Translations under genes and position numbers: made by a program
From: Streptomyces sp. NBC_01351
GTDB lineage: Bacteria > Actinomycetota > Actinomycetes > Streptomycetales > Streptomycetaceae
NCBI RefSeq assembly: GCF_036237315.1
Contig: NZ_CP108356.1
Span: forward strand, 992,001-1,056,000
DNA: 64,000 bases
Reading direction: 5' to 3'
Notes under the pieces: model-generated
The model's database searches: none
What the model was told of the DNA's origin: nothing
Seen by the model: the letters and a program-made list of their open reading frames with translations, nothing else
Shown here: positions 1-64,000 of the stretch, piece by piece
Numbering within the stretch: the first letter of the stretch is position 1
Layout: every line of letters begins with the position of its first letter

Positions 1-758
1 GGTACGCTCAGTTCGGCCAGCCGTTCGGCGGCCCGCGGGTGCACGGGCAGCAGCAGCGGGCAGCGGTCGGCGATCTCGCCCAGGGCCTTGAGCAGGCCGC
101 GCAGGGCCCCGGGGTCGTCCACGTTGGCGGGCCGGTGCAGGGTGACCAGGCCGTAGCCGCCGCGGGTCAGGCCGTAGCGGTCGAGGACGTCCGACTGCCG
201 GGCCCGGTCGAGGTTGGCGAGGAGGGTGTCGATCATGACGTTGCCGACGACGTGGATCTGGTCCTCCCGGTAGCCCTCGGCCCGCAGGTTCGCGGCGGCG
301 TCGGGCGAGGGGGCCAGCAGGTAGTCGCTGAGCCGGTCGGTGGCGACCCGGTTGACCTCCTCGGGCATGCTCCAGTCGCGGCTGCGCAGTCCGGCTTCGA
401 CGTGGGCCAGCAGCGGGCCGGCCTTCGCGGTCACCAGGGCGCAGGCGAGCGTGGAGTTGATGTCCCCGACCACCACCACGGCGTCCGGGGCCAGTTCGTC
501 GACCAGCGGCTCGAAGGCGGTCATCACCCGGCCGGTCTGTTCGGCGTGGGTGCCGGAGCCGGCGCCCAGGTACCGGTCCGGCGGCCGGATGCCGAGGTCG
601 CGGAAGAAGACGTCGTTCATGGACTCGTCGTAGTGCTGGCCGGTGTGGACCAGGATCACCTCGGCGCCGCGGCGCTCCAGTGCGTCCATCACCGGTTTGA
701 TCTTCATGTAGTTGGGTCGCGCTCCGGCGACGCAGATGATCCTCGTCGTTCCGCCCAT
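1..758 (-). CDS. wecB: UDP-N-acetylglucosamine 2-epimerase (non-hydrolysing), C-terminus beyond window
   Basis: Interconverts UDP-GlcNAc and UDP-ManNAc in the cytoplasm, supplying the substrate of the dehydrogenase encoded just upstream. About 252 N-terminal residues are visible from the ATG at 758; the family is usually 360-400 residues, so roughly a third is outside the window. Recognisable segments are VAGARPNYMK at the N-terminus, a GDINSTLA loop, HVEAGLRS and PEEVNRVATD (the substrate-binding stretch) and LHRPANVDDP. Only 3 bases separate it from the stop of the dehydrogenase gene, so it is very likely in the same leftward operon. No sign of damage in the visible part. Confidence 0.9.
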   Translation of the reverse strand, partial: MGGTTRIICVAGARPNYMKIKPVMDALERRGAEVILVHTGQHYDESMNDVFFRDLGIRPPDRYLGAGSGTHAEQTGRVMTAFEPLVDELAPDAVVVVGDINSTLACALVTAKAGPLLAHVEAGLRSRDWSMPEEVNRVATDRLSDYLLAPSPDAAANLRAEGYREDQIHVVGNVMIDTLLANLDRARQSDVLDRYGLTRGGYGLVTLHRPANVDDPGALRGLLKALGEIADRCPLLLPVHPRAAERLAELSV

Positions 759-761
759 GCT

Positions 762-2018
762 TCAGAGCACCTCCACGTTGGGCCCGGCGAGCCGGTTGCG
801 GCAGTCCAGTACGAAGGAGGCGTGCTCGGCGATCAGCTGGTAGTCGAAGGTGTCGTGGTCGGTGATCAGGACGACCACGTCGGCGGCCGCGATCTCCTTG
901 CGGGTCGGCTCGACGCGGACCAGCCGGGCGTCGACCTCGATGCTCTCCACGACGTGCGGGTCGGCCGCCCGCACCTTGGCGCCCATGTCGATGAGCAGCT
1001 GGGAGACCCGCACCGCGGGGGACTCCCGGGCGTCGCCGGTGTTCTTCTTGTAGGCGAGCCCGAGCAGCAGGACCCGGGAGCCGTTGACGGAGCGGCGTTT
1101 GGCGTTGAGCGCGTCGATGACGCGGCGGGCCACGTACTCGGGCATGTGGCTGTTGATGTCGTTGGCGAGTTCGACGAAGCGGAAGTTCTGGCCGAGTTCG
1201 CGCTGTACGCGCCAGGAGAGGTACGAGGGGTCGATGGGCAGGCAGTGTCCGCCGACCCCGGGGCCGGGGGTGAACTTCATGAAGCCGAAGGGCTTGCTGG
1301 AGGCCGCTTCGATGGCCTGCCAGACGTCGATGTCGAGGTGCCGGGCGAACATCGCTATCTCGTTGACCAGGGCGATGTTCACGTGCCGGAAGGTGTTCTC
1401 CAGCAGTTTGGCCAGCTCGGCCTCCTTGGGCGAGCTCACCGGCACGGTGGTGTCGACGAGTTCCCCGTAGAACGCCTCGACCGCCTTGAGCGAGGCGGCG
1501 TCGACGCCGGAGACCACCTTGGGGGTCTGCTGGAAGCCCCAGACGGCGTTGCCGGGGTCGATGCGTTCGGGGCTGTAGCCGAGGTGGAAGTCGGCGCCGG
1601 CGGTGAGCCCGGAGCCGTCCTCCAGGATGGGCGCGAACAGTTCCTCGGTGGTGCCCGGGTAGGTGGTGGACTCCAGGACGACCGTGGCTCCGGGCCGCAG
1701 GAAGCGGGCCAGGGTGCGGGCCGACTCCTCGATGTAACGCAGGTCGGGTGTGCCTTCCCGCAGGGGGGTGGGGACCGTGACGACGGCGACGTCGAAACCG
1801 CCGCAGTCCCGGGCCAGTTCACTGGGCCGGTAGCTGCCGCGCTCCAGTGCCCGGACGAGCCGCTCCGAGGAGACGTCCTCCACGAAGGACTCTCCGGCGG
1901 CGAGGCTCTTGACCCGCCGGGAGTCCACGTCGTACCCGATCACTTGGTGGCCGACTTCGGCGGCCCGGATGGCCAGCGGGAGTCCGACGTATCCCTGGCC
2001 CACGACGACGACGCGCAT
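762..2018 (-). CDS. wecC: UDP-N-acetyl-D-mannosamine dehydrogenase-type nucleotide-sugar dehydrogenase
   Basis: NAD-dependent four-electron oxidation of a UDP-hexosamine at C6 to the uronate, most likely UDP-ManNAc to UDP-ManNAcA given the adjacent 2-epimerase. The 418-residue protein has the usual family length. It starts MRVVVVGQGYVGLPLA (Rossmann fold), carries ESTTYPGTTEE, and has the catalytic cysteine at about residue 259 in GVGGHCLPIDP; the C-terminal UDP-binding domain has GLAYKKNTGDARESPA. The ATG at 2018 shares one base with the stop of the wecG-like gene, implying translational coupling. UDP-Glc or UDP-GlcNAc dehydrogenase activity is the alternative; sequence reading alone does not exclude it. 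Confidence 0.9.
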   Translation of the reverse strand: MRVVVVGQGYVGLPLAIRAAEVGHQVIGYDVDSRRVKSLAAGESFVEDVSSERLVRALERGSYRPSELARDCGGFDVAVVTVPTPLREGTPDLRYIEESARTLARFLRPGATVVLESTTYPGTTEELFAPILEDGSGLTAGADFHLGYSPERIDPGNAVWGFQQTPKVVSGVDAASLKAVEAFYGELVDTTVPVSSPKEAELAKLLENTFRHVNIALVNEIAMFARHLDIDVWQAIEAASSKPFGFMKFTPGPGVGGHCLPIDPSYLSWRVQRELGQNFRFVELANDINSHMPEYVARRVIDALNAKRRSVNGSRVLLLGLAYKKNTGDARESPAVRVSQLLIDMGAKVRAADPHVVESIEVDARLVRVEPTRKEIAAADVVVLITDHDTFDYQLIAEHASFVLDCRNRLAGPNVEVL

Positions 2019-2788
2019 CAGCGACTCCTGTTCGCAAGGCCGGCAGGCGGTGTGCGGCGGACGAGTTCCCGGGCCGTCATGGCGAGGAAGGCGGCATTGG
2101 TGGTGAGGTAGCGCTTGCCGAGCCGGCGGGGCTCCTGGAGGGTGCGGTAGAACCATTCGAGTCCCATCCGCTGCCAGAGCAGGGGGGCCCGCTTGGTGAT
2201 CCCGGCGAGGATGTCGAAGGAGCCGCCGACGCCGTGCACGACGTTGGCGCCGGTGCGCTTGCCGTAACCGGCGGTGAAGATCTCCTTCTTGGGCGAGGTC
2301 ATGCCGAGGAACAGCAGCCCGGCCCGGCTGTCGGAGACGGCCTCGGCGACCGACTCCTGGTCGGCGTCGTCGAAGTAGCCGTTGCGGCTGCCCGCCACGT
2401 ACAGCTTCGGGAACCGTTCGGAGATCTGGCGGAGCATCCGCTCCAGGACGTCCTGCCGGGCGCCGAGCAGGTAGACGGGGATGTCCGCCACCTCGGCCGC
2501 GGCGAGCAGTCGCATGAACAGGTCGATTCCCGCGACCCGTTCGGGCAGCCTGACGCCCAGGACGCGGCCGGCCCAGACCACCGCCTGGCCGTCGGCGAGG
2601 ACGAGGTCGCAGCCGGCCACGGCCTCGGCGAGGCGGGGATCGCGCCGCATGTTGACGAGCTTCGCGGCGTTGACCATGCCGATCTCGATCTGCTCGCCGC
2701 GGCGGACGGCGTCCAGGCAGCGCTGAACGGTCTCGTCCATGGTCAGGGGGTCCAGTCCGACCCCGAAGAGGTACTGGCGACTCGTCAT
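2018..2788 (-). CDS. WecG/TagA/CpsF-family glycosyltransferase
   Basis: Transfers an N-acetyl-mannosamine-type sugar (ManNAc or ManNAcA) onto a lipid-linked acceptor at the membrane in teichoic or teichuronic acid or enterobacterial-common-antigen-like synthesis. The 256-residue protein shows family landmarks: NAAKLVNMRR and LVLADGQAVVW in the N-terminal half, LPERVAGIDLF, LLGARQDVLE, FLGMTSPKKEIF and GVGGSFDILAG, and near the C-terminus the conserved LEWFYRTLQEPRRLGKRY. The ATG at 2788 overlaps the upstream stop by 4 bases (ATGA). With the epimerase and dehydrogenase next door, UDP-ManNAcA is the likelier donor (inference). Confidence 0.88.
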   Translation of the reverse strand: MTSRQYLFGVGLDPLTMDETVQRCLDAVRRGEQIEIGMVNAAKLVNMRRDPRLAEAVAGCDLVLADGQAVVWAGRVLGVRLPERVAGIDLFMRLLAAAEVADIPVYLLGARQDVLERMLRQISERFPKLYVAGSRNGYFDDADQESVAEAVSDSRAGLLFLGMTSPKKEIFTAGYGKRTGANVVHGVGGSFDILAGITKRAPLLWQRMGLEWFYRTLQEPRRLGKRYLTTNAAFLAMTARELVRRTPPAGLANRSR

Positions 2789-3954
2789 CTGTGCGGCCCC
2801 CCGAGCCAGGCGAACAGCATCCAGCCGAACTCGTACGGGCGGCACTCGCGGTCCACGGCGAGGGGCCGGAAGATCCCGTCGAGTGGTGCGAGCCGTGCAC
2901 GGGGCGCCACCCGGGTGGTGAGTCCGCGGGCGGCGCGGACGGCCTTCTTCGGGTCGCCGCGGTGAACCTTGCGCCAGGTGACGCCGAGCTCCTCGCGGAT
3001 CATCGGCTCGCGCGGGGTGCCCGTTGGCCCGGCGATTTCGGGGACCTCCGTCATCCAGCGCAGCCCGCGACAGATCTCCGTACCGAAGTCCGTGCCGCCC
3101 GCCTCGGCCAGATCGAACAGGGCGGTCGGGGCCATGGCGTGCTGGTGGACGCTGTAGACGGGGAAGCCCTCCACCACGGTGCCGTGCCGGGCGTCGTAGT
3201 GCCACCACCACTGTCCGCCGTCCCCCTGCAGGGCGCAGATCCGGGCGGCGCAGGCGTCCGCGGCCGCCAGGGCCTGCGGGTCCTCGCCGCCGGCGTGCAG
3301 CCTGGCGAGGGCCTGGAGCGGATAGGTCTGGTCGGCGAAGCAGGCCACGTGGGAGCGGTAGCCGGGGACCAGCCCCTCCCCGGTGGCGTGCGGGAACAGC
3401 GGGCTGTCCGCGGCCCTGGCCGCGAGCAGGCGGTCGCGGGCGGCCGGGATCCGGTCCTCCACGTCCACCGCGCCCCGGGCGGCGGCGAGGGCGGAGAGCA
3501 CCCAGGCCGCCTCGACCGTGTACTGCGGCCGTCCCGGCAGGTCCAGGGCGGCCACCCGGTCGAGGGCGTCGGACAGCTTGGCGTGGCCCGTCTCGGCGGC
3601 CGCCCAGGCGATGAGCGCCGCGTCGCCGAGGTTGACCACTCCGGGCAGCCGCTGCACCAGCAGCCCCGTGAACTCCTCGGCGGTGCGTCCGCCGAACAGG
3701 GCGCGCTGGCGCTCCTCGGGCAGGAAGCGGGCCCCGAGCGCGGTGATGGCCGCGTACCGGGTGCTGGTCCCGCGCTGCTCCAGGCCGCGGGTGCCGTCGG
3801 GCGACACCTTGCCCACCCGGGTGAAAACGAAGGTCTGTTCCCCGGGCAGGTACATCGCGGGCAGGCCCGTTTCGGCCAGTGCGAGCAGCCGCTCGGCGAG
3901 GGCGTGCAGGGCCGGGTCCTCGTGGGCCAGTGCTGCTAATCGTTTGGTGGTCAT
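2785..3954 (-). CDS. Conserved protein of unknown function in surface-polymer operon, probable alpha/alpha-barrel
   Basis: First gene of the leftward operon; 389 residues from the ATG at 3954 (MTTKRLAALAHED). The reading frame remains open to 4080, but that extension is Arg-rich and unlike coding sequence. The protein is helical, without signal peptide or membrane span, and has repeated helix-turn segments with aromatic and acidic patches (QWWWHYDARHG, VYSVHQHAM), reminiscent of prenyltransferase/terpene-cyclase-like or glycoside-hydrolase (alpha/alpha)6 folds. No catalytic motif could be assigned. The 4-base overlap with the WecG-like gene suggests it acts in the same pathway, for instance polymer modification or chain-length control; that is inference. 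Confidence 0.75.
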   Translation of the reverse strand: MTTKRLAALAHEDPALHALAERLLALAETGLPAMYLPGEQTFVFTRVGKVSPDGTRGLEQRGTSTRYAAITALGARFLPEERQRALFGGRTAEEFTGLLVQRLPGVVNLGDAALIAWAAAETGHAKLSDALDRVAALDLPGRPQYTVEAAWVLSALAAARGAVDVEDRIPAARDRLLAARAADSPLFPHATGEGLVPGYRSHVACFADQTYPLQALARLHAGGEDPQALAAADACAARICALQGDGGQWWWHYDARHGTVVEGFPVYSVHQHAMAPTALFDLAEAGGTDFGTEICRGLRWMTEVPEIAGPTGTPREPMIREELGVTWRKVHRGDPKKAVRAARGLTTRVAPRARLAPLDGIFRPLAVDRECRPYEFGWMLFAWLGGPHR

Positions 3955-4358
3955 CGGGCCCCCACCCCGACTCCCCGGGTGCTCCGGGCACCCCGTATGT
4001 CCGAGCCGTAGCGCTCCAACACACTTATCCCCTCTGATCGCTCGGCGGAGGGGGATTGCGCGAACGGCGTCCGGGCCCACGGCGTCCTTGCGCCGATGGC
4101 ACGAACCGTCCTACGGCTGCGTCTGGAACCCCCCAGCGATGCCGCGGACCGGGGCACACGTGACGGGCGGTGCCGTCGGGAGCGGTGTTTCCGCGCCCGG
4201 ACATGACACTGCCCCGGTGCCCTCGTCGTGTACAACCCCCCACTGAGCAAGGCCTGTTGCCTGCTCAGATCCCGTTGTGCAGGGACACGGTATGCCCATG
4301 GATGTTCGTTGATTGTGGTTTTGAGGAAATGCCGTTGCCCTAAATTGCCGACATTCCG
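3955..4358. other. 404-base intergenic region upstream of the surface-polymer operon
   Basis: No convincing gene. The left part should contain the promoter and leader of the leftward operon; on the minus strand TTGGAG followed about 16-17 bases later by ATACGG is only a weak candidate. A 6-bp hairpin (3977-3993) lies just upstream of the operon start. A better hairpin is at 4243-4268. The segment 4300-4358 is noticeably poorer in GC than its surroundings. Confidence 0.5.
4243..4268 (-). terminator. Hairpin downstream of the N-acetyltransferase gene
   Basis: CTGAGCA, one bulged A, GGC, a CTGTT loop, GCC and TGCTCAG form a 10-bp stem with a single bulge, about 90 bases past the stop of the acetyltransferase gene. 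No T-tract follows, so a Rho-independent terminator is plausible but an operator is possible. Confidence 0.4.
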
Positions 4359-4958
4359 TCAGCTGCGCTCGGCGAGCGTGCCGCCCTTCTCCTCGTACAG
4401 GTCGCCGGTGCTCGGGCACTCCCAGACGCCCGGCTCCTGCGCGCGCTCCACCAGGCGGACTCCGGCCTTCCCCACCCAGCCGGTCCGCCGGGCCGGTACC
4501 CCGGCCACGAGTGCGAAGTCGGGAACGTCCCGGGTCACCACGGCGCCGGCCCCCACCAGCGCCCAGCGCCCGATCCGCACCCCGGCCACGCACACCGACC
4601 GGGCTCCGAGCGAGGCCCCCTCGGCCACCACGACTCCGGCGGCCTCCCAGTCGCCGTCGCGCTTCAGCCGGCCTTCGGGGTCGACCGCGCGCGGGTAGAA
4701 GTCGTTGGTGAGCACGGCCGCCGGGCCGATGAACACGCCGTCACCGAGCACGGCGGGCTCGTACACGAGGGCGTAGTTCTGCAGCTTCACGTGGTTACCG
4801 ATGCGAACGCCCGGCCCGACGTACGCTCCGCGCCCCACGATGCACCCGCGCCCGAGCCGGGCGTCCTCCCGTATCTGTGCCAGATCCCAGATGGTGGTCC
4901 CCTCGCCGAGCTCGGCCGACTCGTCGACCTGGGAGGAGGGTTGAATGCGGACACCCAC
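4359..4958 (-). CDS. Hexapeptide-repeat N-acetyltransferase (WbpD/WlbB-like)
   Basis: Left-handed beta-helix acyltransferase of 199 residues with continuous hexapeptide repeats (for example EDARLGRGCIVGRGAYVGPG and GASLGARSVCVAGVRIG), the layout of UDP-2-acetamido-3-amino-glucuronate N-acetyltransferases, and a C-terminal tail ending in a TGDLYEEKGG-type segment. It would acetylate an amino sugar nucleotide with acetyl-CoA in the cytoplasm. The GTG at 4958 is chosen because AAGGGG lies a few bases upstream. It is co-directional with the wecBCG-like operon but 404 bases away, so probably separately transcribed; a shared role in surface polysaccharide is likely. The exact sugar substrate cannot be read from sequence. 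Confidence 0.82.
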   Translation of the reverse strand: MGVRIQPSSQVDESAELGEGTTIWDLAQIREDARLGRGCIVGRGAYVGPGVRIGNHVKLQNYALVYEPAVLGDGVFIGPAAVLTNDFYPRAVDPEGRLKRDGDWEAAGVVVAEGASLGARSVCVAGVRIGRWALVGAGAVVTRDVPDFALVAGVPARRTGWVGKAGVRLVERAQEPGVWECPSTGDLYEEKGGTLAERS

Positions 4959-5208
4959 GGCGCGTTCCCCTTACGGCTCGCGAGGCCCCGGGACGCGCGG
5001 GCCTACGAGCGGAGCATAAGCGCCGTCGGCCGACCGCACCCGGTGGATCAACCCACTGTTAGACAAACGGACTTGAGGGGGCGGAGTCAGGCGGAGATGC
5101 GGCGGTGATGCGGCCGGGCCGCGGCCCGGCCGTGCGTGCGCCGTCCGGGGCTCGTACGCTCCATGATCAGCGGATTCACCGGATGAGCGATCAAGGCGGG
5201 GGCAGTAC

Positions 5209-6354
5209 ATGACATATCGGCGCGCGGCGATACCGGCACTGGTCGGAGGGCTGCTCCTCACTGCGCTCCTTTGGTGGGCCGGGGCCAGTGCCCAGGCCCT
5301 GCACCTGCCGGGCAGCACCGACGTGATCGGTGGCCGGCTCGCGGCCGAGCTCGACCGCTGGCTCCTCCCCTGGTCGTACGAGATTCCGCAGGCGCTCCCG
5401 CTCGGTGCCGAGCCGTCCGGCGGGACCACGGGATCCACCCGGTTCGACGGCACCCGCTACGGCTCGCTGCACAGGACCGGGATGCAGATCCGCTTCGCGG
5501 CGGTCTTCGTCTTCTTCGTGCCCGGGGCGCTGCTGCTGGTCCGCAGGCTCCCGCCGGTGCGCGGCCGGGTGACGGCCGCGCTGCTCGCGGTGTGGGCCTG
5601 GGGCATGGTGGCCGGGATGCTGGCGGTGACGGCGTCCGCGCCGTGGCTGATCGCCTCGATGGGGCGCGGCAGCTATCGCCTCCTGCCCCAGTTGGCGAGT
5701 GTGATCTCCTCCGGGCGGCAGGCCGTGGCGGTGACCGCGCTGGTCGCGGCGGCGGTGACCGTGCTGACGGCGCGCATCACGGCCAGGGGCGCCGGTCCGC
5801 TGCCGCAGAACATCGTCCCCGCGCGCGCCGCCCGGCTGGCCGCCACCGTGGGCACGGCGGTGATCGCGCTGTCCCTGGTGGTGCTCTCGTACCAGTCGGT
5901 CGCCGCCTCGATCCAGACGCTCTCCCCGGACGGCGGGCTGTTCGCCGAACCGGGCGAACTCCTCCGCCAGTGGATGCTGCTCGGCGGCTGGGGCGCCCCG
6001 TCGGGCGGCGCGATCGGCGACTGGCTCCTGGGCCGGGCCATCGACGCACTGCTGCTCGTCGTCGTGTGGGTGGCGCTGCGGCGGCTGCCCCTCCTGCTCA
6101 CCCGGGCCACCGTCCCGGCGATGGCGGTGGGCGCGGTCTGCGCGACCGTCATCGGGCTGCTGGCGAGCCAGCTGCTGCGGGTGCCGACGGACCGGTACGG
6201 CCTGCTGTACGGGCCCCTGCAGCTGTTCGCCCACGTCGGCAACGGCATCCCGGCCGCCCTGACCTTCGGGCTGGCGGCGGGGGTCGCGAGCGCCCTGACC
6301 CTGCGGGTGGCCGTGTCCCGCGCGGAGACCGCCGAGCGCGCGGTCTCCGCGTAG
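5209..6354 (+). CDS. Polytopic membrane protein of unknown function
   Basis: 381 residues from the ATG at 5209, preceded by a G-rich GGCGGGGG Shine-Dalgarno-like run. About eight hydrophobic segments are visible, beginning with ALVGGLLLTALLWWAGA near the N-terminus. The loop between segments 1 and 2 (roughly residues 30-90) is long and probably extracytoplasmic. No catalytic or transporter signature was recognised. It stands alone between the divergent acetyltransferase gene and a convergent lipoprotein gene, separated from the latter by a strong terminator. Confidence 0.8.
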   Translation: MTYRRAAIPALVGGLLLTALLWWAGASAQALHLPGSTDVIGGRLAAELDRWLLPWSYEIPQALPLGAEPSGGTTGSTRFDGTRYGSLHRTGMQIRFAAVFVFFVPGALLLVRRLPPVRGRVTAALLAVWAWGMVAGMLAVTASAPWLIASMGRGSYRLLPQLASVISSGRQAVAVTALVAAAVTVLTARITARGAGPLPQNIVPARAARLAATVGTAVIALSLVVLSYQSVAASIQTLSPDGGLFAEPGELLRQWMLLGGWGAPSGGAIGDWLLGRAIDALLLVVVWVALRRLPLLLTRATVPAMAVGAVCATVIGLLASQLLRVPTDRYGLLYGPLQLFAHVGNGIPAALTFGLAAGVASALTLRVAVSRAETAERAVSA

Positions 6355-6366
6355 GACCGTGAACGG

Positions 6367-6400
6367 CGGGGGCCACCGGAGCGCGGTCCGGTGGCCCCCG
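6367..6400. terminator. Bidirectional terminator hairpin
   Basis: A perfect 14-bp stem (6367-6380 with 6387-6400) and a 6-base GCGCGG loop sit in the 61-base gap between the convergent membrane-protein and DUF305 genes. Symmetry and position fit termination from both sides. Confidence 0.85.
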
Positions 6401-6415
6401 TCAGGCGCGGGTCGG

Positions 6416-7051
6416 TCAGCCCAGCAGGCCGTTCATCCTGTCGATCTCGGCGGTCTGCGAGCTGATGATCGCGTCGGCCATCGTCTTGGCCTCCGGGAAG
6501 GCCCCCTCGGTCTTCTCCGTGCGGGCCATCGCGACCGCGCCTTCGTGGTGCTTGATCATCAGCTGCATGAAGGCGGTGTCGAACGCCTTGCCGGAGGACT
6601 TTCCGAGCTGGTCCATCTCCCCGGCCGTCATCATCCCGCCCGCTCCGCCGGCGCCGTGCCCGGAGTGGTCCGCGGCGCCCTCGGCGGGCACCTGCTCGCC
6701 CCAGGAGGTCAGCCACCCGGAGAGGGTCCTGATCTCCGGGTCCTGGGCCTTCTTGATCTCCTCGGCGAGCTTCTTGACCTCGGCCGACTCGGCGCGGGAG
6801 GGGGCGAGGTCCGCCATCTCCACGGCCTGCCGGTGGTGGGGGATCATCCCCTTGGCGAAGGCCACGTCGGCGGCGTTGTGCTGCCCCTGCGCGGCGGACG
6901 CCGAGTCCGTCGGCGCGGCGGAGTAGCTGTGGCCGCCGTGCCCGGCGTTGGCGTCGTCGCCCGACCCGCAGGCGGCGAGGACGAGCGTGGCCGTGGCCAC
7001 GGCCGCGACGGCGGTGGCGGTACGGCGGATGAGGGAACGGTGCTTGCGCAT
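6416..7051 (-). CDS. DUF305-domain lipoprotein
   Basis: Secreted lipoprotein of 211 residues: basic N-terminus, hydrophobic stretch and lipobox LAAC near residue 28. The mature part holds the duplicated His-His motifs of the DUF305 family, MIPHHRQAVEMA and MIKHHEGAVAMA, on a four-helix-bundle-like scaffold, plus a His/Gly-rich linker (DHSGHGAGG). DUF305 proteins are often linked to copper or other metal handling, but the function is not settled. ATG at 7051. The DUF6153 gene lies just upstream on the same strand, a pairing I believe is common in Streptomyces, so the two may be co-expressed. The linker His could add metal binding (inference). Confidence 0.9.
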   Translation of the reverse strand: MRKHRSLIRRTATAVAAVATATLVLAACGSGDDANAGHGGHSYSAAPTDSASAAQGQHNAADVAFAKGMIPHHRQAVEMADLAPSRAESAEVKKLAEEIKKAQDPEIRTLSGWLTSWGEQVPAEGAADHSGHGAGGAGGMMTAGEMDQLGKSSGKAFDTAFMQLMIKHHEGAVAMARTEKTEGAFPEAKTMADAIISSQTAEIDRMNGLLG

Positions 7052-7128
7052 GATGGTGCGACTCCTTGTCCGGAATTGAGGATGCGACGGAGCGCGGCAG
7101 CCCCCGGAGGGGCGCCGTGCGGGTCGTC

Positions 7129-7548
7129 CTAGATCCGCAGGAGTTGCAGTTCGGCCAGGTCGGGCGGGCCCCGTCCGCTCTGCGCCGACGCCGTGGCGAC
7201 GGCGTGGGGCGCCTCGGCCGCCGGTGCGCCCTCAAGGGCGGCCGCCGGGGCCGGCGGGGCGTACGCGGTACCGATACCGGTGGCCGCGCAGGTGGCGTCC
7301 GCGTGGTGCGTGTGGCCGGATCCGCCGTCGGTGTGCGAGCAGCCCTCGGGCGCGCCGACCACCGTACCGGCCGGTTCATGGTGGCCCGCCGCCATGACGT
7401 GGCCGCCGACCGCCGCGGGGGTACGTGCGAGGGAGGGACCGGGGCCCAGGCCGTGCATGGCCAGCACACCGGCCAGCACCGCGAGTACGAGCAGCACGAA
7501 GCCGCGCCCTGCCGGGCGGCGGCTCGACGGCTGCACGCGGGAGATCAT
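7129..7548 (-). CDS. DUF6153-family small membrane-anchored protein
   Basis: 139-residue protein with one N-terminal membrane segment (GFVLLVLAVLAGVLAMHGLGPG, given here by its key residues: Leu/Val-rich with a terminal MHGLGPGP), followed by a His/Cys-containing extracytoplasmic part with SHTDGGSGHTHHADATC and a low-complexity Ala/Pro tail. This arrangement matches DUF6153 proteins of Streptomyces. The His and Cys cluster suggests metal binding, in keeping with the adjacent DUF305 lipoprotein, but this is inference. ATG at 7548. Confidence 0.8.
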   Translation of the reverse strand: MISRVQPSSRRPAGRGFVLLVLAVLAGVLAMHGLGPGPSLARTPAAVGGHVMAAGHHEPAGTVVGAPEGCSHTDGGSGHTHHADATCAATGIGTAYAPPAPAAALEGAPAAEAPHAVATASAQSGRGPPDLAELQLLRI

Positions 7549-7593
7549 GCGGCCATCGTACGGAAGCGGCGGGCCGACCGCGTCGGCGGGCCC

Positions 7594-7720
7594 GCGTCGT
7601 GGGACCGCGTCGTGGGACCGCGTCGTGGGACCGCGTCGTGGGACCGCGTCGTGGGACCGCGTCGTGGGACCGCGTCGTGGGACCGCGTCGGGACCGCGTC
7701 GTGGGACCGCATCGTGGGAC
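7594..7720. repeat. 13-bp tandem repeat array (unit GCGTCGTGGGACC)
   Basis: Ten consecutive units: seven perfect copies (7594-7684), one 11-base copy lacking GT (7685-7695), one perfect copy (7696-7708) and one diverged copy (7709-7720). It fills most of the 242-base gap between the divergent DUF6153 and phosphoribosyltransferase genes. There are no spacers, so it is not CRISPR. Slippage during replication is the likely origin. Confidence 0.95.
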
Positions 7721-7790
7721 GGCCCGCTTGCGTTTCGGCCGCGGACGGAGTTGCGTGGGTTCTGTCTCCCCTGGACGGGGGTGAGCCAAG

Positions 7791-9116
7791 GTGTTCTTCA
7801 CCGATCGGGCCGACGCGGGTCGGCGTCTCGCCGCGGCGCTACGACATGTGGCGACGGAGGATCCGGTCGTCCTTGGGCTGCCCCGGGGCGGGGTACCGGT
7901 GGCCTTCCAGGTGGCGCGGGAGCTCGGGGCTCCGCTGGACGTGATCGTCGTGCGCAAGCTCGGGGTCCCCTACCACCAGGAGCTGGGCTTCGGGGCCATC
8001 GGCGAGGGCGGCGTACGGATCATCAGCGAGGACATCGTCCGCCAGGCCCGGGTGGCCCCCGAGGACGTAGCCGCCGTGGAACGCAGCGCGCAGGAGGCCC
8101 TCGGCCGGCAGGCGCACCGCCTGCGCGAGGGCCGGCCGCGGCTCTCCCTCGTCGGGCGCACCGCGATCGTGGTGGACGACGGGATCGCCACGGGCGCCAC
8201 CGCGGCCGCCGCGTGCGAGGTCGCCCGCGCGCAGGGAGCGTCCCGCGTGGTGCTCGCCGCGCCGGTGGCTCCGCCGGACGCGGTCGCGTGGCTGCGCGGC
8301 GCGGCCGACGAGGTGGTGTGCCTGTCCACGCCGCGTGCCTTCCGGGCGGTGGGCGAGTGGTACCAGGACTTCTCCCAGACCGCCGACGAGGAGGTCGTCG
8401 CCCTGCTGGCGGAGGCCGGGACCCACGCCCCGCGCCCCACCGAAGCCGAAGCCGACGTGGAGGTCGAGGTGGAGGTAGAGGTCGACCGGGGCGCGCTGCG
8501 GCTGGCCGGGGACCTCGCCCTGCCGGAGGCCGCCGGGAACACCGGGAACTCCGGTGCGGTCGTCATGTTCGCCCACGGCTCCGGCAGCAGCCGCCGCAGC
8601 CCCCGCAACCGCGCCGTGGCGGCCGCGCTGAACCGGGCGGGCCTGGGCACCCTGCTCTTCGACCTGCTCACGCCCTCCGAGGAGGCCGACCGGTCGAACG
8701 TGTTCGCCGTCGAGCCCCTGGCCGGGCGCCTCTCGGACGCGACGCGCTGGCTGCGGAGCACGTACGCGCCCGGGGCCATCGGCTACTTCGGGGCGAGCAC
8801 GGGAGCCGCGGCCGCGCTGCTGGCCGCCGCGCGGCCCGACGCGGAGATCGGCGCCGTGGTCTCCCGGGGCGGCCGCCCGGACCTGGCCGGGCCGTGGCTG
8901 GGCGACGTACGGGCGCCCACGCTGCTCATCGTCGGCGGCCGCGATACGACGGTGCTGGAACTCAACCGGCAGGCGAAGGCGGAGCTGCGCTGCGAGAACC
9001 GGCTCGACGTGGTCCCGGGCGCCACGCACCTCTTCGAGGAGCCGGGGGCGCTCGACGAGGTCGCGGAACTGGCCCGGGAGTGGTTCACCCGCCACTTGGC
9101 GAACGCGGCAAGATAA
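7791..9116 (+). CDS. Phosphoribosyltransferase / dienelactone-hydrolase-like fusion protein
   Basis: 441 residues in two domains. Residues 1 to about 210 are a type I phosphoribosyltransferase fold with the PRPP loop VVDDGIATGATAAAA. After an acidic EVEVEVEV linker (about 222-232) comes an alpha/beta hydrolase with MFAHGSGSSRRSPRN, the nucleophile elbow GASTGAAAA and a C-terminal ATHLFEEPGALDE holding the likely catalytic His. Such fusions occur in actinobacteria; the physiological substrate is unknown. The GTG at 7791 is preceded by a GGACGGGGG run. Upstream lies only the 13-bp repeat array, so its promoter must be in or next to the repeats. Confidence 0.85.
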   Translation: MFFTDRADAGRRLAAALRHVATEDPVVLGLPRGGVPVAFQVARELGAPLDVIVVRKLGVPYHQELGFGAIGEGGVRIISEDIVRQARVAPEDVAAVERSAQEALGRQAHRLREGRPRLSLVGRTAIVVDDGIATGATAAAACEVARAQGASRVVLAAPVAPPDAVAWLRGAADEVVCLSTPRAFRAVGEWYQDFSQTADEEVVALLAEAGTHAPRPTEAEADVEVEVEVEVDRGALRLAGDLALPEAAGNTGNSGAVVMFAHGSGSSRRSPRNRAVAAALNRAGLGTLLFDLLTPSEEADRSNVFAVEPLAGRLSDATRWLRSTYAPGAIGYFGASTGAAAALLAAARPDAEIGAVVSRGGRPDLAGPWLGDVRAPTLLIVGGRDTTVLELNRQAKAELRCENRLDVVPGATHLFEEPGALDEVAELAREWFTRHLANAAR

Positions 9117-9224
9117 CAGCCTTCTCCGGGCCCGCCCGATTGTTTGTCCAAGGGTGATGGTCCTCCCGTACGGACACCACAGGTGGCCTAGCGTCCCGTG
9201 ACACCCACGGAGCGAGGAGGCACT

Positions 9225-10028
9225 GTGCTGTCACTGCGGTGGCGATCCATCAACAGCCTGTCGGTGGCCACGCGGCACACGATCGCGAACGGTGTCGTCA
9301 TCACCGCCCTCGCCGTCACCCTGATCGCGCTGCTGATTCCCGTCGAGGGATTCGGCAGCCGGACCCCGGCCGGAAGCGCGGCAGGGACCGCGGGCGCGGC
9401 GGGCGAGGACGACGGCGCCGGGACCATGAGCACGGCGTACGGGCCGTTGACCGCCGCGGACCGGGACTTCGTCCGCAAGGTCCGGCTGGCCGGGCTGTGG
9501 GAGCTGCCCGCCGGCCGGCAGGCCCAGCAGCGCGGGACGCGCGCCTCGGTGCGCACGGCCGGGGATCACCTCGTCGAGGGCCACACCGACCTGGACCAGC
9601 AGGTCATCCGCGTCGGCCAGGCCCTCGGCGTCGACCTGCCCAATCAGCCCACCTCGCAACAGCAGGAATGGCTGGGGCAGCTGACGCAGGCTCAGGGAGA
9701 CGCGTACGAAAGGCTGTTCATCCAGCTCCTGCGCCGGGCGCACGGGAAGGTGTTCGCGCTGCTGGCCGGGGTGCGGGCACAGACCCGCAACTCCATGGTC
9801 CGCGCCCTCGCCACCTCCGCCAACGCCACGGTCCTGGACCACATCACGGTCCTGGAGGAGAGCGGTCTGGTCGACTTCGACGCGCTCTCCGACGCGAGCC
9901 CGGTGCCGTCGCCGGCCCGCTCCTCCCCTGCCGTTCCCGCACCGGCCGCCCCGTCCCCGGCCCCCTCCTCCCCCGCTCCCCCGATCCCATCGAGGAAGAA
10001 GTCATCGCATGAGTCGACAGGGTCATGA
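9225..10028 (+). CDS. DUF4142-domain membrane-anchored protein
   Basis: 267 residues. GTG at 9225 is preferred over GTG at 9198 because GAGGAGG ends 4 bases upstream. One N-terminal membrane segment (ANGVVITALAVTLIALLIPV) is followed by a helical DUF4142 domain (about residues 75-210: LTAADRDFVRKVRLAGLWEL, ... VLDHITVLEESG) and a Pro/Ser/Ala-rich tail typical of a cell-wall-spanning linker. It overlaps the DUF1996 gene by 20 bases. The biological role of the family is not established; stress-related and secreted functions have been proposed. Confidence 0.85.
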   Translation: MLSLRWRSINSLSVATRHTIANGVVITALAVTLIALLIPVEGFGSRTPAGSAAGTAGAAGEDDGAGTMSTAYGPLTAADRDFVRKVRLAGLWELPAGRQAQQRGTRASVRTAGDHLVEGHTDLDQQVIRVGQALGVDLPNQPTSQQQEWLGQLTQAQGDAYERLFIQLLRRAHGKVFALLAGVRAQTRNSMVRALATSANATVLDHITVLEESGLVDFDALSDASPVPSPARSSPAVPAPAAPSPAPSSPAPPIPSRKKSSHESTGS

Positions 10029-11355
10029 ACGCCGCCGAATGCCGGGCGCACTGCTCGCCGTGGTCTCCGCTCTGGCGCTGGGCGCCGGCGGGGTCGCCGT
10101 CGTCGCGGGCAACGCCTCCGCAGGACAGGACGACGACGGGGCAGGGCAGTTGACGGCCACGATCGACTGCCCGGACATCGGAACGCGGCTCACTTCCGTC
10201 CCCGAGCAGGCGAAGGCCGAGGTCGACGAGGGCCTCGCCCAGCTGGACGTCCAGGTGGCCGACGCCTACCGGCGGCTCGCGGCCGGTGAGGCGCGGGGAG
10301 ACGCCCTCCTCGGCGAGCTCCGCCGGCAGCGCGATACGACCATCAACCGGCTGGCCGACGCGGTGGGCCGGTCCGGCGGGCGTCCCGACGAGCTCACGGA
10401 CTTGAGCGGCTGCCGGATGAAGCAGGCTCCCGCCGAGGACGCGACGGCCGGGGAACCGGCCTCCGTACGCAAGGGAGGTCCCGCGCGCAGCGACTTCGTC
10501 TCCATCACCAAGGTCCGGCCGAACGTGCGCACCCCCGCGCCGTCGGCGGACGCCTCCAAGGGCACGTTCACCTCGAAGTGCGGCCGCAACGAGAACGGCC
10601 ACTTCAACCCCGACAACGTCATCGTGGCGCCCGGCGTCTCCAACGGCGCCCACCACATGCACGACTACGTGGGCAACGTGTCCACGGACGCCTTCTCCAC
10701 CAACAACAGCCTCGCCGCCGCCGGCACCACCTGTGCCAACGGCGACCAGTCCAGCTACTACTGGCCGGTGCTGCGGCTGCGCGACGGGAAGGCCGAGCGG
10801 GACGCCCGGGCTCCCGGCGGCGGCCAGGACGGCAACGTGGGCACCATCCTGCGGCCCAAGCAGGTCACCCTCACCTTCCAGGGCAGTCCCGTAGGCCGGG
10901 TCACGGCGATGCCCCGCTTCCTGCGGGTCATCACGGGCGACGCGAAGGCGTTCACCAACGGCACGGCCAACGCCAACGCCTCGTGGAGCTGCACCGGTTT
11001 CGAGGACCGGCAGCTGAAGGACAAGTACCCGATCTGTCCGAAGGGCAGCGACGTGGTCCGCACCTTCACCTTTCAGAGCTGCTGGGACGGGCGGAACACC
11101 GACAGCGCCAACCACCGTACGCACATGGCCTTCACGGACCGCGCGGGCCGCTGCCCGAAGGGCTTCACCGCGGTGCCGCAGCTGGTGCAGCGGATCACCT
11201 ACGGCATCGCGCCGGGCGCCCGGTTCGCCGTGGACAGCTTCCCCGAGCAGCTGCACAAGCCGGTGACCGACCACGGTGACTTCATCAACGTGATGTCGCC
11301 CGGCCTGATGGACAGGGCCGTGGACTGCGTCAACTCCGGCCGTAGCTGCCGCTGA
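10009..11355 (+). CDS. Secreted DUF1996-domain protein
   Basis: 448 residues with an N-terminal signal sequence (hydrophobic ALLAVVSALALGAGGVAVVAG ending in NASAG). The DUF1996 domain occupies about residues 180-440 and includes GHFNPDNVIVAPG, the His-rich NGAHHMHDYVGN, and several Cys (TTCANGDQSS, WSCTG, YPICPKG, FQSCWDGRNTD) likely forming disulfides. The family resembles fungal and bacterial extracellular wall-associated proteins of unknown activity. The ATG at 10009 follows GAGGAAG and overlaps the DUF4142 gene, so the two are co-translated. A strong terminator follows at 11407-11444. Confidence 0.88.
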   Translation: MSRQGHERRRMPGALLAVVSALALGAGGVAVVAGNASAGQDDDGAGQLTATIDCPDIGTRLTSVPEQAKAEVDEGLAQLDVQVADAYRRLAAGEARGDALLGELRRQRDTTINRLADAVGRSGGRPDELTDLSGCRMKQAPAEDATAGEPASVRKGGPARSDFVSITKVRPNVRTPAPSADASKGTFTSKCGRNENGHFNPDNVIVAPGVSNGAHHMHDYVGNVSTDAFSTNNSLAAAGTTCANGDQSSYYWPVLRLRDGKAERDARAPGGGQDGNVGTILRPKQVTLTFQGSPVGRVTAMPRFLRVITGDAKAFTNGTANANASWSCTGFEDRQLKDKYPICPKGSDVVRTFTFQSCWDGRNTDSANHRTHMAFTDRAGRCPKGFTAVPQLVQRITYGIAPGARFAVDSFPEQLHKPVTDHGDFINVMSPGLMDRAVDCVNSGRSCR

Positions 11356-11406
11356 GCTCCCGGGGCGGGCGCCCCCTCCCCCTGCCGCCGCGCCCGACCC
11401 GGGAAA

Positions 11407-11444
11407 GGTGTTGGCCCGGAGCCCTCAGGCTCCGGGCCAACACC
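11407..11444. terminator. Bidirectional terminator hairpin
   Basis: Perfect 17-bp stem (11407-11423 with 11428-11444) with a CTCA tetraloop, placed between the convergent DUF1996 and PucR genes. It is one of the strongest hairpins in the window. Confidence 0.9.
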
Positions 11445-11470
11445 GCGTGCTCCCCTCCTTGCGTTTCCGG

Positions 11471-12613
11471 CTACAGGCCGTTGACGCGGGCCATCCGATC
11501 GACGACCACGGGCGTGAAGTCGGCCGTGACCACGCGGGGCGTCCGGCGGCCCACCCGCGAGTGCCGGCGCCGCACTTGGGCCATCAGCCGGCGGCTGCGC
11601 AGGGCCATCTCCAGTTCGAACCGGGTGCGGGGGTCCCGGAGCCCCGTTCCGAAGAGCTTCTCCAGCTGGCGCATCCGGTAGCGCACGGTCTGCGGGTGGA
11701 CGCTGAGGGCCTTGGCGGCCTCGGGGGCTCCGCCGCCTTCCAGCCAGGCGAGCAGGGTCACCTCCAGCCGTTCGCTCTGGCGGGGGGTCAGGTCCGCCAG
11801 TGGGCGCAGCCACCGGGCGGCCAGCGCGTGGGCCAGGGGCTCGTCCTGGAGCAGCAGCAGGGTGGAGAGGTGGTCGTCCACGAAGACGGTCCGGGCGTCC
11901 AGACCGCCGCGGGCGGGAGTCAGGGCGAGCAGGCGCAGCGCCCAGCGCAGCGAGGACGCGGCGTCGCGGAGCGGGACGGCATGGCCGACGGCGGCGCAGC
12001 GGCCGCGCAGCGGGAGTTCCAGGGGGGTCCGGGCGTCCGGGTCGGAGGTCGGAACCAGCAGGCACGGGCGGCCCGCGAACACACCGACGAGGGCGTCCTC
12101 CAGTACGGCTGCCAGCTGCCGCGTCTCACCGGGTGCGGCGAGCGCGATGGCCCGTACGGCCACGGGGAGGGGCCAGCCGGCCGCCTGGGCGAGCTCGGCG
12201 AGGGAGCTCGCGGACGCGGCCCGGTCGTCGGTGAGGGCCGCGAAGAGCTCTTGCCGCGCCTGTGCGCCTACCTGCGATTCCTCCGTTTCGGGTTCCGTGC
12301 CGGATTCGGTGTGGGGATCGGTTTCGGAGCCGTCCCCGGCTTCGGCCCCGGCGTCGGCCCCGGCTTCGGCCCCGGCGTCGGCTCCATCGGCCGGATCGCG
12401 GTAGCCGAGCGCGGTAAGGAGGGCGCCTTCCACCCTCTGTCTGAGCAGTTCGCCGTCAACGGCATCGTTGTCATCGACAAGTTCGGAAAGTTCCGGATCT
12501 CCATGCAGAAGCTCCTCCACTATCTCGGCCGCCAGCGCGGGGAGTTCCCTGCGCAGGACACGGGTCCACTCGCCGCGCGGGCGGGACCAGATGCGGTTCA
12601 GAAGTTCGCACAT
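11471..12613 (-). CDS. PucR-family (CdaR-like) transcriptional regulator
   Basis: 380 residues with the C-terminal PucR helix-turn-helix (about 310-345: APEAAKALSVHPQTVRYRM). The central part resembles a degenerate GGDEF-like PucR sensor region, and an N-terminal helical segment of about 85 residues precedes it. An acidic low-complexity stretch (about residues 75-115, repeats of DAGAEAGA then ETDPHTESGTEPETEE) separates the parts. ATG at 12613. It is divergent from the haem-b membrane protein and electron-transfer genes and is a natural candidate for their regulator (inference). A GATAAT -10-like element lies about 85 bases upstream. Confidence 0.88.
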   Translation of the reverse strand: MCELLNRIWSRPRGEWTRVLRRELPALAAEIVEELLHGDPELSELVDDNDAVDGELLRQRVEGALLTALGYRDPADGADAGAEAGADAGAEAGDGSETDPHTESGTEPETEESQVGAQARQELFAALTDDRAASASSLAELAQAAGWPLPVAVRAIALAAPGETRQLAAVLEDALVGVFAGRPCLLVPTSDPDARTPLELPLRGRCAAVGHAVPLRDAASSLRWALRLLALTPARGGLDARTVFVDDHLSTLLLLQDEPLAHALAARWLRPLADLTPRQSERLEVTLLAWLEGGGAPEAAKALSVHPQTVRYRMRQLEKLFGTGLRDPRTRFELEMALRSRRLMAQVRRRHSRVGRRTPRVVTADFTPVVVDRMARVNGL

Positions 12614-12693
12614 CGTTACCTCGTTCGTGCCGGTGAGGTCTTGACGAAGGGGAGTCTTCCGGTCTTGTTCGATGCGCCGGAGACGCGGTGCGA

Positions 12694-12725
12694 GAAATTA
12701 TCACGTTTCGATAAATCCTGTGGAG
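12694..12725. promoter_or_regulatory. AT-rich divergent promoter/operator between pucR-like and electron-transfer genes
   Basis: The only AT-rich patch in this 190-base gap. On the minus strand TCCACA, 16 bases and GATAAT make a plausible promoter for the PucR gene. Two overlapping inverted repeats are present: GAAA-N8-TTTC (12694-12709) and TTATC-N7-GATAA (12698-12714). Either could be an operator. Confidence 0.45.
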
Positions 12726-12803
12726 GTGCCGCACAGGTCCACGATGCTTCTGCACTCCGTCCCCAAGACCCGTCTGTCGGCTCGGAGTTCACAGGAGAAC
12801 CGG

Positions 12804-13613
12804 ATGCCTCTGCCCCAGCCGCACCCACCCCGCTCGCACCGGGCCCGGCGCCGCCGCCCCGGCGCGCTCAGCCTCGCGGCCGCCGCCCTCGTCTCCACCG
12901 TCGTCGCGGCCCGCGCCGGCGCCCTGACCCACCTCTGGGAGTTCCTCGACTTCGGGGCGGGCGTCCTCTCGCTCGTCTCGCTCACCGCCACCGTCCTGTG
13001 GGGGCTGATGGCCGCCGACCGGGCCGTTCTGGGGTCGGGCCACCGGCTGCTCGCCCAGGGCGTGCACCGCGGCCTGGCCGTGGCCGGGCTGGGCTTCCTG
13101 GCCCTCCACATCTGGGTCAAGGTGGCGGAGGGGAGAACGGGCACGGCCGCGGCGGCGGTTCCGTTCGCCGACGGGGAGCAGCCGTTCCTGATCGGCCTCG
13201 GCACACTGGCCGGGTACCTCTTCGTGGCCGTCGCGGTGTCCGGCGGGGTGCGCAGCGCGTTCGCCACCCGGAGCCGCTCGCTGTGGTGGCGGGCGCTGCA
13301 CCTCGGTGCCTACCCGGCGTGGGGCGCATCCCTGGTGCACGGCCTGAAGTCGGGCCGCCCGGCGGGCGCGTGGGTGACGACGGCCTACGCGCTGTGCCTG
13401 GTCGGGGTGGCCGCCGTCCTCGTGCTCCGCCTCAAGTCCACGGTGCGCGGGGTGGCTTCGCCTCCCATCGCCCCGCCCGCGGACGCCGGGAAATCGATCG
13501 GCCGGCGCATACCGGTGCGTCGCCGGGCATCCGGGCGCCGTACGTCCTTGCGCAGGGCTGCGGTCCATGCTCCCCGGGTCGAGGAACTCGCCGGCCAGGA
13601 GCGGTGGAGGTGA
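12804..13613 (+). CDS. Ferric-reductase/cytochrome-b-like haem membrane protein
   Basis: 269 residues from the ATG at 12804, chosen because AGGAG lies 6 bases upstream. About six membrane helices are visible. Conserved His pairs on separate helices (GVHRGLAVAGLG and FLALHIWVKV; WWRALHLGAY and SLVHGLKSG) match bis-haem-b coordination in ferric-reductase-like transmembrane domains. The C-terminal 60 residues are Arg-rich and cytoplasmic, a possible docking site. The stop overlaps the start of the NuoF-like gene (GTGA), so the two are made together and probably pass electrons from NAD(P)H through Fe-S/flavin centres to the membrane haem. Electron acceptor unknown. Confidence 0.8.
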   Translation: MPLPQPHPPRSHRARRRRPGALSLAAAALVSTVVAARAGALTHLWEFLDFGAGVLSLVSLTATVLWGLMAADRAVLGSGHRLLAQGVHRGLAVAGLGFLALHIWVKVAEGRTGTAAAAVPFADGEQPFLIGLGTLAGYLFVAVAVSGGVRSAFATRSRSLWWRALHLGAYPAWGASLVHGLKSGRPAGAWVTTAYALCLVGVAAVLVLRLKSTVRGVASPPIAPPADAGKSIGRRIPVRRRASGRRTSLRRAAVHAPRVEELAGQERWR

Positions 13614-15058
13614 CCGCCGGACCGCGCCCGGGCCTCGGCTGCGTGGGCGCTCCGAGGCTGCTGGCCGGGCTGGACCGGGCCGCCCGGCTCGACCGCGAGG
13701 CGCATCTGGCCGTGCACGGCACGCTGCCCCGGCAATGTCTGGAGGAACTGGTCACCCTCGCCGATGAGATCGACCTGCGGGGGCGGGGCGGGGCCGGTTT
13801 CCCCTTCGCGCGGAAGCTGCGTGCGGTCGCCCGGTCGGCCCGGGGGCGGGACGGGCTCACGGCCGTGGTCGTCAACGGCAGTGAGGGCGAGCCGAGTTGC
13901 CTCAAGGACACGGCGCTCCTGCTGCACGCCCCGCACCTCGTGCTCGACGGGGCCCTGCTGGCCGCCGGCGCGCTCGGCGCCGAGGAGGTGGCCGTGGCCG
14001 TCACGCGGCCGGACGTGGAGCAGTCGGTACGCGAAGCCGTCGCGGAACGCGGTCCCGCGGGCCGCCGGGTCCGCGTGGCGAGGCTGCCCGAGCGCTTCGT
14101 GACGGGCGAGGGGACGGCCCTGGTGGACGGCCTGAACGGCGGCGCCGCGCTGCCGTCGGGGCAGAAGGTGCGGACCAGCGAACGCGGCCTGGGCGGCTTG
14201 CCCACCCTGCTCTCGAACACCGAGACCTTCGCCCAACTCGCCGTCGCCGCACGGCTCGGCGCGCGGGAGTACCGGACGGCCGGTCTGCCGGCCGAGCCGG
14301 GCACCGTCCTGCTGACGGTCGCCGGTTCCACGGTCGTCGAGGTGCCGACCGGCGCCTCCCTCTCCTACGTGCTCCAGCTGTGCGGAGCCGAGCCCGGTCA
14401 GGGCGTACTGGTCGGCGGCTACCACGGAAGGTGGCTGGACCCGGGGTCCGCGCGCGCCGCGCAGGTGTCCCGGCAGGCCCTCGCCGCCCTCGGCGCGGTC
14501 CTGGGGGCGGGGGCGGTGCTGCCGCTGCCCGAGGACACCTGCCCCGCCGGGGAGGTGGCCCGGGTGACCCGGTGGATGGCGAGGGAGTCGGCGGGCCAGT
14601 GCGGGCCCTGCGTACGGGGGCTGCCCGCGCTGGCCGACGTACTGGAGGACTCCGTGCGGGGCGGGGGCCGCGCAGCCCTCGAAGCGGTGGAGGCGCGGCT
14701 GCGGGCGGTCCGGGGCCGGGGTGCCTGTAGCCATCCCGACGGGACCTCGCAGTTCGTGGCCTCTGCCCTGTCCGCGTTCCCGGAGGAGTTCCGCGACCAC
14801 GCGCTGGGCAGCGGCTGCGGGCGGCGGGTGCTGGGGGCGCTGCCGCTCCCCCGGGACGAGAGTCCGGAGCGGCTGGTCGTGGACTGGACGCTGTGCCGGG
14901 GGCACGGGCTGTGCGTGGACGTCCTCCCCGATGTCGTGCGCCTGGACGCGGACGGCTATCCGGCGGAGGCGTCCATGGCGGTGCCGGCGCGACTGCGCCC
15001 GAAGGCACTGCGCGCGGTCCGGCGCTGCCCGGCACTCGCGCTGCGCATTCAGGGCTGA
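13610..15058 (+). CDS. NuoF-like (complex I 51-kDa) flavoprotein fused to a C-terminal ferredoxin
   Basis: 482 residues; GTG at 13610 with AGGAG 8 bases upstream. The N-terminal half is the FMN/NADH-binding fold of NuoF (DLRGRGGAGFPFARKL, VVNGSEGEPSCLKD), then an SLBB-like segment and the N3-type Fe-S region. Here the family motif SCGxCxPC reads SAGQCGPC: the first ligand Cys is Ala, though two Cys and the distal GACSHP Cys remain. The last 65 residues are a small ferredoxin (VVDWTLCRGHGLCVDV ... RRCPALAL), probably [3Fe-4S]. The upstream gene is a haem-b membrane protein, so I infer a soluble electron-input module. It differs from true NuoF in lacking any other complex I gene nearby. Confidence 0.85.
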   Translation: MTAGPRPGLGCVGAPRLLAGLDRAARLDREAHLAVHGTLPRQCLEELVTLADEIDLRGRGGAGFPFARKLRAVARSARGRDGLTAVVVNGSEGEPSCLKDTALLLHAPHLVLDGALLAAGALGAEEVAVAVTRPDVEQSVREAVAERGPAGRRVRVARLPERFVTGEGTALVDGLNGGAALPSGQKVRTSERGLGGLPTLLSNTETFAQLAVAARLGAREYRTAGLPAEPGTVLLTVAGSTVVEVPTGASLSYVLQLCGAEPGQGVLVGGYHGRWLDPGSARAAQVSRQALAALGAVLGAGAVLPLPEDTCPAGEVARVTRWMARESAGQCGPCVRGLPALADVLEDSVRGGGRAALEAVEARLRAVRGRGACSHPDGTSQFVASALSAFPEEFRDHALGSGCGRRVLGALPLPRDESPERLVVDWTLCRGHGLCVDVLPDVVRLDADGYPAEASMAVPARLRPKALRAVRRCPALALRIQG

Positions 15059-15207
15059 GCCCCGTTTGGCGTGATCGGACAAATTCCGGGCGATGTTCAC
15101 TTCCGCCGCACCGTTCCCCGTATCAATGACGAAGCACAGAAACATTGAAACACCGGAACACGAGAACACGGGAACGAATCCGAGCGAATCCGAAGGAGCG
15201 ATCGATC

Positions 15208-16152
15208 GTGAAGAGAATACGGAGTGGGATGCTCTCCGGGTCGGCTGTCGCAGTTCTGCTGCTGACGGCCGGATGCGGCTACGGCGGGGATTCCGCGGGG
15301 AAATCGGGCGGGGCCGCGCCGGTGGCCGACAGCGCGAAGATCGGGTCCGCGTACGATACGGGCGGCGCCGGCTACGGAAGCGATCCGGGCACCGTCACGG
15401 CGGCCGGGGCGGGGCAGTTGAAGGTGCGGGACATCCCGGCCGTGGGCGCCGCCGTCACCGACGGGGAGGGCCGCACCCTCTACCGGTTCGACAAGGACAC
15501 GGCCGAGCCCCCCAAGTCCAACTGCGACGGGGACTGCGCCAAGGCCTGGCCCCCGGTCGCGGCGGACGACGCCACGGCGGGCGAGGGCATCGAGGCGGGC
15601 CTCCTCGGATCGGTGCTCCGGGCCGACGGAACCCGCCAGCTGACCCTGGCCGGCCGGCCCGTGTACCGCTACGCCAAGGACACCGCGGCGGGCGAAGCGC
15701 TCGGGGAGGGTGTCGGCGGAACGTGGCACGTGGTGGGGGCGGACGGAAATCCGGCGGCGGGCGCCCCTCCGGCCGAGGCGGAGAAGCCCGGCGCCGAGCT
15801 GTCCGTCGTACAGAACCCGACGCTCGGCGGAATTCTCGCGGATGCGGAGGGCCGCACCTTGTACCGGTTCGACAAGGACAGCGCCTGGCCGATGAAGATC
15901 GGCTGTCTGGATTCCTGCCTGGACACCTGGAAACCCGCCGAGCCGGTCGACAAGGCGAGCATTTCCGGAATAGCCGCCGAATTGGTCGGATCGGTGAAGC
16001 GCCCGGACGGTACGGAACAATTGACGATCGACTGCTGGCCCGTCTACACGTTCACGGGCGACAAACAACCCGGGGACATCAGCGGCCAGGGAAAGCAGGG
16101 CCTCTGGTTCGCCGTGACGGACAAGGGGAAGAAGGCGAAGTCATCCGTCTAG
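15208..16152 (+). CDS. Secreted lipoprotein with repeated PF03640-type domains
   Basis: 314 residues; GTG at 15208 preceded by AAGGAG. A lipoprotein signal ends at LLTAGC. The mature protein has two related halves, each with an LYRFDKD motif followed by two Cys and a Trp (SNCDGDCAKAWPP; GCLDSCLDTWKPA) and then a second aromatic strand (RPVYRYAKD; WPVYTFTGD). These are the hallmarks of the repeat domain known as Lipoprotein_15/COG4315, whose function is unknown. It follows the haem-b/NuoF-like pair by 149 bases. The Cys pairs could be redox active or structural; a role as an extracytoplasmic partner of the electron-transfer genes is inference. Confidence 0.85.
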   Translation: MKRIRSGMLSGSAVAVLLLTAGCGYGGDSAGKSGGAAPVADSAKIGSAYDTGGAGYGSDPGTVTAAGAGQLKVRDIPAVGAAVTDGEGRTLYRFDKDTAEPPKSNCDGDCAKAWPPVAADDATAGEGIEAGLLGSVLRADGTRQLTLAGRPVYRYAKDTAAGEALGEGVGGTWHVVGADGNPAAGAPPAEAEKPGAELSVVQNPTLGGILADAEGRTLYRFDKDSAWPMKIGCLDSCLDTWKPAEPVDKASISGIAAELVGSVKRPDGTEQLTIDCWPVYTFTGDKQPGDISGQGKQGLWFAVTDKGKKAKSSV

Positions 16153-16172
16153 CACCGACGGCCATCGCCCCC

Positions 16173-16574
16173 TTGGCCCGCGCGGTCGGCGCGGTCGCCG
16201 CGGCGGCGTGCGGTGCGCTGCTCTGCGTCGGAGGATGCGCCGCGCCGGGCCCCGCCCGGGCCCCGGCGACGCGTTCCGTCTCGATCGAGGAGATCGCCTC
16301 GGCCATCGGCTGCACCGCCGAAGTGAGCGTGGAGGCCGAGGAGTTGCGGCAGGGCGGCTGTGAGACCGGGCAGGGGGCCTACCGGATGGCCACCTTCGCC
16401 GCCGACGAGGGGCTCCGCTCCTGGCTGGCCGAGGCCCGCGTGTACGGCGGCAGTTACCTGGTCGGGAACCGCTGGGTGGTGACCACCCGGGAAACCGGCG
16501 CGCTGAGTTCCCTGCGCGACCGCCTGGGCGGCTCCCTGGACACCGGCACCCCGCACGGGCCGCACCACCCGTGA
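16173..16574 (+). CDS. Small lipoprotein, start uncertain
   Basis: About 133 residues. The only common in-frame initiator near the N-terminus is TTG at 16173, 20 bases after the stop of the preceding lipoprotein gene; no good ribosome-binding site is visible, so translation may depend on coupling, or an unusual codon further upstream could be used. The N-terminus has a hydrophobic run and lipobox CVGGC. The rest contains two further Cys (AIGCTAEVSVEAEELRQGGC) and shows no recognised domain. Its position suggests the same transcript as the electron-transfer set. Confidence 0.6.
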   Translation: MARAVGAVAAAACGALLCVGGCAAPGPARAPATRSVSIEEIASAIGCTAEVSVEAEELRQGGCETGQGAYRMATFAADEGLRSWLAEARVYGGSYLVGNRWVVTTRETGALSSLRDRLGGSLDTGTPHGPHHP

Positions 16575-16591
16575 ACCCTGCCCCGGGTCAT

Positions 16592-16618
16592 GTCGCGGAC
16601 GGGCACGCCGTCCGCGAC
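16592..16618. terminator. Bidirectional terminator hairpin
   Basis: Perfect 11-bp stem GTCGCGGACGG / CCGTCCGCGAC with a GCACG loop, between the convergent small-lipoprotein and flavoprotein genes. Confidence 0.8.
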
Positions 16619-16626
16619 GTGGCCCC

Positions 16627-18057
16627 TCAGGAGGTCTTGTTCACCTCGGCCCTCAGGGGTTCGCGGTCCAGGACGCTCTGCTCCCGCTCCGTCAGCGGAG
16701 GCCCGTCGAGCAAGGGGCGGCGCAGTCCGCGGGCGGCCGCGACCAGGACGTCGGGGCTGCCGAGGATCGCGGCGGGCTTCTTCATCGTCATCACGTCGGT
16801 CAGTGCCCGTACGACGAGGAAGTTGCCGATCGCGGCGCGGTTCAGCCGCTGGACGTACCGGGCCGCGAGCTTGTCGGCCAGGTTGGGCGCCTTGCCGACG
16901 GCGCCCGGGTAGAAGCGGTCCTGACCCACGGCCAGGAGCCAGGCGGCGGCGGCCGGGCGGGCGATGGCCTTCTGGGCCCGCGCGGCGAACTTCGGCGCGG
17001 TCACCGGGATCTTCGCGGCGGTGTCGCGCAGGGCCAGGGCGCCGAGCGCCGCGGCGGACATGCCGTGGCCGTAGACCGGATTCAGGCTGGTCGCCGCGTC
17101 GCCGAGGACGACGAACCCCTCCGGCATGGCGGCCTTCTCGAACTGCCGCTGCCGGTTGGCGGTCCGGCCGAAGACGACCACCTCGCCGATCGGTTCGGCG
17201 CGGGCCAGGAAGTCGGCGGCCAGCGGATGCCGCACGCCCCTGGCGAACTCCTCGAAGAGCTGCTCGTCGGCGCTCGGCTCGCCGCCGCGGGTACCGGAGA
17301 GGCTGACGTGCCACTGGCCGTCTTCGATGGAGATGATGGACACCACCTGGCCGGGTCTCCCCTCCCGCGGGTCCGCCTGGATGTGAATGACCGGCCAGTT
17401 GGATTCGGCGCCTTCCGGCGCCCGGTAGCGACGGCTGGCGTAGCGCACGCCGGCGTCCACGACGGTCTCGGCGACCACGGGCCCGCCGATCTCCGCGAGC
17501 CACTCCGGGGCCTTGGAATCGCGGCCCGTCGCGTCGACGACGAGGTCCGCGTCGACGACGCTCTCCTCCCGGCCCTCGTCCAGGACGCGGACGCCCGTCA
17601 CCCTGGATCCGTCGCCCACCAGTCCGCCGATCTTCACGCCGGCGCGTACCCGGACGTTCGGGTGGGCCTTCAGTCCGGTGCGCACGCCCCAGTCGATGAG
17701 GTCGCGGCTGGCCCCGATGAGGTAGTGCGTCTCGGTCCAGCGCCGGAACCAGCCCGCTGCCGAGTACGAGACCATCCCGTTCGGGATCGGGATGCGGTGC
17801 GCGCCGGCCTCCAGCCAGGTGGCGGTGGTGCCGGGGAGCAGTTCCTCGATGGCGTCGGCCCCGCCCGACCACAGCATGTGGGCGTGTGCCGCCTGGGGCA
17901 GCCTCGGCCTGGGGGTCGCGGTCTCGGGGAGCGCGGAGTCCCGTTCGATGACGAGGACCTCCGCCACGTACGGCGCCAGGGCCGCGGCGGCGAGGGTGCC
18001 CGCCAGTCCGCCGCCGAGGACGACGGCTCGGAGGCTGCCGGAAGGGTTCTGGGTCAT
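16627..18057 (-). CDS. FAD-dependent monooxygenase/epoxidase of the MonCI/LasC type
   Basis: 476 residues: N-terminal FAD-binding GGGLAGTLAAAAL, then IERD, the AHAHMLWSGGADAIEELLPG segment (key residues HAHxLWS...EELLPG) and VDATGRDSKAPEWL, and later GDAATSLNPVYGHGMSAAA, which contacts FAD. The order and wording closely follow polyether epoxidases such as MonCI and LasC as I remember them. It would use NAD(P)H and O2 to oxidise a lipid or polyene; no polyether PKS is nearby, so the substrate is unknown. The ATG overlaps the stop of the chimeric pseudogene (ATGA), indicating it was once translated within the XRE/ImmA/DUF6545 operon. Confidence 0.82.
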   Translation of the reverse strand: MTQNPSGSLRAVVLGGGLAGTLAAAALAPYVAEVLVIERDSALPETATPRPRLPQAAHAHMLWSGGADAIEELLPGTTATWLEAGAHRIPIPNGMVSYSAAGWFRRWTETHYLIGASRDLIDWGVRTGLKAHPNVRVRAGVKIGGLVGDGSRVTGVRVLDEGREESVVDADLVVDATGRDSKAPEWLAEIGGPVVAETVVDAGVRYASRRYRAPEGAESNWPVIHIQADPREGRPGQVVSIISIEDGQWHVSLSGTRGGEPSADEQLFEEFARGVRHPLAADFLARAEPIGEVVVFGRTANRQRQFEKAAMPEGFVVLGDAATSLNPVYGHGMSAAALGALALRDTAAKIPVTAPKFAARAQKAIARPAAAAWLLAVGQDRFYPGAVGKAPNLADKLAARYVQRLNRAAIGNFLVVRALTDVMTMKKPAAILGSPDVLVAAARGLRRPLLDGPPLTEREQSVLDREPLRAEVNKTS

Positions 18058-18729
18058 CGTGCACTGCTCTCTAGGACGGCGGCTTCACGGGCGGCGCGGA
18101 CGATGCCGGACCTCGACAGGGCCTGGGACAGGCGTACGAGGCCGGGGGTGCTGTTCGCGGAGACGAGCAGGGGTCCGTCGCCGGCGGGCTGTACGGGTGG
18201 GTCGGTCTGGTCGGCCGCGTGCCGGGTCCACATGACGATGGCGTGGGCCGGCACGGCGGCATCGGCGATGACGGCCGCATCCTCGTCCGTCGGGGCCGTC
18301 TTGAGCGCCTCGGCCAGGGACAGTTCCCGCACTTCGGGGTTGAGGAAGGGGTGGACGCTGAGGATCCCGTCGTAGATGTCGGACTCGATCTGCGTCACCC
18401 GCACTTCGATGGGTGTCGAGATGCCGCCGGCCAGGTTGATGCTGTGCCGGGTCGCCACGCGCAGTTCCCGCCAGGCGGGTTGCAGCTGGTGGTAGCGGCG
18501 CCACATCGAGCCAGAGGCCGGATACGGGTCCGATGCCTTGAGGGAAGGTGCGGCGCAGGATGCGTACCGGGCGGCCGCGGTGGTGGGTGAGGTGCTCGGC
18601 GATGTGGGCCGTCAGTGCGTCGATGTCGCCTTGGGCGTGGGCGTGCTCGCCCAGGCCCACGTCCAGCTCGTCGCAGAGCCGGACCATCTCCTCCTCCAGC
18701 CGGCGGTCCGGTCGACGCCGGCTCCTCAT
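18054..18729 (-). pseudogene. Chimeric remnant: ImmA/IrrE-like regulator 5' part joined to DUF6545 membrane-protein 3' part
   Basis: Two frames must be joined. From the ATG at 18729 (GGAGG upstream) about 75 residues resemble the N-terminus of Streptomyces ImmA/IrrE 'regulator component' proteins (RGRPVRILRRTFPQG ... GPVSGLWL). That frame stops resembling protein near 18505, exactly where the metalloprotease core should begin. In another frame, 18506 down to 18054 encodes a good match in style to the cytoplasmic C-terminus of MAB_1171c/DUF6545 proteins (RRYHQLQPAWRELR, SDIYDGILSVHPFLNPEVRE). The usual gene order is XRE, ImmA/IrrE, DUF6545 protein, so an internal deletion of very roughly 1 kb would create this. 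The zinc-binding HExxH and all membrane helices are missing. Confidence 0.65.
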
Positions 18730-18751
18730 GATCCCCACCCCTCCGTCGTGA

Positions 18752-19330
18752 TCATTTCTGCTGGTCGTTCATGATGTGGTCCAGCAGGTCGCGCATCTTG
18801 GCAAGGGTCTCGGGGGCTCCGCGGAACGCGACCGACCGCAGCTGGAACCTCTCCTTGAGCTCCCGCAGGTCCGCGAGCTGGCGGGCCTGCTCGCCCGCCA
18901 GCTTCTCCTCCAGGGCGCGGTTGAGTGCCTGGGAGGGCGTCGCGGTGAGGAAGCCGCGGGGGACCTTGAAGAAGTCTTCGATGCGGGCGGCCAGTTCCAG
19001 GCTCGGCACCTTGCGGCCCTTGAGGAGCTCGCCGACCCACTGGGGCGTCACACCGGCGCCGTCGGCGATGTCGGCCTGCGTGTACGGGAGGCCGTCGGGG
19101 CGGCGGCGGGTCTCCCGGAGGAAGTCGAGCCGCTGCGCCACCTGCTCCTGGAAGTCGATCTCGTGGAGCGGCCCCCGGCTCAGGCCCGTGCGTACGAGGC
19201 TCACGGGAAGGCCAGTGCTGAGCGAGAGCGGGGTCGGGTCGAGGACCGCGGCCCGGTCGAGGTCGGCCTTCTCGATCAGCTCTTCGAGGAGTCCCAGGCT
19301 CTTCAGGTGCGGGGCACCCTCGTCGGTCAC
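18752..19330 (-). CDS. XRE-family helix-turn-helix regulator
   Basis: 192 residues from the GTG at 19330 (GGAGAT upstream). An HTH lies at about residues 85-125 (YTQADIADGAGVTPQWVGEL, then KGRKVPSLELAARIEDFF). An N-terminal segment and a C-terminal helical part flank it, as in the Streptomyces XRE regulators that precede ImmA/IrrE 'regulator component' and DUF6545 membrane genes. Here those two partners have collapsed into a pseudogene, so the regulator may be orphaned but still control the flavoprotein gene downstream. No metal-binding or ligand site is apparent. Confidence 0.85.
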   Translation of the reverse strand: MTDEGAPHLKSLGLLEELIEKADLDRAAVLDPTPLSLSTGLPVSLVRTGLSRGPLHEIDFQEQVAQRLDFLRETRRRPDGLPYTQADIADGAGVTPQWVGELLKGRKVPSLELAARIEDFFKVPRGFLTATPSQALNRALEEKLAGEQARQLADLRELKERFQLRSVAFRGAPETLAKMRDLLDHIMNDQQK

Positions 19331-19415
19331 GGAATCTCCTGGTGGTTGACGACTGCGGTCCCTGCGCGGCGCCTTGGGGACGGTGCCCGGACCTGCGAAA
19401 CCTTAGATCAGAATG

Positions 19416-19446
19416 ACGATCGATTCTACAGCTGAAACGATCGTTT
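19416..19446. promoter_or_regulatory. Candidate operator: ACGATCG pair upstream of the XRE gene
   Basis: ACGATCG occurs at 19416-19422 and again at 19437-19443, exactly 21 bases (two helical turns) apart. The second copy is the core of a perfect 12-bp palindrome, AAACGATCGTTT (19435-19446), which runs into the 3' end of the antiporter gene. A TAGAAT -10-like element for the XRE gene lies between them on the minus strand. Confidence 0.4.
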
Positions 19447-20742
19447 ACTTCCGACTCGCCCCCTTCGTCCGGCAGTTCGCCGCATCCCCTCCGGAACCGG
19501 CGCCCGGCGGTCCACGGCCCACAGCAGCGGCCCGCACAGCGCCGTGGTGACCAGGGCCATGACCACGAGGGCCAGATGCAGCGCGGGCGTCAGGATCCCC
19601 GCGGCGTAACCGGCTTGGAGGACGACGATCTCGGTGAGGCCACGGGTGTTCATCAGGGCGGCGAGCCGCAGTCCGGTGGTGGGGGTGAGGCCGCCCAGCC
19701 GGGCGCCGAGGTAGCTGCCGGTCAGCTTCGCGGCGACGGCCAGGGTGGTCGCGTAGAGCAGTGCCCGCCAGGAGAGCACGGCTTCGGGGCCGGAGGCCAG
19801 GGTCGTGCCGGTGACGACGAACAGCAGCGGCAGCAGCAGGCGCCCGGCCCGGCCGAGGGCTCCGGCGGTGGCTGTCCAGGGGCCGCGCTCGCCGTCGGCG
19901 GGCAGGGCCAGTCCGACGAGGACCGCCCCGAACACGTCGGTGAGCCCGAAGTGCCGGGTGCCGGCGGCCGCCGCGCACGCCAGGGCGGCGACGGCCACGA
20001 TCGCGAGCCGGGGGTGCCGTGCGGCCGGCGCTGCGACCGCGGCCGTGGCGGCGAGGCGTCGCAGCACGGCGGCCGCCGCGACCCCGGCGGCCAGGACCGC
20101 GAGCGCCGCGGGGAAACCGCCGTTGCCCGTGGCGAGGCCGACGGCCACGGCCAGCAGGACCCAGGTGACGGCGTCGATGGAGACGGCCGAGGCCAGTGCG
20201 AGCCGCCCGGTCTCGGTGTGCCGCATCTTCCGGTCGGCGAGGATTCCGGCGAGCACCGGCACCGCCGTGACGGCCAGCGAGATCGCCAGCATCAGCACCA
20301 GGGCCGCGGTGGGGGCGGTTCCGCGCAGCCGCGGGTCCTCGGTGCGCAGCACCCACACCGCGAGCAGCGCTCCGGCGGCCATGGGCAGCAGCGCGGAACC
20401 GGCCGACAGCCACAACACCGCGCGCCCGGGCAGCCGGGTCACGCCCGAACGGATCTCGTGAGCGGCCCCGACGAGGAAGAGGGCCAGCCCCAAGTGGCCC
20501 GCCTGCGCCAGCGGTTCCACGCCCGCCGAACCGGGACCGCCGAGCCCGCCGGGCCCGCCCCGGTCCGCCCACGCGACGAGGGCCGCGCCGAGCAGGAGGC
20601 AGCAGGCGATCTCCCCGACGATGCCGGGCTGCCCGAACCCGCGCGCGAGCCGACGGCCCAGCAGGGCGCAGCACGCCGTCGCGGCAAGGACGAGAAGGAG
20701 CACGAGGGCGGGGGCGAGGGCGGTCAGCCGGGACGGGTCCAC
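19426..20742 (-). CDS. CPA2-type cation/proton antiporter
   Basis: 438 residues with about twelve hydrophobic segments spanning the whole protein. The start is GTG at 20742, preceded by GAGGAG; the frame is open much further upstream but that part has no coding character. Landmarks of the Kef/NapA-type family are GQPGIVGEIACCLLLG near helix 2, FLVGAAHEI, VLAGILADRKM, SVSIDAVTWVLL and MNTRGLTEIVVLQAGY. It would exchange Na+ or K+ for protons across the cytoplasmic membrane. There is no cytoplasmic TrkA-N domain, so it is a short-form antiporter. Monocistronic; divergent from the aminopeptidase gene. Confidence 0.88.
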   Translation of the reverse strand: MDPSRLTALAPALVLLLVLAATACCALLGRRLARGFGQPGIVGEIACCLLLGAALVAWADRGGPGGLGGPGSAGVEPLAQAGHLGLALFLVGAAHEIRSGVTRLPGRAVLWLSAGSALLPMAAGALLAVWVLRTEDPRLRGTAPTAALVLMLAISLAVTAVPVLAGILADRKMRHTETGRLALASAVSIDAVTWVLLAVAVGLATGNGGFPAALAVLAAGVAAAAVLRRLAATAAVAAPAARHPRLAIVAVAALACAAAAGTRHFGLTDVFGAVLVGLALPADGERGPWTATAGALGRAGRLLLPLLFVVTGTTLASGPEAVLSWRALLYATTLAVAAKLTGSYLGARLGGLTPTTGLRLAALMNTRGLTEIVVLQAGYAAGILTPALHLALVVMALVTTALCGPLLWAVDRRAPVPEGMRRTAGRRGRVGSKRSFQL

Positions 20743-21061
20743 CGGGTCTCCTCTGCGAACCGTCGGGGCGGTGCACGACGGCTCTTCGATACCCGGGCGG
20801 GTCCGCGGGGATTCCGGACCGCTCCGCACGGCCCGCGACTGTGTGCACTCGCCGACCGGAGCGCGGCGGCAACGGCGCTGGCGTGTCGGCCACTTGTCCG
20901 GATTTCGGCTCGTTCGTGAGGAGCACGAGGTACCGCCCTTCGGGATGATTCGCCCCGGCCGCGCGTGCAACAGGGTGGTCGGGTAAGCGACTTCGACGAC
21001 CTCACCAAGGTCGCCGACGTCACCGACCTCTCCGACCTCACCGAAGGGAAGGAACGGCCAC
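20743..21061. other. 319-base divergent intergenic region with 9-bp-periodic leader
   Basis: Separates the antiporter gene from the secreted aminopeptidase gene and must contain both promoters, though no strong -35/-10 pair stands out. The 60 bases before the aminopeptidase start are built from a 9-bp period around GACCTCACC (roughly 20995-21045). A tRNA or small RNA is not apparent. Confidence 0.5.
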
Positions 21062-22645
21062 GTGCGCATGAAACGCCTCGCACCGCTGCTCGCCTCCGCC
21101 GCACTCCTCGCCACCACCGTGCCCCTGCTCGCCGCGACCGGCGCCTCCGCCGCCCCGGGGCAGGACCACCCGCGGCAGAAGCCCGACTGGCACCGCTGCA
21201 GTCCCGAGCAGCCGGCCTCGTACGAGTGCGCGACGCTCAAGGTCCCGCTCGACTACCGGCGTCCCGAGGGCCGGAAGATCGATCTCGCGATATCGCGGGT
21301 CAAGAGCGAGAACCCCGCCAAACGGCGCGGCGCCCTGCTGACCAACCCGGGCGGTCCCGGCGGTCCCGGGCTGGACATACCGCTGTGGATGAGCGGGGCG
21401 ATGTCCAAGGACGTACGGGACCAGTACGACCTGATCGGCTTCGACCCGCGCGGAGTCGGCGCCAGCAGCCCCGTCTCCTGCGGGCTGACCGACGCCGAGC
21501 AGGAGATCAACCGCCCCTATTACCCGGAGAAGTTCGACACCGACGTGACGTGGGCGCGCACGGTCGCCGAGAAGTGCCGTGAGAAGGCCGGCGACGTGCT
21601 GCCTCACATCACCACCCGCAACACGGCCCGCGACATGGACGTGATCCGTGCGGCGCTGGGCGAGCGCACGATCTCGTACGTCGGCTACTCGTACGGGACG
21701 TACCTCGGCGCGGTGTACTCGCAGATGTTCCCGCAGCGCACCGACCGCTTCGTGCTCGACAGCGGCGTGGACCCGAAGCTGATCTGGCGCGGCATGCTCC
21801 AGGTGTGGGCGACGGAGGCCGAGCCGGCCTTCGCGCGGTGGACGCGGTGGGCGGCCGAGCGTTCGGCCGAGTACGGGCTCGGCGACAGCCCGAAGGCGGT
21901 GTCCGACACCCTGTGGGGGCTGGTGGCGCGCGCCGACCGGGAGCCGATCGACTTCGAGGGCATGAAGGTCACGGGCGACGACATCCGGGCCTCGCGTGCG
22001 GCTTTCTTCTACCCGGCGCAGGTCACCCCGCTGGTCGTGGCCCTGAAGGCCGCGGCCGAGGGCAAGCCGCTGCCGGCGGGCGCCTCCGCCCCGGAGCTGA
22101 AGGAGCTGCTCGCGGGCGGACGGAGCGCCGAACCCGCCTCGGACAACAGCACCGCGGTCTTCTGGTCCGTGGTGTGCGGGGACACAGGCACCTGGCCCCG
22201 CTACCCGGAGCAGTACGAGCGGGACGCGGCGAAGGACAAGCTGAAGTACCCGCTGTACGGGGACTTCGCGTCCAACATCAAGCCGTGCGCCTTCTGGCAA
22301 CGGCCCGTCGAGGCGGCCACGCCCATGCGGACGCGGGCGAACGTGCTCACCGTGCAGAACGAGTGGGACTCTCAGACCCCGCTGTCCAGCGGGCAGGGCC
22401 TGCACCGCGCGCTCAAGGGCTCGCGGATGGTGCTGGTCGAGGGCGGTGAGGGTCACGGCGTGTACCTGTCGGACCCGGCGTCCTGCGCCGACGCGCACGT
22501 GAACGCGTACCTGGCGACGGGCCGGCTGCCCGCCCAGGACCTGACGACCTGCCGGAACGCGGAGCCGCCGGCCGCTAAGGAGCGGCGCGGGTCCCCGGTT
22601 CCTTCGGGTCCGCTTCCCTTCCCGACCGGACCCGACCGGTTCTGA
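21062..22645 (+). CDS. Secreted alpha/beta-hydrolase, tripeptidyl-aminopeptidase-like
   Basis: 527 residues with a Sec signal peptide (basic MRMKR, hydrophobic core, GASAA cleavage region). It belongs to the SlpD/Tap type of exported proline-rich-release hydrolases: oxyanion segment TNPGGPGGPGLDI, nucleophile Ser at about residue 210 in GYSYGTYLG, FDPRGVGASS, an Asp in NEWDSQTP and a His in GEGHGVYL near the C-terminus. It would remove N-terminal tripeptides from extracellular proteins or propeptides. GTG at 21062 or ATG at 21068 could start it (AAGGAA upstream). The last 71 bases overlap the convergent MFS gene. Confidence 0.9.
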   Translation: MRMKRLAPLLASAALLATTVPLLAATGASAAPGQDHPRQKPDWHRCSPEQPASYECATLKVPLDYRRPEGRKIDLAISRVKSENPAKRRGALLTNPGGPGGPGLDIPLWMSGAMSKDVRDQYDLIGFDPRGVGASSPVSCGLTDAEQEINRPYYPEKFDTDVTWARTVAEKCREKAGDVLPHITTRNTARDMDVIRAALGERTISYVGYSYGTYLGAVYSQMFPQRTDRFVLDSGVDPKLIWRGMLQVWATEAEPAFARWTRWAAERSAEYGLGDSPKAVSDTLWGLVARADREPIDFEGMKVTGDDIRASRAAFFYPAQVTPLVVALKAAAEGKPLPAGASAPELKELLAGGRSAEPASDNSTAVFWSVVCGDTGTWPRYPEQYERDAAKDKLKYPLYGDFASNIKPCAFWQRPVEAATPMRTRANVLTVQNEWDSQTPLSSGQGLHRALKGSRMVLVEGGEGHGVYLSDPASCADAHVNAYLATGRLPAQDLTTCRNAEPPAAKERRGSPVPSGPLPFPTGPDRF

Positions 22646-23897
22646 CCGGGCCCGCCTCGCTGTCGCCCCGCTGCGCGCCCACACGGCTGCCGCGCAGCGG
22701 GGTCAGCAGCACGCCCACGAGGATCAGCAGGCACAGTGCACCGCCTCCCAGGCTGGCCACCGGGACGCCGTGCCTCTTGGCCAGGAGCGTGAGCACGGCC
22801 ACGCCGATCGGGCCCGAGGCGTTGTGCACCGTCCAGAACGCGGAGGTGACCCGGCCGAGCAGGTGGTCCGGGGTGACCTCTTGGCGCAGGGTCATGGTGC
22901 AGACCCCGCCCAGGGTGACACCGAACATGAACACGGCGGCCAGGGCGGCGATCACCGGCACGCTGCGGCTGAGGCCGATGCCCGCCACCGCCGCCGCGAT
23001 CATGGCCAGCGAGGCGATCCAGCACGCGCCGAAGCCGAAGACCCGGCGCAGCCGGCCGGCGGAGAGGGCCGCTACGGCGGCCCCGACCCCGCTCACGGCG
23101 ATCACGTAGCCGAGGGTGACCTCGCTCCGGTGGAGGTCTTCCTGCACGTGGAAGATCAGCAGGTCGGTGGCGCCCATGGTGACGAAGGTCAGCAGGGTCA
23201 GCTGGATGGTCAGCGGGCGCAGCAGCGGGTGGCTCCACAGGAAGCGGAAGCCGACGACGAGCATCTCCCGGAGCATCCCGGGGCCGCCCGTCGGCCGCTT
23301 CCCGGCCCCGTCGGCCGGCCGGTGGAAGGTGACCCAGCGCAGGCTGGCGGCGGAGACGAGGAAGGTGGCGCCGTCGACGGCCAGGGCCCAGTCGGCGCCG
23401 ACCCCGGCGGCGAGGAAGCCTGCCACGACCGGCCCGAGCAGGGTCCCGAAGGCGAAGGTGCTCATCAGCCGCCCGTTGGCGGTGGTGAGGTGCTCGGGGC
23501 GGACCAGCTGGGGCACCGCCGTCACGTACGCCACGTCGAAGAGGGTCTTCAGGACGCCGACCACCGCGGTCAGTACGTACAGCACCCAGATGCGGGGCCC
23601 CGCCATCCAGATGAAGGGCACCGCGCCGAGGCACACCGCCCGGGCCAGATCGCAGACGATCATGAGCCGTCTGCGGTCCACCCGGTCCACCACATAGCCG
23701 GCGAACAGACCCGTGCCGATGCCGGTGACGCCCGAGACCACCGTCAGGAGGCCCATCTGGACGATGTCCCCGGTGGCGTCGAGGACCAGGATCGGCAGCG
23801 CGAGCAGCGAGATGGAGCCGCCGAGGACGGACAGCGCCTGGCCGAGCCAGAAGACGTTGAAGTTCTTGTTCCGCCCGAGCGATGTGCTCGGACTCAT
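22575..23897 (-). CDS. MFS efflux transporter
   Basis: 440 residues with twelve predicted membrane helices. It begins NKNFNVFWLGQALSVLGGSI, the standard opening of DHA-type MFS drug exporters, and has a motif-A-like loop FAGYVVDRVDRRRLM between helices 2 and 3. The ATG overlaps the stop of the hotdog gene by 4 bases, so the two form a leftward operon. The Ser/Pro/Arg-rich C-terminal tail overlaps antisense the end of the aminopeptidase gene. Substrate unknown. Confidence 0.87.
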   Translation of the reverse strand: MSPSTSLGRNKNFNVFWLGQALSVLGGSISLLALPILVLDATGDIVQMGLLTVVSGVTGIGTGLFAGYVVDRVDRRRLMIVCDLARAVCLGAVPFIWMAGPRIWVLYVLTAVVGVLKTLFDVAYVTAVPQLVRPEHLTTANGRLMSTFAFGTLLGPVVAGFLAAGVGADWALAVDGATFLVSAASLRWVTFHRPADGAGKRPTGGPGMLREMLVVGFRFLWSHPLLRPLTIQLTLLTFVTMGATDLLIFHVQEDLHRSEVTLGYVIAVSGVGAAVAALSAGRLRRVFGFGACWIASLAMIAAAVAGIGLSRSVPVIAALAAVFMFGVTLGGVCTMTLRQEVTPDHLLGRVTSAFWTVHNASGPIGVAVLTLLAKRHGVPVASLGGGALCLLILVGVLLTPLRGSRVGAQRGDSEAGPVRTGRVRSGREADPKEPGTRAAP

Positions 23898-24307
23898 CCG
23901 AGCAGCGCGTAGACGGTGGAGGCGGTGGCGGCGGGCTCGTCGGAGCCATCGGGGGTCAGGGTGATGTCGGCGAAGGCCATCCGCTTGCCGAGCTTGGTGA
24001 CCCGTACACGAATGATCACGTCCGCGCCGACCACCGGTCGCTGGAAGCTCGTCGACTGCTGGACGGTGGTCATCGGCCCGTACGCCCCGCGCGCGGCGGA
24101 AATCGCGATGACGGTGGCGGTGTCGGCGGCCGCCATCATGGCCTGGCCACTGAGGCCGCCGCCGTCCCGGGCCAGTTCGTCGGACCAGGGCAGCCGCAGG
24201 ACGGCGTGCCGCTCGCCCGTCTCCTCGACGGTGAGGCCGAGGGCGAGCACCCAGGGGGCGAAGTTGTGGTTAAGGATCTTGCCTGCGTCAGCGGGAGAGA
24301 ACGTCAC
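23894..24307 (-). CDS. Hotdog-fold thioesterase, PaaI type
   Basis: 137 residues beginning VTFSPADAGKIL at the GTG at 24307. An upstream extension to 24343 is rejected because it runs through a terminator hairpin. The fold is a single hotdog with HNFAPWVLALGLTVEETGER, LSGQAMMAAADTATVIA (the central helix with the catalytic acidic residue) and TSFQRPVVGADVIIRVRVTKLGKRM. It probably hydrolyses an acyl-CoA. The 4-base overlap with the MFS gene suggests the product or a derivative is exported. Confidence 0.85.
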   Translation of the reverse strand: MTFSPADAGKILNHNFAPWVLALGLTVEETGERHAVLRLPWSDELARDGGGLSGQAMMAAADTATVIAISAARGAYGPMTTVQQSTSFQRPVVGADVIIRVRVTKLGKRMAFADITLTPDGSDEPAATASTVYALLG

Positions 24308-24312
24308 CGGGA

Positions 24313-24345
24313 GATTGTGGCGGCCCGGCCCGGGCCGCCACAATC
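24313..24345 (-). terminator. Terminator after the FadH-like gene
   Basis: Nearly continuous palindrome: 24313-24328 pairs with 24330-24345 (a 15-bp stem once the central bases form the loop). It begins about 20 bases past the stop at 24366 and reaches to 6 bases before the hotdog start. Confidence 0.8.
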
Positions 24346-24365
24346 CCTTTCCCGTTCGGGCGGGC

Positions 24366-26470
<2,105 letters not shown>

Positions 26471-26536
26471 CGAGGCTCTGCGGGCCCGGGATTACGGGGG
26501 ACCCGGCACCCGGCCCCCACGCACCTGTGGCGGAGT

Positions 26537-27214
26537 TCACGCCACCGACTGCATCGCCGAGAGACGGCGCACGAAGACGACGGCCAGTCCTGCCGCGACG
26601 GCGAACATCAGATCCGCGGCCATGCCCACCAGCGCGGAGGTGCCCATCCCGTCCGCGGTCGTGGCCGTGGCCCCCAGCCGGTTCGCGGACACCGACACCA
26701 CCATCGCGACGCCGAGCGCGCCGGCCCAAGCGGTGACGGGGGCGGCCGACACGGGCGACCCGGCGCTGCCCGGCAGCCTCGACGCACTGGCCGCCCACAT
26801 CTTCAAGGCGAGCAGGAACGGCAGGACGGTCCACCCGATGACGGGGATGAACCAGACCCCGATCGCCCAACCGGCGCCGCTCCGGAACATCCCGGGCGCC
26901 GACACCCCCGCGTTCACCCGGACCCGGTGGAACCAGATGACGAACACCACGGCCGTGGGAAGCATGGCCAGCAGGATCAGGCCCGTCGACCCCGAGTACA
27001 GCGCCCAGCCCGGCCCGGCGTCCACCAGCGGGCTCGTACCGAGCGCATCCAGGGCCAGGTACCGGTTGTACCCGGCGGCCACCGCGCCCACGCGGGTCGC
27101 GGCGCACAGCCCGAGCAGCACGGTCAGCGCGGTGGCCAGGCCCTTGGGCGAGCGGAGCAGCGAGCGCACCGGGGGCGCGCCGAGCGGAGGCAGTTTTGCG
27201 GTACCGAAGGACAT
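26537..27214 (-). CDS. DUF4328-domain membrane protein
   Basis: 225 residues from the ATG at 27214 (MSFGTAKLPPLGAPPVRSL). About six hydrophobic segments; the middle contains the DUF4328 signature region WFHRVRVNAG ... GWAIGVWFIPVIGWTVLPFL (key residues WFHRxR and WxIPxxxxxxP). Function unknown; many copies occur in Streptomyces. It stands alone, with hairpins on both sides. Confidence 0.85.
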   Translation of the reverse strand: MSFGTAKLPPLGAPPVRSLLRSPKGLATALTVLLGLCAATRVGAVAAGYNRYLALDALGTSPLVDAGPGWALYSGSTGLILLAMLPTAVVFVIWFHRVRVNAGVSAPGMFRSGAGWAIGVWFIPVIGWTVLPFLLALKMWAASASRLPGSAGSPVSAAPVTAWAGALGVAMVVSVSANRLGATATTADGMGTSALVGMAADLMFAVAAGLAVVFVRRLSAMQSVA

Positions 27215-27253
27215 GACGAGGGACCCCCCACGGGTGCACGGCGGCACGAAGAA

Positions 27254-27273
27254 GCCCGCCGACGGCGGCGGGC
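27254..27273 (-). terminator. Terminator-like hairpin after the TIR-domain gene
   Basis: 8-bp stem GCCCGCCG / CGGCGGGC with a 4-base loop; on the minus strand it is followed by TTCTTCG. It lies about 130 bases past the stop at 27404 and upstream of the DUF4328 start, so it could end the three-gene operon. Confidence 0.5.
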
Positions 27274-27403
27274 AGCGAGAAACCTACGGCACGGGTGCGA
27301 CCGGGGCGCGGCCGGGCCCCGGACCGATGACCGGGCCGGGGCCGCGGCCCGCCCGCTCCGGGAGGTTCGGCGCGCAGCCGCTGCGGCTCCGGAAGCCCGA
27401 GGG

Positions 27404-29848
27404 TCAGCCATCGTCAGTCGGCATCTCCCCCTCATCGGCCGGGAAGGGGAGCCTCGGCGGGGCGGGCGGCCCGTCCATTCCCATGGGACCGAGCCGCCGT
27501 GGCCGTTCAGCGTGGCTGCCGACGGGGGGCAAGTAGACCTGCGCGTGCCTGAGGAACTGCTGGGAGGCCGCCTCGACCACCTGCGGGAGGATCTGGCCGA
27601 GGGCCTCCAAGCTGGTCACGCCGTTCGCGGCGGCCCGGCAGGCGGCCCGCCCCTGCCTCATCGTGACGGGCATCGTCTCCTCCAGCCGCTCGGCCAGTTC
27701 GACTTCCTTCGCGCGGCTCTGGTGGTCGTAACGGTTCCACGGCACGACCACGCTGACCCATGGGCGGGGATCCTGGTCCAGGGCGGCCAGGCGCCGGCGC
27801 CGGTGCTCGTCCTCCATCGCCCACCGGTCGACGATCAGGATCTCCGGCTCGGTCGGCGGCTGCTTGCTGTCGAAGCGCCTGGCCTCGTCGTCGAAAGACC
27901 CGAGCGTCACCCGGTAGTTGAGGTTCCTGGCCACTTGCTCGGCCACCTGCGCGATGGGCAGCCGGGTCTCCGGATGGTACGGATTCCACTCCAGCGCACT
28001 GTCCCCGTAGTACTCGGGACTGCGCCCCTCCGGCAGATCGTGCCGGGTGGCGGCCGCCACCGTGACGTGGAGGGTGCGGGCAGGGCTCCCCACGGCACCG
28101 AAGGCACTCGGGACCGTCCGGTAGTCGACCGGACGGGAGGGTTCGAGGCGGGCTGCCTCGGCCGTGCTGACGATGCGCCTGGCGAGCTCGTACACGGCCC
28201 GCTCGTACTGGTCCGCGTATCCGCGCAGTTTGATCAGGCCGTACAGCCCGTCGGTGACGTAGCGCTCGCCGAACGCGTTGTGGTTGAACTGCAACCGCTC
28301 GGCGGGCCCGGGCAGTCGATCCGGGGGAACCGGCACCCAGAGTGCGGGCACGATGGCCTCGGCCGACTGGTTGTTCACCGCGCCGTGATGGACGGCGCGC
28401 TGCGCGAAGGCGTACCACTCCTTTCCGCACATTTCGCTGGCGAAGTAGCGCGGCGAGAACAGCGGGACGAACACCCGGGACGTGGCGAGGGCTCGCCCGA
28501 GCCGTTCCGACCAGCCCTCGCCGCTGCGTATCTCCCGGTCCATGAAGCCGGGTTCGGATCCCGCGGGGAGATTCGTCAGCGCCATGACGTGACTGCAGAG
28601 GTCGCGGAAGAGCCGCTCCACCCACATGTCCGGGTCGGGTCCCCCCGCCCCGAACCTCGGCGTGTGCGCATAGCTGAGGAAGAAGTACGGCGACGCGGCC
28701 TCTCGGGTACTCGGCCGGTGCTCGGAGGCGCTCGGCCGCGCAGGGGCCTCGGCGGGACCCGCCTCCACGGGCCGAACCTCGACGGGACGCTCCTCCGCGG
28801 GCCTCGCCACGGAAGCGGGTGGGTGGGACTCGGGCCGTGCGACGCGCCGGCGCTCGACGAGACGGTCCGCGTAGTGCGGCAGGCGTTCACGCAACAGGCG
28901 CACGTCCCGCACCCCGAGCGACGATTGCAGGTGCTCGCGGACACCGGCGTGAAACCGCAGGGTCGGTCCGCCGTCGCTCACGGAGAACAATCCGCTGACG
29001 AGGACCTCGGCCAGGTCGGAAGTGGTGGTGTCCCCTTCGAACAGCTGTGACATCACTTCCAGTTGTGCCAGATCGAGTTGCTCGTAGGCCGCGCACAACA
29101 CGGCCAGTCTGGCTGCCCGGGGAGACGCCGACAGCAGATAGGAGTCGGTCAAGGAGCCGGCGGTACGAGGCGGTTCGGGCGGTTGGGACGGACGCCATGG
29201 GGCGGGTCCGGGCACCAGCAGCGCGTCGCACCCCTCGGACCGTCTCCCTGTCACCGTCCGGGCCCACTGCCCCAGGGCGTGGCCGGTCAGGGAGAGCACC
29301 GGCAGGGGGAGCCACGAGGGTTCGTCCGGTCCGCCCTTCGGCAGGGCATCGAGGAGCGGCGGGCGCCGGAAGTCGAGGTCGGCATTGCTCGTATCCGGTG
29401 CCCGGGGCCCCTCGACGCGCACCGCCGGCAGATCGAGCCCGACGCGGCGCCAGAGCTTCGGCGGCAGCGGGTTGATCAGTGCGGCGCGGGAATGGCGCAG
29501 GCACGCGTACACCTCCTGCCACCACTCGGGACTCCGCCAGAGCGGGGAGGAGCAGTCCGAGACCAGGATCAGCAGTTGGTTCTCGGGCGGGCCCGCCGAA
29601 AGCCGCCCACCCGGGCTCCAGGCCGAAGGCAGGTCACCCACCCGGACGGTGCGAAACGCCCGGAGCCTCTGCAGCGCCCGGACCAGGAGGGCGAGATCAC
29701 TGCGCCACAAGGCCATGGTCGGCGATCGGTCGATGAGCACCTGGGCCGGGATCCTGCCCAGGCCGCCTCCGTCCCCATCGTGCCGGAAGCTCCACAAGGC
29801 GTCGACCATCCAGTCGGACGCATGGGTACGACGGCCCGATCCGCTCAT
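27404..29848 (-). CDS. SAV_2336-type N-terminal domain fused to TIR-like FxsC domain
   Basis: 814 residues, third gene of the operon; ATG at 29848 overlaps the caspase-like gene's stop (ATGA). Residues 30-360 resemble SAV_2336 proteins: a vWA-like opening AQVLIDRSPTMALW, ILVSDCSSPLWRS, LPPKLWRRVGL, then a helical part ending LAEVLVSGLFS. After a Pro/Glu linker, a TIR-like domain begins near residue 387 (YFFLSYAHTPRFG) and includes SPRYFASEMCGKEWYAF with a candidate catalytic Glu at 477. The C-terminal 250 residues match the layout of FxsC proteins. No FxsA precursor or FxsB radical-SAM gene is nearby, so this is unlikely to be the FxS peptide system. A TIR NAD+-cleaving effector or adaptor role is inference. 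Confidence 0.8.
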   Translation of the reverse strand: MSGSGRRTHASDWMVDALWSFRHDGDGGGLGRIPAQVLIDRSPTMALWRSDLALLVRALQRLRAFRTVRVGDLPSAWSPGGRLSAGPPENQLLILVSDCSSPLWRSPEWWQEVYACLRHSRAALINPLPPKLWRRVGLDLPAVRVEGPRAPDTSNADLDFRRPPLLDALPKGGPDEPSWLPLPVLSLTGHALGQWARTVTGRRSEGCDALLVPGPAPWRPSQPPEPPRTAGSLTDSYLLSASPRAARLAVLCAAYEQLDLAQLEVMSQLFEGDTTTSDLAEVLVSGLFSVSDGGPTLRFHAGVREHLQSSLGVRDVRLLRERLPHYADRLVERRRVARPESHPPASVARPAEERPVEVRPVEAGPAEAPARPSASEHRPSTREAASPYFFLSYAHTPRFGAGGPDPDMWVERLFRDLCSHVMALTNLPAGSEPGFMDREIRSGEGWSERLGRALATSRVFVPLFSPRYFASEMCGKEWYAFAQRAVHHGAVNNQSAEAIVPALWVPVPPDRLPGPAERLQFNHNAFGERYVTDGLYGLIKLRGYADQYERAVYELARRIVSTAEAARLEPSRPVDYRTVPSAFGAVGSPARTLHVTVAAATRHDLPEGRSPEYYGDSALEWNPYHPETRLPIAQVAEQVARNLNYRVTLGSFDDEARRFDSKQPPTEPEILIVDRWAMEDEHRRRRLAALDQDPRPWVSVVVPWNRYDHQSRAKEVELAERLEETMPVTMRQGRAACRAAANGVTSLEALGQILPQVVEAASQQFLRHAQVYLPPVGSHAERPRRLGPMGMDGPPAPPRLPFPADEGEMPTDDG

Positions 29849-31944
29849 GACGGCTCCGTGCTCGCGCCCGACACCCTGATCCGGTCGCAGAACGCCAGCC
29901 ATTCCCGGTCGTCCCAGACCAGTCGCAGCACCGCGATGTCCTGGGACGGTGCGCCCCGCCACTCGCACCGGTAGGTGTCCAGGAGGCTGCCGGGCAGGGT
30001 GCGCCAGTGGTCGTCGAGCTGTGCGTGCAGCGGAGGCGCGCAGCGGTCGGCGCCGTGCGGCCACACCAGTACGGGCGTGTAGGCGAGCAGCAGGTCCAGT
30101 AGGCCTTCCTTGTCCCCGGTGGGACGGTGGACCAGCCCCATGGCGCCCGCGTTGTGCCCGCCCTTGGCGAGGAGGGCACGCAATGCCCGTGGATCGGCGG
30201 TCTCCTGCTCCGAGAGCCATTCCAGCGGCGCCGACCGGGCGGTGTGGCTTTCGATCTTCGTCCAGCGGTCGCTGACCGCCGTCTCGGTGAGTCTCAACAG
30301 GCGTGAAGGCGCCAGCCGTTCACTCCAGTGCATGACGACGTCGTGGTGGACCCCGAGCAGCAGGGCGGATCCGGACTCCTCGGGACGCCAGGTGGCCAGC
30401 AGGGCGCTCGGGGCCGCCACGTGGACGCGGGTCAAAGGCAGTTGCAGCTTCTTGGCCTCGTCATGGGCCCACAGAACCGCGCTGTCGAGCAGGTCCTCCA
30501 CGCTCTCGCGGCCGACGGGCCGCTCCGGATCCGGTTGCCGAGGACGGCTGAAGGTGTGGCGTTCGAAGATCTCCCCGTCCAGGAGCAGCCAGGTCTCCAG
30601 TGATTCCGGCCAGCCACCGGCGACCGACGCATGGAGGCTCGCGACCAAGGACAGCCGCTGCTCGGCATGCCGGTTCCGGGCGTGCTCCAAGGCGTCGTTG
30701 AGTTCCTGCCGGGCCTTGATCTCCTCCGCCCACCGGGCCAGTTCGGGATCCTGATCGTTCCGGCCGACCTCACGGACGAGGATCACGACGAACCGGGTGA
30801 CCCACGGCCGGCAGTTGCCGTGGGCAACGGGGTGGTCGAAGGCGAGGTAGTCGAGCACTTCCACATCCGTGTCACACACTGCGGGACGGCCGATGGGAAG
30901 CCGTCGCTCGCCTGCGAACAGGGAGCTGACCGCCCGGCGGATCCGCGGGGTCGTCAGCCCCTCTCCGATCCACCCCCGCAGGAGCTCCACCGTGCGGACC
31001 GCCACGTACAGGTTGTCCGCGGCCTCCGCGGCCCGTTCCCAGGCCGCCCCGTCCGGTTCCGCGGACCGCACGTCCTCCAGGTGACGCTGGAGAGCGCGTA
31101 CGGCCGCCGTGTCGTGAACCCGCGGGACGGACACGGGCGGATGCAGCCCGCCCAGCGCGGAGGCGAGCTCCTCGGCCGCCAGCGGTCCGCTGAGGACGCC
31201 GGACGAGGGGCCGCGGTACTGGGAGTTGTGGGCGAACCAGAGCGGTCCGTCGGCGAAGGGGGCACCGTCCAGGCTCCAGTCCGTGATGTCCTGCCCCTTC
31301 ACCTGCCTTCGCAGCTCCTGCGCGACGCAGATCACCGACAGGGCCTTCTCCTCCCCGGGGACTCCGCGGCGCAGCAGTGCGGTGAGCTCTCGGGCGAGCG
31401 TCAGATCGTAGGCGGGCTGGCTGGTGGCGGCCGCCATGAGGAGCGAGAGGCGGATGCGGCCGTTGCGGGCCCCCGAGGCCAGTTGGTGCGCCGACGGTAT
31501 CGCCCCGGCCGCGTGGCAGGTGTCGATGATGCCTATCAGTCCGCCCACGCCGTGGTGGTCGGCGGCCATGGCGACGAGGGCGCCCACGTCCACGGATCCC
31601 AGGCGTACCTCTTCGACCGACTCGGAGGCCATCAGGTGCAGCGTGCCGGTCCGGCCGGGCACGAAGCCGTGCCCGAGCATGGCCAGGACCAGGACCGCGT
31701 TGCGATCGGCGGCGTGCTCGACCGCCCTCTCCACCAGGCCCCGGATGCGCTCGCTGGTCAGACCGTCCCCGACGAAGAGCGACTCGCCGTCGGGAAGACC
31801 GGGCGAACAGCCGCCCAGCGCTCCGTCCCGGAGCACCTTGTCGAGATCACGCGCAGCCGACTCCAGGGACCCCAGCCGCGGCATGGAATCACAGTGCGGC
31901 GCGATGACCAGCACGTGCCTGCGGGAATCCGGCCCGACCGTCAC
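29845..31944 (-). CDS. Caspase-like (peptidase C14) protease with VMAP-C-like C-terminus
   Basis: 699 residues; GTG at 31944 overlaps the upstream stop (GTGA). Residues 8-230 form a caspase-like domain: strand HVLVIAPHCDSM, helix with ESAARDLDKVL, catalytic His at 92 in LAMLGHGF and catalytic Cys at 143 in IIDTCHAAG. The dyad is intact, so it should be an active cysteine protease. The remaining 460 residues are a helical middle section and a C-terminal region (LLLDGEIFERHTFSRP, GSALLLGVHHDVVMHWSERL, PLEWLSEQE) resembling the VMAP-C module of Streptomyces conflict systems. The tight operon with an alpha/beta-hydrolase and a TIR protein suggests a toxin/effector function activated on infection or stress (inference). 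Confidence 0.8.
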   Translation of the reverse strand: MTVGPDSRRHVLVIAPHCDSMPRLGSLESAARDLDKVLRDGALGGCSPGLPDGESLFVGDGLTSERIRGLVERAVEHAADRNAVLVLAMLGHGFVPGRTGTLHLMASESVEEVRLGSVDVGALVAMAADHHGVGGLIGIIDTCHAAGAIPSAHQLASGARNGRIRLSLLMAAATSQPAYDLTLARELTALLRRGVPGEEKALSVICVAQELRRQVKGQDITDWSLDGAPFADGPLWFAHNSQYRGPSSGVLSGPLAAEELASALGGLHPPVSVPRVHDTAAVRALQRHLEDVRSAEPDGAAWERAAEAADNLYVAVRTVELLRGWIGEGLTTPRIRRAVSSLFAGERRLPIGRPAVCDTDVEVLDYLAFDHPVAHGNCRPWVTRFVVILVREVGRNDQDPELARWAEEIKARQELNDALEHARNRHAEQRLSLVASLHASVAGGWPESLETWLLLDGEIFERHTFSRPRQPDPERPVGRESVEDLLDSAVLWAHDEAKKLQLPLTRVHVAAPSALLATWRPEESGSALLLGVHHDVVMHWSERLAPSRLLRLTETAVSDRWTKIESHTARSAPLEWLSEQETADPRALRALLAKGGHNAGAMGLVHRPTGDKEGLLDLLLAYTPVLVWPHGADRCAPPLHAQLDDHWRTLPGSLLDTYRCEWRGAPSQDIAVLRLVWDDREWLAFCDRIRVSGASTEPS

Positions 31945-32936
31945 CGATCCTCCGCCGCATGGGCCCGCAGTACCGCGGCGACAGGCCCCGCCACCGCCGG
32001 CTGGGCCAGGTACTTCTCCGCCGGATGCACCCAGATGCCGTCGGAGTCCACCCGCCTGCTCACGGGGGCCACCCCCGCCTCGTTGGGTGCCACGTCCCTT
32101 TCCAAGTGGGCCCGTACGGCGATGAGGTCGTCGCGGTCCCAGAAGTTCAGCCAGCTCCGCACGCAGGCGGGCGAGGCCGGCGGGCGGGGCCTCAGCCGGG
32201 GTCGGACGGCCGCACGCATCGAGATGGGGGAGCCGAGCGTGACGAACAAGGGGAGTTCCCCCGCGTGTTCGTGCAGCGCTTCCATGGCCACGACCGTTCC
32301 GAGGGAGTGCGCGACGACCACGCTCGGGCCGTCCCCCAACTCGTCGAGCAGTCTCGCCCTGATCCGCTCGTCCAGGCTCCCGCCCGCCGCCTCCCGCTCG
32401 CCGCGTGCGAGGTAGCGGGCCACCTGCGCCAGTTCGCGCACCATCACCTTGGGGGCGACCCACGTTCCGAGGGAGCGCCACGGCCTCAGTTCCATCAGCG
32501 TGGTGGCCACGTCCAGGGCCTTGCGCAGGACCTGGCCGCTGCCCTGCGCCTGGCCCGCCGGCGCCGTTTGCACCTGGGCGTACTCCAGGACGCGGCGCTC
32601 GGCCCGCTTGCGCTCGGGATCGGGCTCCTCGTCGTTCTCCGCCTCGTTGTCCGCCACCAGTGACGCCACCACGTCGCCGAGCAGCCCGGCCAGGATGTCG
32701 GCCTCTTCCCCGCTCGGACTCCACGTGCCGTCGCCCTGCGCCTGGGGGGCGGCGAAGAGGTCCCCGTAGTAGGCGAACGCCGTACTGACCGAAGTCCCCG
32801 CCGTCAGCCTCTGCGCCTGGTCGTCGTGACCGGCGGCGCGCGTCCCGGCGGCCAGGGCGGCGGACCATTGCCCGAGCTCCCTGGCGGGTTCGCGGGGGCC
32901 GCCGATGCCGTGGACGAACACCACACGTACAGCCAT
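31941..32936 (-). CDS. Alpha/beta-hydrolase, lipase-like, first gene of the caspase/TIR operon
   Basis: 331 residues, no signal peptide. It begins MAVRVVFVHGIGG (oxyanion loop) and has the nucleophile Ser at 211 in VVVAHSLGTVVA; an acidic residue in NFWDRDDLI and a His in IWVHPAEKYL are the likely rest of the triad. The region of residues 60-170 is a helical insertion rich in Glu/Arg. ATG at 32936 with GGGAGG upstream. Cytoplasmic lipases of this form occur as effectors beside caspase-like and TIR proteins in bacterial conflict systems; membrane-lipid attack is possible but unproven. Confidence 0.82.
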   Translation of the reverse strand: MAVRVVFVHGIGGPREPARELGQWSAALAAGTRAAGHDDQAQRLTAGTSVSTAFAYYGDLFAAPQAQGDGTWSPSGEEADILAGLLGDVVASLVADNEAENDEEPDPERKRAERRVLEYAQVQTAPAGQAQGSGQVLRKALDVATTLMELRPWRSLGTWVAPKVMVRELAQVARYLARGEREAAGGSLDERIRARLLDELGDGPSVVVAHSLGTVVAMEALHEHAGELPLFVTLGSPISMRAAVRPRLRPRPPASPACVRSWLNFWDRDDLIAVRAHLERDVAPNEAGVAPVSRRVDSDGIWVHPAEKYLAQPAVAGPVAAVLRAHAAEDR

Positions 32937-33015
32937 AGCGACCTCCCCGTTGCCCCGACCCCGTGCCCCTCCTGACGTTACACAGGCGGGGCGGGGCCGT
33001 GCCCGTGAATGCGGA

Positions 33016-33058
33016 GGATCACGGTGGGCGTGGGCGGATCACCGCACTAGGATCACGG
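33016..33058 (+). promoter_or_regulatory. Promoter region of the tRNA-like gene with three GGATCAC repeats
   Basis: GGATCAC occurs at 33016-33022, 33036-33042 and 33050-33056, in the same orientation. TAGGAT (33048-33053) would be a -10 placing transcription start within a few bases of the tRNA-like 5' end; no good -35 is seen. The third repeat overlaps the -10, so the repeats could bind a repressor. The region also lies in front of the divergent caspase/TIR operon. Confidence 0.45.
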
Positions 33059-33060
33059 GA

Positions 33061-33136
33061 CGGCGTGTAGCTCAGCAGCGAGAGCACCGACTTGCGAAGT
33101 CGGAGGGCGCAGGGGCAGGACCTGCCACGCCGGCCA
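33061..33136 (+). tRNA. Atypical tRNA-like gene, anticodon GCG, CCA encoded
   Basis: 76 bases fold into a complete cloverleaf with 21 perfect base pairs: acceptor CGGCGTG/CACGCCG, D-stem GCTC/GAGC, anticodon stem CCGAC/GTCGG and T-stem GCAGG/CCTGC. Canonical positions kept are T8, A9, A14, G15, A21, A26, T33, A37 and C48, with G73 and an encoded CCA. The anticodon loop TTGCGAA gives GCG (would read CGC, Arg). The T-loop is GGCAGGA instead of the TTCRANY consensus, and the D-loop AGCAGCGA has C at the position of G19, so the normal elbow cannot form. It is unlikely to be a normal elongator; the A of CCA is the first base of the next gene's ATG. Confidence 0.75.
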
Positions 33137-34941
33137 TGGACGAGACCAATCCCCTCGCGGACCTGCCCGCCGCCGACGCCTTCGCCCACTGCCTCGCCGA
33201 CGAAGGCCTCGCCTGGCTGCGGTCGTTGCTGGACAGCGGACGGTACGAGGTGCGCGCGCCCAAGGAGGCCGCGCTGCTCACCGTGGCCTGGCTGCTGCGC
33301 GCCGGCGACACCTCCGGCGCGGCCGAACTCGTGGAGGAGCTACGGCCCCACGCCCACGAGGTCCGCTTCGCTCCACGGCCCGCGGAGCTCCCCTCCCCCG
33401 GCCCGGACCTCGTGCACCGCCGCACTGTCGGCCAGGCCGTCGCCCTGCTCGCCCGCCGGCGGCCCAACGAGGCCGTCGAGGCGCAGCGCGAGGCCCTCAC
33501 GGTGTGGCGGCCGTACGAGGGCGAGCTGCTCGCCCACTGGCTGCGCGAGGACGCGAACGGCCCGGAATGGAACGCCGCCGGCGCCGCGCTGCTGAAGCGC
33601 TACCGGTCCCTCGCGGCCGCGCACACCCGCTGCGCCAAGCACCGCGACCCCAAGACGAACGCCGCGATCCTGCGCCACGCGCTGGAGGAAGCCCTCTCCG
33701 GCCGCACTCCAACGCCGCGGGCGTCCGGCCTGCTGCGGCACGCCGTGAACTCGATGGCCGCCACCCGCGACCGGGTACGGCAGTCGGGCCAGGACCGGCC
33801 CACGCACCACGAGCTGGCCGCGCTGGTGCTGCGCCGGCTCTCCGCGTACCCCGTGGACCGGGGGCTGCCGGAGGCGGAGGTCGAGGCGCTGGTCGGCCCG
33901 GTGACCGTGGAGGAGGCCCTGGAGAGCGGCCTGCCCGCCGGAGCCGTGATCCCGCCGGCGGTGCGCGAGGTCGCGGGCAGCGTCCTCGACGCACCCGTGG
34001 AGGTGCTCCTGGAGCGCGGGATGGTCCCCTCCGCCGAGGTACTGGCCGAAACGGCACCGCAGCTGATCGCGACGCACTTCGCCGGGGGCTACGCCGACGC
34101 CTCGCTGCGCACGCTGATGGCGGCCACGCACCGGGCTGCCCGGCCCCGGTACGTGGGCTACTGGGTCCCCGAGTTCCACACGGCGGTGTCCGAACTGCCC
34201 TGGGTCCGCGCGGTCGACCGGTGGCACCGGCACGAACCGGCGGCACGCGACCGCGCGACCCTCACCCAGCTGGCCGAAACCTCCCTGCGGGCCTTTCCCG
34301 GCACCGGACTGCCCAACCACCTCGTGTGCCTGCTGTCCGGGCTCGCGGGCCGGGCGGAGCTGCCCACGCCGCTCCTCCTGGAGCCCTTCGCCAACGACTT
34401 CAGCGGGGCGGCCTCGCCGAGCCTCCTGCACGCTGCCAGGAACGCCGCCGAGCTGCTGCGCGGCACCCCGTACGAGCGCTACTTCGGCATCGACTACTCC
34501 GCGGTGCGGGACCTGGCGGACACGGACGACCCGGAGGGTTTCGCGCGACTGTGCACCGAGCGCGCCGACCGTCCCGTTCTCATCCCCCAGCCGGCACCTT
34601 GGCGGGCCCGCCCCGCCCTGACCACGGACCCCGCCGTCATCGAACAGGCCCGCATCCTCACCACCTTCAACCTCGCCACCCTGGTCCGCGACCTGGGCAT
34701 CGCCCCCGAGCCCGGCTGGCCGGCCCTGGCCCGGGCCGCCTTCGGTGAAGCCGCCCGCTCCGGGACCACCGCCAAGGTCTCCGCCCGCGCCTGGCGGCAG
34801 CTGCTGTTCGACCTCTCGCTGTGCGACGCCGACGAGCAGGCCGCCGTACTCGCCTGGATCGACGCGGAGGCCGCCAGGCTCCCGGTGCGGGCCGCCGCCC
34901 GGATCGCCCTGCCGCTCGCCCAACTCCGGCTGGTCGCGTAG
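33136..34941 (+). CDS. 601-residue protein of unknown function downstream of the tRNA-like element
   Basis: Begins MDETNPLADLPAADAF at the ATG whose A is the last base of the tRNA-like gene. There is no Shine-Dalgarno sequence outside the tRNA fold. The frame is open further upstream but only through the tRNA itself. The protein is soluble, almost entirely helical, with TPR-like or HEAT-like character in the first 200 residues (SGAAELVEELRP, EAVEAQREALTVWRPYEGELLAHWL) and no recognised catalytic motif. Conserved-looking patches are RPRYVGYWVPEFHTAVSELP and YERYFGIDYSAVRDL. It ends 15 bases before a convergent gene. Binding of the tRNA-like RNA is an attractive guess only. Confidence 0.7.
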   Translation: MDETNPLADLPAADAFAHCLADEGLAWLRSLLDSGRYEVRAPKEAALLTVAWLLRAGDTSGAAELVEELRPHAHEVRFAPRPAELPSPGPDLVHRRTVGQAVALLARRRPNEAVEAQREALTVWRPYEGELLAHWLREDANGPEWNAAGAALLKRYRSLAAAHTRCAKHRDPKTNAAILRHALEEALSGRTPTPRASGLLRHAVNSMAATRDRVRQSGQDRPTHHELAALVLRRLSAYPVDRGLPEAEVEALVGPVTVEEALESGLPAGAVIPPAVREVAGSVLDAPVEVLLERGMVPSAEVLAETAPQLIATHFAGGYADASLRTLMAATHRAARPRYVGYWVPEFHTAVSELPWVRAVDRWHRHEPAARDRATLTQLAETSLRAFPGTGLPNHLVCLLSGLAGRAELPTPLLLEPFANDFSGAASPSLLHAARNAAELLRGTPYERYFGIDYSAVRDLADTDDPEGFARLCTERADRPVLIPQPAPWRARPALTTDPAVIEQARILTTFNLATLVRDLGIAPEPGWPALARAAFGEAARSGTTAKVSARAWRQLLFDLSLCDADEQAAVLAWIDAEAARLPVRAAARIALPLAQLRLVA

Positions 34942-34956
34942 AGGGGCCGAAGGCAC

Positions 34957-35322
34957 CTACTTCATCGGGTACTCGGCCTTCTCCGCGAGCTTGCCGTCCT
35001 TGAAGCAGAAGCGGAACACGGTCTCCTTGCCGTTCTTGGTGTCGCCGCTGGAGACGTACCAGGCGCAGCTGCTGCCCTCGGGTACGACCGGGCCGCCCTC
35101 CTTGAGGACGTCCTTCACGACGCTCTCGCCCGAGGGGAGCTTGGCGCGGACCTCGCTCTCCGCGCCGCCGGTCTTCACCGCCTCGTAGACGGTGGGGTCG
35201 ACCAGGGTCTTGTCCGCCACGTCGATCAGCTTGCCGACGCCGAAGAGCAGCGCGGCCAGGAGCCCGACGCCCACCACCAGCGCTATACCGCAGCCGATCA
35301 GACAACCCTTGCGCTGTGCCAC
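34957..35322 (-). CDS. Small single-pass membrane protein of unknown function
   Basis: 121 residues from the GTG at 35322, supported by GGAGG 7 bases upstream; a longer version to 35373 lacks this. An N-terminal membrane helix (GCLIGCGIALVVGVGLLAALLFGV, quoted by its Gly/Cys/Val-rich character) is followed by an extracytoplasmic domain of about 85 residues with two Cys (SSCAWYVSS, FRFCFKDGK) likely forming a disulfide and a beta-rich pattern. No family recognised. Confidence 0.75.
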   Translation of the reverse strand: MAQRKGCLIGCGIALVVGVGLLAALLFGVGKLIDVADKTLVDPTVYEAVKTGGAESEVRAKLPSGESVVKDVLKEGGPVVPEGSSCAWYVSSGDTKNGKETVFRFCFKDGKLAEKAEYPMK

Positions 35323-35459
35323 GCCCGTTCCTCCGTGCCGTTCCGTGTCGCGACCGGCGCGGTTCGCCGTCACGTGTCAGACCTTCGCAGGAGCCGGGAC
35401 CCGGCAGCAGTCCTCGAAAGTCTTCGGACGGGGCGACGATCGTCGCTCAAGTACGGGGG

Positions 35460-36401
35460 TCACGCCGCTGAGGTCACCAGGTCCCCCGGGTCCGTGTTGG
35501 CCCCGCAGAGGATGACCGCGACCCGCTCCCCCAGCGGTTCACCGGCGGTCCGCAGTGCGGCCAGGGCGGTGGCCGCACCCGCCTCGACCACGATCCGGTG
35601 CTCCTCCCAGAGGGCGCGCCGGGACCGGGTGATCGCCGCGTCGGGGACGAGGACAGACCGTACGCCGTCCTCGCGGGCGGCGGCCAGCGCGTCCGCGGAG
35701 ACCCGGGGGGCTCCGAGGGAGTCGGCGGCGACCGAGTCCACGGGCACGTCCACGGGGCGGCCCGCCTCCAGCGCCGCGTTCAGGGCGCGGCAGTTCTCCG
35801 GCTCGGCCGCGATGACCCGTACGCCGTGTTCGCGGGCGGCGGTGGCGACCCCGGCGAAGAGTCCGCCGCCGCCGACCGCGACGACCACGGTGTCCAGCCC
35901 GGGCACCGCGGCCCGGATCTCGTCGAGCAGGGTCCCGGCGCCGGCCGCGATCAGGGGATGGTCGTAGGCGTGGCTGCCGAGCGCCCCGCTCTCGGCGGCG
36001 AACTCCTCGCAGGCGGCGAACGCCTGGGCGTACCGGTCGCCGACGAGCCGCACGTCGGCCCCGTAGCCGCGCAGCCGTTCCACCTTCACCCGCGGCGCGT
36101 TGCCCGGCAGGAACACGGTCGCCGGTACCCCCTGCGCGCGGGCCGCCCAGGCGCAGGCGAGCCCGGCGTTGCCGCCGGAGGCGATGGTGACGCCGGCCGC
36201 CGGGAGGGTGCCGGCCGCGGTGTGTGCGGCGATGAAGTTGCGGGCGCCGCGGGCCTTGAAGGAGCCGGTGTGCTGGAGGTGTTCCAGCGCGTACCAGACG
36301 CCGTCGGCGGCCGGGACCGTGGCCACGGGGCGGACTGCGCCGGCGATGCGGTCTGCGGCGGCGCGTACGGCGGCGTAGTCGAGCTGCTGCGTCGTTTCCA
36401 T
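35460..36401 (-). CDS. PLP-dependent threonine/serine dehydratase-like lyase
   Basis: 313 residues, fold type II PLP enzyme without a C-terminal ACT domain. The Schiff-base Lys is at about residue 49 in TGSFKARGA; the phosphate-binding glycine loop reads VAVGGGGLFAG, and SGGNAGLACAWAA binds the substrate carboxylate. It likely deaminates Thr, Ser or a hydroxy-amino acid to a 2-oxo acid. ATG at 36401 with GGGGAG upstream is preferred to ATG at 36416. The TetR gene directly upstream ends at 36416, so both are in one leftward transcript. Confidence 0.87.
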   Translation of the reverse strand: METTQQLDYAAVRAAADRIAGAVRPVATVPAADGVWYALEHLQHTGSFKARGARNFIAAHTAAGTLPAAGVTIASGGNAGLACAWAARAQGVPATVFLPGNAPRVKVERLRGYGADVRLVGDRYAQAFAACEEFAAESGALGSHAYDHPLIAAGAGTLLDEIRAAVPGLDTVVVAVGGGGLFAGVATAAREHGVRVIAAEPENCRALNAALEAGRPVDVPVDSVAADSLGAPRVSADALAAAREDGVRSVLVPDAAITRSRRALWEEHRIVVEAGAATALAALRTAGEPLGERVAVILCGANTDPGDLVTSAA

Positions 36402-36415
36402 GGTCGGTCTCCCCA

Positions 36416-37084
36416 TCAGGTGGTGGGCCGGGTGGACCGCGTGGGCCGGGCGGGCCGCGCGGCTTCGATCAGCTGGCGCAGGGCGCCGTAGTACACCTCG
36501 TGGTCGGTCAGCGGGGGCAGTACGTCGGCCACGGCGCCCGCGAGCACCGGGAACTCGGCCGGGTCCAGCGCGGCCAGGGCGGCCCGCGAGGCGGCGGTGA
36601 CGGCGGCCGGGTCGCGGTGGTCCACGAAGGCGGCGCTGCCGAGGGTGAGCAGGTACATGCGGCGGTAGACGGTCATCGCCTCGGCGGGGCTCATCCCGGC
36701 GGCCACGCTGTCGGCGAGGGCGGGCTCCACGAGGCGGGCCAGCAGCTGACGGCCGAGCCAGGGCCGGCCGCCGCGCAGCACGAGCAGTCCGGGGTGGGCG
36801 GTGAGCAGTCGGTAGAGCGCGCCGAACCGCTGCTCGGCGGCCTCGGCCCAGTCCGTGCCGGCGGGGATCTCGGGGAGCTGCGCGGCCAGGTGCTCGGTGC
36901 ACAGGTCGAGGAGTCCGGCGAGGTCGGAGCAACGGCGCTGGACGGTGGCGTGGGAGACGTCGAGCCGGTCGGCGAGGGAGCGGAAGCTCAGGGCCCCGGG
37001 CCCTTCCTCGTCGAGGATCCGCAGCGCGGCGACGGCAATGGCCTCGGGTGTCGCACGGTCCAGGGCGGCTGATCTTCTCGGCAT
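36416..37084 (-). CDS. TetR-family transcriptional regulator
   Basis: 222 residues. N-terminal HTH (about residues 10-55: AIAVAALRILDEEGPGALSF, then LADRLDVSHATVQRRCSDLAGLL), followed by a helical ligand-binding domain with a Tet_C-like composition and a Pro/Arg/Thr tail. ATG at 37084. A 25-bp near-perfect palindrome begins 3 bases upstream of the start codon and most likely mediates autorepression and co-control of the dehydratase gene in the same operon. Confidence 0.87.
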   Translation of the reverse strand: MPRRSAALDRATPEAIAVAALRILDEEGPGALSFRSLADRLDVSHATVQRRCSDLAGLLDLCTEHLAAQLPEIPAGTDWAEAAEQRFGALYRLLTAHPGLLVLRGGRPWLGRQLLARLVEPALADSVAAGMSPAEAMTVYRRMYLLTLGSAAFVDHRDPAAVTAASRAALAALDPAEFPVLAGAVADVLPPLTDHEVYYGALRQLIEAARPARPTRSTRPTT

Positions 37085-37086
37085 GA

Positions 37087-37111
37087 GATACAACGTATCA
37101 TACGTCGTATC
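37087..37111. promoter_or_regulatory. TetR operator palindrome
   Basis: 25-bp near-palindrome running from GATAC to GTATC around the centre at 37099, with only two mismatched pairs (inner halves ACGTAT / ATACGT). It sits just upstream of the TetR start codon and is AT-rich for this genome, so it probably overlaps the promoter. Confidence 0.75.
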
Positions 37112-37253
37112 AGCAGCCTGATACACCTCCTTCGTGTGACAGCATTTACGGCCATATTGCTGGTCATCGGGTCATAATCAGCGACTTGCGTTGACAGGGG
37201 GTAGCCGTCTCGCTGCACTGGGCGCACGACTGCCCCCACGTCAAGGAGACTCC

Positions 37254-38951
37254 GTGCCGCCTCGCCTGCGTGCGACGCTCCCCTGCCTGACCGCGGCCGC
37301 CCTGTTCGCCCTCGCGCTCTCGCCCGCCCCGTCGTCGGCGGCGGCCGAGCCCGACGCGACCTCGGACACCCCCCTCGCACTGACCCCGCCGATGGGCTGG
37401 AACAACTGGGCGCACTACATGTGCGACATCGACGAGGCCAAGGTCGTCGCGAACGCCGACGCGCTGGTGTCCTCCGGGCTCGCCGCCAAGGGTTACGACA
37501 CGGTGACCGTCGACGACTGCTGGATGACCAAGAGCCGTGACGAGCGGGGCGCCCTGGTCGTCGACACCCAGAGGTTCCCGCACGGCATGGCCTGGCTCGG
37601 CGAGTATCTGCACGCCAAGGGCCTGAAGTTCGGCATCTACCAGGACGCCGGCTCGCTGACCTGTGAGAAGTACCCGGGCAGCGGGTCCCCGGAGGGCGGT
37701 GGCGCGGACCACTACGCGCAGGACGCCCGCCAGTTCGCCTCCTGGAAGGTGGACTACGTCAAGATGGACGGCTGCAACCTCTGGGTGCCGGAGGGGAAGA
37801 CGAAGGAGCAGGCCTACCGGGACGCGTACACCGCGGTCGCGAAGGCCCTGCGCGACAGCGGCCGGGACATGGTCCTGTCCGCCTCCGCGCCCGCCTACTT
37901 CCAGCAGGGCGAATGGGGCGGCTCCGACTGGCACAAGGTCCTCGGCTGGGTCGGCGAGACCGGTCAACTGTGGCGCGAGGGCCGGGACATCAAGGTCTAC
38001 AAGCCGGCCACGCCCAGCGCCTCCCGGTGGAGTTCGGTGATGGGCAACTACGGCTACAACCGCTGGCTGGGCCGGTACGCGGGCCCGGGCAACTGGAACG
38101 ACCCCGACTTCCTGATCGCGGGCGCCCCCGGACTCACCGCGGCCGAGAGCCGCAGTCAGGTCGCCCTCTGGGCGATGATGGCGGCGCCGTTCATCCTGAG
38201 CTCCGAGGTCTCGCAGCTGACCCCCGAGGGGCTCGCCGCCCTCGGGAACAACCGGATGATCGAGCTGGACCAGGACCCGATGGGCCGTCAGGGCGCGGTG
38301 GTCTCCTCCAACGCCACCTTCGAGATCCTGGTGCGGCCCCTCGCCAACGGCGACCGGGCGGTGGCCGTGCTCAACCGTTCGGCGGCCACCCGCAACATCG
38401 CCGTGCCGCTCGAGGAACTCGGTCTGCCCGCCTGTTCGGTCGACGCGCAGGACCTGTGGAGCGGGGGACGCCGTGAGGTCACCGACACGTTGACCGGAAG
38501 GCTGGCCGGGCACGACACCGGAGTCTGGCGGCTCACAACGAACCGCTGCGCCGAAGCCGTGCCGACCGGACAGATCGTCGGCGACGGCGCGAAGTGCGCC
38601 GACGGGGCCAACACCACCGGTGTCGGCGCGGTCGTGCTCGTCGCGTGCACCGGAGCCCCCGACCAGCGGTGGGTCCTCGGCGAGGAAGGGAACCTGAGGC
38701 TGGCCGACGAATGCCTGTCGGCGGGCGCGAACGGCCTGGTGGAGCTGGTCGACTGCGCTCCCCCGCAGGCGCAGCAGCCGACCGGTCAGAGCTGGTCGCA
38801 CCGCCGCGACGGGACCCTCGTGGACGAGGCGAGCGGTACGTGCCTGACGGCTCCGGCCCCGGTCGCCCTCCCGGATGCCCCGGCCGAGCGGCTGCGCCTG
38901 GCCCCCTGCGGCGACCACCGGGTGGACCAGGCCTGGTCCCTGCCGGTCTGA
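37254..38951 (+). CDS. Secreted GH27 alpha-galactosidase with C-terminal ricin-type lectin domain
   Basis: 565 residues; GTG at 37254 with AAGGAG 5 bases upstream. Signal peptide, then the GH27 (beta/alpha)8 barrel: LTPPMGWNNWAHYMCDIDE, TVDDCWM, nucleophile Asp at about 172 in YVKMDGCN and acid/base Asp near 283 in NWNDPDFL. A beta-sandwich follows, and the last 130 residues are a beta-trefoil lectin (CBM13-like) with QRWVLGEEG and QAWSLPV-type repeats. It would release terminal alpha-galactose (or alpha-GalNAc) from extracellular polymers. The GH89 gene follows 47 bases later, so the pair is probably co-expressed for glycan degradation. Confidence 0.92.
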   Translation: MPPRLRATLPCLTAAALFALALSPAPSSAAAEPDATSDTPLALTPPMGWNNWAHYMCDIDEAKVVANADALVSSGLAAKGYDTVTVDDCWMTKSRDERGALVVDTQRFPHGMAWLGEYLHAKGLKFGIYQDAGSLTCEKYPGSGSPEGGGADHYAQDARQFASWKVDYVKMDGCNLWVPEGKTKEQAYRDAYTAVAKALRDSGRDMVLSASAPAYFQQGEWGGSDWHKVLGWVGETGQLWREGRDIKVYKPATPSASRWSSVMGNYGYNRWLGRYAGPGNWNDPDFLIAGAPGLTAAESRSQVALWAMMAAPFILSSEVSQLTPEGLAALGNNRMIELDQDPMGRQGAVVSSNATFEILVRPLANGDRAVAVLNRSAATRNIAVPLEELGLPACSVDAQDLWSGGRREVTDTLTGRLAGHDTGVWRLTTNRCAEAVPTGQIVGDGAKCADGANTTGVGAVVLVACTGAPDQRWVLGEEGNLRLADECLSAGANGLVELVDCAPPQAQQPTGQSWSHRRDGTLVDEASGTCLTAPAPVALPDAPAERLRLAPCGDHRVDQAWSLPV

Positions 38952-38998
38952 CCGCACTTCCCGGCCTCATGCCCCCGGCAACACTCCCCAGCGAACGG

Positions 38999-41335
38999 AT
39001 GAGCAACCCGATGCCACGAAGCGGGCGCCGCCGCCTGCCCGTCCCCCGCCCGGTCGCCCTCGCCGCGCTGCCCGCGGCACTGCTGGCCCTGATCTGCGCG
39101 GCTCCCGCGCCCGGAGCCACCGCTCCGGGCGCAGGGTCGCCCGCACGTGCCGACGTACGGGAGGACGTGCCCGCGCCCCGGACGAAGGCGACCGAGGAGA
39201 CCAAGGAGACCAAGGCCTTCGACGTCGCGCCCGCGCGGGCTTCTCTGGAGCGGCTGCTACCGCGCCACGCCGCACAGTTCACGTTCGTGGCCGACGCGGG
39301 CGCGGCGGCCGACACCTTCACCGTCTCCGGGGCCGCCGGCGCCATCACGGTGCGCGGCAGTACCGGGGCCACCCTGCTCACGGGGGTCGGCTGGTACCTG
39401 CAGCACGTCGCGGGGGCCGACATCGGCTGGCCCGGCGACAGCATCGGCATGCTGCCCGCCGAACTTCCCGCGGTCCCCGCACCGGTGACGCGCAGCGCGC
39501 TCGTCCCGCACCGGTACGCGCTCAACGACACCGACGACGGGTACTCCGGCCCGTACCGCTCCTTCGAGGAACACCAGCGGCAGATCGACCTGCTCGCCCT
39601 GCACGGGGTCAACGAGGTGTTCGTGCAGGTCGGCGCCGAGTACCCGTACTACCGGGCGCTGCAGGACTTCGGCTACTCCGCCGAGGAGCTGCGCCGCTGG
39701 ATCCCCGGCCCCGGCCACCAGAGCTGGTGGCTGCTGCAGAACCTCAGCGGCTTCGGCGGGCCGGTCTCCGACCGGCTGATCCGCGAGCGCGCCGAGCTGG
39801 GCGGCCGGCTCGCCGAGCAGCTGCGGGCGCTCGGCATGACCCCGGTGCTGCCCGGCTACTTCGGCACCGTGCCCCCGGAGTTCACCGCCCGCAATCCGGG
39901 CGCGGTCACGGTGGCGCAGGGCGACTGGGCGGGCTTCGACCGGCCCGACTGGCTGGACCCGGCCTCGCCCGTGTTCGGGAAGCTGGCCGCCGCGTACTAC
40001 ACGGCGCAGCGCTCGGTGTTCGGGGACAGCACGATGTACCGGATGAGCCCGCTGCACGAGGGCGGTCAGACCGGCAACGTGGACGTGAAGGCGGCGGCGG
40101 GCGCCATCCAGCGGGCCCTGCACGCCGCCCGCCCGGGCGCCCTGTGGGCGGTGCTGGGCTGGCAGGACGATCCGACCGCGGAGCTGCTCGCCGGGGTGGA
40201 CACCTCGAAGCTGCTGATCCTGGACGGTCTGTCCGACCGGTACAACCGCCTGGACCGCGAGACCCGTTGGGGCGGGGTCCCGTACGCGATGGGCTCCATC
40301 TACAACTTCGGCGGGCACACCACCATCGGCGCCAACACCTCGGTGTGGATCGACCGGTTCGGCGCCTGGCGGGCGAAGGGCAACAGCGCGCTCGCCGGGA
40401 TCGCCTACATCCCGGAGGCCACCGGCACCAACCCGGCGGCCTTCGACCTCTTCACCGACCTGGCCTGGGAGCCCGGTCCGGTCGACCAGCGGCGCTGGTT
40501 CGCCGACTTCGCGGCCCGCCGCTACGGCCGGCCCGACGCGGAGGCGGCCGCGGCCTGGGAGGAGCTGCGCAAGGGCCCGTACAGCACCTCCTCGGGCCTG
40601 TGGTCGGAGTCGCAGGACAGTCTGTTCACCGCCCGGCCGTCACTGAGCGCGGTGGGGGCGGCGTACTGGAGCCCCAAGTCGATGCGCTATCCGTCCGGTT
40701 CGGTGCGCCGGGCGCTGGACCACCTGCTCGCGGTGGATCCGGCGCTGCGCGGTTCCAGCGCCTACCGCTTCGACCTCGTGGACACCGCCCGGCAGGCGCT
40801 CGCCAACCACTCGCGGGTGCTGCTGCCGAAGATCAAGGCGGCGTACGAGGCGAAGGACCTGGCCCGCTTCCGCGAGCTGACCGCCCAATGGGCCGACGGG
40901 GAACGGAGGTTGGACTCGGTCATCGGTTCCGACCCGAACTTCCTGCTCGGCGACTGGCTCGGCAAGGCCCGCTCCTGGGGCGCCGACGAGGCCGAGCGGG
41001 ACCGCTACGAGTACGACGCGCGCTCGATCCTCAGCGTGTGGGGCCGCCACAGCACGAGCGAGGGGGGCTTCCTGCACGACTACGCGAACCGCGAATGGAG
41101 CGGCCTGGTCTCGGAGTTGTACGCCGGGCGGTGGAAGCTCTACTTCGACTCGCTGGAGGAGGCCCTGGTACGGAAGGCGGCGCCCCGGGAGATCGACTGG
41201 CACGCGTACGAGGAGGAGTGGGCCCGGCGCACCACCCGGCACCCGGCCCGGCCGAGCGGGGACCCGTACGAGCTGGCGGCCGGGATCGCCGCGGCCCTGC
41301 CGGGAGCGGCCGCGGCCGTACCGGCGTCGAACTGA
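38999..41335 (+). CDS. Secreted GH89 alpha-N-acetylglucosaminidase
   Basis: About 778 residues, close to human NAGLU in length. Signal peptide, an N-terminal alpha/beta domain (GVGWYLQHVAGADIGWPG), a barrel with HRYALNDTDDGYSGPYRSFE, LHGVNEVFVQVGAEYPYYRA, MSPLHEGGQTGNVD and YNFGGHTTIG, and a C-terminal helical domain. These are family-defining stretches with the two catalytic Glu regions present. It cleaves terminal alpha-GlcNAc from glycans such as mucin O-glycans or heparan-type polymers. Start uncertain: ATG at 38999, 39011 or 38969 are possible and none has a strong ribosome-binding site. Likely operonic with the GH27 gene. Confidence 0.9.
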   Translation: MSNPMPRSGRRRLPVPRPVALAALPAALLALICAAPAPGATAPGAGSPARADVREDVPAPRTKATEETKETKAFDVAPARASLERLLPRHAAQFTFVADAGAAADTFTVSGAAGAITVRGSTGATLLTGVGWYLQHVAGADIGWPGDSIGMLPAELPAVPAPVTRSALVPHRYALNDTDDGYSGPYRSFEEHQRQIDLLALHGVNEVFVQVGAEYPYYRALQDFGYSAEELRRWIPGPGHQSWWLLQNLSGFGGPVSDRLIRERAELGGRLAEQLRALGMTPVLPGYFGTVPPEFTARNPGAVTVAQGDWAGFDRPDWLDPASPVFGKLAAAYYTAQRSVFGDSTMYRMSPLHEGGQTGNVDVKAAAGAIQRALHAARPGALWAVLGWQDDPTAELLAGVDTSKLLILDGLSDRYNRLDRETRWGGVPYAMGSIYNFGGHTTIGANTSVWIDRFGAWRAKGNSALAGIAYIPEATGTNPAAFDLFTDLAWEPGPVDQRRWFADFAARRYGRPDAEAAAAWEELRKGPYSTSSGLWSESQDSLFTARPSLSAVGAAYWSPKSMRYPSGSVRRALDHLLAVDPALRGSSAYRFDLVDTARQALANHSRVLLPKIKAAYEAKDLARFRELTAQWADGERRLDSVIGSDPNFLLGDWLGKARSWGADEAERDRYEYDARSILSVWGRHSTSEGGFLHDYANREWSGLVSELYAGRWKLYFDSLEEALVRKAAPREIDWHAYEEEWARRTTRHPARPSGDPYELAAGIAAALPGAAAAVPASN

Positions 41336-41425
41336 CCACTCTCCCGGGGGAATCCCGTTACCCGTCCGGGGTACAGGACGGTCGGCGCTCCGCCGCCCCG
41401 GGCGGACCCGGAAATGATCAGGGGC

Positions 41426-41686
41426 ATGACCGAAACCGCACAGCAGCCCCCGCCGGCTCCGGAGCCGCCGGCCCTCGACCGGCCGGGCCACACCCCATGG
41501 CCCCACGGGGTGGTGGAGCTGCGCAAGCGCCGGGGAACGGGCGTCTGGTACCCGGCCTCCGCCGAGGACCGGGCGGAGGACCGGGCGGCCTGGCCCGCCC
41601 CGGAGCCGGCCCCTCATCGGAAGGCGACACCGGATGGACCGAGTGAACCGGAAGGACCGGGCGGACCGCTCGACGCCGGGCCCTAG
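41426..41686 (+). CDS. Small Pro-rich hypothetical protein
   Basis: 86 residues (MTETAQQPPPAPEPP...), Pro/Glu/Arg-rich and probably disordered, with one more ordered stretch WPHGVVELRKRRGTGVWYP. An AGGGG precedes the ATG by a few bases, and an ATG at 41414 is also in frame. Codon bias is acceptable, but the low complexity makes this a modest call. It overlaps the start of the molybdopterin oxidoreductase gene by 53 bases. Confidence 0.4.
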   Translation: MTETAQQPPPAPEPPALDRPGHTPWPHGVVELRKRRGTGVWYPASAEDRAEDRAAWPAPEPAPHRKATPDGPSEPEGPGGPLDAGP

Positions 41687-43253
41687 ACGCGGCCGGCTTC
41701 CCCTGCTCGGGGCCGTCAGCGGGGTGGTGGCGGCCTTCGCGGGCCTGGCGGCCGCGGAGCTGGCCGCGGCGGCGGTCCGGCCCGAGGCCGCCCCCGTCAC
41801 CGCCGTCGGCGGGGCGGCGGTCGACCTCACGCCGCAGGCCGTCCGGGAGTGGGCGATCCGGCTGTTCGGCGTCGCCGACAAGGCGGTGCTGACGCTCGGC
41901 ATCGTCCTCGTCCTGGCCGCGATCGCCGTCGGCGCGGGGATGCTCGCCCTGCGGTACCTGCCCGCCGGGATCGCGGTCACGGGCGGGATCGGGCTGCTGG
42001 GGGCGGTGGCCGCGCTCGGCCGCCCCGAATCCTCGTGGAAGGACGCGCTGCCTTCGCTGGTGGGCGCGCTGGTCTCGGCCGCGGTGCTGTACCTGCTGGT
42101 CACGGCGGCGACCCGGCCCCGGCCGGCCGGGGCTCCGCCCGCCGGGACCTGGGCGATGGACCGGCGGGGCTTCGGCCGGCTGGCCGCGGCGGTCGTGGCG
42201 CTCTCGGCCGGCGCCGGGTACGCCGGGCGGCGGCTGGGCGCGTACGGCTCGGCGGGGGCGACGGCCTCCCGGACCGAGTTCGTCCTGCCCCGGCCGACCG
42301 TGCCGGCGCCGCCCGTCCCGGCGGCCGCGGACCTGCACGTCCCCGGGATCTCCCCCTTCATCACCCCCAACCAGGACTTCTACCGCGTGGACACCGCCCT
42401 GGTCGTACCGCGCGTGAACGCGGACACCTGGCGGCTGACCATCCACGGCGAGGGCGTCACCCGGCCGCTCGCCCTCGATCTGCGGGAGCTGCTGAGCCGC
42501 CCGCTCGTCGAGCACGACATCACCCTCACCTGCGTGTCCAACGAGGTCGGGGGCCCGTACGCGGGAAACGCCCGCTGGCTCGGCGTACGCCTGGGAGACC
42601 TGCTCCGCGAGGCGGGCGTCCGGCCGCCGTCCCAGGGCGGCCCGGCCGACCAGCTGGTGGCCCGCTCGGTGGACGGGATGACGATCGGGACGCCCGTGGA
42701 AGCGGTGATGGACGGCCGGGCCGCGCTGCTGGCGGTCGGGATGAACGGCGAACCGCTGCCGTTCGCGCACGGGTTCCCGGTACGGATGGTCGTACCGGGC
42801 CTGTACGGGTACGTCTCCGCCTGCAAATGGCTGACGGAGCTGCGGCTGACCACCTTCGCCACGTACGACGCCTACTGGGTACGGCGGTCCTGGGCGCAGC
42901 AGGCGCCGGTCAAGACGCAGTCGCGGATCGACACCCCTCGCGCGAACGCCGAGCCGAGGGCGGGCCGGGTGGCGGTCGCCGGGGTGGCGTGGGCGCAGCA
43001 CCGCGGGATCGAGCGGGTGGAGGTACGGGTGGACGGCGGGCCCTGGCAGGAGGCGAGGCTCGCGGCGGCGGACGGTGTCGACACGTGGCGCCAGTGGGTG
43101 TGGCCGTGGGAGGCGACGCCGGGCCGGCACACCCTGGAGGTCCGGGCGACGGACGGTCCGGGCGCCGCCCAGACGGGGGTGCGCGTGGGAACCGTGCCGG
43201 ACGGGGCGACCGGGTGGCACGCGGTGGAGGTGAACGTCCGCGCCCCGAGCTGA
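41634..43253 (+). CDS. Membrane-anchored molybdopterin-dependent oxidoreductase (sulfite-oxidase family)
   Basis: 539 residues. Four or five membrane helices in the first 200 residues precede an extracytoplasmic sulfite-oxidase-like domain: ISPFITPNQDFYRVDTALV, the Mo-ligand Cys at about 300 in ITLTCVSNEVGG, LYGYVSACKWLTELRL, and a C-terminal dimerisation/Ig-like domain (RVAVAGVAWAQHRGIERVEV, GRHTLEVRATDG). An RRGFGRL segment precedes the last helix and could be Tat-like. This long membrane-domain form occurs across actinobacteria. The substrate is unknown; methionine-sulfoxide or sulfite-like compounds are typical for the family. Confidence 0.88.
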   Translation: MDRVNRKDRADRSTPGPRRGRLPLLGAVSGVVAAFAGLAAAELAAAAVRPEAAPVTAVGGAAVDLTPQAVREWAIRLFGVADKAVLTLGIVLVLAAIAVGAGMLALRYLPAGIAVTGGIGLLGAVAALGRPESSWKDALPSLVGALVSAAVLYLLVTAATRPRPAGAPPAGTWAMDRRGFGRLAAAVVALSAGAGYAGRRLGAYGSAGATASRTEFVLPRPTVPAPPVPAAADLHVPGISPFITPNQDFYRVDTALVVPRVNADTWRLTIHGEGVTRPLALDLRELLSRPLVEHDITLTCVSNEVGGPYAGNARWLGVRLGDLLREAGVRPPSQGGPADQLVARSVDGMTIGTPVEAVMDGRAALLAVGMNGEPLPFAHGFPVRMVVPGLYGYVSACKWLTELRLTTFATYDAYWVRRSWAQQAPVKTQSRIDTPRANAEPRAGRVAVAGVAWAQHRGIERVEVRVDGGPWQEARLAAADGVDTWRQWVWPWEATPGRHTLEVRATDGPGAAQTGVRVGTVPDGATGWHAVEVNVRAPS

Positions 43254-43327
43254 CGCGCCGGTACATTGACGAGATAGTCCGGACATCACTCGCATTTCAC
43301 CTCCTACGACAGTCGGGAGCCGGGGCC

Positions 43328-44392
43328 GTGGAGCTGACCAGTACCTCGTTCCTCGTCGCACTGATCGTCGTGACGGCGCTGGCCGTGCTCGCCGCGCTGC
43401 TCCTGTGGAACCGGATCCCGGGACCGGGCTGGGTGCGGTGGCCCGCGCGACTGCTCATGATCGGGCTGTGCCAGCTCACCGCCATTTGCGTGGTGGCCAC
43501 GTGGATCAACGGCAGCTACGGGCTCTACTCCTCGTGGGACGACCTGCTGGGCACCGACGCGGGGCAGGACCCCGGCACGATGACCGGCCCGCCGGTGGGC
43601 CGGGCCAGGTTCACGCAGGGCGGGGACGGCACGCAGAGCACCCACTTCCGGGGCTCGCACTCGAAACTCGCCGGGCAGGTCACCGTGTGGACTCCCCCGG
43701 AGTACAGCGCTCCGGGCGCGGACCGGACCCGTTTCCCGGTGCTGATGCTGCTGCACGGCTATCCGGGCACGCCCCGTACCTGGATCGACCTCGGGAACAT
43801 TCCGGGCGCGCTGAAGGACCTCGTGGACCTGGGCGTGGTTCACCCCTTCATCGTGGTGATCCCGGAGATCTACCCGGGCGGCGTGAACACCGACTGCAGC
43901 AACACCCCGGACCGCAAGATCGCCGACTGGCTGGCGCAGGACGTGCCGGACTTGGTCGAGCGGAACTTCCGTACGCTGCCCCACCCGGGCGGCTGGGGCC
44001 TGATGGGCGTCTCCACCGGGGCGTTCTGCGCGGCCAAGCTGCCGCTCCAGTACCCGAAGGTCTTCCGGGCGGGGGCGGCCCTGGATCCGGACCCGCTGAC
44101 GGGCGACCCGGAGGTGCTGCCCGACCCGGCGCTGCGTGAGCGCAACAGCCCGATGTGGCTGGTCGAGCACACGAAGAAGGCGGACGTCGGGCTGTTCCTG
44201 GCCACCTCCGCCCAGGACAAGGACAGCCCGCCGCGGCAACTGGCGGACTTCGCCAGGGCCGCGGCGGGCAGCGGGGTCCGCGTGAAGACCCTCGTCCGGC
44301 CGGTGGGCGGGCACAACTTCCAGACCTGGATCGGGATGTACCCCGACGCCCTGGGCTGGCTGAGCACGGAAATCGCACCGCCGACCGGCTGA
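43328..44392 (+). CDS. Esterase-D/mycolyltransferase-like alpha/beta-hydrolase with N-terminal membrane segments
   Basis: 354 residues from the GTG at 43328 (GGAG 8-9 bases upstream). Two N-terminal membrane helices are followed by an extracytoplasmic PF00756-type esterase domain: FPVLMLLHGYPGTPRTW, FIVVIPEIYPGG, nucleophile Ser in LMGVSTGAFCA, an Asp in LATSAQDKDS and His in GGHNFQTWIGM. Family members include mycolyltransferases and feruloyl esterases, and in Streptomyces they are usually unassigned. A TTGACG element at 43266 could be the -35 of a separate promoter. It follows the molybdopterin gene by 74 bases. Confidence 0.85.
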   Translation: MELTSTSFLVALIVVTALAVLAALLLWNRIPGPGWVRWPARLLMIGLCQLTAICVVATWINGSYGLYSSWDDLLGTDAGQDPGTMTGPPVGRARFTQGGDGTQSTHFRGSHSKLAGQVTVWTPPEYSAPGADRTRFPVLMLLHGYPGTPRTWIDLGNIPGALKDLVDLGVVHPFIVVIPEIYPGGVNTDCSNTPDRKIADWLAQDVPDLVERNFRTLPHPGGWGLMGVSTGAFCAAKLPLQYPKVFRAGAALDPDPLTGDPEVLPDPALRERNSPMWLVEHTKKADVGLFLATSAQDKDSPPRQLADFARAAAGSGVRVKTLVRPVGGHNFQTWIGMYPDALGWLSTEIAPPTG

Positions 44393-44398
44393 CCAGGG

Positions 44399-44986
44399 TC
44401 AGCCGATGAGGTCGTCGACGGTGGGGGCGACGACGCCGAACACGTCGGTGATGGTGGTCAGGGCCGCGGTGTGCAGGGCCGCGGCGGGCAGGACGGTGCC
44501 GTCTGGGGCGGTCAGCGACCGGGTGGCGGTGGCTTCGGCGACGACGGTGGGGCGGTAGCCCCGGTGGAACGCGCCTTCGGCGGTGAAGGTGACGCACATG
44601 TGGGTCATGAAGCCGGCCAGCACCAGGTCCTTCCCCGCTCCCAGGTCACGCAGGGTCTTCTCCAGCTCGGTGTCGTGGAAACCGTTGGGGACCTTCTTGA
44701 CCACCACGGGTTCGCCTTCGGCAGGGGCGACTTCGGAGCTGATGGCGCCCAGCTCGGAGTCGAGGTCGTAGCCCGCGTCGACGACGTGGACGACCGGGAC
44801 GCCCGCGGCGCGGGCGGCGGCCAGCAGCCGACCGGCGGCCGCGAGGGCCTCTTCGACGCCTTCGAGGGCCATGACGCCGGAGCGGTAGGTGTTCTGGAAG
44901 TCGATCAGGACGAGGGTGGTGTCGGCGAGGCGGGGCCGCTGGTTGTCGAGGCCGATGACGTCGCGCAGGGTGGTGGAAGCGGGCAT
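44399..44986 (-). CDS. Isochorismatase-family cysteine hydrolase
   Basis: 195 residues with the family triad: Asp in LIDFQNTYRSG, Lys in VVVKKVPNGFHDTEL and the catalytic Cys at 131 in GFMTHMCVTFT, preceded by the expected cis-peptide region. It hydrolyses an amide or vinyl-ether substrate (nicotinamidase-like or isochorismatase-like). The ATG at 44986 has AAGGAG upstream. It is downstream of a GlxA-type regulator on the same strand, a common pairing in which the regulator controls the hydrolase. Confidence 0.9.
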   Translation of the reverse strand: MPASTTLRDVIGLDNQRPRLADTTLVLIDFQNTYRSGVMALEGVEEALAAAGRLLAAARAAGVPVVHVVDAGYDLDSELGAISSEVAPAEGEPVVVKKVPNGFHDTELEKTLRDLGAGKDLVLAGFMTHMCVTFTAEGAFHRGYRPTVVAEATATRSLTAPDGTVLPAAALHTAALTTITDVFGVVAPTVDDLIG

Positions 44987-45062
44987 GGCGAAGCACTCCT
45001 TGTCAGGAAACGGGAAACGGGAAGCGGAAAGCGGGAAAGGGTGAGGAGAGGGTTCGGCGGGT

Positions 45063-46046
45063 TCAGCCGGCGGTGCGGAAGCGGCGGCGGTAGGCAGCCG
45101 GAGTGATGCCGATCTGCTTGCGCAGCGCCCGGTGGAGGGTTTCCAGCGAGCCGAGTCCGCAGGCGGCGGCCACCTCGTCCAACGGCTGGTCGGTGTGCTC
45201 CAGCAGGCGGCGGGCGGCCTCCACCCGCGCGGCCTCGACGTAGGCGGCGGGAGTGGTTCCGGTCTCCTGGCGGAACACGCGGGCGAAGTGCCGTTCGCTC
45301 AGGCACATCCGCGCGGAGAGGGCGGCCGCCGACAGGTCCGCGTCCAGGTGGTCGGAGATGAACATCCGCAGTTCGTCGATGTCCCGGCGGGAGGCGGCGG
45401 GTTGGCTCAACGGCACCGAGAACTGGCTCTGTCCGCCCTGCCGCTTGAGGTACATCACCAGCTGCCGGGCCACCGACAGGGCCACCTCCTCCCCCAGGTC
45501 CTCGGCCACCAACGCCAGCGCGAGGTCCATGCAAGCGCTGATCCCGGCCCCGGTCCAGACGTTCCCGGACCGGACGAAGATCGGGTCGGGATCCACCGTC
45601 ACCGCCGGGTGGTCCGCCGCCAGCTGGGCGGCGGTGGACCAGTGCGTGGTGGCCGTTCTGCCGTCCAGCAGACCGGCCGCGGCCAGCAGGTGCGCGCCCA
45701 CGCACACCGACGCCACCCGCCGGGCCAGTGGCGCGGTCGTCTTCAGCCACGCCACCACCTCCGGGTCGATCCGGGCGACCGGCCCGCCGGGGTGCAGGTC
45801 CACCGCACCGGGCACGAGGAGCGTGTCCAGTACGCCGTCGACCTCGGCGAACGACAGGTCCGCGACCAGCCTCACCCCCGCCGAGGTGGCGACGACTCCG
45901 GGCGCGGGTGCCGCGAGCTGCACCTGGTAGCCCGCCCGGCCGCCGGTCTCCCGGTTGGCCAGCGCGAAGACCTCGGCCGGACCGGTGACATCGAGGAGGT
46001 CGACATCGGGGAAGACCGCGATGACGACGCGGCGGTTCGTGGACAT
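45063..46046 (-). CDS. GlxA-type transcriptional regulator (DJ-1/PfpI sensor plus AraC HTH)
   Basis: 327 residues from the ATG at 46046; an ATG at 46070 is also in frame. The N-terminal domain is a class I glutamine-amidotransferase-like fold (VVIAVFPDVDLLDVTGPAEVF, VASVCVGAHLLAAAGLLDG with the Cys of the nucleophile elbow). The C-terminal part is an AraC pair of HTHs (ALSARMCLSERHFARVF, DEVAAACGLGSLETLHRAL). Regulates by DNA binding, probably the neighbouring isochorismatase gene. Confidence 0.9.
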   Translation of the reverse strand: MSTNRRVVIAVFPDVDLLDVTGPAEVFALANRETGGRAGYQVQLAAPAPGVVATSAGVRLVADLSFAEVDGVLDTLLVPGAVDLHPGGPVARIDPEVVAWLKTTAPLARRVASVCVGAHLLAAAGLLDGRTATTHWSTAAQLAADHPAVTVDPDPIFVRSGNVWTGAGISACMDLALALVAEDLGEEVALSVARQLVMYLKRQGGQSQFSVPLSQPAASRRDIDELRMFISDHLDADLSAAALSARMCLSERHFARVFRQETGTTPAAYVEAARVEAARRLLEHTDQPLDEVAAACGLGSLETLHRALRKQIGITPAAYRRRFRTAG

Positions 46047-46231
46047 GCACCCATCGTCACAGCCGTACATCGTGGCCGCAATGACGGGCTTCTGTCACAT
46101 CCGGACACCGCCCCCGCCCCCACGGGTCAGGGCTCAGGTCCCCAGTCGGGGTGAGTACGGCGACTCATGCCCGGCCGGTCCCTCCGTCGCCACACTGAGG
46201 AACCCAAGGCCAGACACCCCGGAGGTTCCGC

Positions 46232-46879
46232 GTGATCAGCTCCATCGCAGCCGTGCTCGCTCCCGCGTTCGGCCGGATATCCGTCACGACGGACGCGGCG
46301 GCGGGCCCGGTCGTGGACGGGACCATCCTGGTCGCCAACCACACCAGCCTGGCCGACCCCGTCGTCGTGGTCGCCGCCCTGCACCGGCTCGGCGTCGAGC
46401 CGGTGGTCATGGCCACGGCCGGGCTGTGGCGGGTCCCTGTGCTCGGGGGCGCGCTCGCCCGCGAAGGGCACATCCCGGTCCGCCGCGGAACGGCTCGTGC
46501 GGCGGAGGCCCTCGACGCCGCCGCCGAGGCACTGGCGGCGGGGCGGTGCGTGCTGATCTACGGAGAGGGCGGGATTCCCGCCCGCCGGGGCTCCGGGGAG
46601 TTCGCGCCCCTGCCCTTCCGCAGCGGTCCGGCCCGCCTGGCCCGGACGACGGGCGCGCCCGTCCGCCCGGTCGGCCAGGCGGGCGCCCGGCGCATCAGCT
46701 CGGGGACGGTGGCCAAGCAGATCGCCGGAGCCGTCACGGCCCCGGTCCGCCGGCCGCGCCTGCACGTGCACGTCGGCGCGCCCGTGTTCCTGCCGGCGCA
46801 TGTCGCGGAGGCGACGGCCGTGGCCCACGGTGCGGTCACCGCGGCCTGGCGTACCGCGGTGTCCGGCCTCGCCGCGTGA
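46232..46879 (+). CDS. 1-acyl-glycerol-3-phosphate acyltransferase-like (PlsC family)
   Basis: 215 residues with the acyltransferase HX4D motif NHTSLAD and the later motifs REGHIPVRRG and YGEGGIPARRG (EGG substrate loop). No strong membrane helix other than the amphipathic N-terminus. Acylates a lysophospholipid or similar lipid at the membrane. GTG at 46232 is supported by GGAGG six bases upstream. It is convergent with the P450 gene, with only 19 bases between their stops. Confidence 0.87.
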   Translation: MISSIAAVLAPAFGRISVTTDAAAGPVVDGTILVANHTSLADPVVVVAALHRLGVEPVVMATAGLWRVPVLGGALAREGHIPVRRGTARAAEALDAAAEALAAGRCVLIYGEGGIPARRGSGEFAPLPFRSGPARLARTTGAPVRPVGQAGARRISSGTVAKQIAGAVTAPVRRPRLHVHVGAPVFLPAHVAEATAVAHGAVTAAWRTAVSGLAA

Positions 46880-46898
46880 GGCAGCACGGGGACCGGCC

Positions 46899-48167
46899 CT
46901 AACCGCGTACCAGGCGGACCGGCAGCGTCGTGACGTTGTTGCTGATGAAGCTGCGCTGGTACGGGAGTTCCGCGTCGGGGACCGCGAGGTCGAGGTCGGG
47001 GAAGCGGGTGAAGAGCCGCTCCAGGGCGATGGTCGCCTCCATTCGGGCGAGCGGGGCACCCATGCAGTAGTGGGCGCCGTGGCCGAAGGAGAGGTGGCGG
47101 GCCGCCGTGGGACGGGTGATGTCGAAGCGGTCGGCGTCGGGGCCGTGGAAGGCCTCGTCGCGGCCGGCCGCGGTGTATCCGGCGAACACCGGGGTGCCCT
47201 GCGGGATGACGGTGCCGCCCACGGTCAGGTCGCGGGTGGGGTAGCGGAAGGGGAACCAGCTGACCGGACCGTCCCAGCGCAGGGTCTCGTCCACCACGTC
47301 CGACCAGCTCGCCTTCCCCTCCAGGACGAGGGCGAGCTGCTCGCGGTGGGCGCACAGGGCGCGGACGGCATTGACGACGAGGTTGAGGGTGGTCTCGTGG
47401 CCGGCGACGAGCATCAGCCGCATGGTGCCGATGAGTTCGAGCTCGCTGAGCCGGTCGCCGTCGCCCTCGCGGACGGCGATCAGGGCGCTGGTGAGGTCCT
47501 CCCCCGGGTTCGCCCGCCGGGCTTCGGCGATCGTGGCCGTCAGCGCGATGAGTTCCTGGAGGGCGGCCATCTTCTCGGCCGGGGTGATGTCGGTCGCGAT
47601 GATCACCGTGTTGGTCAGCTCGTGCAGCCGTTCCCGGTGCTCGGGGTCCACGCCGAGCAGCTCGCATATGACGTTCATCGGGAGCGGGAGCGCGAAGTGC
47701 GTGTACAGGTCGGCGACCCCGTCCGGGGCCTCGGCCGCGGCCCGGTCGAGGTCGTCGAGGAGCCCGACGGTCAGCTCCTCGACGCGCGGCCGCAGTCGTT
47801 CCACCTGACGGGCCGTGAAGGCCTTGCCGACGAGCGAGCGGAGCCGGCGGTGGTCGGCGTCGTCGGCGGTGTGCATGCCCTGGGCGTTCGCGAAGACGCG
47901 CAGCGGCCAGTCCGCGGGGATGGTGCCGTCGTGCAGGGCGGGGAAGTGCCGGGCTCCCTTGGCCACGTCGGGGTGGGCGAGGAACTCCTTCAGCGCCTCG
48001 TGACCCAGGACGACCGCCCCGGGCACCCCGCCGGGGAGCACGACCTGCGCCGCGGCGCCCCGCTCGGCGCGCAGCCGGGCGTTGAGTGCGTGCGGGCAGC
48101 CGCCGGCGGGGTCGATGACGTACGGGGTGGACGGGGTGGACGGGACCGGTGACATGGGGGAGGACAA
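46899..48167 (-). CDS. Cytochrome P450
   Basis: 422 residues. I-helix AGHETT, the ETLRW K-helix motif, and the haem-binding FGHGAHYCMG with the axial Cys at about 368. It resembles CYP107/CYP105-type bacterial monooxygenases. The TTG at 48167 is chosen because AGGAG lies 8 bases upstream; ATG at 48155 would leave that site 20 bases away. No ferredoxin, reductase or biosynthetic gene is adjacent, so substrate and redox partner are unknown. Confidence 0.9.
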   Translation of the reverse strand: MSSPMSPVPSTPSTPYVIDPAGGCPHALNARLRAERGAAAQVVLPGGVPGAVVLGHEALKEFLAHPDVAKGARHFPALHDGTIPADWPLRVFANAQGMHTADDADHRRLRSLVGKAFTARQVERLRPRVEELTVGLLDDLDRAAAEAPDGVADLYTHFALPLPMNVICELLGVDPEHRERLHELTNTVIIATDITPAEKMAALQELIALTATIAEARRANPGEDLTSALIAVREGDGDRLSELELIGTMRLMLVAGHETTLNLVVNAVRALCAHREQLALVLEGKASWSDVVDETLRWDGPVSWFPFRYPTRDLTVGGTVIPQGTPVFAGYTAAGRDEAFHGPDADRFDITRPTAARHLSFGHGAHYCMGAPLARMEATIALERLFTRFPDLDLAVPDAELPYQRSFISNNVTTLPVRLVRG

Positions 48168-48251
48168 GCCGACTCTCCTGACCTGATGAACGAAACTCGG
48201 TCAACAGTGCGGCTTTGCGGGCATGTTGTACAAGCCCGCCCCGCGCGCGTC

Positions 48252-49565
48252 TCAGAACCAGTTGACGGTCAAGGCGAAGGACGCGCCCGCGGTCGCTCCC
48301 GTGGAGTCGGTGGCGGTGGCGGTGACCGTGACCGTGCCGATCCCCCAGGACTTGCCGCTGATGCGTCCGGAACCGGCGTCGATGGTAAGGCCCCAGGGCA
48401 GGCCGCCGGCCGCGTACTTGACCGGGGCCTTGCCGCCGGTGGTGGCGAGCTGGATGGCGCAGGACTGGTTGAACTTGCACGTTTGCGGACCGGGGTTGAT
48501 GAACCTCAGGTCACCCGGCGTGGGGGTGGAGGTCGGCGTGGGGGTCGGGGTCGGCGTGGGAGTCGGGGTCGGCGTCGGCGTCGGGGTAGGCGTCGGCGTG
48601 GGGGTGGGCGTCGTGCCGCAGCCCGGTGTGGCCACCGGCGGCAGCGGTACCCGCCAGATCTGGGTGTCGTTCTCCGAGCCGACGAGCAGGTTGGCGCAGT
48701 CGGCGTACGTCACCGTCTCCCCCTGCGACTGTGCGGGGAGCGCCACGTCCGCCAGCTTGACCCCCGTGGTGTCGTACACGGTCGCGGTGTTGGCTCCGAC
48801 CGGCCCGCCGCTGCGCAGGGTGTACGAGGCCCCCGTCGGCGAGAAGGCGCCGTCGGTGGCGAACACCGGGCCGGGCCGGACCGCCGTGAGGGTGTTGACC
48901 TGTCCGGTCACGGGGGGCAGCGGGGCCTGGTAGAGCTGACCCGAGGCCCCGATGATCTTGCTCGCGATGTGGATCCTGCCGGTGAGGGGGTCGACGAGCA
49001 GGGATTCCGCGTCGTGCTTTCCGTCCGCGTAGGCGAAGCGGTGGGTCACGGGCGTGACGGTGGCGTTGGCGAGCTGGTCGGGCTCGGCGAAGGAGTGCAC
49101 GGTGATCTCGGCGCGGCCGCTGAAGTTGTCCCCGATGTCGCCGACCAGGATGGCGGGGCCGCCCGTGGCGTCCTTGCCGATCGCCAGCCCCTCCCAGTCG
49201 GTGTTGCCGACGCCGGAGACCGTGAAGGTGGCCGCGAGTCGGCCGGTGGCGGTGGTGCAGTCGATGGCGAAGACCTGGTTGGTGTTGCCGCTGTCGTTGA
49301 CCACGTAGAAGACGCCCGGATGCTTGCGGCTCATGGCGAGCCCGCTCTGTTCGGCCAGGCCGCCCGGGAGGGTGCACTTCCTCTCCGGCGCCAGGGCGTC
49401 CGCTGCTGCGGCAGCCGCGCGGGACGGGCTTGCCGGAGAGGCGGTGGCGTTGGTCATCCAGGCGACGGCGGGCAGGATCGTGGCGAGGGCCGCGGTCGCG
49501 AGGGCGGCGGCCCGGTGGGGTGTCGACGTGAGGAGTCGGGGCATGCCGACAATGTGACGGTGCAT
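48252..49565 (-). CDS. Secreted protein with propeller-like domain, Pro/Thr linker and Ig-like domain
   Basis: 437 residues. Signal sequence (about residues 10-45), then a beta-propeller-like region (SGLAMSRKHPGVFYVVNDSG, TDWEGLAIG, YADGKHDAESLLVDP, VTYADCANLLVG), a (PT)n linker of about 30 residues at 315-350, and a C-terminal Ig-like putative-binding domain (LPWGLTIDAGSGRISG). The propeller opening resembles esterase-like or SdiA-regulated domains. Start is uncertain between ATG at 49565 and 49544; neither has a clear ribosome-binding site. Probably wall- or polymer-binding; no catalytic residue assigned. Confidence 0.78.
   Translation of the reverse strand: MHRHIVGMPRLLTSTPHRAAALATAALATILPAVAWMTNATASPASPSRAAAAAADALAPERKCTLPGGLAEQSGLAMSRKHPGVFYVVNDSGNTNQVFAIDCTTATGRLAATFTVSGVGNTDWEGLAIGKDATGGPAILVGDIGDNFSGRAEITVHSFAEPDQLANATVTPVTHRFAYADGKHDAESLLVDPLTGRIHIASKIIGASGQLYQAPLPPVTGQVNTLTAVRPGPVFATDGAFSPTGASYTLRSGGPVGANTATVYDTTGVKLADVALPAQSQGETVTYADCANLLVGSENDTQIWRVPLPPVATPGCGTTPTPTPTPTPTPTPTPTPTPTPTPTPTSTPTPGDLRFINPGPQTCKFNQSCAIQLATTGGKAPVKYAAGGLPWGLTIDAGSGRISGKSWGIGTVTVTATATDSTGATAGASFALTVNWF
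48525..48615. repeat. GT/CG-rich 6-bp-periodic repeat encoding a Pro/Thr linker
   Basis: Repeated GTCGGC/GTGGGG hexamers on the plus strand encode the (PT)n linker of the secreted protein on the minus strand. Length variation by slippage is likely between strains. Confidence 0.8.
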
Positions 49566-49632
49566 CAGTTAGTGGTACAGGCCCGATCGCCCCCCGTTTG
49601 AGCATCGTTCAATGCCGCGGTGGCATGTCTCC

Positions 49633-50526
49633 TCAGCGGACCGGCTCCCGCACGGGCGCCTTGTGCCCCGCGTGCGCGATGAACGCGCGGGCAGCCCGAC
49701 TGAGGGGCCGCCGGGCGTGCGCGATGCCCACGGGGCGCAGCAGGGGCGGGGTGAAGGAGCGGATCTCGGCACGGCTGCCAAATGCTCTTAAAACCACGTC
49801 CCGGTACCAGATCAGGGAGCCGCGACCGTCGGTCACGCCCGTCACCCAGGCGAGGCGCTCGTCGACCTCCAGGCTGGGCACGGGCCGCACCCCGAGGCAG
49901 CTGAACATGGCCTCCATCTCGGTGCGCCGGCCGGTACCCGGGGTGGGCAGCACCATCGGCAGCCCGTCGAGCATGCGGAACGGCAGCGGGTCGGGCAGCC
50001 GGGAGCCGATCGGCGAGATCAGCACCACTTCGCGCTCCTGCATGAAGTGGGTGGTGAGCTCCTTGTCCAGCGGGAGGTCGACGAGCGCCAACTCGGAGCG
50101 GCCCTGGTTCAGTTCCTCGACGAGCGCCTCCCGGCTGTCGTGCTGCTGGAGCCGGACGTCGACCGTCGGGTGCCGCTCGGTGTAGGCGGCGATCAGGTCG
50201 GTGGCCAGGTCGAGGGCGAGGGTGGGGGTGGTGACGACGGTCAGGGCGGCCCGCGCGTCCTTGCCGTGCGGGGTGCCTATGTCGTCGATGGCCTCCACCG
50301 CGTTGAGCACCGTACGGGCCAGCCGGACGACCCGGGCCCCTTCCGGCGTGAGGTCCACCCCCCTTCCCCGGCGTGCGAGGAGTTCGACGCCCAAATCCCG
50401 TTCCATGGCCTGGACGGCCCGGGACAGGGCGGACTGGGCGACGAAGACCGAGGCTGCCGCCCCCGTGATGGACCGAAAGTCGGCGACGGCGACGAGGTAG
50501 CGGAGCTGCGCGAGTGTGGGGGTCAT
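49633..50526 (-). CDS. LysR-family transcriptional regulator
   Basis: 297 residues: N-terminal winged HTH (LAQLRYLVAVADFRSITGAA, then QSALSRAVQAMERDLGVELLAR) and a two-lobed effector domain of usual length (ALTVVTTPTLALDLATDLI, LVDLPLDKELTTHFM). ATG at 50526. It is divergent from the PUFA-type PKS operon across a 530-base gap with palindromes, so it may regulate that locus. The frame extends further upstream to 50628, but ATG 50526 begins the conserved part. Confidence 0.9.
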   Translation of the reverse strand: MTPTLAQLRYLVAVADFRSITGAAASVFVAQSALSRAVQAMERDLGVELLARRGRGVDLTPEGARVVRLARTVLNAVEAIDDIGTPHGKDARAALTVVTTPTLALDLATDLIAAYTERHPTVDVRLQQHDSREALVEELNQGRSELALVDLPLDKELTTHFMQEREVVLISPIGSRLPDPLPFRMLDGLPMVLPTPGTGRRTEMEAMFSCLGVRPVPSLEVDERLAWVTGVTDGRGSLIWYRDVVLRAFGSRAEIRSFTPPLLRPVGIAHARRPLSRAARAFIAHAGHKAPVREPVR

Positions 50527-50623
50527 GACCGGACGGTAACCGCGTGGGGCTGTACCTGTAAGGGCTCGTCGGGTGAACAACTCTCCGGGTCCGGCGTGGC
50601 GTTCATACCGGGTTCGGTGGTCA

Positions 50624-50644
50624 GGCATGCCGGTCCGGCATGCC
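50624..50644. promoter_or_regulatory. 21-bp perfect palindrome with two GGCATGCC boxes
   Basis: GGCATGCCGG, one central T, CCGGCATGCC. Each half is itself palindromic (GGCATGCC). A third GCATGC at 50801-50806 abuts the PKS -35. This spacing suits cooperative binding of a regulator, with LysR the obvious candidate. Confidence 0.6.
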
Positions 50645-50809
50645 CGCGGGGATGCCGTACGAGGTCACGCGCGCCGGCGTCGGCCCGGACCGGGCGGGAA
50701 TCGTCCCAGGTCACCGGCCCCGGCGGGGGCGTGACGGGCGTCCGCCCGGGGTGCGTGTCGGGTCCTCGGCGCGGGCCGATGGTGCGAAGCCTCGTATTCC
50801 GCATGCCTG

Positions 50810-50838
50810 TTGACAGTGCGGGGCGGCCACCGCACGAT
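50810..50838 (+). promoter_or_regulatory. Candidate promoter of the PKS operon
   Basis: TTGACA (50810-50815), 17 bases, CACGAT (50833-50838). A GCATGC box ends 3 bases before the -35. The leader would be about 210 bases. Confidence 0.45.
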
Positions 50839-51056
50839 GCATCGCGGCGTGAGGGTGTTTGACCACTGTTCAAGCCCGCCTTGTCGGCGGCGGGCCGCCC
50901 GGCCGATGTGTGCGAGACGCCGCACTCCCCCGTGCTCGGACTCTTCCGCCGATCCGTCGTTCTGTCGTTCTGTCCTTCCGCTGTCCCGTTCTTCCGCTCT
51001 CCCGTTCTCCCGCCCTGTACTGCGCCATGTCACACAGCACTGGAAGAGGAGCGCCC

Positions 51057-54000
51057 GTGACCCCCCAGCCCCCGCAGTCAGCCGCCGCCCGTGACCTCGT
51101 CGTCGCGGTCAGTCCCTTCGAGGAGCCGCACCCGCGCATCGTGGCCGCCGCCGAGCGCGCCGGGGCCCTCGGGCTCCTCGATCTCGGCCGGGACCCTGAC
51201 GCCGCGCGGCGCGGCTTCGCGGAGCTGGGGCGCCGGCTCGGGGGTGGAGGTGGTGGAGGTGGCGGTGGCACCGGTGGCCGCACGTACGGGGTGCGGGTGC
51301 CCGTGGGCTGCCTCGTCCAGCCCGGGGAGCTGCCCGCCGAGGTGGACACGGTGCTGCTCGCCGACCCGGCGTACTACACCCCGGCGGAGGTGTCGGCATG
51401 GGCCGCGGCGGCCGGGCGGCCCAGGGTCTGGGCCGAGGTCACCAGCCCGGCGGAGGCCGCGGAGGCGGTGGCGGCCGGGGTCGGCGGGCTCGTCGCCAAG
51501 GGCCACGAAGCCGGCGGCCGGGTGGGCGGGGCCACCACCTTCGTCCTGTTGCAGCAGTTGCTCGGGGACCCCGACGTCGGAGTGCCCGTGCGGGCCCTCG
51601 GCGGCATCGGCCCGCACACGGCGGCGGCGGCCGTCGCGGGCGGAGCGGCCGGGGTGCTGCTCGACGTACAACTGGCGCTGACCGCCGAGGGGGAGGCCGC
51701 CCTGCCTGTGGAAGTGGCCTCGGCACTGCGGTCGATGGACGGCTCGGAGACCCGACTGGCCGGCGAGCACCGAGTGTTCGCGCGGCCCGACCTGACACCG
51801 CCCGAGGGCCCCGTGGCCGCGCTCCTCGGGGCACGGGACCTGCGGGCGCAGCTGCTGCCCGTCGGGCAGGACGGAGCCTCGGCCGCGCGGCTGGCCGCGC
51901 GGTACCGGACCACCGGCGGTGTGCTGCAGGCCGTACGGGCCGCCATCTCCGGGCACCTGACCGCGGCCGACCGGGCGCGGCCCCTCGCCCGGCCGCTGTC
52001 CGTCGCGCAGGGCCCGATGACCCGGGTCAGCGACCAGGCGGCCTTCGCCGAGGCGGTGGCCCGCGCGGGCGGCATCCCCTATCTGGCGCTCGCGGTGATG
52101 GAGGGCCCCGACGTACGCCGACTGCTGGCGGAGAGCTCCGAACGGCTCGGGCAACTCCCCTGGGGTGTGGGGCTGCTCGGGTTCGCGCCGCCCGAGCTGC
52201 GGCGCGAACAGCTGGCCGCGGTCGCCGAGGCCCGCCCGCCGTACGCGATCATCGCCGGCGGCAACCCGGCGCAGGCGGCCCCGCTGGAGGCGGCGGGGAT
52301 CCGGACGCACCTGCACGTGCCCTCGCCGGGGCTGCTGGAGCGGTATCTCGCCGAGGGGGCGCGGCGGTTCGTGTTCGAGGGGCTGGAGTGCGGAGGGCAC
52401 GTGGGCCCCCGGGCGTCGTTCCCGCTGTGGGAGGAACAGATCGAGCGGCTGCTGTCCTGCCCCGAACCGGATGCCCTGGACGTGCTGTTCGCGGGCGGCA
52501 TCCACGACGAGCGCTCCGCGGCGATGGCGGCGGCTGCCGCGGCGCCGCTGGCGGAGCGGGGTGCCCGCGTCGGCGTGCTGATGGGCACCGCGTACCTCTT
52601 CACGGAGGAGGCGGTGGCGGCGGGCGCGGTGGTACGGGGCTTCCAGCGCGCGGCGCTGGACTGCGACGGGACGGTCCTGCTGCACACCGCCCCGGGCCAC
52701 GCGACGCGCTGCGCGGCCACCCCGTACGCCGACACCTTCGAGGCGACCCGGCGCCGCCTGACGGATTCCGGCACCGAACCGCGCCGCGTGTGGGAGGAAC
52801 TGGAGGGCCTCAACCTGGGCCGCCTCCGCATAGCCAGCAAGGGCCTACGCCGGTCCCCTGCTGGGGGCTCGGCCGGAGCCGAGGGGGCCGCTGGAGCCGA
52901 GGGGGCGGCCGGAGCCGAGGAGGCGGCCGGGACAACCGGGCTCGTCGGCACGTCCGGAGAAGCCGGGACGTCCGGAGAAGCCGGGCCGTCCGGAGAGGCC
53001 GGAGCCCGGGCCGGCGGGGATCGGCTGGAGGTCGTGTCCGAGGAGCAGCAGTACGCCGAGGGGCTGTTCATGCTCGGGCAGGCCGCCGCCCTGCGGTCCG
53101 CGACCACCACCGTGGCCGCGCTGCACGCGCAGGTGACCGAAGGGGCGACGGAGCTGCTGGCGCGGCGGGCCGGCGAGTTCACCCCTGCGGAGCCGCCCGC
53201 CGGCGAGCCGCTCGACGTCGCCATCGTCGGGATGGCCTGCGCCTACCCCGGCGCCCCCGATCTCGCCGCCTACTGGGCCATGGTGCTCGCCGGGACGGAC
53301 GCCGTCACCGAGGTGCCGGCCGAGCGCTGGGACCCGGAGCTCTACTACGACGCCGACCCGGCGCGGGCCGGCGAACGCACCCCGTCCCGCTGGGGCGGCT
53401 TCCTCGGGCCGGTGCCCTTCGACGCCCTCGCGCACGGCATCCCGCCCGCCTCCCTCACCGGGATCGAGCCCGTACAACTGCTGGCCCTGGAGATCTCCGC
53501 GCGGGCCCTCGTGGACGCCGGGTACGGCAAGGGCCGGGAGTTCGACCGTTCCCGGACCTCGGTGGTGTTCGGGGCGGAGGCCGGCACCGAGCTGGCCGGC
53601 GCGTACGGGCTGCGCGCCCTGCACCCCGCCTACCTTGGCGAGCTGCCGCCCGCGCTGGACGAGCAACTCCCGCGCCTCACCGAGGACTCCTTCCCCGGGA
53701 TACTCGCGAACGTGATCGCCGGCCGGGTCGCCAACCGGCTCGACCTCGGCGGCGCGAACTGCACGGTCGACGCCGCCTGCGCGTCCTCCCTCGCCGCGCT
53801 GGACCTCGCCTGCCGCCAACTGCGCGACGGAGACTCCGACATGGTGCTGTGCGGCGGAGCCGACGTGCACAACGGCATCAACGACTACCTGATGTTCGCC
53901 TCCGTCCGCGCCCTGTCCCCCGGCGGCCGCTGTCGGCCCTTCGACGCGGCCGCGGACGGGATCGCCCTCGGCGAGGGCGTGGGCGCGCTCGTCCTGAAAC

Positions 54001-57000
54001 GGCTCGCGGACGCCGAACGGGACGGTGACCGGGTCTACGCAGTGATCAAGGCGGTCGGCGCCTCCAGCGACGGCCGGTCGCTCGGTCTGACCGCGCCCCG
54101 CCCGGAGGGCCAGCGGCGGGCGCTGGAGAGGGCCTACGCGCGGGCCGGGGTCAAGGCTGACGAGGTGGGGCTGGTCGAGGCGCACGGCACCGGCACCGTG
54201 GTCGGCGACAGCACCGAACTGGCCGTGCTGAGCGAGGTGTTCACCGCCTTCGGGGCCGAGCCCGGTTCCTGCGCGCTGGGCTCGGTGAAATCCCAGCTCG
54301 GGCACACCAAGTGCGCGGCCGGCCTGGCCGGGCTGATCAAGGCCGCCCGGGCGGTCCACACGGGCGTGCGGCCGCCGACCCTGCACATCGACCGCCCGAA
54401 CCCGGCCTGGCAGGCCGACAGCAGCCCCTTCTTCTTCGACGACGAGGCCCGGCCCTGGGCACAGCCCCCGGAGCGGCGCATCGCCGGGGTCAGCGCGTTC
54501 GGTTTCGGCGGCACCAACTACCACGCGGTGCTGGCCGGTCACACGGGCGCGGAGGAGCCCCGGCACGGACTGGAGGAGTGGCCGGCCGAGGTGTTCTTCT
54601 TCCGCGGCGAGGACCGGCGCGCCGCGGGCCGGGCAATGGCGCGACTCGCGGCCCGGCTGGAGGAGAACGACACGGCCGGGCGGCCGTGGGCGCTGCGGGA
54701 CCTCGCCGCGGAGGTCGCCGCCGACCCCGGGCCGGTGCAGGTCGCCGTCGTGGCCGCCGGCCTCGACGAGCTGGCCGCCCGGCTGGAGCCGGCCCGGGCC
54801 TTCGCTCCCGGCGCGGGGATCCACGTACGGGAGGAGTCCGCTCAGCCGGGGCGGGTGGCGTTCCTGTTCCCCGGGCAGGGCAGTCAACGGCCCGGAATGC
54901 TGGGCGAGTTGTTCATGGCCTTCCCGGCGCTGCGCGGCCTGCTGGACGAGGCGCCGGGTTCGGTGGTCGCCGCGATGTTCCCGCCGGCGGCGTTCACGCC
55001 CGAGGAGCGGGCGGCGCAGCGGGCGGCGGTCACGGACACCCGGGTGGCCCAGCCGGCGCTCGGGCTGACGGGGGCGGCCGCGCACCTGCTGCTCGGCGAG
55101 CTCGGCGTCCGGCCGGACTGCGTGGCGGGGCACTCGTACGGGGAGCTCGTCGCGCTCTGGGCCGCCGGGGCGTACGACACGGAGGGCCTGCTGCGGCTGA
55201 GCGCGCGCCGGGCCGAGGCGATCATGGCGGCCGCCGGGGCGGATCCGGGGTCGATGGCGGCGGTATCGGCGGCCCCGGACGACGTGCGGGAGATCGCGGA
55301 GCGCGCCGGATGCGTGGTGGCGAACCACAACGCGCCCCGGCAGTGCGCGATTTCGGGCCCGACGGAAGCCGTCGCGGCGGCGGTTTCGGCGCTCCGCGAG
55401 GCGGGTCTGACGGCCCAACCCCTCTCCGTGGCCTGCGCGTTCCACAGCGAGGTGGTGGCGGGGGCGACCGCCGACCTCGCGGCCGAGCTGGCGGCGACGG
55501 CGGTGTCCGCGCCGGGCCTCGAGGTGTGGTCGAACACGACGGCCGAGCCGTATCCGTCCTCCGCCGAAGAGGTACGAGACCTCGCCGCGCGCCAACTCGG
55601 CCGGCCGGTCCGCTTCGTGGAGGAGGTGGAGGCCATGTACGCGGCCGGCGTCCGGACGTTCGTGGAAACGGGCCCCGGCCGCGTGCTCTCCTCCCTCGTC
55701 GCCCGCATCCTGGGCGACCGCCCGCACACGGTGGTCCCGCTGGACGTACCGGGCGAGCACGGCCTGCTCCGGCTGGTCACCGCCCTGGCGGAACTGGCAG
55801 CGGCGGGCGCGCCGGTTGCGCCGGAGGCGCTCTTCCGCGGCCGCACCTCCCGCCTCCCGGACCGCGCGCCGCGCCGCCCGGGCTGGCTGGTCGACGGCCA
55901 CCTGGTCCGCACCGTGGACGGCGCCCCGATCCCGGGCGGCCTCCAACCGGCCCGGCGCATCCCGGCGGTGACGGCGGTCCAGGGCGCAGACCCGAACGCG
56001 GCGCGGGTAGCGGCCCCGGTTGCGGCGTGGGGCGCGGCTCCGAACACGGCGCCGGGCTCGGACCCGACTACGTCTTGGGACGCGGCCCCGACTGCGGCTG
56101 CGGCCTGGGGCGCGACAGCCCCGAACTCGGAGTGGGGCGCGCCCTCGAACGCGGCTGGGGCTCCGGCTTGGGGCGCGGCACCAGCTGCGGCTGCGACTCC
56201 GAGCGCGGCTTGGGGGGCGGCTCCTGCTTGGGGGGCCGCTGCGACTGTGGACCCGACCCCGGGTGCCCCGCTCGCAAACGGGGGCCCGGCCCCCGACCCG
56301 GGTACGACCTGGGGAACAGCTCCAGGTTGGGGCGCGACTGCGATCGCGGGACCAACCTCGGGTGCCCCGGTCACGAACGGGGCCCCGGCCCCCGTCCCGG
56401 GTGCGGCGGCCTGGGGAACAGCTCCGAGTTGGGGCGCGACTGCGGCCGCGGTCGCGGGCCCGGCCGCCCCGGGTGCCCAGCTCGCCAACGGGGCCCCTGC
56501 GCCCACCGGCGCCGAGCCGCCCCGCCGGCCGGTCTCTCCTCCCGCCGCCGACCGGCGCGAGGAGACGGTCCTGGAGTACCTGCGTGCTTCGCGCGAACTG
56601 GTCCAGGCGCAGCGGGACGTCCTGCTGGGCTACCTGGGCACGGCGGCGTCCGCCGGCACGGGGCACTCCGCCACCCCGGTCAGCACGTGGGCAAGCGGCA
56701 CACCCGCACCGTCCCACCTGAACGGCAACCACCCGGTGGCCACGGCCGTACCCCATCCCGGCACCGCGCCGGGCCCCCAACAGTGGCCGGCGCACCACAC
56801 CGCGGGAGCAGGCGCGCCCGGAGCCCTGGCAGCCACCCCCGCGCCCTGGCCCGGCAGCCCGGCTGCCGCCGGCCCGGACCCGTTCGCGGGCAGCGGCCCC
56901 TCCTGGACGGCGACCGGCCCCTGGCCCACCGCCCATACCGCAGGGGCGGGGACTCCCGGAGTCCCGGGTAGCTCGCCCGCGCCCTGGCCCGGCAGCCCGA

Positions 57001-58973
57001 CCAACGCACCCGGCGGCCCGCTCGCCGGCAGTGGCCCCGCACCCGGCATGGCGGCCCCGGGCCCCCGGCCCGGCGGGCCGGCCGTCGCGGGTGCGGATCC
57101 GTCCGCAGCCGCACCCGCGGCCGGCGCTCCTGGAGGGGAGTTGTCCGCCGAGGCCGTCATGGACGTCGTGCTGGAGATCGTGCACACCCGGACCGGGTAC
57201 CCCCGGGACATGCTCGACCCCGCGCTGGACCTGGAGGCGGACCTCTCGATCGACTCCATCAAGCGCGTCGAGATCATCGGCGCCCTCGCCGACCGCATCG
57301 GGCTCCCGCAGGGCCCCGGCGGGACCTCCGAGGACGCGGTCGAGGAGCTGTCCCGGATCAAGACCCTGCGCGGGATCGTGGATTGGGTCACCTCCCACAC
57401 CGGTGCGCCCGCAGCGGAACCGCAACCGGAATCGGAACCGGACCAGAAGTCGGAACCGGCCTCCTCCGCAAGGCCGTTCGACGGGCACACCGTCCCCGTC
57501 CCGGCACCCGCACCCGCCTCCGCACCCGCACCGCTCAGTCGGCTCCGCGTCACCACCGTGACCGTGCCCCCGGCCACCGGCGACCCGGAGGAGCTGCGCG
57601 GGCTGCGCATCGGACTCGTCGAGGACGGCCACGGCATCGCGCTCGCGCTCGGCGCGGCCCTGGACGCGTACGGCGTCGAGGTGAAGGTCCTCCCCGAGGC
57701 CGAGGCCGGGTTCGACGGCATCGTCGAGCTGTCCGCCCTGCGGCCCGGCTCCGAACCCGTGCTCCCCGGGGTCTTCCCGGGGCTGCGGCAGGCCCTGACC
57801 GGCGGGACCCGGCGGCTGCTCCTCGTCACCGCGCCCGGTACCCCCGGCGCCGGTCTGCACGGCTTCGCCCGCAGCGCGGCCCTGGAGTTCCCCGGAGCCC
57901 TGATCCGCGCGGTGGACGTCCAGCCCAAGGAGGACCCCGAACGGATCGCCGCGCAGCTCCTGGACGAGCTCCTCTGCGCGCCCGCCGAGGGCTTCGCCGA
58001 GGGGACCGCCGACGCCCTCTCCTCCGTCGGGTACACCGCCGACGGCGTGCGCGTCACCCGCCGGGCCGTACCCGCCGGGCTCGCCCCGGGCGGCGACGGC
58101 CGACCGCCCCTCGACCGCGACTCGGTCGTGCTGCTCACCGGTGGCGCCCGCGGCATCACCGCACGGACGGCCCTCGCACTGGCCCGCTCCACCGGCTGCC
58201 ACGTCGAGTTGATCGGCCGTACCCCCGAACCGCCGCCCATCGGGGACGCGTTCGGCCAGGCCCACGACCGGGTCGCGCTCCGGGCCGCGCTGATCGCCAC
58301 CGGGCTCCGCAAGCCGGCCGAGATCGAGGCGGCGGCCTCCCGGATCCTCGCGGAGCGCGAGGTACGGGCCACCCTGACCGGCCTCGCCGCGGCCGCGGCC
58401 TCCGTCCGCTACCACTGTGCGGACGTCACCGACGCCGCCGCGGTACGGGCCGTGCTGGCCGATGTCCGGGCCCGGCACGGCCGGCTCGACGGGCTCGTGC
58501 ACGGCGCCGGGATCCTGCGCGACGCGCTGCTGCGCGACAAGCAACCGGCCGACTTCGCCGAGGTGTTCACCACCAAGGTGGCCAGCGCCCGCAACCTGGC
58601 GGCCGCGGCCGCCGAGCACGGGTCGACGCCCGCGCCCCGCTTCCTGGCCCTCTTCGGCAGCGTCGCCGGGGTGTACGGGAACCGCGGCCAGTGCGATTAC
58701 GCGGCGGCGAACGACGCCCTCGACGGTCTCGCGCACGCCTGGGACGAATCGTTCCCGGGCCGGGTGCTGGCCGTCGACTGGGGCCCCTGGGCGGCGGACG
58801 CGGGCGGGATGGTCACCCCCGAGCTGGAGCGTGCGTACGCCCGGCGCGGCATCCCGCTGATCACGCCGGAGGCGGGCACCGCCGCGTTCCTCACCGAACT
58901 CGCGCACGGAACCGACGTACAGGTGGTCCTCATGGCATCCGACGAGACGCGGGAGGGACTCGGCGATGAGTGA
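51057..58973 (+). CDS. PUFA-synthase-like multidomain polyketide synthase (NMO-NMO-KS-AT-ACP-KR)
   Basis: 2638 residues; GTG at 51057 preceded by GAGGAG at ideal distance. Domains: two successive nitronate-monooxygenase-like barrels (about 10-270, GHEAGGRVGG; and 312-560, SVAQGPMTRVSD and ECGGHVGPRASF), possibly enoyl-reductase-like; KS (720-1160; Cys 908 in VDAACASS, His 1043 in EAHGTGT, His 1083 in GHTKCAAG); AT (1262-1580; Ser 1360 in GHSYGE); a long Ala/Pro/Trp low-complexity linker (about 1640-2020); a single ACP (Ser 2067 in DLSIDSIKRVEI, the PUFA-type wording); KR (2357-2638; TGGARGI, Tyr 2548 in CDYAAAN). DH is on the next protein. It probably acts iteratively to make a reduced or polyene acyl chain. 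Confidence 0.85.
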   Translation: MTPQPPQSAAARDLVVAVSPFEEPHPRIVAAAERAGALGLLDLGRDPDAARRGFAELGRRLGGGGGGGGGGTGGRTYGVRVPVGCLVQPGELPAEVDTVLLADPAYYTPAEVSAWAAAAGRPRVWAEVTSPAEAAEAVAAGVGGLVAKGHEAGGRVGGATTFVLLQQLLGDPDVGVPVRALGGIGPHTAAAAVAGGAAGVLLDVQLALTAEGEAALPVEVASALRSMDGSETRLAGEHRVFARPDLTPPEGPVAALLGARDLRAQLLPVGQDGASAARLAARYRTTGGVLQAVRAAISGHLTAADRARPLARPLSVAQGPMTRVSDQAAFAEAVARAGGIPYLALAVMEGPDVRRLLAESSERLGQLPWGVGLLGFAPPELRREQLAAVAEARPPYAIIAGGNPAQAAPLEAAGIRTHLHVPSPGLLERYLAEGARRFVFEGLECGGHVGPRASFPLWEEQIERLLSCPEPDALDVLFAGGIHDERSAAMAAAAAAPLAERGARVGVLMGTAYLFTEEAVAAGAVVRGFQRAALDCDGTVLLHTAPGHATRCAATPYADTFEATRRRLTDSGTEPRRVWEELEGLNLGRLRIASKGLRRSPAGGSAGAEGAAGAEGAAGAEEAAGTTGLVGTSGEAGTSGEAGPSGEAGARAGGDRLEVVSEEQQYAEGLFMLGQAAALRSATTTVAALHAQVTEGATELLARRAGEFTPAEPPAGEPLDVAIVGMACAYPGAPDLAAYWAMVLAGTDAVTEVPAERWDPELYYDADPARAGERTPSRWGGFLGPVPFDALAHGIPPASLTGIEPVQLLALEISARALVDAGYGKGREFDRSRTSVVFGAEAGTELAGAYGLRALHPAYLGELPPALDEQLPRLTEDSFPGILANVIAGRVANRLDLGGANCTVDAACASSLAALDLACRQLRDGDSDMVLCGGADVHNGINDYLMFASVRALSPGGRCRPFDAAADGIALGEGVGALVLKRLADAERDGDRVYAVIKAVGASSDGRSLGLTAPRPEGQRRALERAYARAGVKADEVGLVEAHGTGTVVGDSTELAVLSEVFTAFGAEPGSCALGSVKSQLGHTKCAAGLAGLIKAARAVHTGVRPPTLHIDRPNPAWQADSSPFFFDDEARPWAQPPERRIAGVSAFGFGGTNYHAVLAGHTGAEEPRHGLEEWPAEVFFFRGEDRRAAGRAMARLAARLEENDTAGRPWALRDLAAEVAADPGPVQVAVVAAGLDELAARLEPARAFAPGAGIHVREESAQPGRVAFLFPGQGSQRPGMLGELFMAFPALRGLLDEAPGSVVAAMFPPAAFTPEERAAQRAAVTDTRVAQPALGLTGAAAHLLLGELGVRPDCVAGHSYGELVALWAAGAYDTEGLLRLSARRAEAIMAAAGADPGSMAAVSAAPDDVREIAERAGCVVANHNAPRQCAISGPTEAVAAAVSALREAGLTAQPLSVACAFHSEVVAGATADLAAELAATAVSAPGLEVWSNTTAEPYPSSAEEVRDLAARQLGRPVRFVEEVEAMYAAGVRTFVETGPGRVLSSLVARILGDRPHTVVPLDVPGEHGLLRLVTALAELAAAGAPVAPEALFRGRTSRLPDRAPRRPGWLVDGHLVRTVDGAPIPGGLQPARRIPAVTAVQGADPNAARVAAPVAAWGAAPNTAPGSDPTTSWDAAPTAAAAWGATAPNSEWGAPSNAAGAPAWGAAPAAAATPSAAWGAAPAWGAAATVDPTPGAPLANGGPAPDPGTTWGTAPGWGATAIAGPTSGAPVTNGAPAPVPGAAAWGTAPSWGATAAAVAGPAAPGAQLANGAPAPTGAEPPRRPVSPPAADRREETVLEYLRASRELVQAQRDVLLGYLGTAASAGTGHSATPVSTWASGTPAPSHLNGNHPVATAVPHPGTAPGPQQWPAHHTAGAGAPGALAATPAPWPGSPAAAGPDPFAGSGPSWTATGPWPTAHTAGAGTPGVPGSSPAPWPGSPTNAPGGPLAGSGPAPGMAAPGPRPGGPAVAGADPSAAAPAAGAPGGELSAEAVMDVVLEIVHTRTGYPRDMLDPALDLEADLSIDSIKRVEIIGALADRIGLPQGPGGTSEDAVEELSRIKTLRGIVDWVTSHTGAPAAEPQPESEPDQKSEPASSARPFDGHTVPVPAPAPASAPAPLSRLRVTTVTVPPATGDPEELRGLRIGLVEDGHGIALALGAALDAYGVEVKVLPEAEAGFDGIVELSALRPGSEPVLPGVFPGLRQALTGGTRRLLLVTAPGTPGAGLHGFARSAALEFPGALIRAVDVQPKEDPERIAAQLLDELLCAPAEGFAEGTADALSSVGYTADGVRVTRRAVPAGLAPGGDGRPPLDRDSVVLLTGGARGITARTALALARSTGCHVELIGRTPEPPPIGDAFGQAHDRVALRAALIATGLRKPAEIEAAASRILAEREVRATLTGLAAAAASVRYHCADVTDAAAVRAVLADVRARHGRLDGLVHGAGILRDALLRDKQPADFAEVFTTKVASARNLAAAAAEHGSTPAPRFLALFGSVAGVYGNRGQCDYAAANDALDGLAHAWDESFPGRVLAVDWGPWAADAGGMVTPELERAYARRGIPLITPEAGTAAFLTELAHGTDVQVVLMASDETREGLGDE
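55970..57110 (+). repeat. Low-complexity repetitive linker within the PKS
   Basis: About 380 codons rich in Gly, Ala, Pro, Trp and Thr with imperfect units such as GAPLANGGPAPDPG and WGTAPGWGATA, then GTPGVPGSSPAPWPGSP. Repeats are recognisable in DNA and protein; length is likely to vary between strains. It joins AT to ACP. Confidence 0.8.
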
Positions 58974-61900
58974 ACGCGACCGCGACCCGCGCCGGGGACC
59001 CCGGCCGACCGACGCGGCGATCGTCGGAATGGGGGCCGTCTTCCCCGGGGCCGCCGACCTCGCCGCCTACCGGAGCAACCTCCTCGCCGGTACGGACTCC
59101 ATCGGCGAAGTTCCCCCGGGGCGCTGGGATCCGGAGGTGTACTACGACCCGGACGGCGCCACCGGGCCGGTGGCCGGAGACCGGTTCTACTGCCGGCGCG
59201 GCGGCTTCGTCGACGGTCTCGCCTCCTTCGACCCGACCCGGTTCGGGATCATGCCGGCCGCGGTGGAGGGGGCCGAGCCGGATCAGATGCTGGCCCTGCA
59301 CGCGACGGCCGAGGCCCTCGCGGACGCGGGCGGCGAGGACCGGCTGCCGGCCGACCGCTCCCGGATCGGGGTGGTGCTGGGGCGGGGCGGCTTCATGGGG
59401 GTGGCCACCGCACGCCTGGACCAACGGGTGCGCACCGCACACCAGTTGGCCCAGACCCTGCGGGAGCTCGCGCCGGAGCTGGGCGAGCGCCGGATCGCGG
59501 AGGTGCGATCGGCGTTCCAGGAGGCGCTGGGCCCGGAGCGGCCGGACGCGTCGATCGGGCTGGTGCCGAGCTTCACCGCCGCCCGTACCGCGAACCGGCT
59601 CGACTTCCGGGGCCCCGCCTACACCCTGGACGCGGCCTGCGCCTCCTCCCTGCTGGCCGTGGACCAGGCGGTGGGACTGCTGGCGAGCGGCCGCTGCGAC
59701 GCGGTGGTCGCGGGCGCCGTCCACCACTGCCACATCGCCACGCTGTGGAGCGTGTTCACGCAGCTGCGGGCGCTCAGCCCGAGCGAGCGGATCCGGCCCT
59801 TCGACCGGCGGGCCGACGGGACCCTGCTGTCCGAGGGCACCGGGGTGGTGCTGCTGAAGCGGCTGGCGGACGCGGAGCGGGACGGCGACCGCGTCTACGC
59901 GGTGATCCGCGGTACCGGCGTGGCCGGTGACGGGCGGGCGGCGAGCCTGATGAGCCCGCTCGTGGCCGGTCAGGTACGGGCGCTGGAGCGGGCCTGGCGG
60001 GAGGCCGGTCTGGACCCGCGGGCGCCGGGCGCGCTGGGGCTCCTGGAGGCGCACGGCACCGGCACCCCGGTCGGGGACGCGGCCGAACTGGACACGCTGG
60101 CCCAGGTGTTCGGACCTCCCTCCGAAGGGATCGCCGGTATCGGCTTCGGTTCGGTGAAGTCGATGCTGGGACACACCATGCAGGCCTCCGGCATGGCCGG
60201 GCTGATCAAGGCCGCGCTCGCGGTGCACGAGGGGGTGCTGCCGCCGACCCTGCACCTGGAGGAGCCGCACGCGGACCTCGTACGGACCCGGATGCGGCCG
60301 GTGACGGCGGCCGAGCCGTGGGAGCGGGGGCCGGAGCCGCGCCGGGCCGGGGTCAACGCGTTCGGCTTCGGCGGGATCAACGCGCACGTGGTGCTGGAGG
60401 AGGCACCGGCCGCGGCCCGCCCGACGCCCCCGGCACGCCGGTTCCTGCCGCTGGGCGGCACGGCCGCACCCATGGGTACGGGGCCGGGTTCGGGGCCGGG
60501 TCGAGGGCCGGGTACGGGGCCGGGACCGACCCGCGCCCGGGAGGACGTACTCCTGCTGGCCGCCGACAGCCCGGCGGAGTTGTCGGCGCTGCTGGCTTCC
60601 GGCTCGCCGGTCTCCGGCGGTTCCGGGGCCTGCCGGCTGGCGGTGGTCGGGCCGACACCGCAGCGGCTCGCGCTGGCCGCGAAGGCGGTGGCGCGCGGCC
60701 GGGCCTGGCGTGGAAGGGGGGACGTCTGGTTCGCGCCGGAGCCGCTGGGCGGCCGGACGGCCTTCCTCTTCCCCGGCCTGGAACCGGAGTTCGCGCCGGT
60801 CCTGGACGACGTGGCCGACCGGCTCGGGCCGGCCCGGCCCCCGCTCACCCGCGGTTCGTCCCTCGTCGAACGGGCGCTGGACGCGATCGCGACCGGCCGG
60901 TTCTTCGCCGAGGTCCTGCCCGGACTCGGCATAGAGGCCGACGTGCTGGCGGGCCACAGCCTGGGCGAGTGGGCGGCGATGGTGGCCGCCGGCATGTACC
61001 CGAGGGAGGCGGCCGACACCTTCCTCGAGTCGCTCCGGCCGGACGACCTGCTGGTCCCGGACCTCGTGTACGCGGCCCTGGGCTGCGGCGCGCGGCGGGC
61101 CGAGGCGGCCTCGCACGGGCTGGACGGGGTGGTGGTCAGCCACGACAACTGCCCGCACCAGTCGGTGATCTGCGGGGAGCCGGAGCAAGTGGCCGTGGTC
61201 GTGGCCCGGTTGCGCGGCGAGGGCGTGCTCGGACAGGAACTGCCGTTCCGATCGGGCTTCCACACTCCGATGTGGGAGCCGTACCTGGGCCAGGTCCGGG
61301 CCGCCTTCGGACGGCTGCCGCTGCGGGCCGGTTCCGTACCCGTCTGGTCGGCGACGACGTGTGCCCCGTTCCCCGCCTCCCCCGATTCCGTAAGGGAGTT
61401 GGTGATCCGCCACCTCCTGGAGCCGGTCCGCTTCCGCGAACTGACACTGCGGCTGTACGAGGAGCAGGGCGTGCGGTCGTTCGTCACCCTGGGCCCGGGC
61501 AGCCTGCCGGGCTTCGTCGAGGACACCCTGCGCGACCGCCCGCACCTGTCGGTGTCCGTCTCCTCTCCCCGCCTCGGCGGCCTCGCCGCCCTACGTCGCG
61601 CGTGCGCCGCCCTGTGGGCGGAGGGCCACACCCCGCACTGGCACCATCTGGCCGAACCGGACACCCCTGCGCTGGTACCCGCTGCCGACAGCGCTGCCAT
61701 CGCCGGCGCCGGCCGTCGGAGTGTTCCGCTGGACCTGGGTTCCCCTCTGGTGCGACTCGGTGCGGCGGCACGGGCTTCCCTCGGCGGCCTCCTGACGCCC
61801 CCGTCACCGCCCGCAGCGCCGGCACCGCCCACACCCGGGGCGGCACCGGCGGCCCCACCCGGTCCGCGGCCCGTGCTGCTGTCGGCCCTGGACGCGGTGC

Positions 61901-63639
61901 TCGCCGACACCGGTGCGGCCGCGCAGAGCGTCGCCGCGGCCTGGTCGGCCTGGTCGGCCGTACGACCGCCGGACGCGCCCACGCCCGGCGCCCTGCCCGG
62001 TCCCGCCGCGCAGCCGACCGCGGCGGGGCCGGACCACCACGGTCCGGCAAGGGCCACGGGGAAGGAGCTCCTGCGGCTTTCCCTCGCCACCCTGCCCTAC
62101 GTACGGGACCACTGCGTGTACCTCCAGCCCGAAGGCTGGCCCGAGGACTCCGACTGGTTCCCCGTCGTGCCCATGACCACCATGCTGGAGCTGGCCGCCG
62201 AGGCCGCCCGGCGACACGCCCCGCCCGGGCTCGCCGTCGTCGGCTACGAGGACGTACGGGCCCTGCGGTGGCTCGCGGTCGAGCCGGCCGTCGACGTGGA
62301 GGTCACCGTCCGGGGCGACGGGCCCGGCCGGCTGCGCGTCGCCCTCGGCGAGTACGCCACCGTGGTCGTCCTGCTCGGCCCGCGGTACGAGCAGCCACCC
62401 CCGCCCGACGCCACGCCGCTGCGCGACCCGCGGCCCGCCCCCGTCAGCGCCGAGGCCCTGTACCGGGACCGGTGGATGTTCCACGGTCCGCGCTTCGCCG
62501 CCGTGCACGAGGTGCGTGCCGTCGGCGAGGACGGCATCCAGGGCGTGCTGCGCGCGCTGCCCGATCCGGGCGCGCTCCTCGACGCCGCCGGGCAGCTGTT
62601 CGGGCACTGGATGCAGCTGCGGCTGCCGGTGGACCGGCTCGTCTTCCCGGCCACCGTGGACCGGATCCGCTTCTACGGACCCCCGCCGCCGGAGCGGGCG
62701 CTCGTCGCCGCGACGGCCCGCATCCGCGAGGTGCGCGACGTCACCGTGCGCGGCGACCTCGAACTGCGCCGGCCCGACGGCGACGGCACGGTGTGGGCAC
62801 GGATCGAGGGGTGGACGTACCGCCGCTTCGGCGCCGACGAGCGGGTCTGGCCGATGAAGTTCACGCCGGAGGTGTGCGGCATCGGCGAGCCCCGGCCCGA
62901 GGGCTGGTGCCTGGCACGGCGGCGCTGGACCGACCCCGCCTCGCAAGAGCTCGTGATGCGCCGCTACCTCGGAGCCGCCGAACGGGCCGTCTACGAGCGG
63001 CTGTCGCCGCGCGCCCGGGCGCCCTGGCTGCTGGGCCGGATCGCGGCCAAGGACGCGCTGCGCGGGCTGCTGTGGGAAGCGGGGGCGGGGCCGGTGTTCC
63101 CGGTGGAGGTGCCGATCGGCAACGACGCGGCGGGCCGTCCGCTGGCCGAGGGGCCGTTGACCGGCGGCTACCGGCTGTCGATCGCCCACAAGGACCGGAT
63201 CGCGGTCGCCCTCGCCCATCCGTCCCGGACGGTCGGCATCGACGTGGAGCCGGTGACCGCCGACCCGGACGCGTTGGTCCGCATCGCGCTCGGCCCGGAC
63301 GAACTCCGCCTGGCCGAAGGGCTGGCCGCCCGCGAGGGCACGGACCTGCCGACGGCGCTGACCGCCCTGTGGTGCGCCAAGGAGGCCGCCGCCAAGGCGG
63401 AGGGCAGCGGGCTCGGCGGCCGGCCCCGCGAGTGGCGCGTCGCGGAAGACCCGGAGAGCCCGGACCCGGGCCTGCTGCTGGTGCGCTCGCCCGCCGGACA
63501 CCGGCTTCCGGTCCGCACCACCCTCCTCGGCGGCCACGCACCGCTCGACCACGTCGTCGCCTGGACCGCCGACCCGGCGGCCCCCGCGGCCCCGTCCACC
63601 GTCCCCTTCCAGTTCACGGAGACCCGTCATGGAACCTGA
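58966..63639 (+). CDS. Polyketide synthase KS-AT-DH with fused 4'-phosphopantetheinyl transferase
   Basis: 1557 residues; ATG at 58966 overlaps the previous stop by 8 bases. KS at 14-485 (Cys 225 in LDAACASSLL, His 363 in EAHGTGT, His 403 in KSMLGHTM); AT at about 600-865 (Ser 665 in GHSLGEW); dehydratase-type double hotdog at 1039-1300 (His 1049 in YVRDHCVYL); and a C-terminal Sfp/AcpS-like phosphopantetheinyl transferase from about 1340 (Asp 1426 and Glu 1428 in GIDVE, Lys 1472/Glu 1473 and Lys 1477 in WCAKEAAAKA). The fused transferase means the locus can activate its own ACPs. There is no ACP in this protein. Confidence 0.85.
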   Translation: MSERDRDPRRGPRPTDAAIVGMGAVFPGAADLAAYRSNLLAGTDSIGEVPPGRWDPEVYYDPDGATGPVAGDRFYCRRGGFVDGLASFDPTRFGIMPAAVEGAEPDQMLALHATAEALADAGGEDRLPADRSRIGVVLGRGGFMGVATARLDQRVRTAHQLAQTLRELAPELGERRIAEVRSAFQEALGPERPDASIGLVPSFTAARTANRLDFRGPAYTLDAACASSLLAVDQAVGLLASGRCDAVVAGAVHHCHIATLWSVFTQLRALSPSERIRPFDRRADGTLLSEGTGVVLLKRLADAERDGDRVYAVIRGTGVAGDGRAASLMSPLVAGQVRALERAWREAGLDPRAPGALGLLEAHGTGTPVGDAAELDTLAQVFGPPSEGIAGIGFGSVKSMLGHTMQASGMAGLIKAALAVHEGVLPPTLHLEEPHADLVRTRMRPVTAAEPWERGPEPRRAGVNAFGFGGINAHVVLEEAPAAARPTPPARRFLPLGGTAAPMGTGPGSGPGRGPGTGPGPTRAREDVLLLAADSPAELSALLASGSPVSGGSGACRLAVVGPTPQRLALAAKAVARGRAWRGRGDVWFAPEPLGGRTAFLFPGLEPEFAPVLDDVADRLGPARPPLTRGSSLVERALDAIATGRFFAEVLPGLGIEADVLAGHSLGEWAAMVAAGMYPREAADTFLESLRPDDLLVPDLVYAALGCGARRAEAASHGLDGVVVSHDNCPHQSVICGEPEQVAVVVARLRGEGVLGQELPFRSGFHTPMWEPYLGQVRAAFGRLPLRAGSVPVWSATTCAPFPASPDSVRELVIRHLLEPVRFRELTLRLYEEQGVRSFVTLGPGSLPGFVEDTLRDRPHLSVSVSSPRLGGLAALRRACAALWAEGHTPHWHHLAEPDTPALVPAADSAAIAGAGRRSVPLDLGSPLVRLGAAARASLGGLLTPPSPPAAPAPPTPGAAPAAPPGPRPVLLSALDAVLADTGAAAQSVAAAWSAWSAVRPPDAPTPGALPGPAAQPTAAGPDHHGPARATGKELLRLSLATLPYVRDHCVYLQPEGWPEDSDWFPVVPMTTMLELAAEAARRHAPPGLAVVGYEDVRALRWLAVEPAVDVEVTVRGDGPGRLRVALGEYATVVVLLGPRYEQPPPPDATPLRDPRPAPVSAEALYRDRWMFHGPRFAAVHEVRAVGEDGIQGVLRALPDPGALLDAAGQLFGHWMQLRLPVDRLVFPATVDRIRFYGPPPPERALVAATARIREVRDVTVRGDLELRRPDGDGTVWARIEGWTYRRFGADERVWPMKFTPEVCGIGEPRPEGWCLARRRWTDPASQELVMRRYLGAAERAVYERLSPRARAPWLLGRIAAKDALRGLLWEAGAGPVFPVEVPIGNDAAGRPLAEGPLTGGYRLSIAHKDRIAVALAHPSRTVGIDVEPVTADPDALVRIALGPDELRLAEGLAAREGTDLPTALTALWCAKEAAAKAEGSGLGGRPREWRVAEDPESPDPGLLLVRSPAGHRLPVRTTLLGGHAPLDHVVAWTADPAAPAAPSTVPFQFTETRHGT

Positions 63640-63949
63640 CATCCTCGCCGAGATCACCTCCATGCTCGTGGAAATCGTCGGCGACGAGTACCTGCTCGCG
63701 GAGGAGGTAACGATGGAGACGACCTTCAACGAGGATCTCGCGCTGGAGAGCGTCGAGTTCGTCGCGCTCGCCGAACTGCTGCACCACCGCTACGGCGCCG
63801 ATGTGGACCTCATGGGGTTCCTCGCGGAGAAGGACATGGACGCCATCCTCGCGATGTCCGTCGGTGAACTCGTCACGCACATCGGCCGGATCACGCACGC
63901 CTCCCTCGCCCGCACCTCCGCGGCGGCCACCGCCGCCGCGGCCGGCTGA
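63629..63949 (+). CDS. Free acyl carrier protein
   Basis: 106 residues. The phosphopantetheine Ser is in DLALESVEFVALAEL; helix 2 and 3 residues match ACP/PCP folds, with a Ala/Thr-rich tail. ATG at 63629 overlaps the stop of the KS-AT-DH protein by 11 bases, so it is made in the same operon. It would carry the starter or the growing chain for the two multidomain proteins. Confidence 0.88.
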   Translation: MEPDILAEITSMLVEIVGDEYLLAEEVTMETTFNEDLALESVEFVALAELLHHRYGADVDLMGFLAEKDMDAILAMSVGELVTHIGRITHASLARTSAAATAAAAG

Positions 63950-63956
63950 GCCCGCC

Positions 63957-64000
63957 ATGGCCGTCGTCCTCGCGGGCTCCCTGAGCTTCCACGTCCAGCG
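63957..64000 (+). CDS. Start of a further gene of the PKS operon, cut by window edge
   Basis: Begins MAVVLAGSLSFHVQR at the ATG at 63957, 7 bases after the ACP stop. Only 14 codons are visible, too few to assign a family. Position indicates it belongs to the same operon. Confidence 0.45.
   Translation, partial: MAVVLAGSLSFHVQ

Follow-up and report, generated by a model that had tools for sequence, protein, structure and literature searches.

What is a tRNA-shaped sequence doing directly in front of a start codon? The case arose in a 64,000-nucleotide stretch of Streptomyces sp. NBC_01351 (contig NZ_CP108356.1; hereafter the window), in which a first-pass annotation had described a tRNA-like gene with intact stems and an altered elbow. 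We find, with very little doubt, that this element is the leader region of the gene behind it, abuts its start codon and is tied to the encoded protein. Together, the tRNA-shaped element and the protein point to an undescribed RNA–protein unit in many actinobacteria. How such a unit would work is a more tentative matter, for which we weigh several readings below.

A cloverleaf in front of a 601-residue protein

The Rfam tRNA model (RF00005) matched the element at 51.9 bits, above its gathering score of 29 (E = 1e-9 in 2.2 kb). This covariance search, which the first-pass annotation had proposed as a check, bore out the four tRNA stems with 21 pairs that had been read from the letters (Table 1). 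The element ranks 68th among the 76 RF00005 matches in the genome, and R1, a covariance model built from 15 sequences including the window element, scored it at 92.5 bits; ARAGORN did not call it as a tRNA. Folded alone, the element formed the cloverleaf plus two extra pairs within the anticodon loop at −34.8 kcal/mol (z = −1.98), an energy that by itself would not prove the fold. When the first 40 ORF bases were added (117 nt), the minimum free energy (MFE) structure kept the D and anticodon arms and replaced the T arm and acceptor stem, and neither of the two extended transcripts tried folded better than shuffles. A chance origin is nonetheless excluded because relatives conserve the fold, so the claim that chance formation is improbable holds on the evidence of relatives and not of energy.

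Table 1 Features of the locus, in window coordinates
Feature	Position	Strand	Basis
−10-like box TAGGAT, 7 nt before position 1	33048–33053	+	Sequence; pattern of relatives
tRNA-like element, positions 1–74	33061–33134	+	RF00005, R1
Acceptor stem, 5′ strand, pairs with 33126–33132	33061–33067	+	RF00005, alignment of relatives
D arm, loop AGCAGCGA	33070–33085	+	RF00005, alignment; relatives' D-loops compared
Anticodon arm, loop TTGCGAA, anticodon GCG at 33094–33096	33087–33103	+	RF00005, folding
Variable loop AGGGC	33104–33108	+	A44/G45/G46 conservation in 111 distinct elements
T arm, non-canonical T-loop GGCAGGA at 33114–33120	33109–33125	+	RF00005, comparison with the genome's tRNAs
Acceptor stem, 3′ strand, G73, C74	33126–33134	+	G73-C74 in relatives
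ORF, 601 aa, predicted all-helical protein, ATG one nt after C74	33136–34941	+	ORF, homologues, predicted structure

We compared the element with the ordinary tRNAs of its genome, retrieving 73 of the other 75 RF00005 places, of which ARAGORN called 71 and left 2 uncalled. All 71 called tRNAs have a TTCRANN T-loop in their 3′ part, whereas the T-loop of the element departs from TTCRANY and G19 of its D-loop is replaced by a C following G18, both as first described. The element thus shares with functional elongators a score above the RF00005 gathering value; it lacks their TTCRANY T-loop, and neither the anticodon nor a CCA end is conserved (across 111 elements and 80 loci, respectively). Many bacterial tRNAs have no encoded CCA. 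The 76-nt length and encoded CCA that had been reported are present as letters, but the element proper ends at 33134: the 'CCA' consists of C74, C75 and the A (33136) of the ORF's ATG, and CCA is encoded in 6 of 80 relatives' loci. It had also been noted that GCG would read CGC, a codon that bacteria normally read with an ACG-type tRNA-Arg. The genome does encode a tRNA-Arg with anticodon ACG, which should read CGC, but GCG means little by itself because the anticodon is unconserved among related elements. With its altered elbow, the window element is unlikely to be an ordinary elongator, a view already taken in the first-pass annotation and supported here.

Stems and T-loop are conserved, the anticodon is not

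An alignment over relatives had also been proposed, with lack of stem conservation set beforehand as the refutation; the stems covary and the T-loop is conserved, which favours the element. Every pair cell was paired in the first 15 sequences and 99.9% were in 81 distinct rows, where 9 of the 21 pairs had changed on both sides. Once one ordinary tRNA was included, 12 of the 21 pairs were double-changed, and none of 500 shuffles scored as high. The T-loop consensus is GGCRGNA, with GGC at positions 54–56 in 109 of 111 distinct elements (G54, G55 and C56 in 110 each, G58 in 109). Since GGC itself is conserved, the altered T-loop is under selection and not decaying.

Around the anticodon the same 111 elements combine constancy and freedom. 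C32 is present in 106 and T33 in 108, 25 different triplets occupy positions 34–36, and some loops have 6 nt. The variable loop is nearly invariant (A44 in 106, G45 and G46 in all 111), and a Shine–Dalgarno (SD)-like GGAGG at positions 42–46, just 3′ of the anticodon loop, occurs in 104. G73-C74 is found in 89 of 95 elements; the discriminator varies among G, A and T, and the acceptor varies too. ARAGORN called most of the relatives tried as tRNAs (Ser, Arg, His, Pro and others), those called tRNA-Ser being devoid of a long variable arm. Elements occur in tandem, with one to four copies per locus and spacers of 60 nt and more at L228 (where the first copy is a weak match), L231, L345 and L349. 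Neighbouring copies carry different anticodons in 13 of 15 cases, although chance would also make most differ. All three frames occur between element and ATG and an in-frame stop lies within the element in 22 of 80 loci, so the element is non-coding.

The element and one protein family occur together

Clear relatives of the element were found by blastn in 14 of 101 genomes, its own included, whereas the other 12 matched genomes gave short or tRNA-Trp-like matches (partly inspected base by base). The R1 search at E ≤ 1e-12 covered 295 genomes and returned 47 elements, spread over 42 of them. At 46 of the 50 loci from element searches (window included), an ORF of more than 150 aa directly follows the element; L122 and L124 have broken ORF remnants there, and L127 and L131 have no ORF, the contig of L127 ending about 330 nt on. 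For the reverse test, loci were picked by protein homology alone, keeping the best 80 of 184 relatives, and an element lay upstream of the gene in all 80. These loci, from Streptomyces, Wenjunlia, Yinghuangia, Actinomadura and Thermomonospora, hold 95 elements: 68 single, 10 double, one triple (L175) and one fourfold (L204). Carriers of the unit include S. lavendulae CCM 3239 and S. cyaneochromogenes MK-45. The element was likewise present in 27 of 27 genomes matched by a class-wide protein search of 394, in 10 of 10 further relatives of genome G620 (120 searched) and in 6 of 6 plasmid records (Streptomyces, Embleya and Curtobacterium); the four sets overlap. No element accompanies L246, a second and incomplete copy of the protein in G701.

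Two side observations concern the placement of these units. In G254 the unit stands about 587 kb from each end of one contig (L104 and L105), with element and upstream sequence alike, probably a terminal inverted repeat. On two plasmids (L351 and L353) the locus-tag series skips a number just at the element (RS20980, RS33905), which would fit an annotated RNA gene in the complete record.

The window protein belongs to no Pfam, NCBIfam or PADLOC family, and three relatives of 609–778 aa to no Pfam family. Two database searches returned 537 and 1001 relatives; among the best 120 of each, entries with a named source are 'hypothetical' or 'uncharacterized protein', and homologues' N termini resemble the start of the ORF (MDE.., MNE..). 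Predicted models are all-helical and fairly confident; fold searches with them gave no clear match. A branch of ~600 aa (the window protein, L111, L112 and L115) is without the N-terminal ~100 residues that bear the GSRTPVAGLPAWVT motif, which is common to both big protein clades. With a pI of 6.25 against a family median of 9.3 (n = 44), the window protein is not an obvious RNA binder.

Divergent from the unit, the minus strand at 27404–32936 encodes a TIR-domain protein (PF13676), a VMAP-M2 vWA-MoxR-associated protein (PF19965, E = 1e-51) and a weak, below-cut-off alpha/beta hydrolase, which together are a conflict-type cassette. Among the 80 loci the largest shared neighbour cluster is found in only 9. 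A search for bpX3 of the MoxR-vWA ternary system gave 13–14 bits against a cut-off of 27, in 2 of 18 sister-clade proteins.

Promoter-like box and start codon keep a fixed spacing from the element

In the 80 protein-selected loci the ATG follows position 74 after 0, 1 or 2 nt (3, 23 and 54 loci), and there is no room for an SD site between the two. Upstream of the first copies at these loci, to which the window does not belong, 77 of 80 have a TANNNT box 8–13 nt before position 1, and 74 of these also have TTG 16–18 nt further up; base −3 is C in 75 of 80. The box was seen before none of the 15 later array copies and in 0–2 of 80 cases at eight control offsets. In the window copy, TTG is absent at −35 upstream of the TAGGAT box. 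Because the box precedes first copies only and at a fixed spacing, one promoter should serve a whole array, and transcription should start within about 3 nt of position 1 (1–3 nt before it).

Conservation does not stop at the start codon. In the ~770-aa type, the Ala of an A-(E/D)-(Q/K) stretch near codon 5 is encoded by GCT in 62 of 63 cases, compared with 245 of 9643 Ala codons in gene bodies (binomial 8e-98, ignoring shared ancestry). The pattern GCTGAN(A/C/G)AGCAGC occurs in 61 of 80 ORF starts, and the first nine codons of such relatives (for example, L151) hold the rare GCT and the GCTGANNAGCAGC stretch at the nucleotide level. RNA-level constraint therefore continues from the element into the ORF of this type, where the stretch near codon 5 could form a putative small hairpin or a putative pairing with the D arm (GCTCAGC). 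The shorter protein type of the window has no such GCT stretch near codon 5. At the ORF starts of L093 and L185, a TGAGCAG like the codon 5–8 element is kept in a shifted reading frame (MNEDLSS...).

A sister clade has canonical T-loops and distant starts

Nearly all elements at the loci of families f19 and f46 have a canonical TTCGANN T-loop, although L345 (f46) has GGCAGCA. Some of them have 6-nt anticodon loops, and f46 often has two elements in a row with different anticodons. At these loci an SD-like stretch precedes the gene start, which lies downstream of the element. Among 109 tabulated loci, the start lies 21–63 nt from the element in 12 of 12 with a canonical T-loop and 0–2 nt away in 95 of 97 with a non-canonical one; the table leaves out L347, which has a canonical T-loop and a start 95 nt away. 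The two exceptions are Curtobacterium plasmids with a GGC T-loop and an SD-led start 28–30 nt away. Because they break the pattern, T-loop type and start distance, which go together, are not strictly coupled. A tree of 75 proteins places the canonical type on one side of a single branch with support 100; the tree was made by a quick method with a midpoint root, which does not fix the direction of change, and we infer that the canonical T-loop is ancestral. L205 has an in-between T-loop, TGCGAAT. Database protein homologues of the canonical clade (proteins only) come from Jiangella, Kribbella, Amycolatopsis, Nonomuraea, Saccharopolyspora and others.

What the unit may do

We favour, with a probability of about 0.4, the proposal that a co-transcribed tRNA-mimic RNA gates the start codon and also yields a protein-bound RNA. 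The tRNA mimic and the all-helical protein would form one unit that has spread through actinobacteria. With transcription starting 1–3 nt before position 1, the cloverleaf would be the entire 5′ leader, and the folded element would hold the start codon against its 7-bp acceptor stem. The shape of the element might be recognized by the protein itself or by a factor that handles tRNAs. Cleavage of the tRNA type, at the acceptor stem's 3′ end, would then produce a near-leaderless mRNA beginning 1–3 nt before the AUG (leaderless translation occurs in actinomycetes), and the same cut would free the tRNA-like RNA, which the protein would most likely bind. Translation of the protein would thereby depend on what becomes of a tRNA look-alike. 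For the sister clade, whose T-loop is canonical and whose gene start follows an SD-like stretch at least 21 nt away, the RNA would be excised as tRNAs are, leaving nothing but the RNA–protein partnership. Against the gating proposal stand the MFE structure of the 117-nt transcript, which has no T arm or acceptor stem, the folding of both extended transcripts no better than shuffles, the two Curtobacterium plasmids and the pI of the window protein; moreover, the leaderless route depends on RNase P/Z, which the altered T-loop could impede.

The stable association of element and protein fits control in cis and a partner in trans alike. We therefore considered that the element is excised as an RNA gene and acts purely in trans, bound by the protein as an RNP in the manner of Ro/Rsr proteins and Y RNAs, which have a tRNA-like domain; closeness of the ATG would then be mere compaction permitting leaderless translation. 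Although we hold this to be somewhat unlikely, it is nearly as good as start-codon gating because the link outlives adjacency in the sister clade, where starts have their own SD-like stretch. Arrays of two to four elements with some long spacers, the basic median pI and a weak, sub-threshold match to YrlA RNA at L339 also fit it. On the other side, the ATG is held within 2 nt in nearly all non-canonical loci, RNA-level constraint runs into the ORF, and Pfam found neither TROVE nor another RNA-binding family.

It is improbable that the element serves as bait for anticodon-loop nucleases, whose cut would free the start codon or spare the real tRNAs. Here the cell, or a resident defence unit, would sense tRNA-cutting or tRNA-handling enzymes through the capped start codon of an effector, cutting and not a ligand would switch translation on, and varied anticodons and mixed arrays would suit different nucleases. 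The many triplets beside near-constant C32 and T33, the differing array neighbours, the GGAGG next to the anticodon loop and the adjoining TIR and VMAP genes can be read in this way. However, the variation is explained equally by neutral drift if the anticodon is unused, and most array neighbours would differ by chance alone. The clade that has an SD-like stretch of its own carries GGAGG as well, neighbouring genes are not conserved and PADLOC finds nothing. Salmonella YrlA, itself tRNA-like, is uncut by an anticodon nuclease, according to an excerpt of PMC7790460.

A chargeable special tRNA, for translation or for aminoacyl-tRNA-dependent chemistry, is more doubtful still. The cloverleaf, C32/T33 and the ARAGORN calls suit it, as does the reported decoding by a Streptomyces tRNA that has an unusual anticodon arm and lies 5′ of a MoxR cluster (excerpt of PMC9262613). 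Yet anticodon, discriminator and acceptor are not constant, the anticodon loop is 6 nt long in some elements, CCA is rarely encoded, the TTC T-loop is absent in the window's clade and the tRNA-Ser-called elements are without a long variable arm. Finally, a decaying tRNA gene or functionless integration scar, with which patchy presence (42 of 295 genomes) and the four copies without an intact ORF would agree, is already refuted by conservation in the form of compensatory changes, a conserved T-loop and fixed promoter and start spacing.

Relation to known systems

To our knowledge, there is no system in which a complete tRNA cloverleaf is the entire mRNA 5′ leader ending at the start codon, and a full-text literature search returned no such leader tied to one protein family with a free anticodon. 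The unit would represent either a translational switch of a new kind or a new RNA–protein partnership, and it makes testable how far the elbow can change while tRNA enzymes still handle the RNA. In program-made annotations such units can appear as odd tRNAs next to a 'hypothetical protein'.

Ordinary tRNAs (RF00005) share with the elements the cloverleaf, stem lengths, T8, A14, C32 and T33, but the elements have a GGCRGNA T-loop, no constant G19, a free anticodon and mostly no CCA, and are joined to a start codon. In type III toxin–antitoxin systems (ToxIN), RNA repeats also lie directly upstream of a protein gene; here the units are cloverleaves and no toxin family was found, the window protein having no Pfam or PADLOC match to a ToxN-like endoribonuclease. 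The E. coli thrS operator and other synthetase leaders imitate an anticodon arm, and have in common with the present elements tRNA mimicry next to a start codon and possible autoregulation. The elements differ in the whole cloverleaf, the unconserved anticodon and the unrelated protein, which matches no Pfam or NCBIfam family and thus no aminoacyl-tRNA synthetase. Ro proteins are helical-repeat rings.

Two further cases are compared as their excerpts describe them. The B. cereus pseudo-tRNA tRNA-Other is a regulatory element within a longer RNA, outside translation, in some Bacilli (PMC3399842); that is one element, whereas here an element family is tied to one protein. Streptomyces tRNA-Asp-AUC, found on the chromosome arms of 32 streptomycete genomes, supported by small-RNA sequencing and reported to decode GAU, is likewise an unusual tRNA placed immediately 5′ of conserved protein genes, a MoxR-containing cluster (PMC9262613). 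Compared by description only, it differs in its downstream genes, and ATC does not occur among the 111 elements.

In rsr-yrlBA-rtcBA, the tRNA-like RNA YrlA is encoded beside the gene of an RNA-binding protein, and the authors suggest that its uncut tRNA-like domain might inhibit a tRNA nuclease (excerpt of PMC7790460). The YrlA model (RF02553) had no match at the window up to E = 5 and one among 10 relatives' loci (L339, 33.3 bits against a gathering score of 69), and Pfam found no TROVE domain in 3 proteins at E ≤ 1 or in 18 at E ≤ 10. Here, unlike there, the RNA is a bare cloverleaf and an mRNA leader. With a tRNA-like RNA encoded beside a protein gene, Rsr–YrlA is the nearest known system in logic.
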